DNA of 64,000 nt from Tetraselmis striata (lineage: Eukaryota; Chlorophyta; Chlorodendrophyceae; Chlorodendrales; Chlorodendraceae), in contig VCJN01000654.1 in NCBI GenBank assembly GCA_006384855.1, positions 124,001 to 188,000 of the forward strand, written 5' to 3'. Shown here one piece after another: positions 1 to 64,000 of this stretch (position 1 is its first letter; each line of letters starts with the position of its first letter). The notes below the pieces were generated by a model. That model ran no database searches and was not told the origin of the DNA. It saw only the letters and a program-made list of their open reading frames with translations. A program made the position numbers and the translations under genes.

Positions 1-217
1 AGATAGGGTCAGACAGGGCTTGCCGCCAGCCGGCTTCTCCCGCTGCATGGCCGCGACTCCCTCAGGACAATCCTGGTCAGGTCTCTTGGCCCTCGAGTCG
101 CCGCCATGCCCGGCCTCTCTGCCCCCAAACAGGACTTCTTACTTTCCAGCCGGCCCTTAACACCGGGCGAAGTACTGCTTATGTACTTAATCCGGGCGAG
201 CCGGCGCGGCTCTACTG

Positions 218-1710
218 GTGATGATAGTGTACTCCTGTGAAACGGGGGACCGCCCGACGACCGGACGACCCACCACCAGGCCAACTGACGGCCAGCGCCC
301 ACAGAGGCGTGAAGAGCAGGCTCCACAGGAGATCATCCCTACAGCCACCATGGAGTTCAACAGACCCGAGGAGCAACAGAAGGCCGCGGTCGGCGCCGCT
401 CTCGATGCGCCGCGCGGCGGCGAGACCCAACTTCCCAAGATCCGAACCGCCATCAATGCGGAACAAATCGGCAGCACCCGACCAAGACCCGACTGCCCGC
501 CCCAGGCTAACTAACGGCCAGCGCCCTCCGCGGCGTGAAGAACAGGTTCCGCAGGAGACTACCACAACAGCCAACATGAACATCAACAGACCCGAGGAAC
601 ACCAGGCAGCCGAGGTCGGCGCCGCTATCGATGCGCCATGCAGCGGCAGAAAATGACCCCCCAAGACCCCAGCAACCATTGCCGCGAAGAACTTCACATA
701 CACCCGCCTCTCACCTGCTGTCCGCCGCCTCCTCCATCCGCGTCTCGAGCCGCCAGTCCCGCCAGCCCCCAATCGATCTTCCCCTTGATACCGACTGTGC
801 CACGCAAGTCGCCCTGCTATTCGGCAATCTGGCGACACGCAACCGTGCGACGGGGGTCGACCTGCGCCGCAACCGTGAGTTCCAGAACCCGATCCGTGCC
901 CTCGGCCCCAAGCTCAAGGTATACACATCAACCCACAACGTCCAGGCGGTGACCCGACCCGCCCCTATACCGGCTACCGCCGCTCCAGCAGGGGTGAGCA
1001 CAGCCGGACTCGCCACTAACACGGGATCCGACGCGAAACTCGTCGCAGTCAGTATCACGCACCTATATGGGCGGGAGAAGATCGCGACTGCTCACCACCC
1101 GGCGCCGCCTACAGCCGACCAGTCGGCGATGCACCATGGCCAGCTCCCCCAAGAGCTCCAGCCACCACCAACTACCCAGCTACAAGTGGCCCACCCCCAG
1201 GCCGCGGCAGCCCCTCCAGCCACGGAGATGGACAGCGACGACTCGCCACCGGCAGTCGAGCAGCCGGCGACAAGCGTCGATCCAGCCCCGCACCCCGAGC
1301 CGGCTCCACCGGCCGCAGCCCAAGCCCCCCCGCGTCAAGAGAGGCCTCGGAGGCCACCAACCCCTCGAACATACCCCCACATCCAGCACACCAGCCCAAG
1401 CGTCCCGCCTGGCCCAGCTCGCGGCAGAGGCTCATCGCCCCCGCCGCCCCCCGCGCCGGACGGCCCCCTTGCAGCCGCAGGTGGATCGTATGCGGATGCT
1501 CCGCAGGCAAGGCACCCAACCCCAAGCTGGAAGCACGCCCGAGACTATCAGCGCCGCCACCCAAGAACTACGGACGTTTCTAGCCGGTATGCCCGGAATG
1601 CATTTTTCGAATTTACCGCACTATTCCCCGCAAGTATTACAAACAGTGCATCGCCCGACCCGCGGGCTTGGTACCGGTACATGCACGAGACGAAGTCATC
1701 ATGCCATTAA
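218..1710 (+). CDS. Proline-rich mobile-element-like coding region, decayed
   Basis: The product is not recognised. An open frame at 631-1710 (359 codons) is low-complexity and rich in Pro, Ala, Gln and Arg. Its least biased part is near residues 55-110 (CATQVALLFGNLATRNR and following). Upstream, short frames at 218-514 and 504-656 encode two copies of a repeated segment of about 45 residues (QRPQRREEQAPQE and QRPPRREEQVPQE), so this DNA was once translated. It lies just before a 3' module at 1881-2164 that recurs at 60.6-61.0 kb, which points to a retroelement. Codon composition differs from the intron-rich host genes. Alternative: a disordered host protein. Confidence is moderate that it is coding-derived and low for any function. 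Confidence 0.4.
277..652 (+). repeat. Imperfect direct duplication inside the proline-rich coding region
   Basis: Copies at about 277-425 and 504-652, period about 227 bp. Both contain the shared blocks ggccagcgccc, aacagacccgaggaaca-like sequence and gtcggcgccgct. Differences are mostly substitutions that keep the peptide similar, including NRPEE followed a few residues later by VGAA or VGAAIDAP. Confidence 0.8.
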
Positions 1711-1880
1711 ACGCAGTATACTGTGCCAAAAAGAAAATTATATATATTTGAGAAATGGAGGGCATTGTAGCCCCCACCCCCCCCCCCACCCCCCAAGCTA
1801 GCCGGCTCAGCGGTACATAAATACTGAGCACCATATAGCTATTCCGGTTGGCTCCCCTCCCCCATCACACCGCAGTAGCA

Positions 1881-2164
1881 GCAGGCGGGACGCCTCTGGC
1901 TGCCTTAGCGTGCCTGTCGAGCTCTGGATGGGATGGGTCTGACTTAGGTAGGGACAGCAGGGGGGGCGCTGATGTCTTAGCTATAGCCCACTGGAAGGAG
2001 GAGGGGCTAGGAAACATTGGAGGATGGCCGGTAGCTTGAGCTGTGATAACGCTTCGTGTTCCCCACTGTGGTTAGAGATAGCAAGCCCTAAGAGCAACTC
2101 AGTCTGAGCGAGTGGATGCAGTTGACTAGACGTTGTAACAAATTTCAATTTCAATTTCAATTTT
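1881..2164 (+). mobile_element. 3' module of a retroelement with CAATTT tail (copy 1)
   Basis: Three blocks here recur in the same order at 60.63-61.04 kb: gcgggacgcctc followed by ggctgccttag; ggatggccggtagc-tgagctgt; and tggttagaga-ggcaagccct. Both copies end with gactaga, a GTTG-rich stretch and three to four CAATTT units. A conserved 3' end plus a short simple-repeat tail is usual for non-LTR retrotransposons, but the family was not identified. Confidence 0.6.
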
Positions 2165-4700
2165 GCCCCCGAACGCCCACCCCCCCTTTAAGTGCCATGC
2201 TCTCGTCTCCTCACGCGCTCGCCGCCCTCGCCCATTCTCACGGGATGGCTGAGGGTTTCCCGGGTGTCCCAAACAGGACGGCCGCAAGGCGCCGCCGACT
2301 CCGTCGTTCTAACCGTGATGATCGGAGTAGCAGGTGGAACACGTACGGGTGGGGGGGAGGGGGGTACGCCAGTTCCTCTGCCGGTCGGGCGTGGAACGTA
2401 CCGAGGTACGAGAACACGATTATATTTCCAAACAGCCCTCGCGAGTAGGCTGCCCATGGCCGAGTCGTGCAGCCCCCCCTCCCCACCCGTGGGCGAATCT
2501 CGGAGAGGCCGGCGCTAGCAGGTCGGGGTCGTACATTGTTTTCAACAGCCCCCCGTACATGGTTGCTGCCCGACGGCGCCAGCATGTGATGCCGGGACTA
2601 CGAGTGGTATTTGAACCCCCCCCCCCCCTAGGGCTTCTCGGTCGTCGCAGGATCTGAGGAACCGCCACAACCGGCCACCCCGCTTAGCCCCCTACCGCAC
2701 CCAGTCGGGCACGGGTCCCAGGGGCTACCAGCGGCCACCACGTGGAGGTGGAGGTGGTGCCGCCGGGCATGCCGCACCCATGATCCTCCGCTCATGGTGG
2801 GCCGCTGCCTAGTGGTGGGCACAAAGCTGATCTAGTCCTATAAGTGGGGACTATGCCGTCGTGGGTGCGTGTTGGCCCCGGATACCGTTAATGCTTCCCG
2901 ATCTTCGCCAAGGGTGTGTTGATGACTCTGGGCTTAAAAGAGGGCCATGGTCGTGGCCATCCCTTCGTCCACCAAAAACAAACTGCAAAATAGGGCCAAA
3001 CCGTGCTCTCGCTATTGTCCGAGGAGTGCCATAGAGACATTCACCGCCCACAGTGGCGGCGTTTTCGAAACGCTTGGTGTTTCTGTCGGTGGTGACGAAA
3101 GTATAATCCGGAACTAATATGTCTCGCCATCCAGCACCGGCGCGGGAGCGAATGCGCGTCCGAAATCGATTTATCGGCGGCGGCGGCGCAGGATAAGGAC
3201 AAACGGGAGGTGCACAGGGGGCGGTGGAACTGCTTAAAGTACTAATTACAAAACTTTCGCAATTTATAAACCCCCCCCTCCGTTTCCACGGGTAATACTG
3301 ACCTAAACCATGTCATTTTGTCCGAATGGACGTACTTCCCACCCAGCCTAGCCATCTCATACTTTTGGCACATATCCGCTATTTGAGCTAGATGGTGGCT
3401 GCACGCGTGTGGGTTGGTTGCCGCAGGGGGTGTTGTCGAGAGAATGTTGCAAAAAGCCGGGATTTTGGCATTAGATTTTCGCGCGCTTATTAGTGGGACA
3501 CGGGGCTAATTGGGCGTCATTGGGCGGGATGGGCACGGTTCACCCTACAACCCACCCACACCCCCGCCCACAGTTATGGCCGAGGGTGTGGGAGTGGTTT
3601 TGCGGCTTTGCTAGCCATCTTTACTCGGTAGCTGGTCGTGACACAGTGAAAGGTGGGTGGTGGGCGGATGGGCGCCGGACTATACTTGTACGGGATTCCT
3701 ATCTCGTACGTCTCGTGACTGTCGTCCTATCCTCGGTCTTTGGATGCGTCGTGACAGCCGACCACGTGACCGCCCGCATATTCGTGGCCCCACCGTTTCT
3801 ATGCCCCCAGGCGCCGGCTCTCGCAGCATGCGCTAGCGCTACGCTCCACCGGCGGCGGCCAAGTGACAAGGCCGCCAAGCCATTTTGCTGCCGAGATCAT
3901 CCCCGGGCTTGAGCTCCTGCCGGCGGTGTTCTAGGACGCCTCGAGGATCAGAGGTGAAGGCGGGGAAAACATCGTTTCCTCCACACCGGTGCCCGCGTTT
4001 GCTCTCAGATCTCCAGCTGCTTTCCGGGCCGATTCGCCCAACGCGCTGCGGCCACATGGCACATACTGACGCTCCTGGCCGAAGTCGCCGCGCAAGGGCG
4101 GTTTCCTAGGCCCCGTGCACGGTTGATTTTATTACAGCCGCCAACGTGCGAGGCTGTGGTGAGTATTGTAACGCCCCCCGCACCTGGTGGGTCGTGCCGG
4201 CAAAATGTATACAATTCATGATCGCACTTGCATCATCTAGCAGCATGGATCAGCCGCTTGCAAGCCGGCACGAATCAAGGCATATAATGGTTGCGCTAGT
4301 GTTTGGCCAATGATAATATCATTTGACTTTTTATATCATGCGGTGACTCTTTGGAGATGTGCTTTACAATACACCACTGGAGAATACTTATGTTTGGCAT
4401 GTTCAAGAAGGGACACCACGTCTAATTTGGGGAGGACACGCGTCACGGGTGGGGGGTATGTTTCATCTGAATGTTGTTGCTGATTCGGGAGGGAAGACAA
4501 ACTAAATAGTGTAAAATCGCACCCGCCGCGACTTATATTGTCACCAATTACTAATATATAATGCCGCGGGTATCTTTTCATACAATCAGCGTGTTCAGAA
4601 TCGCAGTAATAATCATTACCGAGCGATCAAATAAACCAGCAAACGGCAACATCGACGCGGCAGCCCGTTGCGCTTGTCTTCGTGACATTATATTAGTATG
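2165..4700. other. Stretch without recognisable genes
   Basis: Only short unsupported frames are seen. One frame of 139 codons (3493-3912) has no recognisable motif and a composition typical of chance frames in GC-rich DNA. A C-run lies at 2621-2631 and GC content falls towards the right end, where the repeat island begins. Confidence 0.5.
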
Positions 4701-6203
4701 ATTTTTCGTTCCGCCAAGGTGAAAAAAAAAGTGTTTACAGCAGTAGCATCGCTACTGCTATATTTAATGTGTAAGATCTCGTCAGTCATGGTGACGCGCT
4801 GGCGGACGATTGCTGGAAATCAATATAAATATATATTTCCGCGCGCAACGAGCTACAACATTATGTCGTCCGTATAATGCTTTGCATGTTCATAGATCTG
4901 CTCATGCGTCCTCGCCTTGACTGACTACGCCTTTAAAATTGCGCTTTGTGGCCATGTGGCCTTACCGCATTCGACACTATGCAATCCTCCCACTCCGATA
5001 AGGCGTTTATTTAGTGGTAGCACTTGCAGGAGTGCTTGTAGCAATGTTGGCATTTTGCTCCAGCACAAGGCCGATATAATCAGCTAAAAGAAACGGCACG
5101 CAACACATACCCGGTAGTGTAACAATGTGTTTGAGGCCACCGCTCCACCAACGCACGCGCGCTCCCGTAGTCCCGTTAGTTAGTGGGTGCATATATTTGT
5201 GTGTGGACTGTAGGACCCGTGAAACCGAGCCCAAGGCACGCTGCATGCGCTGCAAATTCTTACCAGTGTGAATATACAATGCATACAACATGTATATCGA
5301 TCGACCATTTAGGCCGCCGTGCGAGCAATATATAAGTCATGTGGTGTAAAAGCATGTATCAAGATTTAACATGAGTGTCGTCCTTTAAATACCGCTAGGC
5401 GAAGGTATCACAGATAATGCGCTTTTGACTCCATACTACGGTATGCTTGAATCAACACCCGCACATTGAGGTAAGGATACATAAGGCACGCGGGCTCGCA
5501 TTGCTCGCATACTCGACAAAACCTCCGAAACCAATGCTCGAGTCTTCGCACGGACGACCCTAGGGTCAAGGCCGAAATGGCGACTAGATCCCCACGTGAC
5601 GACGCGAAGTCCCGGCCAATAACATGTATTTGCACCACATGCAAGTACGCGTGACTAGGAAGTGAGCCGTCGCATGGATGGGCCCATAACGCGTCTTCAG
5701 CCCCTCACGGGATAGATGTTTGGAATACCAAGGAAAGGCGGACCACGCGTATTGTCTGCGCGCCTTATTTGTATTTTGACTTCTTACTATATTGTACACC
5801 AGTCCACAGAAGTCTTTGCACATAGAAATCCGCGCGTATCCTCGCCTCGGTGCCCAAGTCATGGGGCCACGGGGCCATGGAGCCTTGTAATCCAGTGTAT
5901 GCAAGCCTCCTACGCCCAGGAGGCAGCCGTTTCTCCCGGTTATCGCACTTTTAGAATTGTTCTTCGGCAATGGCATTGCTTGGCACATGGCTAAAACCAC
6001 AGAAAAGACGGGCGATGAATAGGGGGCAACTTGTTGGCGGCGTAGCTACCATCCGTCGCATATGCCCACGCGCTGCCGGTGGTGGGTGGACGTACGCATG
6101 CGCTGTAAAACGACCGAGCGCTTGAGCCCAATCCGTGCACGCTACCGATGCAATGCATGACATTTCCATGAGAGTGTGCCAGTAATCCCGTCGTCGTGAT
6201 GGG

Positions 6204-7270
6204 GCCATCATCCCACAATTTTCCAAGCCGCAAGATAAGCGCCGTTGGCCGCGCCTCGCTGGGTGAAAGTAGCGCACATAAAGTGCCTTTGATTCCATAG
6301 GTGCATACTTATACCGCCCGCACCGTAGGCCAAGCGCGGGCTGGCCCCCTCGACAACAATGTCGCCACTGCACCACATGTATGCGCGCATGTTGTCACAC
6401 ATGTCATCCATCATCCAAGGGAGAAGCCAAAATGATTACGGAGTCCGCGCGACGTGGAGATCTATCCAAGGGGTCCTCACGCCTGGGAGCTTGCGTGGAA
6501 GGGCACATTACATGCCCCCATCATGCGCCCCCACCCACAGTGAGTGGGCTGGCTGGGATACCATAACATGGGGTAACTTTGACAGGCCATAACATTTCGG
6601 CTTTTTATCAGATTGGCCTGAAAATTAGTGCGTTGGGAAAGCGCAGGTCACGGGCTTTCCATCTCACTGACCTACAGCCCAATCTGATAAAACGTCGAAG
6701 TGTTGTGAATTAAAACGTGATTGCAGTATTACTGCTTCTTGCATGGCGATCAGACAGTTTGCGAATGTCGCATGCAGCCCGCTAGCTGACGACTCCAAAC
6801 CATGCGCCGCGCGGCATGGGGTAGGTGGCCAACACATGTATCTCGGCGACCATGGGAGAAAAACACGGTTCTTTATGTCCAAATGTCGGCGTGCCGTGCG
6901 CTCAAACAAAAACCGTTCACAGCGCGGCCGTGCAACACTTGTTACACTAGTAGTGCCCCATAACAGGCGACGCGCGCGCCACGTGCGACGTCGCATTAGC
7001 CCTAGCACACCATGTGCACGCTCTTTCATGGTTATCCTCGCAATGGCTGCAACGGCGTAGACTATGCGTGGGTTTACTGACTAGAAGCGACCAAACTCAA
7101 ATCATACCCATAAAACATGCAGAGACTTTTGTGGGCTGCTGTATCACGTGAGATCAGACCCTGCGCGGTGACTCACCCCTAATGCTCGGGGGCTGTCTAC
7201 TTATTCACGATACCCGCCATAACGTCCGATTGCTTCTGAATGTCCTATTGTAATATGAAAAGGGGCGGGC
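6204..7270 (+). repeat. Direct repeat, copy 1 (1,067 bp)
   Basis: It matches 7354-8420 at a constant offset of 1150 bases, and I found no mismatch when reading the rows against each other. The right edge is the sequence aggggcgggc in both copies. Identical frames of 105 and 121 codons occur in both, but they resemble no known protein and are probably chance frames. Confidence 0.93.
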
Positions 7271-7276
7271 GGTTTA

Positions 7277-7353
7277 AACCCTAAAACCCTAAAACCCTAA
7301 AACCCTAAAACCCTAAAAACCCTAAAACCCTAAAACCCTAAACCCTAAAAAAA
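7277..7353 (+). repeat. Interstitial telomere-type repeat (CCCTAAAA)n
   Basis: About nine head-to-tail units of CCCTAAAA with CCCTAAA and A-length variants. The complement, TTTTAGGG, is the Chlamydomonas-type telomere repeat. The C-rich strand reads left to right, so the block has the orientation expected at the left end of a chromosome whose unique sequence starts at 7354. It lies exactly between the two 1,067-bp direct repeats. Confidence 0.93.
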
Positions 7354-8420
7354 GCCATCATCCCACAATTTTCCAAGCCGCAAGATAAGCGCCGTTGGCC
7401 GCGCCTCGCTGGGTGAAAGTAGCGCACATAAAGTGCCTTTGATTCCATAGGTGCATACTTATACCGCCCGCACCGTAGGCCAAGCGCGGGCTGGCCCCCT
7501 CGACAACAATGTCGCCACTGCACCACATGTATGCGCGCATGTTGTCACACATGTCATCCATCATCCAAGGGAGAAGCCAAAATGATTACGGAGTCCGCGC
7601 GACGTGGAGATCTATCCAAGGGGTCCTCACGCCTGGGAGCTTGCGTGGAAGGGCACATTACATGCCCCCATCATGCGCCCCCACCCACAGTGAGTGGGCT
7701 GGCTGGGATACCATAACATGGGGTAACTTTGACAGGCCATAACATTTCGGCTTTTTATCAGATTGGCCTGAAAATTAGTGCGTTGGGAAAGCGCAGGTCA
7801 CGGGCTTTCCATCTCACTGACCTACAGCCCAATCTGATAAAACGTCGAAGTGTTGTGAATTAAAACGTGATTGCAGTATTACTGCTTCTTGCATGGCGAT
7901 CAGACAGTTTGCGAATGTCGCATGCAGCCCGCTAGCTGACGACTCCAAACCATGCGCCGCGCGGCATGGGGTAGGTGGCCAACACATGTATCTCGGCGAC
8001 CATGGGAGAAAAACACGGTTCTTTATGTCCAAATGTCGGCGTGCCGTGCGCTCAAACAAAAACCGTTCACAGCGCGGCCGTGCAACACTTGTTACACTAG
8101 TAGTGCCCCATAACAGGCGACGCGCGCGCCACGTGCGACGTCGCATTAGCCCTAGCACACCATGTGCACGCTCTTTCATGGTTATCCTCGCAATGGCTGC
8201 AACGGCGTAGACTATGCGTGGGTTTACTGACTAGAAGCGACCAAACTCAAATCATACCCATAAAACATGCAGAGACTTTTGTGGGCTGCTGTATCACGTG
8301 AGATCAGACCCTGCGCGGTGACTCACCCCTAATGCTCGGGGGCTGTCTACTTATTCACGATACCCGCCATAACGTCCGATTGCTTCTGAATGTCCTATTG
8401 TAATATGAAAAGGGGCGGGC
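7354..8420 (+). repeat. Direct repeat, copy 2 (1,067 bp)
   Basis: Appears identical to 6204-7270. Its left edge abuts the telomere block. Its right edge continues into gcgaatttac, whereas copy 1 continues into the telomere units. Confidence 0.93.
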
Positions 8421-8479
8421 GCGAATTTACATATATCCGCGTAATTGCATCATTCATGTTCTTTTTTGCGTACCACGGC

Positions 8480-8960
8480 CAACATCCAAATTGCGCATGT
8501 GACATGCAGCCCAATAGCTGACCATATAGACGCCACTCCATGTGATGCCGAGCCGCATTTGGCGGGGAGGATTGATATTAGATAAGTATATCTTGCCCTG
8601 ATAAACACCCCCTCCGTCTTATTCTTGTCTACTACACTCCACTATTGGCGTGTCGTGCGCTCAAAGAAACCACGACGTAACTATTTTGCGAGCGCAGTCC
8701 ATGTCGCTCTTTGGTGGCGACCACATGGCAGGTAGAGGGCCCCATGAATCCCACGCCACATACATGATGTTACTGAAACGACCCTAGCGCATCATGTGAG
8801 CACGGTTTGTCATGCGATTACTCCTCATCATTATGGTTGGAACGGCGCAGTTAATGCGCAAGATTGTCGACTATAGAAACGACCCAACAATCGAAATTGC
8901 TTGAAGGTTAGGTACAAACATGCAGATATTATCCCAAGACGGTTCTTGCGGGATGGCAAA
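8480..8960 (+). repeat. Diverged third copy of the direct-repeat segment
   Basis: Blocks align in order with 7915-8280. Examples are catgcagcccaatagctgac against catgcagcccgctagctgac, and ggcgtgtcgtgcgctcaaa against ggcgtgccgtgcgctcaaa. Many substitutions and indels separate them. Confidence 0.65.
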
Positions 8961-9904
8961 AGAAAGATACCATGACGGCGAAAAATAATCATGCGTACGT
9001 AAGCCATGTAAGCACAAAATGCGCGGCTACAAAACATGGATACTAAACAGTTGCAGACCACATCAACCGTACAAGGTGAAGCAGCAATATAAATTGTGAT
9101 GTCCCGGAACCAGTACCTACCAATAAGCGCGCTCCGCCGACAAAACCACAAGGCGACGATATATATTATTGTGTAAAGTGTAAACCACACCCCGCATTGA
9201 CCCCATAGTATCGCACGGCAGCGCTGCTTTTTAGACTCAATCACCATTTCCATTAATCGAGCAGCACTCCTCGCCTGGATACTACCTACGACTAAGTACG
9301 CAGCGCTCTAGTACATGTAGTGGTAAACATCTAATAATGGGCATGTTCCATGTAATGACCAAGACAAACTAACGGCTACCTCGGCGTTCTGCTCAGCGCC
9401 ATCATTCAATATGATATATATCCGCGCGCTTTGGAATACACGGAAATACAACCACTGTATGAGCAGTTTGGTAAGTTCGTTCAGTCCTGATAGTAGTCAT
9501 AGCTCCGCCCCTGCGATATGTTAGCAACATCGACAAGTGGTTGTAGAAAGCAACGATCATGATGGTCCTGTCGTATATTAGCGTCTGTCGGCCGCATGTA
9601 CGCCCCATAATGCCCATGCCCATATCGGTTGTCATTACCATGTAGTCGTCCACGGACGCCACGCACCGGCGGAAGATTACGCCTTTCATAGTTGTTGCGT
9701 GCTTTGTTTCGAAAAGCTAGTCCAACAGAATTTATGAAGCTAGGAGCACAAGGGATGTACTTCATCCAGCTTACTTGTTTTTGCTGATCACTTGTGTGCT
9801 GTGTGGATAACAGCGGGCGGCGGGGTCGTCGGGAAACACATATGAGAGAAAAACAAGCCGAGCCCTAAATATATATACTAAACTATTGCCCCATTAATAT
9901 TTAC

Positions 9905-12680
9905 ACTAATACACCCTTCAACACAAGTCTCAGCCCCCTTTTCGCCGAATTCGATGACTTTACAAATAGCAGGGCAGCTGAACCTAGGGTGCATGACCTG
10001 AAACCCTGGAATGTTGCACATATTAATGTTCAACCTACATATCATCATAGGGTCTAACCAATTTTAATCATAACCATAACAACAGTCCTACATGAATGAT
10101 GTTGGCGCCACATTGCGCGTTTACAATAATTCCTTGGTACATGAGATGGGGCCCCAGACGTGCCACCGCGCATGCATAGAGAATTGCGTGGTGGCATGGG
10201 CATGTATGGGTGATGAAACAGGGCTACATGGGCTAGCAAAGGGGCCAGGGCGGTGTTGGGTGCGATGGGGCCATGCAAGCGCGAGTTGCTGCACGGTGTG
10301 CGTTGGTAGCATTGCCAATGTCGTGTTGCCGCCTCGTTGAGCATTCGCTAAAACGCGGATATTCAAAGCGGCTCAGGGATGGCTTCAAAACATGTTCTGA
10401 AACTAATCTCTAAACATTCTCTGGGTCCATAGCGCGGGGCGAATTTCCGGGTTTTCAGGACAATCCGAGTACGTTTAGGCACTCTAGGAAAATACATACA
10501 CATAAATAGGTCGAAATTGGACGTTGGTGACAGCATGTGTTCACAACGTGGGCGTGCAACTTCACGCCGACTGTCTCCTAAAACCTGAAACCCGGTGGTG
10601 GGATAGTGTGTTAGGTGTTCTTGCACATGAGCCACTCCTACAGCAGCCCACAAAAGTCTCTGCATGTTTTATAAGTATGACTTGGGTTTGGTCGCGTCTA
10701 GTCGGTAAACCCACGCATAGTCTACGCCGTTGCAGCCATTGCGAGGATAACCATGAAAGAGCGTGCAGATGGTGTGCCAGGGCCAATGCGACGGCGCGCG
10801 TGCCGCGCGCGGCGCCTGTTATGCAGCTCTACCAGTGTAACAAGTGCTGCACGGGCGGGCTGTGACGGGTTTGAGCGCACGGCACGCCGACATTTGGACA
10901 TAAAGAACCGTGTTTTTCTCCCATGCATGGTCGCCGAGATACATGTGTTGGCCACCTACCCCATGCCGCGCGTCACTGGTTTGGAGTCTATGGCCAGCTA
11001 GCGGGCTGCATGCGACACTCGCAAACTGTCTGTTCGCCATGCAAGAAGCATTAACATTGCAATCACGTTTTAATTCATAACACTTCGACGTTTTATCAGA
11101 TTGGGCTGTAAGTTAGTGCGATGGAAAGCCCGTTACATGCGCTGTTCAACGCATTAATTTACTGCCCAATCCAATACGTCGAAATGTTATGGCCTGTCAA
11201 AGTTACCCCATGATCTGGTATCCCAGCCAGCCCACTAACAGCCAGCCCGCTAACAGGGGCGCATGATGGGGGCATGTAATGTGCCCTTCCACGCAAGCTC
11301 CCAGGCGCGAGGACCCCTTGGATAGATCTCCACGTCCTTGTATATGACCCAGTCATCATTTTAGTTTTTCCCCTTGGATGATGGGTGACATGTGTTACAA
11401 CATGCGCTCCGACCTACGCAACAGTGGCGACATTGTTAAGCATCTTCGATTCCATAGATAGATGCATGCTTATAGCGCGGGCGGTATAAGCATGCATCTA
11501 TGGAATGAAAATGAAGATACTTTATATGTGCTTCTTTCACCCAGCGAGGCGCGGCCAACGGCGCTTATCCTGCAGCTTGGAAAATTCGTGTGATGATTGG
11601 CCCCATCACGACGACGGAATTTCTGGCAAACTCTCATGGAAATGCCATGCATTGCTTCGGTTAGTAGCGTGCATGGATTGGGCTCAAGCTCGGTCGTCTT
11701 ACAACGCATGCATACGTCCACCCACCGCCGGCAGCGCGCGGGCATATGCGACGGGTGGTAGCTAAGCCGCCAAAAAGTTGCCACCTATTCATCATTGTTT
11801 TGACCATGTGCCAAAGAATGCCATTGCCGAAGAACAATTCTAAAAGTGCGATAACCGGGAGAAACGGCTGCCTCGGCATAGGAGGCTTGCATACACTGGA
11901 ATACAAGGCTCCATGGCCCCGTGGCCCCATGGCTTGGGCACCAAGGCGAGGACATGCGCGGATTTCTATGTGCAAAGACTTATGTGGACTGATGTACTTG
12001 GTGCATGCCCCCCGGTTATTTAGCGATGCACACCAACCGCCAAGCTTGACGCACCATTTCACAGCATTGCTTCAACCACAATAGGAGCGTTTCAATGCAC
12101 GTTATTTCCGCGCCACTCGGCCCACGATGACGTGCTATGGCCGCGTGACTATGCACTACTGTATAAATGCTTCGCCCCATGGTAAGGGGGGCGCGATAAG
12201 CCTCTCATGCTTCGCTCTCAAGCAACAATTACATCTGAATATTTGCCATGATTCTGCTCCTTTCAAAACCAGTGGAGTCGATACATATGGCTTTGTCACA
12301 TGCCCTGAATGGGCTAGTTTCAGTGCCCTACCTCACGGTTGATAGGGGGCTTGGCACATCAATGGCAACGTGGTATGAGTACCGCGGCAAGTTTCAATGG
12401 CCCGTGGGTATGTATAGACATGGGGCGACAATTTCTGGTTTTGTAGCACCGTAGATGTCGCCACACGCAATTCTTTGGCATAGATAAAAAATATTGATGA
12501 CAACGTCTACACCCCGGCAAAATTGGCTTTACCGCGCTATCACAGCATTGGCCTCAAACTATACAGCATTTTGAAGATGCATGCACGCGCGCAAGGTCTG
12601 AATGGAACCACTCATTAAGGGCATGTGGGCTGAATCCGCAAACCCCATACTTTTGTGGAGGGGTGTATATTCATACAGGG
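9905..12680. repeat. Second repeat family interrupted by an inverted copy of the first
   Basis: Bases 9905-10600 and 12085-12680 resemble, in order, the first and second parts of 37784-39170 (for instance aagtctcag-ccccctttttcgccgaat, and cgcaaaccccatacttttgtggag). Between them, 10640-11997 is the reverse complement of 5794-7141 with visible divergence; the edges pair at cagcccacaaaagtctctgc and tgtggactgatgtac. So the first segment appears to have entered the second family in inverted orientation. Confidence 0.65.
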
Positions 12681-12799
12681 CAACTGCCACAACCGTTTCC
12701 GCGATGTAATCCAAGCCCTGACAGCCCTGCTGCCCCGCTTCCCACTAAAATATTCGGTTGTTTCGTGTTCATGTCATAAATTCATAATATCAGCAGGTA

Positions 12800-12912
12800 A
12801 AACTGCATATATTGATACATATAGTATATAAACATATACATATATATGTATATATGTATGTGTGTGTCTGTGTGTGTATCTATATATATGTATATGTCAA
12901 TATACATATACA
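12800..12912 (+). repeat. TA/TG microsatellite
   Basis: Alternating ta and tg steps with tgtgtgtgtctgtgtgtg in the middle. The many short Tyr/Ile/His frames here are products of the simple repeat. Confidence 0.85.
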
Positions 12913-13640
12913 GTGCGGGATCTACATACACCAAGCTGCAGGAGGATCGCCGGGGAAGAGATGCACACCGGTACCTAGTACACCGATAATGCGAGTGCTG
13001 CCGCACTGCTTGGACATTTGAAATGGCAGGGGTCCGTGTTTGTCGCCTGGTCTGGCATGGTCAAACACAATGGCCAATTTATTTGTAAATCTGAGCTGAC
13101 CGGGCCACCAACAGCAGTCTCTACTATAACTCGAACTAAATGGCGGCCGCAGCTGCGCTATTTGAATAAGCAAACTGCCCGCTGCACCTCATCATTCTGC
13201 TCCTCATTACGTGCCGTTTTTAGCCCTGGAGCTTCCCGGTTGCATATCACACATGCTGCTGCATTGATCGCAACTACACAGCAGCACACACATTGTGGAT
13301 TCATGATGGGCCTTTGGGGTCGTGCGGATGTTGTTTTGTGGGCATTATCAGCGGGTCATGGTTTTGTGGGCGCGTGATGCCCCACATCCGGGGAGCCTTG
13401 GCCGTTGGCTTACATGCCCATGCATGTAAGCATGCCCCCCTGTCCTCCAGGTCATGCCACATGGCGATCGGCAACTCACAAGCTATGAAACAAGGTCGAG
13501 AGCCCTCAGCACTGGCGTCCTAGTGTTGCAGAGCCGATGCCTGCCAGCAGCGCACATGTTTGCCTACGCTGTGGGTGACGCTGCCCCAAGAGTAAATTGG
13601 AGAGAGAATGAGGGGGGAGGGGATTGGGGGGTAGTGTGGC
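12913..13640. other. Intergenic stretch, nothing recognised
   Basis: Short frames only. It contains the 3' flank of the minus-strand MCMBP gene, so part of it should be that gene's 3' untranslated region. No convincing domain or RNA was seen. Confidence 0.4.
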
Positions 13641-13654
13641 AGGGCCACTGGGCC

Positions 13655-16600
13655 TCACACCACCCGCACGCGCTCTTCCCGCTGGTGCTCCATCGCCATC
13701 ACCGCCTTCCACGTCTCCTCACTCATCGCCGTCTCGCCCTTGCTGCCCGCCAGCAGGCGCGCCATCTGCGGCAACGGGAGGGCAGCGGCGCCGATCAGCG
13801 CCCCCTCAGCACTTGGAGTCACAGCGGGCAAGGATTCGGGGCACAGGCGCGCGGCACACCGTCAGCCAGCGGTGGAAGACGGAGGGGTCGATGCTGCTGG
13901 TGGTCTCCTTCTTGTAGGAGCTTATGGACGCCTCCACCAAGGACGCCACCTGCGCAGGATAAGCGGTTCCAGGAGCGCTCAGGGACACACTCACCAACAG
14001 AGGTCTGAGAGAGGTCGGGGCACCGACGTGCCGCCCGGCTCACCTCTTCCGGCAGCTCAAAGTCCATGCGGCGGGCCTGCGCGAGATACTCCCGGATGAG
14101 CGGCAGGTTGCTCACGGCCAGCGCCGCGTCCAGTGCCTCCGCGTGCCCGACGGCGGTGGTGGCATGCAGGGGCACCTGCGTGCCAAGGGACTCCCTGCGG
14201 GGCGCAGCGGGTGGTGGATGCCCGTCAGGGAGGCAGAAGGTGGGGGGGGGGGGGGGGGGGGGGTCTGGGTGGGCGAGGAGGCGGTGGTCTTTCCTGCTCC
14301 CGGGGCAGGACTGGCAACAGTGAAACCCTTGCAGCGTCTCTATGACGGCCGTTTAGGCAGCGATCCAGTTACGAAAAGCACTGGGTAGGCGACGCTCCGT
14401 TATAGTCAACAAACAGATTGCCGAAGCATTCTGCGAGACTAATTGAAGGTTAGTGACGGAATTTCCAACAGTGTTGGATCACCGTCTAAAACACTGCCAT
14501 CAAAATACCCGGCACTGACCACGAAAGGTCCGCCCTACCCGTTTGCGTGTCGGCCCATTTGAGCAATGCGAGTTGGAGCAAGCCCCATCACGGCGGTGGT
14601 GTTTGGGCGGGAGGGGCGGCGCACCGCAACAGGGAGCGCTGGGCGGAGAGGGCGAGGATCGGGATGTCGGTCTTCATGGGCATCTTGTAGTACTGAAAGT
14701 CGTAGTCGATCTCCTGCCCCGTGGCGATTGCCTGGAAGCTCTGTGAGGGAGCAGCAGCGAGCAGGATGCGGTCAGCACGGGGGCCACTCTTTCCTGCGTA
14801 ATGTTATTACATGTTCCTAGCGCGCAGGTGGCAATTGATCGAAACGGCGTCGCCTGGATGACTAAGATGTGCCTGTCAGTTTTCTTTCAAGAAAAGGCAA
14901 ATTATCAACACATCTAACCAAATCTATTATATTCCTAATTGCCGAACTTCCATCCTAATATACTGGTGAGTTCCGCCCCCTCCTCCGGGGCTCTCGCCGT
15001 CGCCCGACCCATCGCCATATACCTAACCGCCATGGCGCGGTCCCTCGAAGCCATCCGGCCCCCTCCCACATTGGAGACGTGCCTCTCATCCTCCAAAGAC
15101 ATGCACAGGCATCAACACGGCACCAACAGCGTCCCATTGTAGAGGGGCGGGGAGGCGCAACTTTGGTAGCAACGAATCTATGGAGACTCTTGTGATTGCG
15201 GCAGCCACAGCCGAACGGCATGAACCCTAAGGGCTCAAGACGGACCGCTCAACGTATGGCAGGCACGGCGGCTGGCCGGCAAGTGCCGACCCACGGCATG
15301 CAGATGGATGGGTGAACGCCGCGGCTGTTGTGCGAGGGGAACCTGCCCCTGCGTCCAGCCGGGCACTGGCCAGGCCACCCCCCTTTCACCCGCCTCTGCG
15401 GCCCTGCGGGGCGCACCTGCAGGTTGAGGATGCCCTGCTCCACCAGCTCCCCCGCCTTCATGCACGACTCGTCCAGCACGCAGTGCGTGCCCGCCGGCAC
15501 CTGCAGCGGCGCGGCGCGCAGCCTGTTTGTGGTGTAGTCCTTGGAGGGGACCATCGGCGTGCGGTTCAGGTGCTGCGAGGGGCAAGGAGGGGCGGGCGAG
15601 GGGCCACATGTTAATGATTGTCAGCGCAATAAAGCCCAAACACATGTGCAGGGAGGGCCGCGTGCTGTCCCATCAAGCACTGCGCACGCGTGGCACAAAG
15701 GGAGAGGGGGGACAAGGGGGGAAGCGCACGTCCACTGTCATGGGTACGCCGACCACGTGCGGCACCAGCTCGTGGAATGCGCGCACCAGCACCGCGCCGG
15801 CGGACGACAGCCCACCCGGCCCGGCGGCGGACATCTCTGGCCAGCCGGTCACGTTGAGGCTGAGCGCGCCCACGTTGACGGTGTCCTGCCGGGCGATCAC
15901 CCTGCGCGGCAGCCGCAAGCGCAGCTCAGCAGAGGGCTCGATGCTGCGGATGTTTGGCGGGCATACCGCATCTGCTGGGCAGTAAGATGGGCCCGCTTGC
16001 GGCGATGGCGGCATTGTCAGGGCAGGCAACGAGAGACGAGAGGTGGGCGGAAGGCGGCAAGGAGGAGGGGTGGGGGGGAGACCTGGAGAGGAGATGCAGC
16101 AGGGTGTACTCTGCGGCGAGGCGGTCATTGCCGAGGACGGCGCTCAGCACGCGGATGGCTTCCTCCCGCACCTGGCTGATGGCTGCGAGTGGCGCTGGGG
16201 GCTTGCCGCTAACCGGCAGTCCGGGCTCCGCCTTTTGCAGGACGAGCGCGTGGATGCGGGGGACCTTGCTAGTGGGCGGGTGCACCGCGAGCTCCTCCTC
16301 GTCCACCATGTCGTCCACGCCTCCGAACTCCGTCTGGGCCAGCTCGGGCGCGCAGCTCAGGACACCGACCACCTCCACCACCTCGTTCAGCAGGATCTTG
16401 GCCGACGCATTGTACACATGCAGGATGCAGTCCTGGCCGCCGGCGCGCGGCGGCGCCAGGGGCGCGGCGCCAGTGGCCGCCGGAGCTCCGCCATTGGCGG
16501 CCTCCTGGCGGACCTGTTTGTGCGGGCCAGAAGCCACCTCCTCGCCGCACTCCATGCCCTCGCCCTCCGCCGTCTGCACCGACATGAGGTCGCTGTCTGA

Positions 16601-17367
16601 GGCGCTCGTATCGTCACGCTGCCGCTTATCGCGCGACTCCCTACCGGGCACAGCGAGGCGCTTGGCAGCGGGCATTGCTGCCGCCTGGAACCACTCCGCC
16701 TCGCCGGGCACGGGCACGCAGTAGAACGGGCGGCGCTCCCACATCTGCGCGCATGCCCACACCCAGGCGGCTCAGCAGGGCTCAGGAGCGGCCATCACAG
16801 CGGGCGGCCGTGGTAACCGGGATTCAAAACGACCTCGTGGCAGCCTGGGGCCCCTGAGTTGGAACTCCTTGTGTGCGGCGGTATAGGTGCCACTGCCAGG
16901 GAGAGGCGGGGCTTGAGAACAAAGAGGTATTGGCCGACAGTCTGATAGATGGAAGTTCCGGTGGACAGCTTTGACAATGACACAGCGGAGAGCGATGGCG
17001 CAGAACACCAAGACAGTTGGCAGCTGCTATTCGCTTTCAATATCCGGAGGCTTCGCCCGGCGCAGAGGATGGCGCACGCGATACTCTTCCGCTGGGCCAG
17101 GGAGGATGGTCGGTCTGGGCGGGTTAGAGCTGGGCGGTTCGAGAGATCAGGGGCGCGCACCACCGTCTCCGCGGCTTCGCTGGGCCCCTGCGTCAGGAAG
17201 TCCTGGTACTGGCACGTCTGCCAGCTCGCGCCAGGCTCCTTGAAAGCGCCGATGAACAGCTCAGGGTTGAACATGTCCTGCACCTGTGGGCCGATTAGCA
17301 GCGCCTCGTACTCGTCAATGCAAACGCGCCTGCGATAGGTCGAGCGGCAAGGCGAAGGTGTGTGTGT

Positions 17368-17402
<35 letters not shown>

Positions 17403-17545
17403 CGCACCATGCCGCGGAAGCGCACGAGGCTGTTGTTTGGGATCAAGTTGATGTCGTCAACGTTGAACATCGGAATCTGCGCGCCGCGGGCCGCAGTGAG
17501 TAAACCTGATAGCAGGTGACGGAGGGAGAAGGGCCAGACTGCAAG

Positions 17546-17579
<34 letters not shown>

Positions 17580-17786
17580 GCGGGGGTAGTCGATAAGCGC
17601 CTATGAAGGTCCGTAGGGTCGCACCTGCTCCGCGATCGCGGGTTCCCGCAGCGCCGCGCGGAAGTACTCCTCCACGCCACGGTCGGCGCCGTCGGCCGGC
17701 GGCTCGCTACCGGCGTGCGCGGCCTGGAACAGCGCACGCACGGCGCCCAGCGGGTCGAGCACGCAGTCCTGCGAAAGTGCGGCCAT
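13655..17786 (-). CDS. MCMBP: MCM complex-binding protein (MCMBP / ETG1), 10 exons
   Basis: MCMBP binds the MCM2-7 helicase. It helps unload it from chromatin late in S phase and supports sister cohesion (ETG1 in plants). Exons, 5' to 3' on the minus strand: 17786-17625, 17476-17408, 17283-17161, 16744-16083, 15943-15730, 15572-15417, 14740-14625, 14194-14044, 13949-13860 and 13765-13655. These sum to 1854 nt (617 residues plus stop), and all phases agree with GT-AG introns. Human MCMBP has 642 residues. Diagnostic segments in order: QDCVLDPLGAVRALFQAA at the start; NNSLVRFRGM then VQDMFNPELFIGAFKE; WERRPFYCVPVPGE; LNEVVEVVGVLS; PPTSKVPRIHALVL; VPSKDYTTNRL; and IDYDFQYYKMPM. The 17161 donor could instead lie 3 nt upstream. 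Three introns hold long C runs on the sense strand. Identification is firm; expression is unseen. Confidence 0.95.
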
Positions 17787-20500
17787 GATGCCTGCTGCAC
17801 GAGTGGGGAGGGCGGCGCGGCGGCGGTACGTACGACTAGTGCGCGGGCGAGCTAGCAAGAGTTATAGCGAAGGCTATTTCGAGCGCTCGAGGGAGGCGCG
17901 GCGAGGCTGGGCGGGGGCGGGAGCTGCGCGGCAGCGGACCGCGGATCGCCACTATGCACGGCCAGGGATGGCGGACTGTAAGGTCGGATTGCAGTCGGTT
18001 GGGGCTACTCGCTGTGTAGGTCGGCTTGACGGGTGGGCGCGGCGGCGTTTTTGCGGCTGCTGCGCGACACTCAACACGGCATTATTGTGACCTTGCTGCC
18101 CGCCCCTTCGCGGCTCGCTGTCGTCAGAGACAACGCCTGGGCGCGGAGGCGGCAAAATTCAAAATACGCTGGGGACGAGAGTGCGTGATGGCTGGCGGTC
18201 CAGCACTCCATCAGTCGTAGCGACTAGGATTAGTACCTCGTAGCAGGCACTGGGTGCGGCGCGCGCGGAGTCGTAGTCATCGTGCGTCGCGCGATGACTG
18301 CTACCCTGTATCTATTCTCGTACTTTTGCCGAGTGTGAACAATGTGCACAATATACAAATAAATTCAAATTTCGCGCGCCACCACTATACGACTACAACA
18401 AGTACCGTACCGCCGCTGCCCGCGCCCGGCGGCCGCCTCGCTGCGCTGCTTGCCAACCCCAGCATTTCCCTTTGTACAAAACCCATATAGATCGTTCATC
18501 GTGCCGGCTATCAGGTCTAATGGGGATAAAGTCCAATCCCAATCCTAAGATGTTAAATGACCGTTGTGAGCAAGGCAACACCTACCGCATACAACAGCCT
18601 GCGGCATAATGTTCTAAACTAGTTTATTTTATAGGGTTTTCTCCTTTCCCCAACCGCTTTCTAGGTGCAGGTGTTGCTAGAGCGGTAGGGGTTACTAGTT
18701 CACCCGTCGATGTACATCCGTCGATGTGCAACACGAGCATGCATTAAAGCAGCCGTCCTAACAGTCGAGCATGAGCATGCCATCTATTTTGGCTGTGTTC
18801 CCCAGATACTAAAATGATTATTAATGATTAAATGCCATGTAACGTGTTGCGGGCATTCAAGGTAAAATGTTGTTAAAAGACCTCACTCGGCTCGCCATTC
18901 GAGTGTGATATTTACGTCCGTACGTCCGTGCGTTATCATCGTGACCGTCAGTAGGAGAAGAACTACCCGCCGCCGAGCCGCGATACTCGAGTCGTTTCAT
19001 TTATATATGGATCGCCACCCGGGGGTCACGCCATGGTCATAATATCGTGGTAGCGACTATCTTGAAGGCCCGCCCTGAGCGATCATCATGATATAACGGC
19101 TAACTGTAGGGTATCGGTATCGGCACATTACTTGCGCTCGCCGCAGCCCGCGTAATGGGTTGCTTACGCGACGCGCCCGGAACAGTCAGTTGACCATCAC
19201 TACCCAGCCCACGCCCGCCGGTCGTGGGCGGGACCGTACACGGTCCGTCCGGTCACTCAAGGCCCGTCACAACTAACGTCTCGAGGACACTGAAGCCTGC
19301 CGCCACGGTTGTTGTCGCCACCATCCATGCGGAGCACGGCCAGAGTTTGTTGGGCGAGCGCGGGCAAGTCACAGTGCACACTCGACCTTCTGCCTAACCG
19401 CGACCCTCCTCCCCTCGATGTCCAAGTGATCCCTAGACCATATCCGGCACGCATCATAGTCATACTTCAGAATACGGAAGTATAGAATCATATCAAAGTT
19501 GCTGCCGGTCAGAATATGTGTTCACCCCTTGTGTGACATGTGGTGTGTGCACATATATTGCAATTCGGAGGTGCACCATGACTAGTTCTTGGCGATGCGT
19601 GCGCTGTGCCGCTGAGCGCCTCAACGACCTACCCCCGCACACGGCCGATGCACGGCCTGCGACACCGCCCCAAGTGTCCGGACCGCCCCGAGCGACGAGC
19701 TGGCGTGCAGAGCGGAGCTGGCCTACGTGATTAATCGGAAGCTGAGGGCGACGACGAGGGCGATTGGAGTGACGCGGCCAGTAGACGGTGCCAATGCTCT
19801 ACTCCCTCCACAAGACCTTGGCAGAGGACTCCAGGCGGAAGCACTTATCTACACGGAAGATCCCAAGTAGTAGCCGCACTGCCTTGTGGACTGATGATTT
19901 TTCAGCCGTAGAGGACATGTGCTAGTTCCAAAGGTTATATAGGGGCGAGGGGAAGCCACAAGCTTGGTGCTGGAATATAAAACGCTTCTCTAGGGGTGAC
20001 ATGGCTATCCATGTATACCGCCAGCGAAGTTAATCTTGGTTGAGCGGCAACTTAGTGGTGTGGGTGAGCATCCTGCGATGTGCGTTAGGCAGGAAGTTAT
20101 CATTATGCTCAGTGTAGTCTCTCTGAAGTACGAGAGAGGTGCAAAGATAGAGCTTCCGCATGCTTGCCCTGGTGTGGACGACAAGTTGCATCGGCGTGAA
20201 CCACCAAGCAACATACGCGAATGCGAAAGAAAGAAAACCATTTCATGCACCATGTCCAACAAAGGGTCAGGAATATGAGAGACATTTGTCAGTTAGTTTT
20301 TGACCGTTATGTAGGCATAGCTTGTGCCGTGGCACATGACGGGACTGGCTTGTAGTTCATTTGCTTTACCTCTCATCGCTCGGTCTCTGCGACTGCATCG
20401 TTGCAATCTTGTGTGCGGCACTATGCATCGGATAGTATGGAATGGGATCATGTTTGCATTTCGTGGATTTGCTGCAAACTTGTATTGAATGAAAATCTAG
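17787..20500. other. MCMBP upstream region and gene-poor stretch
   Basis: The first few hundred bases must include the MCMBP promoter. A gtagcgacta-like motif lies at about 18218-18227 and a ctcgtactttt motif at about 18317; related motifs occur between other genes here. Beyond about 18.4 kb I see only short frames without recognisable motifs. Confidence 0.4.
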
Positions 20501-20512
20501 ATGTCTGCTTGC

Positions 20513-22700
20513 TTACCGCATCTTGACTGCTGCCTCCTCCCATAGTTGCGGATCGTTGCCGCCCACCTTGGCAGCCCACGCCACTGCCATGGCTGCGTAG
20601 TCGTACCACAACTCCAATGACTGAGGATGCTTGGCTGGATTGTCCCCGTACACTGCATCAATGCACTCATCGATTCTGTCCAGCACTGCCCCCATCCAAG
20701 GCCCGTAAGACTTGGGCGCTACCTCCTTCTTCAGCTGGCATGTGCGCGGCGAAGAATGCTGATACCTGCGTGCAAAGTGTCGGCAACCTCGCCCTTGTGT
20801 TCCGCATGGAAGCCGGGCGCCTTCAAGTAGTAATGCTCCCACTGCATGAGCGCGCATGAAGTCTCCGATGGCCTCCATAGTGTCAAGGGGACCATGCTCA
20901 CCGTGGTAAGTGATCAGCTTGCTACATAGAGGGGATGCGTAATTGTACGGGGCTGTGATCCCATACTTATTGCCATATCTGTGGGTGAACTGCATTGGTT
21001 CCAAGAGCTTGCGTAATTTTGGCACTGACTTGTCTCCCACAATCTCCAGCTCTGATACAGTGTACAACGAGATCAATAGCGAGCTGCTCGGCATGATCAA
21101 CAAACGAGTAAGCGACGTCAGCGGGCAAGGAGACATGCATGGCCACCGTGCCGAGTCACACGGCGTTGCCTGGACATGAGGCACCGATGCGCAACCGTGA
21201 GTTGCACGCTGTTAGCAATGGGGTCGATGCTGTGCAACTCGAAGAAAGTGTTAATTGCCGAGATGAGGCAGGGCTGTCCTTAGCAGCAATGAGGTCGACG
21301 TTGTGCAACTCGAAGAAAGTGTTCATTGCCGAGATGAGTCAAGGCTGCAACGACTTCGCCCCGATGGTACCCTGCTCGCCGATCCATGCGATGTTGTTGT
21401 TGTCACCACCATTGGGCTGATGTTCTCCGAGTCCTGGCAGAACTCGGCGAGCAGAACTCTGATCGGAGAGGGAGCCAGGTGAGCCAGAAGGTCAAAGTCT
21501 CGATGTCCTAGCAAGTCGGCGCAGAAAGCCTCGTGTAGGCGAGCGTCATGTGTCACGGCGGGGCGGGGTCGTAGTCGGCTCGTCAATCACGAAAGTGCGA
21601 CGTTTGACAAAAACATGCTTGGGCAACTTGAAAATATACTCAGCGGCATCCGATATGTCGTCGGGCAACGGCAGTGGCGTCCACTGCAATTGTTGGAAGC
21701 GTTAGACACGGTATATGGTTTGCGGGGCAAGGTCGTAACGGTAGGAGGGCCGCCCCGCACGCCCGTCCCGGTCGCACCGCGCCTCGCTCGCGTAACGTAT
21801 GTGCGCGAATAAAGGTCGTTGCGGATAGCAAGTTGTAACCCGGAGAGTAACAACCGAAGGACGATGTGTACAAATGGTACGGGAGGCGGGTTGTTGAACC
21901 GTCATGTGAAGGTGTGTGGATGGTTCAGCCGAACTCGGCTGATGATGCATGGAGCGCCACATCGAGGAAGATCTATACGGAGGGGGGGAGGGTTTGAAGT
22001 CTGTGCGGAGGGGAAGTCCGTGCGGACACGGGACGCACATCAGCCCGCCGTTGAGCCGCCATGGTACGATGTGCGGGGTCACCGAAAGGTGACATCGCAG
22101 AGCGCTGGCAGCTCCGACGATAGGCGCTCCCACCATCACTCGCGCTTACCTTCGCGCCCACGCTCGCGGCCGCCGTGCTGGCGTCCACGCCCGCGCCCAC
22201 ACCGACGCCCTGCCATCGTAGCCCGCATCAGCGATGTAGCAATCGCCTCTTCGTCGCTGCTCCTGACCGTCGCCTCGAAGATACATCGCTCGTAGTCAAG
22301 CATCATGTCGCCGAAGACGGCGGAATCGAGGTGCTATGAGGCGGGCTGAAAATTTTGAGCGCTCAGCACATCCAGAACTCCCTGGTCTCAATAATTACTT
22401 TCGGTATCGTTCAACCCCCGGTGCTGGAAGGCTACTGTATAGAACCGGAACCCCTTGCCGATGGCCTCGGCATAGTTGCGCGCACGCGTGAGGTAGGGCG
22501 CGAGGTCTTGATTCGCGAATGGGACGTAGCGCAGTAGCTCGACGAGAGCCACCAAATAGCAGAGGTGTGAGCTCCGAAGCACGGCATCCAAGCTCCGAAG
22601 ACACTCCTCGTGGGCCGGCAAACGCCGGCCATCCTGCTTGAGGTAGTCGTTGGTGAAGTCGGACGTAGTGGGTACAAACCGGGCACCTGGCTCACTAGTC
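20513..22700 (-). pseudogene. Decayed gag-like mobile-element coding, minus strand
   Basis: The family is not recognised. Reading 22700 down to 20513 gives protein-like segments in changing frames: about 22690-22400 (LPAHEECLRSLDAVLRSSHL, then YLTRARNYAEAIGKGFRFY); about 22310-22150 (SAVFGDMMLDYERCIFEA, then a Gly-Arg-rich stretch such as GRRCGRGRGRQHGGRERGR); about 21590-21430 (HDARLHEAFCADLLGHRDFD); and an open frame at 21184-20513 (223 codons, with GNKYGITAPYNYASPLCSKL and SYGPWMGAVLDRIDECIDA). A Gly-Arg-rich tail after an alpha-helical domain is common in retroelement gag proteins. Frame changes may be introns or decay. A 63-bp unit is duplicated inside at 21214-21347. Confidence 0.4.
21214..21347. 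repeat. Tandem duplication of a 63-bp unit
   Basis: Units at 21214-21276 and 21285-21347, period 71. The shared core is gtgcaactcgaagaaagtgt followed by attgccgagatgag; about five substitutions separate them. On the minus strand both encode versions of LISAINTFFELHSID-like sequence. Confidence 0.85.
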
Positions 22701-23797
22701 GAACGTCCTCGTAACCATGCTTTGCTCTGAGAAGGAGCTACGTCACCGCGACGTAAGCATCTTCAGCACTCCCGAGTTGTGAACCGACATGGTCGTTGTG
22801 GGCTGGCTCTAGCAAGGCGGGGCGCATAGCGGCTCATCCCCCGGAAGCTGCCGGTTGCCCCGCGACGTGATGCGTAGATTCGGAACATGTGCCCCGTCTT
22901 CTCCGCCATGGTCGCGATCACGAGCCGTTTGTTGGGCCAACGACGCAGAAAGCCCCAAGAACGATGCCGCGGACTACTGAGACCGCATGTCCGCATGAGG
23001 CGATTAGAGTGTCGTCTCGGCGACAGGTTATAGCTTCTCCATATGACATGGTATCGCCAGGATGACGACCGTGCGGACGAGAATATCACACCAGAGTGGT
23101 GATTGAGTCTAGTGCAGGCATGAAACAACATGTGATATATATTTACCCGCATGTCATCTGGTGCGTGCGGGACAATTTATGATTGTTGTGTGGAAGTAGC
23201 ACAACGAAACTCGAAGATGGCATGATTGCTTAGCTTTAGTTACAGTTGCTTATTTTCTAACTTGCTTTTTTACCGCACACGACGAAGTAAGAGGTCACAG
23301 CAACGGGTGAACTAGCCACCCGTATTGCTGAAGTAGTACACGCAGCTAGAAAGGGGCTGGGGGAGGGAGCAGGAACCCCCATACAATATATTTACATGGG
23401 CTACGTGCAGAAGGCGAGCCGGAAACCCCATCTAATAAACTACTAGTTTACTGGAACATAACCCCGGACTGCCGTCGCACGATCGCCACGCCCGTTCCTG
23501 GTGGTAGACCTACAGCGCGCGTGATTGTAATTACTGGTGCGCGCGACGCGCGCTTCTCCGCTGGGACGCCGTTAATCCGCATTTCCGTCGCGTGCCCCAG
23601 TATCTGCACTGCAGAATCCGAGCGTCCATCCGCCTGCTCATGCACTTCGCCTGGCCTCGTCGACAATAGATAATTTTGAAGAGACGACGCGCTGTCGAGC
23701 TGTCGTCCTCGCCCGAGCTGCGCGACATACTGTGGCGGATGATGATGCGAGCAGACGTGCCGGTGTTTGGCTCCTGAGAACCTCTGTACCCCCCCCC

Positions 23798-25985
23798 ATG
23801 GACGATGCTGAGTACCAAGGTAGGAACCTCTTGTGTGAATTACAAACCTCTTGTACATGCAGGAACCTCTTGTACAAGCAGCGGGTCGTCAGGGTTGGAT
23901 GATGGCCAAGGCGCCATGGAGTGGGCTGGTGCTGCGACGCATGCTGCACCGGCCGGAACCTTGGGCATGGTGTTGCCGGGGAGCTGTATGTGCATGTGTG
24001 GGTGTGGGTGTGACTAAGGTAGGGGTGGGCGGCGGGTGCCTTCTGACCTGTCCATCCTCGCTGGGTGTTATGATCAGATAACCTGCAGCAGCAAGAGGAG
24101 GAGCTGGATGCGCTGACAGCAATATACGGCGATGACTGCCAAGTTTGGATCCCCGAGCGCCGATGCGAGGTGTGCCCAGCGGGAGAACCATCGGAACAGC
24201 ATCCGGTGGTTCGGATGAACGGCATGAGGAGCCACATTTATCATTTAGCGGTGAAGCTACATTATCCATTTAGGGCGCATCGCTGCCGGCGGATCGATCC
24301 ATCTGACATTGCCGTCTCACCTGTACCTTCCTAGATCTGGCTGCCAAGCCGGGAGGCGTCCCCATGCATTGTGCTGCGCGCCAAACTGCCCTCCGGCTAC
24401 CCGTCGCAGGAGGTTCCACAGGTCGAGCTAGAGGTGCGTTGCGGGGCAGAGGCCGGGCTGCTTGTGTTCAGGGTGGCTCAGGACACTTCATGCGGCGACG
24501 CTGCGTGGGCTGCGGTGTCGCAGTCGTCGCTGATGGGTGTGGCCATGCGCGTGTAGGCCCGCCACCTGGATGAGGACCTGCGGCGCTGGATGATGCAGAG
24601 AGTAGGCGAGGAGATGCAGCCTGGGGGGATTGTACTCTTTGCTGTTGCAGAATGGATAAAGGTCCGCCGACTGTCACACCCGTGGGTGTCCGCTGCCACG
24701 CCACGAGTATCGTTTGTCATTATGTCCACTGACCGAGGCGGCGTGGGCGCGATCTCCAGGATCAGGAGGTCCTGTTCCAATCTCAAGACCCGCGTCAGCA
24801 TGTCGAGACTGAGAGGCACACACATGAAGCTGCTGACGAGCTGGAAGCAGCGACTCTGGAGGCTGAACTGCAGGGCGTTTCGGTGGGCGCTCTGACACGC
24901 CCCCTCGTGTGCTTGTCTATTCGTCGAGGGTGCACCGTGAGCAGTGTATGCCAGATGCACGGTGCTGCTGCGCATGCCAGGCGTTGAATTGCTCGGTGCC
25001 ATGAGGAGTTGAAACGTAGCGATCATTTTGGCACCCGCTCTTCTCGATTCTCTCGTGTGTATGCCGCGCAGATATCGGGACCAGACATAGTCACTGGCCC
25101 GCCTTTCATGGAAAAGAAGTCCACGTTCCAGGTGGGTGTTGTCCTTTCTCACAATGTGGCACAGCTAAGGACAGCTGTAAGAACGACCGCAAAGGTGAAC
25201 AGCATGCCGGATGTCGACTCAATCGCGTTTTTGGGGGCTGACCCCTGCACTGCAGGGGCATGTGGCCACAGTTCACAGCGCAGCAGAGGTTGAGCAGGTC
25301 ATGGAGACCCTCTTAAGGAACAACAAGGTAGGGAAGCTTGCAGATGTTGCATGAAGGGGCGCATGTCGGCATGGGGAGACGCAGCCCGTGCTAAGGCTAA
25401 CTACAACAATGGCATGCTGCGAACGTACCGCAGGTTCGAAACGCGACACATAACATTATGGCGTACCGAATACATTGCCCCGATCGCGGCACGTTGTTGC
25501 AGGTAGCGGCCGCGCCATATGCTTGCCTGGCCATTCCACGCTCATGCGCGCGCCAGAGATGTTCGGGACGAATGTGTGTTCTGGCAGCAGCCCTTGATGT
25601 TGTGCTGCTGGCGGTGATGTCCTCAGGATCATGACGAAGACGGTGAAAATGCTGCAGGCGGCCGTCTTCTGAACCTGCTGCAGGTGTGTCTGTGTGTGTG
25701 CGTATGTGTGTCCCGCACCCGAGGCCTGACCAAACACTCTGCCAAAGCTTGGCCTAGCATTTCGCTGATTGGCGGTGCCCTTCGGATGCGCAGATTGTGG
25801 ATGCCCGAGACGTCATTGTCATCGTGAGCAGATGGTACGGTGGCGTGAAGTTGGGACCGTCCCGATTCACCATCATCAACAATGTCGCTCGAGAATTGCT
25901 TGTGGCAGAGGGGTACGTACCGGGGGCAAAAGACGCAAGTGAGGGCACCAAGTCTGGCAAGGGTGCGTCGGGAAAGAGGCGTTGA
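23798..25985 (+). CDS. IMPACT: IMPACT / YIH1 family regulator of GCN2, 10 exons
   Basis: IMPACT and yeast Yih1 bind GCN1 and hold back GCN2, the eIF2-alpha kinase of amino-acid stress. Exons: 23798-23819, 24078-24169, 24335-24433, 24557-24661, 24760-24882, 25072-25131, 25256-25327, 25434-25502, 25627-25683 and 25794-25985. Total 891 nt (296 residues plus stop), every junction in phase with GT-AG introns; human IMPACT has 320 residues. The N-terminal RWD domain (about 10-106) opens with EEELDALTAIYGDD and has LPSGYPSQEVP. A charged linker (107-147) follows. The C-terminal UPF0029/YigZ domain has VTGPPFMEKKSTFQ, NATHNIMAYRI, DEDGENAAGGRLL and IVIVSRWYGGVKLGP. The tail is Lys/Gly-rich. The 22-nt first exon is the weakest part; its ATG follows a run of C and gives MDDAEYQ. 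The end converges on BRCC36, about 590 bp away. Confidence 0.94.
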
Positions 25986-26574
25986 ATCCAGGTTGACGCA
26001 AGTAGACAATCAAACCGTACAGGGGTGTGTCACGATGAGTGGCCGAACGAGGATGGCTGCCTAGGGGCATAGTCACTCATGGCAGTGAACGGCTGATGGG
26101 TTGGAGGGGCAGTGCCATGCATGCGATATGTCGTTCGCCGCAGTTGAAAAAGACCTGGCGGCGGATGTGCTTCGCGCTTATCTTGGTGCACATGACCAAA
26201 AAATCCCTTGGATCAACTCGGCTGTTGAGGCACCGCCAGACTATCTGCAGTTTCGCGCATCCGGGCATCCAGCAGATAATGACGCAATGTTTGATGTGCA
26301 GCGCTCTGTACTCGTACCATTGTTCCTGGCCATCCAGCCAGCAGTGCGCCTGTCCGGCAACCATTGTCAGTTCCGCAAGCCTGAGATGCACCGCTCCAGA
26401 TGGATGCACAATGAGCACATCGAATACTTCTACAAAACCAAGACAATAATCTTTTGTTCCATGCCAACGTATGCTGTAGCTGACTGAAGCCCAGTGCACA
26501 TTTACGTGAATTCATCAGCATATACTGCGTGACCAATGCGCTGATGGCTATTCACGAGGTCATCTCCAATACAT
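25986..26574. other. Convergent intergenic space between IMPACT and BRCC36
   Basis: Should contain the 3' ends of both transcripts. Two overlapping open frames, 26101-26487 (+) and 26077-26499 (-), cover almost the same bases. They have no recognised motif, and I do not call either one. Confidence 0.4.
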
Positions 26575-27020
26575 TTACGCGCGGGACAGGGACTGCAACT
26601 CTTTCTCCAGCGCCTTGCCCTCAGCTTGGAGTTCCTCCAGGTTGAGTTTGTTGTGCACTTGCATAGCCTTCATTGCCTGCCATCACGGGGACAGCAGCCA
26701 TGCGCGACCATGGTCAGAGCTACCCCAGGCCGATGCCCAGTTACTATTGCCGGTGGAGATATGCCCCATACCTGCAAGGCGGGACCAACACCATGCTGCA
26801 TGAGGCATGACATGGCGAGATGATATGTTGTTGCACTGTGCAGGCACAATATGGGGTCCGGGCTTGATGCGCCCGCGGAGAGAGTCTCCATTTCTTCAAG
26901 AATGTTCTTATACGCCTTGTTCTCCTCCTACAACGGTTGCTCAGCGTGTCAGGCCATACGTGTGGAGATACCAACACGGTAACAGATGCTGCTGTTGGCA
27001 TGACTGTAACCCGCGGGAAT

Positions 27021-27057
<37 letters not shown>

Positions 27058-28169
27058 CTCCCCAGCAGGCACTTACCCGCTGCAAGATTCTCTGCAGGGC
27101 GACGTAGTCCACCAGGGAGGCTTCCATCGAATTCTTCGAGGGAACCACCTGCATCGGCACCTCCCGGCGGACCTGCATGTCTACTGGGCCTGTCGACTGG
27201 AAGGCAATCACCTGAAGGGGCAGTCAAGTGGGCGCTCGCATCAGCGTGGGGGGAGGATGATAGATACGGCAGTTTCCGCATGCAATACGGATCCAGCACT
27301 CGGTGCGCCCGCAGACCTGGGCTGTCTGCGCCTTGGTCGTGGCATTCGTGTTGAACACGCTAAATATCAGTCCAATGAAGCGAGCCTCCAGGGATTGGTA
27401 CATGGCTTGTGTCGACAGGTCGACGTGCGAGGGCAGGACGGTGATGTGCGGGTGGCTATGATACCATCCGATGATCCTGGTTTCCACACCTGATGCGCAA
27501 ACACATGCCGACCAGGGCCGTGAGAATGGCTGAGGAGGCGTTGCCACAGCAGCGCCTCCCTCAGGCTTTCCGCACCTGTTGCCTTGGAGAAACGCTCAGC
27601 CAAAGCCGCAGCCTTCGCCAGCTGCTGGGAGCTGCACTCTACCCGGTCCCTACGGCGATCAGTGCGAACCTGCAAGCAGAGCAGCAGGACACATGATGGC
27701 TTGGTCCCTGTGGACACAAGTGCAACTATGGGCGGGCGGATTGCAATGGCCTGCGGAGTCACCTGCGGCATTGCCATCCATATCCGTGACACGCTCTCAC
27801 CCCCAGGGCTCTCCTGCGTCTCGGCATGGCCACCAGCGAAAACCACTTCAGTCAACTCCTGCAGTTTTGGTATTACTGAAAGGTGCATCGGTCGCAATGG
27901 CCAACCAGGGCGAGGCCCGCAGTGTAGATGGGAGTACCAGGCCGCGTACATAGATATTTCCCAGGAGAAGCCCCATGACCTCCTCATTCTCCGTGCTCAG
28001 TGCGTGCGTGAAGCATGTGAGGTGGACCTCTGCAAGCAGTTAGCATTGAAATCAGTGCCCCCCCTCCGGTGTCAATGACCAAACAGGCGGGTGATAGCGC
28101 GGAAGCGGCGTCCTGGCCAGAGGTCAGGCGCTCCTTGCCTGACGTGAGGTCTACTCTCGTCAGCGCCAT
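26575..28169 (-). CDS. BRCC3: BRCC36-type K63-specific JAMM deubiquitinase, 8 exons
   Basis: BRCC36 is the zinc metalloprotease that cuts K63-linked ubiquitin in the BRCA1-A and BRISC complexes. Exons on the minus strand: 28169-28139, 28029-27950, 27858-27763, 27669-27576, 27489-27317, 27211-27077, 26927-26772 and 26676-26575. Total 867 nt (288 residues plus stop), all phases consistent. The first 36 residues align without gaps to Arabidopsis BRCC36 only if intron 1 is GC-AG (TCAG|GCAAGG). The MPN+ domain has the glutamate near residues 26-27 (TENEEVMGLLLG) and the full JAMM motif HSHPHITVLPSHVD at 111-124 (His111, His113, Asp124). The BRCC36-type segment DRRRDRVECSSQQLA precedes it. The C-terminal helix, LNLEELQAEGKALEKELQSL, matches the coiled coil used to pair with the ABRAXAS or KIAA0157 type partner. 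Intron 6 has a 34-base sense-strand C run. It should be an active enzyme. Confidence 0.95.
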
Positions 28170-29361
28170 GCTTTGAACGTGCACGTTGGCAATACCGATC
28201 CGCTGCTCGGTGGTGGGGGTCCCTGGTCGCCCCTGCACATTTGCAAAAAAATGTCATTGACGTGACGCGACAAGCTGGTGTCCAACCGCGGTGAACAGTC
28301 TACTGTCTACCTGGTCTGCAGCTGATCAACGGAGACCTGCCGGGCAGCAGACTGATGAGAGGGGATATTGACGACTAGTCGCATCTCTTCCTGGTACCTG
28401 GTACTCTTACTTGGTACCCTTGCCTGTACAGTCAGAGATCCTGACGCCCGCGGCTGTGCCGATATGCGGGATGGGGCATAGTCAGCAAGGTGAAGGCCCT
28501 TCGCCCCTCATCGGACGATGATTCTGGCCGAGGCGCTGATAGCGGTACAGTACTTGTACTCGTACGCGTACGTGTACGCGTACGGGTGTCCTCGTATTTA
28601 GGAATGTGAGAGGTTGACCAAACCCTAGACAACCTAGTAGCCCTTGAACAACAGTAAACCTGAGTGTGCCGTAATGCGGCAGCAGGAAGACAAATAGTAC
28701 TGGTACTCTATCCTAATTTTTAATTACATTAGCCAGCTGCAAAATTCAAGAAATATATTATAATTACATGAGTAGGGTTACATGGTACCCTATCCTAATG
28801 AACGCGCGGGATTGCTACTCGTACTCTTATAGCAGGCAGGAGGCGATCGACGACGCATGTGGCAGACGGCGGGGGCAACAGGGCATGCCGAGCAGCTTGC
28901 TGATGCTTAATGCATCGACCCTCGCCCCCCCCCCCCCCCCCCTCCCACCGCCCCCCCTCCCCCTCAACTTCCCCGAAAAAGGCCCGCTGCCACCCCCTCG
29001 GTCTTGGCTCTGCGGACGGGCCTGACTATAAAGTTAGCAGCCCGGCGCACCGTGTCTTTGTCGTTGCCCTCCGGCAGAGGTGCTCAACGTCCGGGAAGGC
29101 AGGGTCACGCACCCCATCGACTATTGGCAAAGGCCGAGCCGCACGAGCCTCGTAGTTAGACACCTAGAGGACAAACTCCCCTCAAATCCCGATTACTCAA
29201 AAACGTAAGTCCAAGGATCACGGCGATGGCTGTTGATAGAATCGGATGTGCTGTCCTAGTGTCCTGCTAAACGCCTCTGATTCAAAGTTATCTGTATGTA
29301 CGAAGCGCGTTGCGCGCCACCTGAGGCATGCGGGTGTGGCTTCAGGGAGCCTATCTGCAAC
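28170..29361. promoter_or_regulatory. Divergent promoter region, GTAC-rich
   Basis: Lies between BRCC36 (-) and the small coiled-coil gene (+). It holds many short palindromic GTAC-based words: ctggtacctggtactc near 28392, a run of tacgcgtacgtgtacgcgta near 28563, ggtactctatcctaat near 28702, ggtaccctatcctaatg near 28784 and gctactcgtactc near 28814. A C run of 18 sits at 28925-28942. A role in regulation is inferred from position only. Confidence 0.4.
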
Positions 29362-30079
29362 ATGGCAAGGGATTATCAGGATGCAATGAGCTCGAAGGCA
29401 TGGCTTGAGGTACGTAACTGGGCGAGGTATGGCGCAACGTGGGCTAGGGGATCTGCAGTTCTGTAGCTCTGTGCCCAGCTTGCAAGTGTTCCTGCTGATT
29501 CTTCTGCTTTCATGGTGTGCAGCGAATCGATCGCGAGATGGTAGCGGCGAAACAGTTCTGGAAAAAGGAGGGGAAGCTTCTGCAGGAAAAAGCGGCAAGG
29601 CTGCAGGATGGGCAAAGCAGCATCGGAACGTCAACCTTCATAAATTCGGACACAACCATCAGTACTATGGTGCGGGAACTCCTACCGGTTGTTCCACCTC
29701 ATTGCACAGATGGTTAGCGGCAACTAGCAGATGACATATGCATTGAAATTTCCAACAGGTGATTAGGGATAAGCTGAAGCGGATTGAGAATGAGATAGCA
29801 GTAAGTACCTCTCTGTGCTATCAATATTTTTGTTGCCGGTGCTGTGTGGCGGGAGAACTACTGACACTGGGCCGGGTGGGCTGATAAATATGACAGTTTG
29901 AGAAGAACAAGCGGAGCTTCCTCGAGAACCAGTTGAATGTCATTCAGGAATCTACAATGCGATCGGGATCGAAGCCATGCACCCCAGTGACGCGTATAGC
30001 CACGCCACTGACGCGTACCGCCACACCAGTGTCACACGTGACGCCAAAGCCAAGCACAGTGCCGGGTGGCCAGAAATAA
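29362..30079 (+). CDS. Small coiled-coil protein, unidentified, 4 exons
   Basis: I do not recognise the family. The model is 29362-29409, 29523-29669, 29759-29800 and 29897-30079, 420 nt and 139 residues. All introns are GT-AG and in phase 0, which supports the model. Residues 1-50 are charged and helical (RIDREMVAAKQFWKKEGKLL). A second helical segment, VIRDKLKRIENEIAFEKNKR, spans exons 3 and 4. The last 40 residues are Pro/Thr/Ser/Lys-rich with repeats of the form TPxTR and TPVS, and are probably disordered. No signal peptide or membrane segment is seen. The start ATG is the first in frame with MARDYQDAM. It could be a microtubule- or axoneme-linked small protein, but that is a guess from composition only. 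Confidence 0.6.
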
Positions 30080-30852
30080 GGATCCCATCTGCTCGTCCAT
30101 TGGCTGGCTTTGGAAAATGTGCCATCAGCTATTGCCCTGTATAGCAACCTACCAGTGGCTACCGTTCGACCGCATGAGCGATGGGAATGGCTGCTGGTTG
30201 GCTAGATATTTCAGGAATTGCATTCCGTTTCTTGACAGAATTTGGGGTATGCTGCAACCAGAGCAATGTGAAAAAGGCAGTGATGCCTGCCTGTGATGTG
30301 ATGTCAAGTCAGGCAGCTATCCAGCCCACGGCTTCCTGTGAGACCGTCATGTGCTCCCTCATTTGTGCCCAAGTCTGGGGTGCTGCCACTCTGAAATCGA
30401 ATGCCGGGTGTTTAATCATGTTGAGTGCATCGTGAGCAGGAGGGGGATTTCAGACAGTTGTGTCAGTACTATTGCGATGGCCATACACACACCTCAGCAT
30501 GACAATGATCAAGCGCGCAATCCATATGACAATGACCACCATGTAATATCACTGGGCACATTTTAATGGCAAAACACACTTTTCAATGTAAGTCTGGCCA
30601 CAAGGTCTCAAGGACCCAAAGCGTTTTCTGTCACATTAGTATCCCATCAGCATCCATAATCCAAGAGCAGTCAACAATATCCACACAACACCCTTAAAGT
30701 AGCTGAAACAGGGAGCTATATGAGACTGAACTTTGGATCTGATTAAATAGTCGGGCGTCACCATGCCATATCCACTGGCCTGGACTTGCAAGTGATATGC
30801 CAAGAGACATATAAATTTCTTTATGCTACTGTGAAATCTGCGGAAGAGCTGC
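30080..30852. other. Convergent intergenic space
   Basis: 3' flanks of the coiled-coil gene (+) and the EF-hand gene (-). The sequence is lower in GC than the genes. No coding or RNA feature seen. Confidence 0.4.
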
Positions 30853-32190
30853 TTAGCCCTGCTTGATCTCACTCACAGCACCAACATTGTCATGCTTCGC
30901 AAAGAACCAGGGAGCAAGGTTGTCTTGGAACCAGCGCTCCTGATACTCAATCTCCCAGTTGCCGAGTTCATTCAGGATGGAGTAAGTGATGACGGTGTAC
31001 ATTCCTCCCCAAGATGTGCATTCTGTGACCCTCAGCTGGTCGATGACGTAGTCGTCGAGGTCCTCATCCCAGTTGTCATCCTCATAGTCCTCAGTGACGC
31101 AGTTCATAGTTCCTTTCCTGAGCAGCTTGCGGCCAGTTGGCTGATCATTCAGCCCCTCAGTTGTGTTGGCCGGCTGCCCCTCAGCAGCCACCTCAAACAT
31201 GTACATGCCCTTGGGGGTGAACTCAAATATGATGCCAGGAACCGTGCTGTAGACGGTGGCCGTGCGCTGCCCAATGGTCACGCCTGCAATGTTGTGTTTG
31301 TGCACTCCGCTCGAATCGGTGTACACCAGAGCCTTCATCGACATGAGAGAAGTCCCAGTGGGAGGCGTGTACACCTGTCATGGGTGCATTTGGAAGAGGC
31401 GGGGAGTTCATCTCAGCTCGACAGCCACAGGCAAAAGTGCGATTCGCGCTGAATTACCACCGATGATGAGCTGCAAACTCAGGAAAAGGCCACAACCGAC
31501 CTGATTATCCGCGATCACTTGGGTGCGCATGGCTTCCGCAGACTCGAGCGGCAGGCGGACGCCAGCGGGCGTCTGGCGGCTGTTCCCCTTGGCAACTAAC
31601 CTGTTGTCCTCGACTGTGATGTCTTTGCTCAAGTTGACGACCACATACCTGGGATGCAGGTATCAGTGCGACACATTTAGGCGAAGAACGGTTTATAAAG
31701 AGTCGTCGCCAGGCGGTGTGTGCCGGCGAAGCTGAAAGAGCGAAGCCGCCGCTCGGCTCATGCGGAAAAGTGTATATACTTTTGCGGGAAAATCGCGACT
31801 TACACCGATACGTACGGTACCCATACATGAGCGAGACGACGAAGAAGGGCAGAAGGGCGAGAGCGGGGCGGGGACTCACGTCAGCACGGCGTTCACACCC
31901 AACACAGCCAGAAGCAAGGTGCCGACTAGAAGTGCAACGGTCTTGTAGGTCTTGTGCTGCTGCTGCTCGTTCTTCAGCTCGTTGACAATGCGCCGGAGCT
32001 CCTCCCGGCCTATGCGGCCGTCGCCGTCCGTGTCAAACTTGGCAGCGGAGAGGCTCATGCCGCCCAGGGAGATGCCAGACGCATGTCGCTTATGGCGCGG
32101 AGGGCTTAGCTCGTAAAGCTCCGCGACAACATTATCATCATCACGTGAAACGGCAGAGTCAGAGCCTGGCACGGAGCCGTTCGTCGTCAT
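30853..32190 (-). CDS. Single-EF-hand membrane-anchored protein, 3 exons
   Basis: Exons on the minus strand: 32190-31880, 31648-31501 and 31374-30853; 981 nt, 326 residues plus stop, phases 2 and 0 consistent. Residues 1-45 are acidic and Ser-rich. An EF-hand loop, DTDGDGRIGREE, occupies 53-64 with Ca ligands at the usual positions. One hydrophobic segment (about 84-103, TVALLVGTLLLAVLGVNAVL) then crosses the membrane. The remaining 220 residues are likely luminal or extracellular, with a type II topology if there is no signal peptide. They include IIFEFTPKGMYMFEV, an acidic stretch YEDDNWDEDLDDYVID, and NWEIEYQERWF. I know no named family for this combination. Function unknown; Ca-responsive membrane protein is a reasonable inference. 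The start is a clean ATG with a GC-rich leader. It is divergent from the methyltransferase gene. Confidence 0.8.
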
Positions 32191-33074
32191 GTCTTATTCT
32201 TAGTCGCGCTGACAGGAGGCTGCCGCCGCTGTACAAGTAGTCGCTACAGGACAGCTGGCGACGGCTGTAATTAATTTGACGGCGCAGCTTCGCGTCCAGA
32301 AGGGCGTGCGGGGCTGGGGCACTATCGACTGCCGTTCGCCAGACTCCGCGGGGGAGGCTGCGACTGCGATGGATTCTGACTTAAGTCTTGATGGCGCGCA
32401 CTATTAGCGAGTGAGGGCGGCGTCGCAGTGATAGCCAACACGTAGCCTGTTCGGTACACGTATTCGGTGAGGCGTGGGCTTTCGCGAGGAGACATCCCAG
32501 CGGACTGGCGGATACAGTCGCGGTCGTAACGGCGCGCGCAAGCGCTCCCGCGCTATTTCGGCGCGCAGAGCGTGCTGCCTGCCCAGGCCACACGTTACAA
32601 GTACGCTGTACGGGCCCTAGTCGCTAACTGTACTCGTCGTAGCGACTACCCTGTACAGATATAGTAATCCTTGCCTTTATTTTATTGGAACCTTTCTGAT
32701 TGCCGTTTATTTTGGTGATTTCCGATATCGCCTTCTGCTGCTAGCTCATGTGATTTTATTGGAAGCGACTACCTGTACGTTCATCTGTAATGGTCTACTG
32801 TAGATGTCTACGGAGGCGGGAGCGAATACTTTCGTCCGTTAACGTCCGCGTGCAAACACGAAAACCATATCGTTCAGCTCTTGCTGCAGACATGGGCAGT
32901 AATACGTAGTCATCGTGTAGCACATTTCACCCCCGTGGTGACGCACGATTCCCAGATGGTGGCAGACTAGACGATACGAGCGCAGACGCCGCCAATCCCC
33001 CCCCCCTACCCCTTCCAACCTGCTGCTCTCAACAGGACGCCCGTTCCCTGCACATTGTCTTTGCAACTTGGAAC
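32191..33074. promoter_or_regulatory. Divergent promoter region with repeated TAGCGACTA words
   Basis: Lies between the EF-hand gene (-) and the methyltransferase gene (+). The word GTAGCGACTA or its complement occurs near 32237 (gtagtcgctacagg), 32616 (tagtcgctaactgtac), 32637 (cgtagcgactaccctgtac) and 32765 (agcgactacctgtac). Each is next to a CCTGTA or CTGTAC word. Position and repetition suggest binding sites; no factor is known to me. Confidence 0.45.
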
Positions 33075-35245
33075 ATGGCACCGGCCGCGCTTACTCCCAC
33101 CAGCTGCCGACTGGCGGTTGGCCCCTCGACGGGCAGAGCTGTATTGGCGCGGCGTCCCGGGATGCCTCGAGTCGTCTGCACCGCCGCTGCTGAGAGACAA
33201 AAATCCAAGCCAGACTTGGCGGCTGAGGACGGGCTGTCGAAGGTCGCAAACGCACTCATCAACTTCAAGCCGCTCTTCGCGGTGATGAAAGTAATGGCCA
33301 GGAATACGATGAAATCGACGGCCTCCAAGAACGGGATAGACTGGGATGGCACTGTGCGTGAATACGAGAGTAAGCACAAGGCGGAGCTGGCGGAGCTCAA
33401 GGTGGAGATGGAGGACCCCGCCATCAGCTACCCCAGCTACTACACTCAGGAGTTCCACGGCTACACCGAGGGTAATCTCAACTGGCTGGTGAGTGGATGC
33501 CCTGCCCTGACCTACTGCGAACTCTTGGGAGCTACCGTACTCACATGCCCGGGTCTGAAATGAGCAGCTGCTGCTGATGCGGCGCACAGGCGGCCTACGA
33601 GGCAATCCCTGCAACCCAAAGCACGTGGATGCGCATATATACCAAGGTTGAGGCCGCCCTCGAAGTTCTGCGCTATAAAGCTTGGGCAGCATCCGTGAAC
33701 ACTCTGACCCTCTCAGTCAAACGCATAGCTGATGGCGCACCGTGTCATCGCTGTTTGCGTACCAGGACGAGGCTGGGATCGCGGTGCAAGAGGCTGAGCG
33801 GCGTGTGCGAAAGGGCATCCTGAACGCTATCTTGGTGCGCACGGCGGCAGTTTTGTGTCCATTCGGCGCTGCTAAGCGTGCGTAGGGGCGCTTGTACAGT
33901 ACGGGACTGGCTGCTGCATGACTGGCTCACATGTTTCGTCACGCCCTCCCCTTGATGCGACTTCAGAGTTTCCAGGCGGAGCATGAGTGCCGGGAGTTCG
34001 AGGATCTGCTGGATGAGGGCTGCTCCGTGGGTGTAAGCACCCGGTGGATGGCCATGGAGTGGCCCGAAGCGACTGTTACTGGACTGGACCTTTCTCCCTA
34101 CTTCCTGGCTGTTGCTGAGCTGGAAGAGCGGTGCCCCCCTCCCCCTCCCCCTCCCCCCCCCCCCCCCCCCCCCACCCCCTTCCCAGCCAGTGTTATCGAC
34201 ATCATGCTGCAGTTTCTGACGACTGTAGTCGTCATAACTGCCATCCTTAGGCAGCGAGCAGATGGCAAGCGCATTGTGCATCGGTACACCCACGGCCTCG
34301 CCGAGGCAACGGTATGCCCTATCCCTTTGTGAGCAGCGGAAACGTGGGGATAATAATGAAACCTTAGACATACGCACCCAACCCAAACATCAGTTGGTAG
34401 CATGCCAACCCTGGATGCAAATTGCCACTGCGATTCCCGCTGTTCAGTACTCTTGTGCACTCGTGCCGCACAGGGCTTCCCCGAAGCGTCGTTTGACATG
34501 GTGACGCTCGAGTACGTGCTGCATGAGTGCCCACAGGTAAGCCCCCCCCCCCCCCCCCCCCCTCCTCCCGGGTGGACCCTCCCTGAGGAAATGGACGCAG
34601 ATTGCGGTAACTAGCAGTTCCTCCATTGCTCGCGATCGAGATTGACTCGCATCTCAGCACTATGGCGGTGCGGATACTTTCAGGAGGTCACACGCAATAT
34701 TATGAAGGAGGCCCGCCGTATCCTGCGTCCTGGCGGCGTTCTCTCCCTCACGGACAATGACCCTGAGTACACCCCCCTCCTCCTGCCAGGCCCCGCCCCC
34801 ACCCCACCTCAATCCCATGCACATATGCATCACGGACCGTCCCTCCCGGCTCGCTCGTACTGACTGTCACATGCCGTTATCCTTACGGGGCTGTGTCGCT
34901 GACTGATGGTGGAACTTGCCAGGTCATCGGTGATGCAGAATTTGCCGCCTGCGCTTTACACCCTGATGAGGTCAACAGAGCCATGGCATGATGAGTACTA
35001 CACTCTCGACATGGAGGCGGTGCGTGTCCCCTCATGCCCCAACACAGCACATGCCCTCCCTCCCTGTCTCTCACACACCCAGCTGGTCGCCAACAGCGGC
35101 ACAGTGCTGCTCCACGAACATTGTTTTAAATGGACATTGTATTGCCCTGCAGGCATTGAAAGACGCGGGCTTTGACATCACTCAGAGCGTGCCCTGTAAC
35201 CCCCGGCACCGCACGGTGATGGGCCGGGCTGGGCCAGCTAATTAG
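33075..35245 (+). CDS. Plastid-type class I SAM-dependent methyltransferase, 9 exons
   Basis: Exons: 33075-33488, 33590-33646, 33766-33834, 33967-34130, 34251-34311, 34474-34536, 34684-34766, 34923-35019 and 35153-35245; 1101 nt, 366 residues plus stop, all junctions in phase. The first 42 residues (Ala, Arg, Ser, Pro-rich, ending near RVVCTAAAERQ) look like a chloroplast transit peptide. YPSYYTQEFHGYTEGNLNWL (about 120-138) and EAIPATQSTWMRIY match a plant family of type-11 methyltransferases. The SAM site is LLDEGCSVGVSTRW (about 194-207), where most relatives have DIGCS, so Asp-Ile is Asp-Glu here. GLDLSPYFLAVA follows. FDMVTLEYVLHECP and ARRILRPGGVLSLTDNDP are the post-motif segments, and ALYTLMRSTEPWHDEYY and FDITQSVPCNPRHRT the C-terminal family marks. 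Substrate unknown. Exon 2-3 borders are the least certain. Two introns hold sense-strand C runs. Confidence 0.92.
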
Positions 35246-37343
35246 GATGGCGGCGAATCTAAGTGGCTGGGGCAGTGGCGCAGCTCGCCGCAAATACGTG
35301 CGCGTGCATGTAGCGCAGGGAGGGCAGTCGGTCGGCAGCAGGCTTAGCGATCAGGTGGCCATCGAAGGGCGCCAGTCGCACGAATTTTTACAGGGATGTG
35401 ACGTAGCCTAACCCCCCGGCCCCTCCCACTCCTCCCACGCGCGGCCCCTTTGCTCCATAACCTTGCTCGGAATACTCTTTTGGAAGGAAGCCGCCTCTGG
35501 TCATAGCAGGACAAGCATGCAATCCACAGCTATTGAAAGCGCAGGAAATCAACCCTGGCAAAACACTACATGCAAACGAAGAATGAAGCGGAAAGGGACG
35601 CAGATTACGCGAAAATGAAGGAAATGCGTCTCAATGTAACAAGATCAATTTATTTGCTGGCGGACTTGGGGTGTTGACGACGCCCAGCGGCCCATGTTGA
35701 CCTAGACTCTATGCGACCAACTTGAATGCAGCAGGCAATCGTAGATAGGAATGTAAGATCACATCACACACATGCCCCTCCCAAATAATGATACGCAAAC
35801 CAATTAGAACATGCACCCGCCCCATCAGCACAAGGGGCGATGCAACTCGTATTCCATTGGTGCGGAAATACAGGTGTGCCAAGCAGAAGCGATGCGTCGG
35901 CTACGAAACCGTGCATCTGCGGCATGATGAAATGGTTCCCAGAACGCCTTTCAGACACGCAAAGGAAGAAAGACAGATAAATCGTCTAGCCCTGCGCTGA
36001 TATAGCGACTGGTACCTGTAGTCTTCAATGCTGATATATACCGCCTGCAATATGCAAGTACGGATACTGGCACCTGATGATACTACAGCCATCGCTTATG
36101 TGCAGCTTCTCAGCCGCACAATTATCATGTGCAAAGGTCAGACAAGCTGCCGTATGCGTGGGTTCAATTTGCAGCTCGCCACTGGAACGAGAAGACACAG
36201 GTCTCTCCAAGTACGTGAGATATTCTAAAGCCGTCCGCCCGTCTGCAGCGGATGGACATCACAGCGTCTCATCCGGCGCATTGGCTGGAGATGTCACTGC
36301 TGGAGATGCATCACAAGTTCTCAGAGGAGAGCGCCAGAGCTGTACACGCACGGCGCAAGAATAGGAAAAGCCGATTACGATAAGTGATTGCGTGGTACTC
36401 TTTTGGTAGGTTGGCAGGAGTGCACCGACGCGCAGGGAGGAGAGTAGGAACGGCTCAGCGCAGGCGGGCTAAGGACAGACGGATTACTGCAGGGTTGTTG
36501 GCGCTGTCGCCAGAGCCGGCCCGCCGCAAGGGCGGGGAAGGGGGGGAGGGTCGTGAAATGCGACATCGGCGGAGAGGTGAGGCCCACATGGCAAGCAGGA
36601 TAGCATAGGTGTACATGTGATAGTTACTGCCAGTGATGTTGATACACGTACCGCATAGTCACCCGTCTGTGTCGCTCAAATTCCTGCAAGTATGGGCGCC
36701 ACAAGCACTCACTCACTCGGGGCCCCCAACCTTCCGCACGGATACATGCATCTATAAATAGCGCACGAGAAGTACGGTGATGAACAGAGGGCGGGTTGTG
36801 GTCAGGCCAGCATACATGTTGATGCGATGTTTATGAGATGCGCACTCAAGTACGTACAAGGAGCCAAGGGCTGTCCATGCAAAATACTCCACCGGCGGCA
36901 CGCCGGCTAAGGCATTACTTTGAGGGCACCTGCGGTCGTGGCGTTTGGCATGAGTGCGCCTGATGCCAGTTGGGCAGGCGACAGTATCGTGCAGCGCATC
37001 TGTCAGTGAGAGATGACCAAGTGGGGTACCCGGGTGGAAGAGTTCCAGTGAGGCTCTCCGACTGAGTTGCACTGCATCCGAAGCACAGCACCCATGCCCC
37101 GGTTTAGACATGCAATACTATGCATGACGGGATCCAGGGCGCATATGTTTGCTGGCATTTTACGCCAGAGCCGTCTGCGTCAACGTGCTACATGCGGGCG
37201 GGAAGGAGCCCTGTGTCGCCACCGTTGGCATTGAGGACCCTGGTGTAGCAAAGGTAGTCCATAACAGCGAGAGGGGTTCAGTCACACCAGTTAGCATCAA
37301 AGGTGCAGGTGTGCAGTCATTTCGATATGTTGCCAATTGAGAT

Positions 37344-37383
<40 letters not shown>

Positions 37384-37783
37384 GAGGCGCACACGCAGCT
37401 CTAGTCCGCCAGCACTGACTAGCTTGCCGGCAGCAAGGCGCAATAGATCTGTCTGCATACAGAGTGATGCAGATGCAATACCTGGTTCGCGGCTTTCAGT
37501 GTACCCCCGCGCCACAATGACAGGGAGAATGCAAGGGAGTACGCATGCAATGACCACAGTCCCCTACTTGCGTCACCTGTTGCTCTAGGAGCCCAGACCA
37601 AGCAGGGCGATGGGGGAGGTGCGGTCAATTACAGTGAGGTTTTGATTTTTTTTAGGTCTGCTCATAGGGTGATATCTACAAATTCATCAAAACATTGCTG
37701 TCGAGTCATGTTATATACACATATATATCAGCGCGCAGCGTGGCGCATCGTATTAGTCAATCGATCGCCGCCGCCGGCCATAC
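35246..37783. other. Long gene-poor stretch with a GT microsatellite
   Basis: No frame with recognisable features. A (GT)n tract lies at 37345-37377. The first few hundred bases should be 3' flank of the methyltransferase gene. Several frames of 60-120 codons were read and judged chance. Confidence 0.45.
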
Positions 37784-39170
37784 TATATACCCCTCCACAT
37801 AAGTCTCAGGCCCCTTTTTCGCCGAATCCGAGCTTACGAGTATAACGGCAGCTGAATCTAGGGCTTATGACCTGAAATCCTGAAATATTGCACATTAATG
37901 CTCAGCCTTTATCACCACAGGGTTTAAGCGACCCCTTTGGCCCTAACAAGTGCCCTACATGGCAGGAGTGGCACTTGCGCCACACTAAGCGTTAATTTCC
38001 AGTACCCCCACAACAACGGGGGTTGGTGCCCCGCACGTCCCGCAGCGCATGCAGAGACCACTGCATGGTGGGATGGCCATGGGTGGGCGAGGAAACATCT
38101 CAGCAAAGAGGCTACGGTGTTTTTGCTTGGGATGGGGCCACAGTGGCGTGCGTCCGTGCACGATGTGGCGTGATACCATCGCCACTGCGGTGCTGCCTTG
38201 TGGTGCAGCTCTCAAACTCGCGGTATCGCTTAGTGCGTTGCGAGGAAACGTCAGAAAATTTTTATGTAAATACCAACAAAAACTGTGCGAGCAGGGCTAC
38301 GATTTCCACAGAGCAGCACGGTCGTTTGGGGCCATTTAGGTACTTTCGATTTTCTAGAAATAATATGTCAAAATATGACGTCTGTGTCAGCGTGTGGTCA
38401 ACACGTTGGAAACATTACGCCAAGTGGATCTCAACTTGATACTTGATACACGGCGTCGGGACATCAGTGTGTCGTATGTACTTGTGCGCACGGACCACTC
38501 ATACTCGAAACATACCCCCCTTGAGCGATGCCCACGGCCGCCATGCCGGATCCCCCCTTTCACAACATTATTTCCACCATCATCAACGCATGAAGGTGCA
38601 CGCCATTGCCGCCCCACTGGGCTCACCATGGCGCGCTATGAGCGCGCGGCCATGCACTACTATCTATAGCAAAGCTTTGGCCTACGGCAAGGAGGCCGCG
38701 AGCACCCTCTCCCACCTGCTTGTGCAACGATCACAGCCGCATTTTGTCCATGATTTTGGCCATAAACCATCGTCATCGACACGTAGGTCTTGGTCCAGGT
38801 CGTGAATGACCTAATTTGAATGCCCTACGTGTGGGCATACCCTACCCTATGGTGGGTAGTGGTCATACCAAGGGTGATGTGGTATGAGTACGGGGGCTAT
38901 GGTGTCCCATGCCTATTTGTGCACACGAGTGGCGCAATTATTTGTGGTTTAGAAGCGCCAGCGCCAGAAGCCATGCTTTTGCCTGAAAGAAAGTGTTGAC
39001 GGCAACGGCTACCGCGTGGCAATATGGAGTGTATCGCGCTCTCGCGGCATTCCTTCCCAGCCGTACGACCCTGAGTTAGTAACGTGCATGCACGCGCGAA
39101 CGGTCTCAGTGTAGCCGCGCATGGGCATGTGGATCAAATTCGCAAACCCCGTACTTATGTGGAGAGGTAT
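37784..39170 (+). repeat. Second copy of the island repeat family
   Basis: Matches in order 9905-10600 and 12085-12680. Examples are cataagtctcaggcccctttttcgccgaat near 37798, read against acaagtctcagccccctttt; the block tttaggtactttcgattttcta near 38336 (similar to 10474); and cgcaaaccccgtacttatgtggag near 39141. It is uninterrupted here, so it shows the unbroken unit, about 1.4 kb. Confidence 0.65.
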
Positions 39171-39642
39171 ACATATATCGTCAGCATCAGCATACATATT
39201 TCGTGGAAAATAAGCAGAAGCATCGTCGTCGTCATATCAGCAGATGACAAATATACCGATCCACAAACATTGCCGCACTGGCGCGAAAATAACTACGAGA
39301 CGCCAGCAGCAAATGCTCCCGTCCCGACGCTCAGCGCGTCACGCCGAGAATACGATACTGGCCCGGCTGCCCACAGTACCCCTCAGTTCCTTCACTGCAC
39401 CACTGTCTGGCTTCTTTCCACAGGGTAGTTCTACTGGCCATTCAACATATGCGGTCGAAAGATTGCGTAAGCGCCAGTGGAGGAGGCTCGGGTACCATCG
39501 AAGGTTTTGTACTAGAGCGAGGAGTTGCCCAGCGCGTCGTCTCGACACTGCTTTCTGATGAGAGGCCGCCCGCTCTACAGCAGCGATGATTTCGCCAGGC
39601 GAGCTGATTAGATAATAGGGTGCAGTGCAACTACGGTAGAAG

Positions 39643-41713
39643 ATGAGTACTGCCGACATATCGGGCAAGGGCTGGCACCCCGCACGGGTGCCGCTTGGAA
39701 CGCAACAACGCAGCTCGCGCGCCGCGATGCCCAACACAGCCGCATCGCTGTTGACGAGTGGCAGCGACGAGTGCAGCTTGGCACGCGTGGTGTCGAACCA
39801 GGGGATGCCGTCATATAGCACCGCAGAAACGGCGAGGGGGCTCCCTTTGCCAGTGGCTGAGCTGATTGCCAGTGACGTGAGCCTCGTGATCACGCCCAAG
39901 GACTTTTTCAGCCTGGCGATCGAGGCCATGGAGCAGCTATGGAGCTGCACGCCGCGTGTGGTGCGTGTGCTGTACCTAGACACTGGCCCCCATGCTTGCG
40001 ACCTGTCGCAGTATGTGGATCATTGCGTGCAGACCGTGCCAGGCTTTGAGCGCCTGCGCTTCCCGGAAATGGCAAACTTCTATGAGATGCGTAATGCAGC
40101 TGCAGCGCGGGTGAACACAAGGTGCGCTGCCGCAGCCAGCATCAGCATCAGTGCTTGTATCCTCACTATAACTTGCTATGCCTAGGGGCAGGTGTCACCA
40201 GCCGCGACATGTCGGGGCATTACGAGCACACGTATTGTGACCAATGGGAACTGCTCATAAGCAGCTGCGTTGGAGTTGGAGTGCGCAGTGTCCCGCCTTG
40301 TTTTGAAAGCGTCCTGCCCCTCCGCGGCTGGTGATGAAGGTATACCGTCTACATCAACAACGATACTTTGGTGCAGCCTGGGTGGCTGGAGGCGCTGGTG
40401 GACGCCGCCGAGAGCACGCCCAGGGCAGGTGTGTGGGCCAGCCATGCTCGCGCTCTCCGGTGGTGGTGTCACACCGGCAGGCATGCTTGGCGCCAATGCA
40501 GCCACCCGACTCATTCTGGCGGGGCGATGCCTGGGCAGGGGTGATTGCCCCGCTGATCCTCGAAAGGTCAAGGACTCATCGCGACACACTGCACGTGTGG
40601 TGGAGGGAGGTGGCCTTGAAGCGGATGCCGCCGCAGGTGCAGAGCTGCCTCCAGTACACACATAACCAGCTGAGCGGACAGTATACCATTCAATCTCATG
40701 ACGTGCATGCGGCTCGCCAGCTCATGCTCTCGCTCCTGTCACGTGCGTGTAAGCTGATCGGCCGCATTGCTACCACAGGCAGGCCAGGACCATGAATACC
40801 ACCTGGACGCGCGCTTCGGCACCGAGGTGGGCACGCGCCCATCGACGTACCCGGCCATGCCCAGCGTTCGGGTGACGACGCTGGGTGTTAACGCCAGGCA
40901 TGCCCTCTGGTGGCGCTACCACAGGCAACGGGCTGGGACCTGGCGCAGCTGCGGCAGCGCTTCCCAGAGCGCCGGCAGATTGGGTTTCTGGAGGATCACT
41001 GTTTCTTGGCGCGCACAGCAGCGTTCGCGGAGGTTTGTCAGCGCGCCCTGTCACACCGGACGCCTCGCTCCCGTCGCGCGATGTTAACATGACGGGGCCA
41101 TTCCTGTATTCAGCACTTCGCACAATGGATTCAAACCTGTCACGCCCCCACCTTTCATTGTCCGGTTGAAATGTATCCTGACCGCGGTAGTATGCGCGTG
41201 TTGCGGCAAAAGCGGGCGCTGCACGACCCCAAGGCAGCTTTTCGCAGGGAGTTCTTCGACCTTGCGTGGACCACTGCCGCGCTGGGCTGGCAGGTGAGCC
41301 TTGTGCCATGTGCCCCCCCCCCCCCCCCCCCCCCCCCCGCTGTGGGCCGACCACTCAGCCCGCATACACGTCCCGCCATGAGCACCAATACAAGCTCACT
41401 CATATAGGATGCATGCTTCCTACTCTGCAGGTGTGGCTTGAGCCCCAGGCAGTGGTCATCTACAAGAAGGCTCAGCCCGTCAAGGTGACCACAGCCCCGC
41501 CTGCGCGCAGCGCCATGCCATGCTGCACGCTCAGCGCTGAAGCGCGCCCAACCTGGCGTGCAACCCATGCAATGAGCAACACGCTTTCGAGTGCTGCAGG
41601 CAGAAGACATCATGTACTTTATGGCCAGGCGCGGCGACGAGATCTGCTACGGCAGTCAGCTGCACCTGAACCGGAAGTGGGGAATAGCCTATGTCACGGA
41701 CCGCTGGCATGAG
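39643..41713 (+). CDS. Family 2-like (GT-A) glycosyltransferase, exons A-H
   Basis: Proposed exons: 39643-40121, 40340-40428, 40539-40636, 40779-40871, 40925-41032, one starting between 41114 and 41230 and ending 41293, 41431-41484 and 41600-41713. The first five join in phase. Such enzymes move a sugar from a nucleotide donor to an acceptor. The N-terminal GT-A strand and helix are SLVITPKDFFSLAIEAMEQL with VLYLDTG after it. EMRNAAAARVNTRYTVYI leads to the metal-site loop NNDTLVQPGWLEALVDAAE. GVIAPLILER follows, then IGFLEDHCFLARTAAFAE, REFFDLAWTTAALGWQ and VWLEPQAVVIYKK, the usual order of a GT2 fold. The start used is the first ATG of the long first exon; residues 1-70 have no match. One intron has a 26-base sense-strand C run. 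Coding continues in the same direction, so the true 3' end is unknown. Confidence 0.75.
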
Positions 41714-42073
41714 GTTCGTACCGGCAGTACCACATGTCAGCTTCCCGTGGGCATCTCTACGTTGGATATCGCGTTCACGCCGATGCCCCGCGCCTTGCCC
41801 TGCTCCCTGCAGCAGCACCGTGATGAACAGCTTGTCGGGCACACGCCTTTGCGGGGCTGGCTGCGATGGGACGGCGCCAGCGGACCGGCTGACACCGCTG
41901 CATGGCATGACAGGCGGGGCGCACAAGGTCAGGGCGCATGCCTCGGGGCCCCTGTCCTCAAATGTGCCATCTGCCTCGCTGCGTCGTCGGCGCACTGTCT
42001 GAGTATCGGAGGCAGCGTGTCCACTTGAGTCCCTCACTTGTGTTGATGCGCTTCTCGTGCCCAGGCTCGGCTT

Positions 42074-44664
42074 GTGGTGTGCCTTCTAATTGCGGTGGGG
42101 TACAACCGCTTCCGGGTCGCTCACACGTCTGCCTCTCAAGCCACCTCGTCATCGCCGCAGGTTCGGATCCTGGCTCAGGCGCACGCAGCTGCGCATGATT
42201 GGCGTTCATCTGCCATTGGGACCCGGTCGGCTCAGTGTGCATTGCCCCCTTCCGAGTACCAGACTGCAGAGGGACCAGCGGGCAGCTGTGATGACGCGAA
42301 TGGGAGCACCGGCTGGAGGAGCGGGATTCAGATGCTGCAGGACCTCCCGACTCATCAGAGGAGTCGTGGCGTGAATGATCATCTGGAGGCAATGGAGTTC
42401 TTCCAGCAGAGAGGTGCTCCCGGGCAAGATGACCCCGGCCGTACTGGCGCTCAGGCGTGTCCCGCAGCCGCTCACCCTTTGGGTCCGCACGCCATGCCAG
42501 GCGCGCCTTTCTCGACGGGCTCTGCATTGGCTGCGAAGGTGCCCCCACTACACCGCTTGGTGTCAGACGGAGCATTGCCAGAGCATCGAATCGACTGGAT
42601 TGAGGACGCCGTCGAGGCGGAGCGCCATTTCACGAGACAGGTGCTTGTTTTTTCTTTGCGGGAGCCCGAGAAGCCAGACACCAGCAGCCTGTTGGTTTAG
42701 GCGCTGCCCCGGCTGCTCAATGCCGCATACCAACTGCACCGTTGATTGATTCTGTCCCAACCCTACGCAGGCCCGAAAGCAAAGGGATCCATTCAGCCGC
42801 GGCGCGATGCTGAGCGTGATTCTGGATGTGCTTCTGGATCAAGACGGCAGCTGCGCAGCGCGCCTCCGCCCGCACGCCTGCCTGGAGCTGCTGCATGGTG
42901 AGGGGCGCGCAGGAGATGAGGCTCACGAGCCGAGTGCCGCGCAGGATGCCAGCCAGTCGAGAGCTGTGGTTCTGGCTGCGAGACCGCGCGGCGGAGGATA
43001 GCCACGACATCGCCGATCGGATGTCCTCCTTGCTGGGCGCCTCTGCGTCTGTGGAGGTGAAGCCGCCCCTCTGTGGTCCGCATCATCCAGCTGGCTCAGC
43101 AACACCGCATTACGGGGTTTCTCGTGGTGCCAAATAATCACACCAGGAATCATCGCAACTTCTGCATGGCGATGATGCTACGTTGCCATGTCGCAAAGCA
43201 CTGGCACCTTTAATACCATCACGGTACCAGGGTCAAATAGGGCCATTCATCGCCCGTGCTTGATATGCATGAAAGCGGAATTGATATCAATATGGCGTGT
43301 TTGGATGCAGCTGCGCTTCCTGCAGGATTGGTGGATGCGTACTGAGCAGCTGCCGCTGGTGTTTGGCAGGTGCCAAGCCGCATCGAGTTGCCGGCGGAGG
43401 ATGGGTCACCTCTGGGTGCCGGCAGGCCCGCGCTGCTGCGCTGGGCATACATGCCGCTTGGAGGGGACGGCGCGCAGCAGCTTCTCAGGGCCGCTGCCCG
43501 CCCCGGCTGGTCCTCAAGGCTGCGCGCCAATCGCCTCCCGGCTGTCACGCCCAAAGTCGGCCACATTGAGGGTGAGAGCACGGGCTTGGGATGCATGATC
43601 CAGGGCCGTAAGTAAGGGCTGCGTAGCAGCAATGTTCTGCAGCCGGGCCCATGCGATTTTGATGGTGCAGGTCAGCATGGAGCTGCGCAACGCGGACGGC
43701 AAGGCTCTGCCGCTGGAGTACACCGTGCTACCAACCGGGTATGGTGTTGCACCCCTTCCCTCGCCCTGGCCCTGGCCCTACTTTCCTCTCAAATCGTGAC
43801 CCCACTGCTGCGGCGGTCCCCATGGACGGCCAGGGACAGACCCTTTGCGTTTCCGTTTTCATGTGTGCACCGTGGCTGCTACCTTTCTCGCGCCAAGGTA
43901 GGCGCCACACGGTCCATGAAAATTGGAAATATGTTACGCCTTTATTCCTGCCAGTCTTCTAACTACACATGTCAAAGGCAGTCCGGCTGCATGAAGGCGC
44001 ATAGGGTCGGCCATAGCCCGAACCATACTAGCATGCAGCCCTCTGAGGGCCAAGACGGTCCACGAAATGTGATAGGTGGTTCCGGAGCACAGCGCTGCGG
44101 CAGTTGTCGGGACCTCGGGGCAGCCGATTCGGAAGCAACGTCCGCTGCTCCGAAACCATTCAGTGTCGGATTGAAATATTGTTGGTGTCTTTAACGCTAG
44201 GCATTGCAGTGCTGTTCAGACCATTTGCTCCGATTAAAACCTCTCCAGCAATCACCGCCAATACAAATTATATTCAGGTTTGCATCAGTATTTCGGCGTT
44301 TTGCAGCAGTGTAATTTCGGAGGACATAGGTCCCATGGGCGATGCTATGGTTTCGGAGCAGTTGTATGGAAACCGCGTCACTGAATGCTACAAAACCATG
44401 GGGTTTTGAGCCATAATCATGGGGTTCACTGTGTCTGTGTTGAGCACAATTCACCCGCCAAGTTCGCTGACCGTCACTTCCCTGGACCCCTGCAGGCTTG
44501 CCCGGCGCTGGTTCAAGGAGCTGTGCCGGGTGCACTCGCAGCAGCTGCCTCTCAAGTACAACGACCGCATCTACAACTTCCATAGCAACCCGCAGCGATC
44601 CTTGCTGGCTGCGTGGGCGCGACTGCGCACCTGCGCGGAGGTGCCCCCGCCCGCACCGCCATAA
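42074..44664 (+). CDS. Unidentified exons downstream of the glycosyltransferase
   Basis: Family not recognised. Protein-like segments with plausible splice sites: about 42480-42638 (HRIDWIEDAVEAERHFTRQ, donor after CAG), about 42770-42897 (AMLSVILDVLLDQDGS then RPHACLELLHG), about 42950-43070 (ELWFWLRDRAAEDSHDIADR), 43370-43571 (RIELPAEDGSPLGAGRPALL, WAYMPLGGDGAQQLL), about 43672-43738 (VSMELRNADGKALPLEYTVL) and 44496-44640 (WFKELCRVHSQQLPLKYNDR, IYNFHSNPQRSLLAAWARL). They may extend the glycosyltransferase gene or form a separate gene. The last segment either stops at 44664 or splices at GCGGAG|GTGCCC near 44640 and continues past 45.8 kb. Exon borders are not settled. Confidence 0.5.
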
Positions 44665-45627
44665 ACATATTGCATCTGGATGTTCATTTCCTGCTACTAG
44701 CCTAGGCTTTTACTCGAGCGTATTATGAAGGGGCAGCATTTCATCCCATTTTGAGCCTCAGCTTCAGCCATAGCAGAGCTGCGATTTCCTCCCCAAACGT
44801 ATCTAAAACATATAGTTGTAACACGCGCGTCAATAATCGCGCAATGTTTCAACAGCGGATAATCCGTATGTGTGATAGAAACTGCAATTATCTGTACCGC
44901 GGTACCTACGCGTTTCATTATTTTTGGTTGGTGCCCCAAAATACCGCGCTGATATCATCAAGACTCGCTATTCCTTGTTGATGTACTATTGCCAGTAGGT
45001 GCGCGTATGCGATTACTACAGGCACTACATCAATGGCTGATCAGCGACTTGCGTACGAGATACTGCTCGTAATTTACCGTGCCTGTCTAGCGCTGTGAAA
45101 TTACTTGCGCCCCCTCCGCTACTCGTACTTCCCCACTTTCCGCAGCTAGTATGGTATGGTGTGGTTTAGCGCGCCATGCCGAAAGGTTTTAGAATAAGAG
45201 ACAGTCAGCCAGGCCATCACATTTTGATATATTGTTTTAGGTGCCGAAAACGCTCCCAGAAAACGAGGGGGAATGGGGTTGAAAGCTGAAATCTGAAGTC
45301 GGAACCGGAAACAGTACATAACGCAGTCTTTACCCCCAGAAGAAGGCATTTGGCCGCACGCTGCGCGTTCCAAAAGTAGCAGCTGAAGCGCGCTACGCGC
45401 CCCGCAAGCCCATCGCCTTCGCACTGCCTGTCTGTAGGACCGGCCGTTTATCTCAGCAATAAAGCACTCGAAAACATGGGGGGGGGGGGGGGGGGGGGGG
45501 GGCGAAAACGAGATATCAAAATGTGACGGCCCACAGTCAGTATTAATTATTCACGTCCTAAAAAGACACTAATCACAGACGATGGGCCATGTAAATACAT
45601 GCGGAGCTTCGGGGAAAATAGGGTGGA
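44665..45627. other. Intergenic or intronic stretch with a G run
   Basis: A 25-base G run lies at 45478-45502, and words gctactcgtactt (near 45117) and gtacgagatactgctcgta (near 45054) resemble those between other genes. If the plus-strand gene continues through here, this G run would be the only one with G on the sense strand, which argues for an intergenic position. Confidence 0.4.
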
Positions 45628-48600
45628 ATGCCTGCACTATTTGAAGGGACTGCAGCAGCACATAGCAGAAACGATGGGCTTTCGAGAGGGCTGCGGCTGC
45701 TCTTCTTCGGCTTGACTCCCTTTGAAGGTGTCGGGCTTCAGCGCTTATTATTGTCCGGCTATGCGGTCAGTCACTATGGGCTGCCATGTAAGGGCATCAA
45801 CCTGTCTCAAAACCTAGGTACTGTACTGCTGATGCCCCCCCCCCCCCCCCCCCCCCTCTGTCTATCCGCCGGCCGCCAGAGGATAGAGGCATGGCGCTGT
45901 GGGACTGTCCCCGAGTTGTCAGCCGAGCTGGGCGTCGCCGATCCGTTTCGGGAACTGTTTGCCGGCGAGGAACCGGTGCGGCAGGTGGTGCGGCTGCAGG
46001 AGCGCCTGAACGTATTGCACAAGCGCTTTGAGGTGTTTTTGCCCCCCCCCCCCCCCCCCCCCCCGCACACACACACATACACACACCGGTTAATATATAA
46101 ACACCCTATTGATGATATATGATAGGGTAGTTCCAGCATAGCACCACACCCGGAACGATCAACTGCCTCCATGGTCCACAAAGAAATGGATAGATTTGCA
46201 GAATTGTAGGAGTATGTCCGAGTGAATGTCGTGTTGTTTTCTTTTGTAATCAGAATATGTCATGGCACTTCACGCTGTCTGCCCCGGAAGGGGGGCGGGG
46301 GGTACATTGCGACTTGAATGTGGACCCCAAACCGAGGAACGGCACTTGTGCGAGAATCACAGCAGCGCGCTTACTATCGACGGCAATAATGATGTGGGAG
46401 GGGGCGGATTAATGTGGCAATATGACACGGGGCTTGCTTTTAATACTTTAACACGAGCTTCTCACGCGACGTGCGTGGACCGCTTGGAATGGACCGAGCG
46501 GCTTCTGTATGGTATGCCCTGTACTTAATCTCCCGGTACTGATGAGACCAAGAGGGAAAAATGGACCCAGCCTGGAATTCGGCATATAGTGCCGCCCATT
46601 ATCCAGGCCGGATATAATACTCTGCTTAATAGCGCGCCCAGTACCGGCGTATATCTCAGAGGCATTTGCGAATGTACGGATTTATATAGGGGGTGAGTGA
46701 CAGTAACCCTGATGATGGTGATGATGATGATGATGGGATGGCTGCTGAACTGACCGGGGGCGGCGCTGCCGCAGATCATGCGGGGGTCCATTGAGCGCCC
46801 GGGCAAAACGTTCCAAGATGCGCCTCTGGATCTCCGGGAAGCCATCCAGGCGAGAGCCCCCTGGTCCCCTCCCCTCCCCTGGCGTCTACCCCTTCCCACC
46901 ACCCATCTTGAGGTGTTGACATGTCAGAGGCAGTACCAATCTTGCATCCGTGATGCGCAGCGATGCACCGAACTGCAGATGCCAGCGCGGTATTGATAAC
47001 AGCGTGAATAATGAGTATGAGCAAATAATAACAGTATGAGCCTGCCCTACCCGCGGGAGGTCAAATCTAGACGATATATTGCAGGACTGTAGCGAATGGT
47101 CTTACAGGTTGCATGCAAGCACAGTGATGATAACCGTACTGATCAGTGAGGCGGCACATTAACCCGGGCCTGACGCAAAAGGATTTGCCCTTCATTAATC
47201 GATGCATCGGATGGATCAAGTCGAAGCTTAATCTTTAGGAGCTGACGCTTCAGATGAAGAAGCTCGCTCCGCATGACCCTAAAAATGATAGAATGGCCAT
47301 CACGAGTCTGCACTTTGCGGCCACCGACCCTCCGTAGAGCCGCACCCCCCGTTCTGACGCAAAGATGGCCCTGAGTCTCCCTGACTCGAAGGGACGTGCC
47401 GCGACCTGCCCCCCTCCCGTGCGCAGGACTACAACCTGCTCATCCATCGGATCGAGAGCATGCTGCCGTTCTACATCCCCTGGCGGTCCTCCCCCCCCAT
47501 CCCAACCCTTTCCCCTCCTTTAACTGTCAACTCCATGGCCCTACCCCATCGTATGGCCCACTACCCTACCCTACCCTACCCTATCCCCTAGGCCTAATCC
47601 CGGCTCACCCTCCCCGCCCCGCCTGCGCGCAGGTCGCCGCCCAGCCCCACTGTCGTCGCCGCCTTTGACCACCGTCGCCGCCGCGTCAAGCTGCGCCGGT
47701 CCGAGATGCGAGAGTTCCATCTGCGCCTCGAGTTCGGCTGCCTGTACCTCAACTACTGCGAGGTGCGTTGGCCTGCCCGGTAGTGTAGTGCGCGCCAGGG
47801 CTGCGACCCCCCCCCCCCCCCCCTCCCCCATTGAGAGAAGAGAAGCCTCCATACCATTCAATGGGTTCGCGGGTCCCCACTGGAATGAAGTGCGTTGCCG
47901 CATCGTGCCAGTAATTCTGTGGTTAATCATTTGCGACTCACTTTGACCAAATATTGATTCCACATCGTCACGGGGGCTCACAACAGGTGCCATTGACAGG
48001 CATAAACTCAGAATGCCTTCACAGTATATCAGCAAGGGAGAGGATACGCGGATGCCCCGCCCCCTGTCGCTTTACTGGTTGGGGCATGGAGAGGCGGGTC
48101 CGTCTTGTACGGCGTATCGGGGCATTTTTACCCCCCCCCCCCCCCCCCCCCGCTTATCTATGGCTCCCGCAGCTACTACTGAGAATACAAGCAGCAGATG
48201 AGCCATACATTCAAGTCGCCGGGTGTCCCAATCAAATGGGCCTGCCTTGAATGTCAGTGTGGTAAGCCTCCGTTTATAGATAGCCGATTCCTGGGCACAA
48301 GCCAAATGGGTGTCAGTCGTACAGCTTCTCATTTGTCATCTCAGATATCGAGTGAAGCCATGGGGTGCTTCTCCAGATGAGCGCGCCCTGATGGGCAGCC
48401 GGAAGCGGTGCGTTTTGGGCCGGGGACGATGGGGGCGGCGGGTGGGGGCGGCTGCTGAGCTGGGCGGCTGTTGTGGTGGCGGTGATGGGTGGCGGCAGGT
48501 GGGGAAGCACGTGCTGGAGGCCTACCAGGACCGCGATACTGTGGTGGGCGTGGCGAACCTGCGGCCACAGGCGCACCTGTCGGCGGACGCCAAGGCCTTC

Positions 48601-48843
48601 TTCGGCGCGGACTGGGGCCCCTCCCGCAGCGAGGGCACTGCGCGGGAGCTGCGCGCCTGGTGGGACGCGCATGGGCTGGCCGCGGCGACGGGGCGGGCCT
48701 GGGGGGACCCCGCCCTCGCGCTGGGTTACGCGCCCGTGGCGCGCCTGGACCGGCGCTGCCCCGCCCTGCTGGGCTTGGACGATGAGGCCGTGGTGGCGGC
48801 CATCGCGTGCCACCCCACCCTGCACTCCCTGTGCCCCCGCTGA
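45628..48843 (+). CDS. Unidentified multi-exon coding region
   Basis: Family not recognised. Segments with fitting splice sites: about 45870-46030 (CGTVPELSAELGVADPFREL, VRQVVRLQERLNVLHKRFE, donor GAG|GTGTTT), about 46777-46850 (IMRGSIERPGKTFQDAPLDL), about 47428-47490 (DYNLLIHRIESMLPFYIPWR), about 47635-47760 (RRSEMREFHLRLEFGCLYLN, donor GAG|GTGCGT) and 48500-48843, the final exon (EAYQDRDTVVGVANLRPQA, ADAKAFFGADWGPSRSEGT, REL-RAWWDAHGLAAATG, stop TGA). Four sense-strand C runs (45835-45856, 46042-46064, 47807-47823, 48131-48151) lie between these exons. This fits the intron pattern of the neighbouring genes and supports a plus-strand gene. No membrane segment is obvious. Exon limits and start are uncertain. 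Confidence 0.5.
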
Positions 48844-49059
48844 CCAGTGCCGCACATGTAACCCCCACTGAGCCAGCAGAGGCGGCGACGGTACCTGCCT
48901 TGGGAAGGAGATGGGTATCTTTGTTGGGGGCGCGATAGATTATTGGCACGTGGCCAGAATTAAACACCTTTACATGCGCCGATAGCGGCTAATTTCCTGC
49001 TGACGTTTTTCCCAAATTTGGCGAGTGACAGTGATAGGGGGAGGGTAAGAAATAGGGGG

Positions 49060-49506
49060 TCAGGGCGCGGCCGCCGGGGTGGCTGTGGCCGCTGCGGCAG
49101 CCGGGCCCCGCGTCGCGACGGCCTCCCGTGCCGCCGCCTCCCGCGCCGCCGCTTCGCGCAGCACGTCCGCGTTGTCCGTCAGCCGGGCCTCCCGCGCGCG
49201 CTTGTTCTGCCGCTGCGCATCGCTCAGGCGCTTCACGCCCCAGGGCTTGTTCCACAGCCGCCCGCCCGTGGTCTGACGCGGTACGGTCAGGCGAGGCGCG
49301 TCAGTGCGGCTTGCCCCCCGACAGCTTGCGCAGGCACGTGGGTGGCGGGGCTGGCAGCCGGGGGGGGGGGGGGGGGGGGGGCGGCGGCGGAGCTCCCATC
49401 GTATTTAAGAAACACAAACGGTACACATCGGGATTGAGGAGGGGAATCTCGCGGCGGCGGCCACCTTCCACACCGCCATCAGCGCTGCACGCGTGCCGAA
49501 CACCAT
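49060..49506 (-). CDS. Small two-exon protein, unidentified
   Basis: Exons on the minus strand: 49506-49465 (14 codons, MVFGTRAALMAVWK, donor AAG|GTGGCC) and 49272-49060 (71 codons with stop, acceptor GTCAG|ACC). Both are in phase 0, 84 residues in all. The second exon starts TTGGRLWNKPWGVKRLSDAQ, continues with a charged helix (RQNKRAREARLTDNADVL) and ends Ala/Pro-rich. The 192-base intron holds a 22-base G run on the plus strand, which is C on the sense strand as in the other genes. The short basic-hydrophobic N-terminus could be a mitochondrial leader. No known family comes to mind. Overlapping longer frames in this GC-rich stretch are alternatives. Confidence 0.45.
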
Positions 49507-49823
49507 GGTGCTGCCCCTTCAGCGATAGCTTGTGCGGCTGAGAGTGCAACCTGCGCAGCTGGCAAACACGCTGCAGGCAGCGCCTGGCCGGGAATGTGAC
49601 GAGCTGGGTCGCGTTTTGAGCACGGGTTTCACTCCTCCGGACGTACGAAGCAAAGTGATGCCCTCGTTGCTGCGCCCGTGAGATGCTGGTGCTGCTCGCC
49701 GGGCCGCGCTTTACATTGTCACAGTTGTTTTCAATTAAAAGGCATTGAAGTTGAGCACCGCTGATTGTGCAGATAAATCCTAAAACTAATCTACACATAT
49801 AGCATATACATTGTGCGTTGCAT

Positions 49824-49896
49824 GGTCCTATGGCCCAATGGATAAGGCGTGTGACTACGGATCACAAGATTCCAGGTTCGACTCCTGGTAGGATCA
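49824..49896 (+). tRNA. tRNA-Arg (anticodon ACG)
   Basis: A full cloverleaf can be drawn. The acceptor GGTCCTA pairs with TAGGATC (one G-T pair). The D arm is GCC-GGC around CAATGGATAA. The anticodon stem is TGTGA/TCACA with loop CTACGGA, giving anticodon ACG (read as ICG, Arg CGN). The T arm is CCAGG/CCTGG with loop TTCGACT, which holds the internal B box (GGTTCGACTCC). There is no intron and CCA is not encoded. A TTTT tract at 49902-49905 would end Pol III transcription. It lies upstream of the small minus-strand gene. Confidence 0.94.
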
Positions 49897-50014
49897 AACG
49901 TTTTAAAAGCTGCGGAAGCGTTTTGGAATCCGGTGGGAATGGCACTTGCGTGGGCACCCACTCTCGCACAGGGGTACTGGGATCGCCACGCCAGCACGCT
50001 CCCTTGTCCCTCAC

Positions 50015-50040
50015 TCCCCTCCCCTCCCCTCCCCTCCCCT
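50015..50040 (+). repeat. CCCCT minisatellite
   Basis: Five units of cccct in a row. Confidence 0.9.
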
Positions 50041-51500
50041 GACCCCCGCCTGGGCATTGCGACACTTCATGACTGAATTGTCTTCCAAGGTGTAAGACGT
50101 TGGTGCGCTGCCTAGCGAGCTACTTGTAGATGTATTGCTCGTTCATTAGACTTCGGTAAGGGCAACCAATTTGCAGGTGCTGGGTATTCCGACCACTATT
50201 CGTTCGGTGGCCGCGTTGCATCGGAACGTGGGTATTGTGTCTCAGTCCGATCGCCGTATCGGGCGTGGATAGTCGGCGCGCCCCACCCATGTTGGGCATG
50301 CGTCCGTGCGGGGGGAGGTTGCAGTGATTCCGCGGCCTCTATGTTTTTATCTCGGCGTACCCGCCTACCGGCTCACATGGGGAACCGTACCGGTGCCGCC
50401 TGCGCGAAGAGCCGGCGCAGCTCCGGGAGGGATATCATTGTTGATTCGATCGTCGTCGGGGGGATTGGAACATGGGTGAAAAGGAGTTGGCGGCTTTGCT
50501 AATTTGCTTCGGCGTTGGCGGTGTCTTCTCGGCGGTAAATATAAAGCCATGTGGCCGCGAGATACATCGGCGCGCAACCGCGGAACATGCCGACCACTTC
50601 ATTGCATGCCTCCTAATTAACCATAGGCCCTCCCCCCCTCTCTCGCCCTCTGCATATGGGTGGACTACTCTTATTGGGACACCTTCGATCATTTCCTTGT
50701 CGTCCTGGCTTCTTTCCTTGTGGGTGTCATCTGTGGGGACGCCCATCATGCATGAACGCATGTCTGCAAAGTCAATTCCCAAACCGACCTGCGGCGATCC
50801 CCCGACCCTCGGAATGGCGAAAGCCATTCCACGATTTCGTCACCGCTAACCCGTTCGCGGTGCTCGCCCGTCTTGATGACCCACAGGTTGGCGGCGGGCT
50901 TTCGGAAGGGGGGTCCCTAGCAACCGGCGCTGATCAATTTATCCACGCAGTGTAGTGGTTGTCGGCGCGCGGGGTAGGGGTTGATACCAAGCTCAAGAGT
51001 CGTCGCCCAGGTGTGACACTTACCCTGTTGTGAACTTGTCATGAACTGTCATTGGCACACTACTGTACAAGTACCATTACCGCATGGTGATGTATCCTTG
51101 TACGGCAGGAACAACCGGAACATGTACCTTCCGTCATCCGTGATGAAGGGCCAACTTCGTGTTCGTAGTTGTTTCGGTGTAGTCCCCTACCCGCCAAAAA
51201 CTGGTCCTTCTTCATAACGAAAGGTCGAAGGACCAGTTTCCTCGTACAACAACACCACCATGCACTGGTATGCATATATAGGACACACGCGATACGAGGC
51301 TTCGCGATGAGTGAAGACAGCGCCGCCATGCATGACGCAGCCTACCCGCGGCCAACATGCCGCAGCGGAGGTAGGTGGCAAGATCGAGCGGAGCCGAGTA
51401 GCATGCAGACCCACCATCCTCTCTCTTGCTGTCTAGGGGGTAGATCTACCCAAACTTTGGCTCTGTGCTGCCGCGGCGTACACGCGCGGCCAATGTGACT
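50041..51500. other. Stretch without a supported gene
   Basis: Frames at 50472-50849 (+) and 50827-50435 (-) overlap each other. Neither has a recognised motif. The composition shifts towards that of the retroelement that follows, so part of this may be older mobile-element DNA. Confidence 0.4.
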
Positions 51501-51699
51501 GGTGGTGGAGGCACGAGCGGCACCGCGGGCGGCGAGGGCCGTCCGCGAGAAGAGGGGCAAACATAGGCAGAGAGGGCGGCCGCGGAAGCGGCGGCTACGG
51601 CGCTGCACGAGCTGGGGGGCGGAACACCCGCCACCCCGCGCACCCGCGCAATTCCACCGGAAGGGGCAGAGGATCTCACCCCCTTACTGAACCTCTATG

Positions 51700-54600
51700 G
51701 GGCAGAGCGACTCCAGGAGCTCCTAGACCAGGCCCGTCAAAGCCGCCCGGGCATGAACCCTGGTAACCCGGGCAGTGACTTGCCCAGGCCGGGCTCAAGA
51801 GACAGGCCCAAGCCTCGTGGCTCCCTAAGGAGCAGCTTGAGCTTTGGCCACGGCGGGTCTGGGTCAACCAGACGCGCTCAAGAGGAGAGGCGCGCACAAG
51901 AAGATTGGCGCGCCCAAGACGAGAAGCGTACGCGGAAGGAGAGACACGCACGAGAGGAGAGCCGCGCGCGAAAGGAAGAACCCACGCAGTAAGGGCCAGG
52001 CGACCATGGCGGAGCCCCCCCCCCTCCCCCCCCGCCGGATGCTCCCTACTGAAATCCCGGGCGGCACCGGCTGGAGGCCAGCCGTCCAGGCTGGCGGTTT
52101 AGGCGCCGCGTTGTCGTGAGACATGGGGCTCGGAGCAAGGCACCGCGTTTGGGAGGAGGAAGAGAGACATGCCTGGCAACGTTGGGCAGGTGAGCACGGC
52201 GTGATCTGTGCCCCGCCCCCTTATGCTTGCTCTAGTACTTCATCACACCCTCTCTCGGCCGCCGGCGCACCGGCAGGCCGCGGGCGAGCCGCATGCTCAG
52301 CCCGGCCGCTCAGCGGAGGTACTACTACCACTATCCCTGCCCGCTCGCGTCATAAGGTCGAATATTGACCGGCAATTCTCGCAGCCGACGAATAATTGAC
52401 TAATAATGGCGAAGCTGGCCGGTAAAATCGCGAATTTGTTAATTTGTGTTCCGCCGACAATTAAGCTGCGCTAAAACGTGGGATTTACTGGCAAATAATT
52501 GCTTATATCCAATTCTCCGCGAATCTCCGGCCATTTTCAGCTGCGCTAGATTCACCATCGACCAGAAATTCTACCCGGCTCGGTGCAGCACCTATAAGCC
52601 CCCCCCCCCCCCCCCCCCCACACCCCGCGGTCCGTATGGTCGGCGCCGCACGGGGCGCGCCCTGTACGGCCTGCTGCATGGCAATCGCGGCGCGCTCGAG
52701 TCATAGCCCAGATTATCATACGGGCTGGTTCTACTTGCACCGACTAGAGCTCGCTTCCGGCCTGGCGATCGGCAGGCTATTTGTTCTAGCTGGCCACAAA
52801 TTCGTTGCGGCGCCTCGCGCGATCGCCCGCTCCGGCTCCGCGATCAGTCGCGCCGCTCCGCCCGCGATTTATTCGCTCACGCGCAGGTGGTGTTTCCTCG
52901 GTGCCCCTGGTTCCGTAGCTCGGGGCCTAGCCCTTGCATTCCAGTAGACTCCGTCTCCCACGGTCGGCGCTTCGCGTTGGCTTCCGCAAGCACCCGGGGC
53001 CTTGCCATGGTCCACCCATCGGCTGCCGGTGCCATGAAGACCGGGAGGGCTCATGTTCCCCGACAACCTGAAGCGCTTCGCCCCGCGCCAGCAAGGCGCC
53101 GCGTCGAGAGGGAAGGCGTATACGGCATGCCGGCGGAGGTATTGGCCAAACTGGATGGCTTTGCTCAACATGGAGGCCCCCACTCCCGCGACTACCGCTT
53201 CAACAGCGACAACACCAGCCGCAACTCGGAATGGACCGCCTCGAAGCGCGATCACGAAGGGAACACCTCGGCCCATGGGGGAGGGGGGGTGGGGGGGCGG
53301 AGCGGTCGCAACCCCGCACCGTGGTGTCAGACGTCACCGCTAACACCGCCGCCCCGGAGGGCATCTTCGCTTTCAACACCGCCACCGGCCATGTCTCCAA
53401 TACGCCATCTGCAAGCTACACCGTCAGGGAGTTTGCGAAGCAGCGGGCTCCCCGTCTTATGCTCCACATGAGCAACCTCGGCACCTCGCATTGGCGCCAC
53501 GTGGACAGCCCGCGTAAAGACTCGGTGCTACTTTGCTACCACCCACCCCCTGGGCGGCGACATCGCGATGTCGCAGGAGGAGCTACCGGACTCGCGATGG
53601 GTGCCGACGGGCACGGCAGAGCACATGGCTTCGACCGCGGTCATGCCACCGTTTTGTTTGGCCGGATCGCTCAGCTGTGCTACCGCATCCTCCGTCCGGC
53701 ATACGGCTGCACCCAAAAGGTCTCCCACGCCACCTCCATGCCACTCGGCGAGCTCGAGGAGTCTGCCCCGTTGTGATCGCAGCAAGCCGTGGACGGTCTT
53801 CAACCGGTGGAGACATGAGAGAAGGCGCTGGAGAATCTGCATAAGGTTTTCGAGATGGTCGACAACAACGCCATGTCCGCATTGAATGTCGTCAAGATCG
53901 ACCCCAACAGCGCCTCTGCCCTGGCAGCGGCTCTCGCCAAGAGCTCCAAGGGAGGCGGGGGTGTACGCCGTGAAGACTACAAGGAGGATCGGACCCTTCC
54001 AAGGCCGCGACCCTCCCAAGAAGCGTGGGCGGGGGCGCGACGACGACCAGGACGTCCGAGAGGCCAAATGCTCGCTTCGCCACCGTGGCAATGATGCGCC
54101 CAAGACCAGGCGGTCCGATGAACAACCACCGAGGCGGAGCGTCTAGGGACTGCTTTGCCGGTGGACGCCAAGAAGCGTGAACTCTACCTGCGGGATAACG
54201 ACTGCGGGCAGTTCCTGGACACCCCGTGCTCCGGGAGTTGTCGAAGGTTCTAGACCTGGACGATCGCCGGGCTGCGGCGCGCTGGGGCAACCGAGCGAGC
54301 TGGAGTTGCATGCGGTCCGCAGGAGCCAAGAGTATTGAGCGCCGGCCCGCCGTCGGGCACGTGGGCAGGCGAAGAGAGCATCACCGCCGAGATCGCCAGC
54401 TGAAACATGCTAGTAGTTTACAAGACCAGTGTGCGCTCCGCACACTTCATGATCAAGCGCTAGTTAGAGCTCGCCAACCGCAGCGGTGGGTACGCCGACC
54501 GCCTCAAGGAGACGGTGGAGGTGGCCGTCGCCGTGGGATTGGCCAAGCGTTGGAACCCCCAGCAGGCTCCCTCCAACCAAGCAAGGCTCAAAACATACAT

Positions 54601-54730
54601 AAATGGTCTGAGGAATGCATGGGTCGAGCTAGGCTTGGCTGGGTAGACGCCATAGTAGGGGCAGTCACCGATGGGCGCACGCTACACCATGCGGTAGACG
54701 GCTTGCTGTCGGGTGTTAGGGAGAGCTAAT
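51700..54730 (+). pseudogene. Gag-like region of the retroelement
   Basis: Frame-shifted coding on the plus strand. 51753-51992 ends in an Arg/Glu-rich helix (RRAQEERRAQEDWRAQDEKR). 52887-53280 carries EGVYGMPAEVLAKLDGFAQH and YRFNSDNTSRNSEW. 53231-53776 carries EGIFAFNTATGHVSNTPSA and YTVREFAKQRAPRLMLHMSN. About 53817-53960 has EKALENLHKVFEMVDNNAMS and VKIDPNSASALAAALAKSS, then a basic stretch KKRGRGRDDDQD. About 54415-54640 gives GGYADRLKETVEVAVAVGLA and ARLKTYINGLRNAWVELG. No zinc knuckle seen. Called gag-like only because it is basic, helical and lies before the enzymes. A C run at 52599-52619 and a G-rich run near 53279 interrupt it. Confidence 0.4.
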
Positions 54731-54971
54731 CATTTCCTCGTTGCTCGGAGTCGTGTAGAGAGCCGCTGATGAGCGTTTGGGCGCGTGGCACGACATGCTA
54801 GACGAGGTCGAAAGCGACGACGCTGCGCGCACCCACCTAATCGCCGAAAAGCTACTCTTCGCAGACATGCATGAGTGATACAACGTTGACCAAATCCTTG
54901 ACGGCGCGTGAGCGCCCGACCTAGGTGATAACACATTGGTGCAACCACATGCATGATCCCTTCCCCAATCC

Positions 54972-56140
54972 GTGGCCACGCTGCACAAGTGGAGCCGGTA
55001 CCCGCTCATACGCTTCAAGCCGGAACGCGTCCCGTCGCTCTGCGACGGAATCGGCTCGTTCCTGCTCGCCATGCTTCGCGTTGGCATCAACATCACCACC
55101 TACCGCACCGCGAAGGTCAGTGACTTCAGCGCGGGCATTTCGGTTGCCAACTGCCCCTCGTTGGAGTCGGAATTCAAGCAGCAGCTGGAACCATGAGCTT
55201 TGACCGGCATCAATGCCGACTACCCCCCAACGTTTTTGAGTTCGCAGCGTTGGCGGCCGACACTTTCGGCCGCATGCCGCCAGAGCTACCCACACAGGTG
55301 GTGGTCACCCCGCCTTGCGTGGGCGGCTTGCACGCGGGACAAGGGCACAGAGTGCGGGAAGGCGCGGGCAGCACCGTGCTCGCAGTGCTCATGATCATGG
55401 AGCTGCTGGGGCGGGAGTGGGAAATCCGCATTTGCAGCCGTTTTTCAGCCGAAGGGCTGTCCCCGTTTGCTTTGGGTGGCTTTTCGAGACGGTACCCGCC
55501 AGCGACAACGACCGCCGGCGTGAGGTGGCAGAGCTGCGCGACATCTACCGGAAGCCAATGGGAGATCACGTCGTCGACGATGCAGCGAGGCGAGGATCTG
55601 CGGCGCGCCGCAAGACACAATTGTTTACCAACTTGGGGGGGGCACAAGACTGGGCATCCTTGCCGCAGCAACCCCCCATCTTGCCTCTTGTACCTATGGA
55701 CTAGCTACTCAGGCTAGGCGAAGTCCCGCAGGTGGTAGACCTCGACTTGGATGGCCGTGCGGAGTGGCCCAATCGAGCGGGTGAACCCATGGAGGGCTAC
55801 CCTGAGATCGTGCGCTCCGAGGGCTCACACGCATGGCCGGCACATCAGCAAGAGTAGTCAACTCTTGGACGTCATGGACTTGGCGTAACAAAGTTGCGAG
55901 GTAATTTGGCGCTCCCCTCACATGTGCAGCTGGAGCGGGCATTGGGCCTGCCAGCCGATTGGATCCCTTGGTCCACTCTGGTGTGTGACGGGGGGAGCAG
56001 CGTAGGAGGTCACCGACCCTGAGGAGAGAGCGGCGCGGGTGGGAGACATTTTTGACCCGAACCTTGCAGAATATGTACTCCGCAATCGCATCCGTTCCAC
56101 CGATGGGCTGGCTGAAGGGCAAGGCGAAGCGCAAGGCGGG
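54972..56140 (+). pseudogene. DNA cytosine-5 methyltransferase domain inside the retroelement, decayed
   Basis: Such enzymes transfer methyl from SAM to C5 of cytosine in DNA. The motifs appear in the order of the family but in three frames. Motif I is in frame 54972-55196: VPSLCDGIGSFLLAMLRVGI, with DGIGS at 55044-55058. Motif IV is in frame 55193-55450: QVVVTPPCVGGLHAGQGHRV, with the catalytic PPC at 55310-55318, followed by GAGSTVLAVLMIMELLG. Motif VI is in frame 55315-55704: FGWLFETVPASDNDRRREV, where the usual ENV is ETV. Motif VIII is GSAARRKTQLFTNLG near 55594-55638. A target-recognition-like part, GRAEWPNRAGEPMEGYPEIV, starts near 55750, and ERALGLPADW near 55931-55960 resembles motif IX. 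Gaps between frames need two shifts and there is a stop near 55702, so this is a dead copy. Its strand and its place just before the RT argue that it belongs to the element. Confidence 0.82.
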
Positions 56141-56341
56141 TGCAGTGGGGTAGGTGGACGACCAACCGGCCCATGTACGCGGGCAGGAAGGCAAGCCACG
56201 CTATCGTAGGCTACCCCCTCAAGGCTACTCCGGGGCAGTGCCATGCCGCCGCATGCAGGTGGACAACAGCAAATGCATGCAACATGCAACGGGCCGGATC
56301 AGAGAGCGCCCTACAAGGGGACGACGAAGCAGATGGGGGGC

Positions 56342-56365
56342 GGGGGGGGGGGGGGGGGGGGGGGG
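56342..56365 (+). repeat. Homopolymer G run in the retroelement
   Basis: 24 G between the methyltransferase and the RT linker, followed directly by the frame DEAELFISLPIKLLPAV. Unlike the host genes, the sense strand here carries G. Confidence 0.9.
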
Positions 56366-56369
56366 CGAT

Positions 56370-57720
56370 GAGGCGGAGCTCTTTATTAGCTTGCCCATCA
56401 AGCTGCTGCCGGCGGTGGCAGCAGCCGCCAGGGTTGAGTGGCTGGAGCGTGTCAAGCCAACCCCCAATGCAGTGCCCGAGGAGATGGAGGCCGGGTCATC
56501 AGCGGACAACAAGGCGCGAAACTAGCTCAGGCGGGCCTTGCGTATCATCGAGATGATGAAGCGCGGAGAACGCCCCTTGGAGTGTGACGTGACAGACGCA
56601 AACTTTGCCGAGTTTCAAAAATACGAGTGCATCACCTCGGGAGAGGACTTCCCGCCCGGAGGCATTCACGAGCACCGACGCTATTGGTGGGAGTACTTCG
56701 AGGCGCTTTTGCCGAAGGAACAGCGGTCGTCCCAGCGCGTACAAAATGTGAAGCCCTACCTTCGCGACGGGCCTCCAACGGAGTGGGTCAACCCCTACAG
56801 CGATCAGCAGCAGCAACACCCCAAGTGGGCGAAGAAGCTATCAGACGTGAAGGATATGCTGCTGCACGCGGGGTGCGACGCGGCACATGTGGAGCATGTG
56901 ACAACATCGGACGAGCCCAAGTACGTGTCGTTGGGCAGCCACCCCAGCATGGAGAACCCTGAGCTCGCAAGCTTTGCTCGCGCGGAGGTGGGGAGCTGAT
57001 CGAAACCTGGCGAATCAAGGAATGGCGCGGGCCAGTCGGCAAGCCCCCCATTTGCATCCTGCCGATGGGGGTAGTCGTGAAGGCGATCGACGGCAAAATG
57101 CGGCTCATGTTCGACGGGAGGTATGTCAAACTCTTCGCCCTCTATCAGGGTTTCAAGTACGAGAAGTTGTCCAACGTCCGCTGCCGCTGGGCGCCTAGGG
57201 ACACCAACCCCATGGTATTCGCCGATAACAACTCCAAGGTGCCCGACCCGTCGCACTGGGGCATTACTACCCCGAACATCTACTACGAGGTACTGACGGC
57301 ATTGAAGGTGGACCCGTTGGACATCACGCTCAACTCCTTCGGGGACGAAATTTTCCACTGAGCACCGGCCTTTTTCTCCTTGGATCTTGTTGAAGGGACA
57401 GCATGCGTCGACGGCTTCCTGCAGAACTGGAAACCCTTCGTGCCCGAGACAAATTCGCGTTTGTGAACGGGCCGTGCGGTACCATGGCGATGGTGCTGCG
57501 CAAGGTGAAGAAGGAGCGGGTCAATTGCGTGCTCATTGTACCGGTTTGGCATGGGTGTCGCTCCTCAAAAAGCTGCCCATCGTGAAATCTTACACGATGT
57601 AGCGGCGCCGCAACAACCGGGGACAACGCATCCCAATCTTCCAGCCGGGTAGCCGGGTGCATGCGGGCCGCAAGGGACCCGAATACTGGAGCGTTAAGGC
57701 CTATCTCGTCAAGTGGAGTT
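56370..57720 (+). pseudogene. Reverse transcriptase-RNase H with internal deletion
   Basis: 56370-56999 is the linker before the RT (RIIEMMKRGERPLECDVTDA, HRRYWWEYFEALLPKEQ, LRDGPPTEWVNPY). A one-base shift near 56990 leads to GELIETWRIKEWRGPVGKPP and the RT fingers: ILPMGVVVKAIDGKMRLMFD, GRYVKLF, GFKYEKLSNV. The next residues are RCRWAPRDTN, which belong to the end of a retroviral-type RNase H domain, so the RT catalytic core (including YxDD) and most of RNase H are deleted at about 57180-57190. The tail continues ITTPNIYYEVLTALKVDPLD, then in another frame FVNGPCGTMAMVLRKVKKER and VNCVLIVPVWHG, then LLKKLPIVKSYTM. This matches the conserved C-terminal block of DIRS-type pol proteins. It ends near 57720, tail-to-tail with the recombinase. 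Confidence 0.8.
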
Positions 57721-58419
57721 AGACACCTTAAAACGCTTAGCGTGGCGAGTGGGGTGCGGGTAGAGGCGCAGTGTCTTAGTAGAGCTCCATACCCAGTCGT
57801 GCGCGATATCTTCCACAATTTTACCATTACGCCGAGCAAACTGGGTGGCACCACGGCGCAGGCTGTGGGTGGTCTCGCCGTGCCACTGCCTCAAAGCATG
57901 CAAGTAGCCCTGCAGCCTTTTGTTGAGGGCATTGGGCTGTAGGGGCGATCGCTTGATACTTTGACCGCCTGGGGCAAGCGTAAGGGTAGGGAATTGCCAT
58001 ACGCCGAGCATGGAGGCGCCCGATGCGGACTAGGCCTTGTCGTACCCCTGCAGGTTCGCCAGCAGCATATCGGCCCCGATGCGGGGGTCGAAGTTGGCAG
58101 GAAGGTGCAGCACGCCATGGTGACGCGTCTTGCGTGTCTTGGTGCTAATTGACGACTCCAATATGATGGGGTGGGGCGCAGTAGCAAGCGGGGCGCCGGA
58201 AACTATAAAAGGCCACGCCGGGTCACAAGCCAAATTCAGGAAGGTTAGGTCGCTCACCAATAGGCGAGTGCATTCCTTCCCGCGCTGGCCGGTCTCACAC
58301 AAGTAATCGAACATGCGCAAATCGCGCCATAACACCAACGCTGCCATTCCGGTAGAGTCGCCGATCTGCAAATGAAGATGGTCCACCAGGAGCATGGGTA
58401 CTGCTCCGGCCGGCGACAC
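57709..58419 (-). pseudogene. Tyrosine recombinase, inverted relative to pol
   Basis: This enzyme type joins circular element DNA to the target by a tyrosine-linked strand exchange. The frame at 58419-58030 has ALVLWRDLRMFDYLCETGQR followed by GKECTRLLVSDLTF, the R-box (first catalytic Arg in TGQRGKE near 58295-58275). The frame at 58011-57709 has NALNKRLQGYLHALRQWHGE and then THSLRRGATQFARRNG, the HxxR box (near 57880-57835). DWVWSSTKTLRLY follows, giving the Trp and the candidate nucleophile Tyr near 57785-57775. A frame change between the two parts (58030-58011) shows decay. The order R, HxxR, W, Y is that of the family. It would be read from its own promoter or from the other strand of the element. 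Confidence 0.82.
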
Positions 58420-58429
58420 GCTAGCTACT

Positions 58430-60436
58430 TCGAGGGGGCAACGCTATCGAGGCCATCCGCCTGCAGACATACCTCACCACGGCCCCCGCTAACAAACTAT
58501 ATACCTATGCCGGAGTACCGGTGCTCCCCCGCATCGATGCCCCAGCTATCTCTCAAGACCTCCGTGCACAACGCGTTGTATGCATATCCAGCCCCATGTT
58601 CGAGGACTGGTCCGGCCCAGGGCTACATGCGTGACTGACCAACATCCTCACTCCTATGCTTGCACGATACAAATGGGCCGCCAATGCTAGGAGCACCACC
58701 CGTCGCCCGAAATCCTCTCCAAGGTGGTAGAGACATGCACGGCCCAGGCTTAAGGCGAGCATGACTCCCCCGCCAACACCAACCTTGACGGCACACCGAT
58801 CACCCCGACGACGGAGGTTCGTCGCCCATACTCTGCCATATGCGAGCTCCTCGAAGTTGTTCACATTCACAAACCTCGTTTCCCTGCCCACACGGCCCGA
58901 GTGGAGCTAGCCACTACCAAGGCTGCCGACCCGCTGGCTATGGCTGCCGAAGGGACGGCCATCTGCCTCCCGGCAACAGCCTTTATGCTCGCGCTCTATC
59001 TACAAATGAGCAAAACCCCATTGCCATACACCTCGCACTATGGCCAACCACCGCCCAATCCAGTTAGCGATGACTCCTCCACCTACGTCGTCGACTGCCA
59101 TGCTTCTTATTTGGAACCCCCTTCACCAAACCCAAGCCCGACGATACACAGCTAGCAAAGGCGGTAATCGATGCACTCCGCCGCGAGCACGCGGCGCTTC
59201 CAGAGGGAAGCCCACACACCATGGCCCGCTTGTCTGAGGAACCCTGGGAGGCCGGTGTTGACCCATATTTATACCCGGCGACCCTTGACATGTACAAGTG
59301 CCGGTCCGGGGCCACCGCAATACATTGCCGTCCCATCTCCGATAACCCGGGGCTTCGCGTTGTGCCATGTCCCTCCAATCCCCCCTAGGCGTCATCTTTG
59401 CGGTCCATCACTCGAAGCGCGTCCGCCTCCGCATAGAGGATGACCGTGAGGCCCAGACCGCTATAGGGTGTGTCCTCCTCCCCCTATAACCCCTCTCACT
59501 ATACCCGCAGGCAACCCCTCCCGCCGCCCAGCGTGGCTGTTCAGCGCCAGCCCAGGCCGCAACGTCGATCTCCGCTTCCATAATAGCTCTTTGGGCGCCT
59601 ACGGAGGAGGCGCCCTGGAGGCATACACACCAAGGCCACACACACCGAGGCCGAGCGCACCGAGTTCCAAAAAGCGGTGATGTCCCATCTTACGGTCTAG
59701 ACCGCCGTGGAATATACCCACCACACCAATACACAGAGATCCGTGGACCCCAGACGCTCTCATCCCGAGCGCCTCCCCCAGCCCGTACGACTTATCACAC
59801 CGGTCGCAGCAGAGGCCATGGGCAAGGCCGCGGCCGCATCCCGCCACCCATCGCCTCCGAGTCATGGGCACAACACAGCCCACCACGCGAGGAGGCACCG
59901 GACGTGGCCGTCTCAACTCGCATCCGCACCCGACCAACCCGCCCGGTCATCGCTAGAGGCATGACTACCGGGGGCGGCCCACAACCCGCCCAAAGCCACG
60001 GCCCCGGTCCCCGGGAGAGATGCGTGTCGCACAAACCCCCCCCCCCCCCCCCCCCCCCCCCCGCCCCCCGCCCGCCCGGTCAACCCCGGTCCTGCCCTCC
60101 CCCCACTCCGGAAGCCCCCCGCGGGCCAGACCCCGCCTTCCGGCAGACCTCACCACCGTAGACACCTCCCTAGAGACTGTTCGCGGCACCCTCCTCGTTC
60201 AAGAAGCGGTCGACCAAATCAACCGCAGCTCCCCCCGCAAACGCATCCGCATCGCAAAAAGAATTGCCTCCCTCACCACGGGCGGCCCGCTCCGGCACTC
60301 CCTTACTCCACCCCCCTCACCCGCTCTCCCTAGTGATGAGGAGCGGATAACCGACGAAGAACCAGACTCAGGCGCCGAACTCGACGACCTAGTCGAAGAA
60401 GAAGACTACATGGACGTAGACGTGGAAGGCCTATGA
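58430..60436 (+). pseudogene. Unidentified mobile-element ORF with acidic C-terminus
   Basis: Plus-strand coding in shifting frames. About 58885-59150: TKAADPLAMAAEGTAICLPA, FMLALYLQMSKTPLPYTSHY. About 59150-59390: KAVIDALRREHAALPEGSPH, MARLSEEPWEAGVDPYLYPA, TLDMYKCRSGATAIHCRPIS. About 59385-59470: GVIFAVHHSKRVRLRIEDD. It is Pro-rich to about 60160. The last frame, 60020-60436, ends with AVDQINRSSPRKRIRIAKRI and an acidic tail (EEEDYMDVDVEGL, stop TGA). It then runs into the 3' module at 60.63-61.04 kb, so it is probably the coding part of that element and not of the recombinase element. Two C runs (60036-60062, 60438-60464) lie in it and just after it. Confidence 0.4.
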
Positions 60437-60630
60437 GCCCCCCCCCCCCCCCCCCCCCCCCCCCGCCCTGACCACACAACAACCCATGCGCCCCAACGGA
60501 GCGCCAATCGCAACCCCCGCTGGCCTCGGGCCATTTAACATATTCCCCTCTGGCACAACCACCACAACCACAGGCTTGAGACGGCACCTCTATTTGTGGC
60601 GGAGACCCCTGCACGGGGCGCGGGGCAGTA

Positions 60631-61039
60631 GGGCGGGACGCCTCGGCTGCCTTAGTCCGCCCGAGCTTCCTCTGCGGGACCCACCAATGAGAATGGACGG
60701 CAACACGGCGGCGCCCTAGCTAGACGCCTACCCGAGCAACGGGTCGAAGTTGCACATAGAGGCCTAAACACCCAAAGGATGCCTAGGGCTCTGTAATGAA
60801 CTAGGCGCGAAAGACGGAGATGCCGCGAAGTCAGAGACATCAAACATGAGGGGCAGCGCAAGGCTGTGACGGAAGGCGGCGGGGACGGACAAGGAAGAGG
60901 ATGGCCGGTAGCCTGAGCTGTAATACACACATGTGTCCCTTGCTACTATGGTTAGAGATGGCAAGCCCTTTGAACGACACGTTCCGGGCGGCGGAGAGCA
61001 GCGGACTAGAAGTTGAAATTCAATTTCAATTTCAATTTC
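60631..61039 (+). mobile_element. 3' module of a retroelement with CAATTT tail (copy 2)
   Basis: Shares ordered blocks with 1881-2164 and ends in gttgaaattcaatttcaatttcaattt. The middle is longer here, so the two copies differ by an internal indel as well as substitutions. At 61040 composition changes abruptly to AT-rich, which marks the insertion edge. Confidence 0.6.
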
Positions 61040-63000
61040 CTACGATATAGATGCTGAGCATCATACTGCTCGTGGCGAACATCAATATGCTCATGTTGGG
61101 CATGATGATCGTGCTCCTCTTCAGCGCCGCTCCGCTCCTATTGAGCATACATCTTCGCGCGCCCCTGCTCGTGTTGAGCGTGGAAAGGGTAGTAGGTAAA
61201 CTCTTGCTCCCTACTCGCGCGTTGACAAGTCTTTGCGGTTGGGTTTGACAATAGACGAATGCATTGATGGATTCTTGGCACTCCATGAATATTTTGTGGT
61301 TACTCCTTTCTCTCATCCGCACTTGTTTGAGACTCCGCATCTTGTTGATGGCGAGAGATCATGGGGTTATGTTCTCCAAGTTGGGCATGATGCCTTGACG
61401 GAGTATAATTCTCGTTCGCAACGATCTTCGGTTGCGCTCGGAGCCACATTTGACATATCATGCAGCACCGTTTGATGCCAGGGGCCGGGATGCGGCTCTG
61501 GAGCAGATGATTGCTGCTATTTGCCCTCTTGACATGAGATTGGGTGATATCCAGATCACATGAGCCTTCTATGAACAACTCTTACTTTTCTTACTGATCC
61601 GGTTGGCTAATATATCGTGCTTGATGACAAATGGGACGCTTCTTCATATTATTCGGACGCTATTATCAAAATGTTGATACTCCTTGACAAAGAATGGCAG
61701 TCTCGTCATCACAATGATAAGCCAAAAGCTCCTCTGGGTTCCGTGCGACTTTGATGTTCAAACCATCCGTGACATGTTGGCTAGGAGGGTGCAGTTCACT
61801 CGTCCTTTGAACAAGACCTTGCATACCAGGTTGGGTGCAGGTGTTATACATGTTCTCAAACCTTGGCTACTAGTCGCTACTCCTGCTCTTGTTGATGAGG
61901 TGTTGGCATAGCCATCTAGCTCTATTCAGCGGGGTAAGCGGCCTATGCCTATGGACACCGATGAGGAGCTACTCCTCAAAAGAGAGCTTCTCCGGTGCGT
62001 CCTTCTCTTAATAAAGATACCCATGCTTGCTGGCAAGGACTTGTTGCATTATTATCCTACTTAACCACTCCAACTTACTAATCCTAAGCACTTTTTGGAT
62101 GTGGTTAAGTCCTCCATAAAGGGCTTTGAGTGTGATCAGATAGCTGAAACATATATTGCTAACTCCATAAATAAACAATCCAAATATTGTATTCGGGTTC
62201 AAGATATGTTTGCCCGGTTTGGTTCCCATAAGCCTACTGCGTTCAGTAGCATTGTTGATATGTATGAACATCGCATTACCTGCTTGTTGCATGAGAGAAC
62301 CTTGTGTTCCCTCAATGACGCACCCTAGACCATGGACTATGCTCTAAATGAGCTTCATTTCAAGTTTAGCCCGGATCTATTCACATACTGTCGTTGGCTC
62401 AAGTTGTTGTGGGGGTCAGTAACCGACAAAGCACTGTCAAGGCTTTTTTGGACCACCTCAAACTTGAGCAAAGATTATCCCCTTTATCTCAAGTTTCACA
62501 AGGCTCTGAAAATGGCCATGGGCCTCCTGAGCACATACACCGTTGACATTTGACAACATGTCCGGTGTTATGGAGGACCTGAATCGTTATCATGTTCTCA
62601 CGCAGAGATCTCGGTCTCTCGCGGGCCCTTCCCGTGCGCACTCCCGTACAAAGGGGCGACCAAACACAAACCCGGGCCGAGGCCAACGCAGTATGTAGTT
62701 CTGCCGGCCGAAGCAAGGGCCGTTGTAATCCAACTCTCCCCAAGAGTAGATCTAATGCCCCCCGGAAGCCTTAGGGGTGGCAAAGGGGATGGCAAATCTC
62801 TCCTTCAGCCTATTGCTGCCAATGACAAACCTTGGGCCAATCCTTGGGAACTTCTTGTTTGTTATATTGCAAAGGCTTGGGTCACAATCATCAAGGTTGC
62901 AAACTCAAGAAAGATCCCCATGGCAAGGACAAGTTATTGTCCGAGTATAACAAACAACGTCGTGAATGGTGTGATAAAACCCTAACGACGATTGGGACGT
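61040..63000 (+). pseudogene. AT-rich gag remnant with CCHC-like zinc knuckle
   Basis: Base composition differs sharply from the DNA on the left. Plus-strand segments in changing frames: about 61225-61470 (LGLTIDECIDGFLALHEYFV, VTPFSHPHLFETPHLVDGER), about 61640-61720 (DAIIKMLILLDKEWQSRHHN), 62095-62328 (GFECDQIAETYIANSINKQS, YEHRITCLLHERTLCSLND) and 62332-62550 (LHFKFSPDLFTYCRWLKLLW). Near 62852-62897 one frame reads CLLYCKGLGHNHQGC, a C-x3-C-x4-H-x4-C box close to the CCHC knuckle of retroelement gag proteins, followed by KLKKDPHGKDKLLSEYN. The extra residue between the first cysteines may be a small insertion. Many stops show it is dead. No polymerase follows. Confidence 0.55.
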
Positions 63001-63229
63001 AAAAGCGCCTCAAACTTGGAAGAGAATTAAGACAAGTACCATAGTCCCAATAGCTTATCGACCTTTCGAGAATAGGGAGAAGATAATCTCCAAGAAGATT
63101 ATCTGGCGCCTTGTCGGCCGAGGACGGTTGCCCCCCTCCCCGTAGAGGCTACGTTCGTCATAACAACAACGAAGCTACTAGCTTGAGCCCCATATGGTAA
63201 TTCTTTCAATGGTCGCCAATGGCCGCAAG

Positions 63230-64000
63230 GCAGCCCGCGATCACAGCCATGAACCTCGCCCGAACCCTGTCCAACGAAGCCAACGTCGCCCCCTTCTCAC
63301 TGTATGAGCTCACCTCCTGACCGCCTAAAGAGCAAGGTCACCGAAACCCTGTACACTATGGAGCAGCGCGCCAACCATGCCATGTACCGCGAACACTTCA
63401 ACGCCATCGACATCAACAACAAGATGTCAATCGGCCCCAAGACTGTGGCGAAGGGCTGGAGAGCCCGCAATCCCGTGATACGCTTGTAGCTGTATACTGC
63501 CTTGTTGTCATTGAGACCAATGCCTACTGTGCCTACACCACGCTCACCAACAATACCAACATGTCACGGCACGAGTGGAAGTGTGCCCTGGCCGATGCGC
63601 TCATTTCGGAGGGCAAGGCGGAGCTCCGCGGCAGTGCAGTAGGCATCACCACCGTCTCCCCGGCCCCTTGACTCGCCACAAACGTAAGGGCTCTACTGCA
63701 ACCACATGTGGTAGTTCTGCTCGTAGCTCGCAGGGAAGTGCCCCCCAGTATCCCACCCCAGACCAGAGTCCCGAGTGGCGTTTTAGGGTCAGAAACGGTC
63801 AGGTCATATGTAGAGTGTCCCTGCCTAACCCTAAAGTGACCCCATCCAAAACGCCCAATGATGACACACTGTAGGAAAAATGGCGCCAATGCGTCATGTG
63901 CCCCAGCAAAGTCAACAATCAACTTGTGCGTAGTGTATGCTTTGAGTGCTTCGCCCGGTGTGTCCCAGCATATGTGAGCGCCCCTGATTTGCGCAGTATG
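63230..64000 (+). pseudogene. piggyBac-like transposase remnant (C-terminal part), cut by the window end
   Basis: PiggyBac transposases are DDE enzymes that cut at TTAA. The frame at 63304-63489 has NHAMYREHFNAIDINNKMSI and GPKTVAKGWRARNP, which matches the YxxHFxxVDxxNxxxxGP segment near the end of the catalytic domain. After a frame change near 63480 comes IETNAYCAYTTLTN, then MSRHEWKCALADALISEG, the typical NAY-x-AY and LA-x-ALI ending. Near 63887-63950 the frame CVMCPSKVNNQLVRS then VCFECFARCVP resembles the C-terminal cysteine-rich domain. The N-terminal part and the catalytic aspartates are not seen, and frames are broken, so it is a pseudogene. Confidence 0.65.

Follow-up and report, generated by a model that had tools for sequence, protein, structure and literature searches.

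A putative DNMT3-like cytosine methyltransferase in the Pol protein of a tyrosine-recombinase retroelement family from the green alga Tetraselmis striata

The closest described system to the element reported here is SymbioDIRS-Dnmt3 (de Mendoza et al. 2018, PMC5890265), in which, according to passages of that paper, a DNMT lies in the Pol ORF together with RT, the tyrosine recombinase is separate, and the repeats follow an A-coding-B-A-B order. Two architectures, independently acquired, are distinguished there. Passages of a 2025 survey (PMC12344493) place retroelement DNMT3 in streptophytes and dinoflagellates. Other sources describe, in the sections concerned, a Dam-type domain in the Pol of DIRS elements (PMC3266345, PMC3783388), and passages of one further source name Gypsy and DIRS elements that encode Dam or Dcm jointly for a number of lineages, green algae included, with the enzyme not assigned per lineage (PMC6338049). 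No chlorophyte DIRS element with a C5 methyltransferase was found among the matches listed in titles and abstracts of the open-licence PMC literature. The original prediction for the present locus held that retroelements had captured C5 enzymes only in other classes and that the combination with a DIRS-type element was undescribed; both statements were mistaken, since SymbioDIRS-Dnmt3 is a DIRS element with Dnmt3 in Pol, published in 2018. Its central claim, that a green algal retroelement of DIRS/Kangaroo type carries a C5-type methyltransferase, is confirmed by other copies.

The window is a 64,000-nucleotide stretch from the chlorodendrophycean green alga Tetraselmis striata (VCJN01000654.1, 124,001-188,000), and its own positions are used below. 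It contains an element copy with a broken C5-cytosine methyltransferase (MTase) followed by RT/RNase H remnants on the same strand and, on the other strand, by a tyrosine recombinase (YR). The putative DNMT3-like MTase domain spans 54966..56092 on the plus strand, broken over three frames, as judged by tblastn with the MTase ORF of L013, an open relative in the same genome (best E 1.3e-46), by shuffles, and by alignment A2. The five C5 motifs that had been predicted, DGIGS (~55044), PPC (~55310), ETV (~55486), GSAARRK (~55594), and ALGLPADW (~55939), are present as placed, but in three frames with in-frame stops; GDIFDPNL at ~56042 is presumably motif X-like. Further along the plus strand, a linker between MTase and RT (56370..56993; residues 531-612 of the L013 MTase ORF match 56370-56615 at 46% by tblastn, and the frame has one internal TAG) leads into the N-terminal part of RT (56996..57178; residues 41-101 of the L013 RT ORF, 57% identity). 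An MTase directly before RT/RNase H, as predicted, is therefore right in order and strand, but the core itself (residues 102-451 of the L013 RT ORF) is absent from the window at about 57175, and similarity resumes at residue 452 with a stretch past the RNase H core (57173..57445, plus strand, residues 452-541). A Dam-like methyltransferase remnant with the motif NGPC, recognized by similarity to relatives (57454..57716, plus strand), is an element part absent from the predicted list. The YR expected beyond RT was found on the minus strand at 57721..58416, in the orientation opposite to Pol; it comprises the C-terminal part, including HSLRRG (tblastn with the L013 YR ORF, 51%, E 5.9e-65).

With its stops, its frameshifts, and about 350 codons of the RT/RNase H core gone near 57175, the window copy is old and dead. 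Comparison with the C1997 copy gave dN/dS values of 0.86 for MTase and 1.07 for the RT part, as expected for dead copies. The region at 53355..54960 (plus strand; blastn, 84% to the C1997 copy) may be a degenerate Gag/5' region; it had no tblastn match to L013 Gag and could not be aligned with it. Next to it, 51433..53358 (no strand assigned) is a flank common to both copies at 83-84% (blastn), whose left edge reads, by eye, as the antisense start of another element's RT. Since the flanks of both copies are alike to 51433 at the same 83-84%, they probably represent one insertion, duplicated with its surroundings. About 777 bp at C1997:101169-101946 are absent from window position 53358, which represents an insertion or deletion in one copy. 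No terminal repeats were found in the window. Runs of ~20-28 C or G were seen at ~52600, 56335-56365, 60037-60066, and 60436-60466, some of them in or beside coding remnants, and changes in the length of such runs could explain some frame breaks of this copy.

Of the eight matches returned by a nucleotide search of the genome (224 Mb, 2903 contigs) with the window region, one was the window itself, one was a long relative on C1997 (84% over the first 2.2 kb of the query), and the remaining six were shorter. A search with the MTase ORF of L013 gave at least 56 matches at E ≤0.001, a lower bound given that 71 of 107 candidates were scored. Thirty of these, fetched with sequence and 1.5-kb flanks, represent 24 distinct places; from the other 26, one place was taken in (C653, L054; see below). 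Within the fetched flanks, RT ORF similarity lies beside the MTase in 19 of the 24 places. The RT part is matched in 12 (C2085, C332, C1997, C511, C31, C2232 twice, C488, C2525, C1411, C792, and C1496), only the later part of the RT ORF in seven (C1546, C550, C1620, C407, C470, C100, and C2676), and no RT ORF match was obtained in five (C1618, C1600, C8, C2849, and C1225). The contig positions of the C470 and C2676 matches are nearly identical, so these two are possible assembly duplicates. A homologue search identified P0001 (jgi/Tetstr1 TSEL_022089), whose first part is identical to an ORF of the C1546 copy. L013 (C2085), recovered from the 10-kb surroundings of the nucleotide-search matches, encodes Gag (453 codons; CCCH fingers matched weakly, below Pfam cut-offs), MTase (622 codons), and RT-RNase H (644 codons) on one strand and YR (485 codons) on the other.

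In the young copy L053 (C2232:262500-271500), Gag (315-2147) precedes a Pol frame (2545-6741) that is uninterrupted over 1399 codons and comprises MTase, RT (YIDD), RNase H, and the Dam-like region, while YR, on the minus strand, has one stop. This arrangement, with MTase, RT, and RNase H in one frame, Gag upstream, and YR inverted, is of the predicted kind. Its parts were assigned by tblastn with L013 ORFs (MTase, 28%, E 1.4e-30; RT ORF, 35%, E 1.9e-114; YR, 33%, E 2.6e-35), and Pfam returned no RT, RNase H, or YR match on it. Five more places are 97.6-99.2% identical to L053 over 2.3-3.0 kb; among these six copies, the matched MTase is free of stops in three and has one or two stops in the other three. 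The open frame running from MTase through RT in L053 implies that both are encoded as one protein, and since related copies keep this fusion, the MTase has the appearance of a functional component of the element.

Several other arrangements were seen. At C923, C1447, and C1989, RT-ORF and YR pieces occur with no MTase in stretches of 17-18 kb, and similarity starts only inside the RT ORF (residues 253, 109, and 387), so that these loci speak neither for nor against copies without MTase at the Gag-RT junction. Six loci (L038, L040, L044, L046, L047, and L048) are devoid of the same 1.6-kb middle, the RT core at Pol nt 1580-3163, and retain MTase and C-terminus at 89-96% identity. In the three that were examined, the same two stops recur within or close to the MTase, which suggests that these loci form a dead lineage derived by deletion. 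Adjacent to the C1546 copy, L014 5888-9901 holds open Gag and RT-to-Dam (NPPW) ORFs of a more distant YR-type element, with no C5 MTase between them. Beside the C1997 and C923 copies lies another element with a Gag-like ORF (L009, complement of about 7429-9900; L012, 6754-7311), which in L009 also has a forward YR (SHSLRKG).

The family appears to have the PAT/kangaroo layout, with Gag and Pol on one strand, an inverted YR, and split A/B terminal repeats. YR occupies the minus strand, opposite Pol, in the window, L013, and L053. The split direct repeats, A1-ORFs-B1-A2-B2, were pieced together from two copies, C2085 and C1546. The right end of C2085 shows an 842-bp unit in B-A-B-A-B order with the junction GCATTCCAGTTC-CATAGT-GAACTGGAATGC; the units of this tandem array (C2085:20327-22569, L013/L021) are 99.8% identical and include the 5' end of the YR ORF. 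At the left end of C1546, the A repeat directly follows TTAGT. An A1 repeat was not found in C2085, nor were terminal repeats in L053. Domain models matched weakly: the L013 RT ORF reached RVT_1 at E 1.2e-6 (28.9 bits, just below the cut-off of 29.6) and, in PDB, Pr125Pol at E 3.4e-4 with Ty3 weaker, and L013 YR reached Pfam Phage_integrase at E 0.0018 (18.5 bits versus a cut-off of 27.1). RNase H was recognized in the family not by Pfam but by alignment and by TDSQ, which we take to be its motif.

The C-terminus of Pol matches phrog_111, a family described solely as "DNA methyltransferase" (L013 piece, E 2.1e-5; L013 ORF, E 1.5e-4; whole L053 Pol, E 0.0024). The L014 piece, which lacks the Dam-like part, gave no phrog_111 match, and Pfam found none for the Dam-like region of L013 and L053. 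At the motif, L013 and L053 have NGPF, the window has NGPC, and C923, C1447, and C1989 have NGPY, NSPY, and DGPY, respectively; it aligns with NPPW of another YR element of the same genome. On the grounds of place, motif, and literature, we infer that this domain is the Dam-type domain of DIRS elements.

The MTase proved more difficult to classify. Searches with single MTase sequences, such as that of L013, or with pieces yielded no Pfam, NCBIfam, or PDB match; for the L053 MTase, the matches were phrog_363 ("DNA methyltransferase"; E 4.7e-4) and, below cut-off, PF00145 (E 0.26). The Pfam C5 model remained below cut-off on every member tested (window pieces, L013, and L053), so elements of this kind may be overlooked. 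Profile searches of PDB were more informative. Profile A2 had 32 matches, of which the first 24 were all DNMT3, with 29 DNMT3 in all and three unrelated proteins; the 26 matches of profile A3 were all C5 enzymes, 23 of them DNMT3. With the L053 family added (profile A6), all 32 matches were C5 enzymes (29 DNMT3; best whole-sequence E 3.7e-4), the others being two chains named DNA methyltransferase (4onj and 4onq) and one tRNA (cytosine(38)-C(5))-methyltransferase; these matches are sums of three weak, short colinear stretches over motifs I, IV-VIII, and IX. Among the C5 MTases of PDB, the element enzyme thus appears closest to DNMT3, as judged by profile matches and not by a tree. Pfam detected no ADD or PWWP domain in L013 or L053. 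A scan of viral_contigs with A3 gave 73 pattern matches, none confirmed, a third homologue search added only P0005, a 74-aa piece, and an AlphaFold model of A4 was uninformative (pLDDT 33.8).

C5 motifs I, IV (PC), VI, VIII, IX, and X occur in order. Over 20 alignable places, including C1997 as taken from its in-frame pieces, motif VI reads ET in 17, EA in two (C1546 and C792), and EM in one (C1225), and never EN. Its Glu is thus present in 20/20, and the Cys of motif IV is present in 19/20, the stretch being absent in C1546. The homologous proteins P0002 and P0003 keep the same motifs, with PPC and ETA. Since motif VI is never ENV, catalysis is not assured, yet C5 enzyme activity is plausible.

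A different candidate was encountered at L054 (C653:39500-46500), where a 1271-codon ORF on the minus strand (6999-3187) contains PCIF1_WW (E 3.3e-15), C5 DNA_methylase (E 4.9e-9; 36.5 versus 22 bits), and RNase H (E 4.3e-11), each exceeding its Pfam cut-off, and is followed by a cysteine-rich ORF. Its MTase is canonical (ENV, PPCQPFS) and colinear with that of L013 (BLAST, E 1e-18), PPC aligning with PPC and ETA with ENV, and so connects the L013 enzyme to a domain that Pfam recognizes as C5. By itself, the domain of L054 has matches of similar strength to M.HhaI and DNMT3A, so that the DNMT3 affinity of the element MTase rests on the profiles. Further matches of this kind are at C2687:20069 and C2172:117441. 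L054 is possibly a second kind of retroelement, with a canonical C5 MTase and a PCIF1-type domain, in which RT was not seen; we found no literature uniting PCIF1, retrotransposon, RNase H, and alga.

The MTase is under purifying selection. Between L053 and L037, L041, L051, and L052 (76-77% DNA identity), its dN/dS is 0.133, 0.166, 0.158, and 0.161, respectively; for the first three, the RT part gave 0.105, 0.092, and 0.107 (L052 has too few codons), and the linker of the same ORF gave 0.37, 0.31, and 0.37 (L052, 0.81 from 60 codons only). The MTase values resemble those of RT and lie under those of the linker, which indicates a constraint similar to that on RT, maintained through divergence to 76-77% DNA identity. 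In the young copies compared with L053, MTase dN/dS ranges from 0.04 to 0.36, from few changes. C2085 and C1546 gave 0.245 for MTase, 0.234 for the RT part, 0.34 for Gag, and 0.335 for the Dam-like part. In the RT-core-deleted derivatives, the MTase is nearly neutral (L044-L047, 0.97; L044-L038, 0.82).

Two readings would deprive the window MTase of any connection to the element. The motifs are short, frames are broken, and none of nine pieces taken from the region, including four from the MTase, had a Pfam match, as might be expected if the motifs had arisen by chance in GC-rich sequence. L013 aligns along the window at 54966-55265, 55196-55429, 55471-56013 (49% identity), and 55985-56092, however, and the best real HSP scored 136 bits, whereas none of 200 dinucleotide-preserving shuffles exceeded 24.6, a comparison on which chance was rejected and which leaves it almost no probability; the other 1.3-kb tiles of the window (n=39) reached at most 21.9 bits versus 136 for the MTase stretch. 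It could also be supposed that an element had inserted into an unrelated host gene, for the window by itself shows the pieces only side by side. This case, which the original prediction had itself named as contrary to its claim, is ruled out by the single frames that run from MTase into RT in L053, L032, and L035, and the joint occurrence of MTase and RT ORF similarity in 19/24 places leads to the same rejection; we consider it next to impossible.

The two remaining alternatives accept that the MTase is carried and selected. It might serve something other than DNA cytosine methylation, as a non-catalytic nucleic-acid binder with its ENV changed or as a modifier of element RNA; RNA methylation is discussed for SymbioLINE-Dnmt in a passage by De Mendoza et al. 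(PMC5890265). The absence of ENV from all 20 aligned places and from P0002 and P0003 favors this, as does the lack of a clear CpG decay signal. The C-to-T differences between window and C1997 amount to 4.7% at CpG, 7.8% at CHG, and 4.9% at CHH, and those between C2085 and C1546 to 9.7%, 8.7%, and 6.6%, a slight CpG lead, the direction of change being undefined in both; CpG o/e is 0.91-1.02 in the window, C1997, C2085, and C1546 copies and 0.92 in window 1-40000. These two copy pairs thus gave no clear sign of methylation. For SymbioDIRS, no significant CG depletion is reported either, in the same paper in which passages describe its Dnmt3 domain methylating CG in yeast (PMC5890265). Against a role outside DNA methylation, the motif IV Cys and motif VI Glu persist almost throughout, and L013 and L053 keep both at only about 30% identity; we regard such a role as rather unlikely. 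Alternatively, the MTase might act mainly on the host, methylating its DNA or shaping its silencing in trans. The five copies nearly identical to L053 suggest recent family activity, and according to the relevant passage of PMC9998398, no DNMT3 was found in any green alga of MMETSP, so the element could provide the cell's only such enzyme. The position within Pol speaks for a role on cDNA instead, and we hold an action mainly on the host to be improbable.

We therefore favor, as a probable though by no means secure account, a Tetraselmis YR retroelement family whose DNMT3-like MTase at the Pol N-terminus marks the element's own cDNA before integration. In the order DNMT3-like C5 MTase, RT, RNase H, and Dam-like domain, the MTase would be made together with RT, might then mark new element cDNA or a circle before YR integrates it, and the marked copy might be tolerated or protected, as proposed for SymbioDIRS-Dnmt3. 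It is tempting to speculate further, more tentatively, that one Pol combines two selected DNA methyltransferases, a DNMT3-like C5 and a Dam-like N6-adenine enzyme, both marking element DNA, and that the capture was independent of that in dinoflagellates and took place where MMETSP has yielded no report of a cellular DNMT3. Tetraselmis striata grows in culture. Given the young, near-identical copies, this alga would allow a test of what retroelements gain from a DNA methyltransferase.

With this family, tyrosine-recombinase retroelements that carry a DNMT are known from core chlorophytes as well as from dinoflagellates. As far as the published description goes, by which and not by sequence the two were compared, SymbioDIRS-Dnmt3 (PMC5890265) likewise is of DIRS type, unites a Dnmt3-class MTase and RT in one Pol ORF (as in L053), and has a separate YR, split repeats, and an MTase under purifying selection; the three homologue searches, which admitted proteins of 0.55-1.75 times the query length, returned none labeled as Symbiodinium. 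SymbioDIRS-Dnmt3 differs in its dinoflagellate host and in reportedly keeping key DNMT residues, whereas motif VI in Tetraselmis is mostly ET, and the passages describing it name no Dam-like domain such as ends the Tetraselmis Pol. KnitGypsy-Dnmt3 of Klebsormidium, as described in the same paper (PMC5890265), shares a Dnmt3 in a retroelement Pol within the green lineage, but that Pol is of LTR Gypsy type and the host is a streptophyte. DNMT3A/3B (PDB 6kda, 2qrv, and 8te4) have the same motif order and provide the best profile match, yet they are too distant for single-sequence search and have EN instead of ET. The PAT/TOC/kangaroo elements of Volvox and Chlamydomonas resemble the Tetraselmis family in their split direct repeats, a YR that can be inverted, and their green algal hosts, and DIRS1-like elements have a Dam-like MT in Pol to which its own C-terminal domain may correspond; the passages on PAT/TOC/kangaroo mention no C5 MTase, in contrast to the family described here (PMC3266345). 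Apparently new are the occurrence in a chlorophyte, a PAT/kangaroo layout in which YR is inverted, a motif VI with ET (17/20) and never EN, and the union of a C5 MTase and a Dam-like domain in one Pol.
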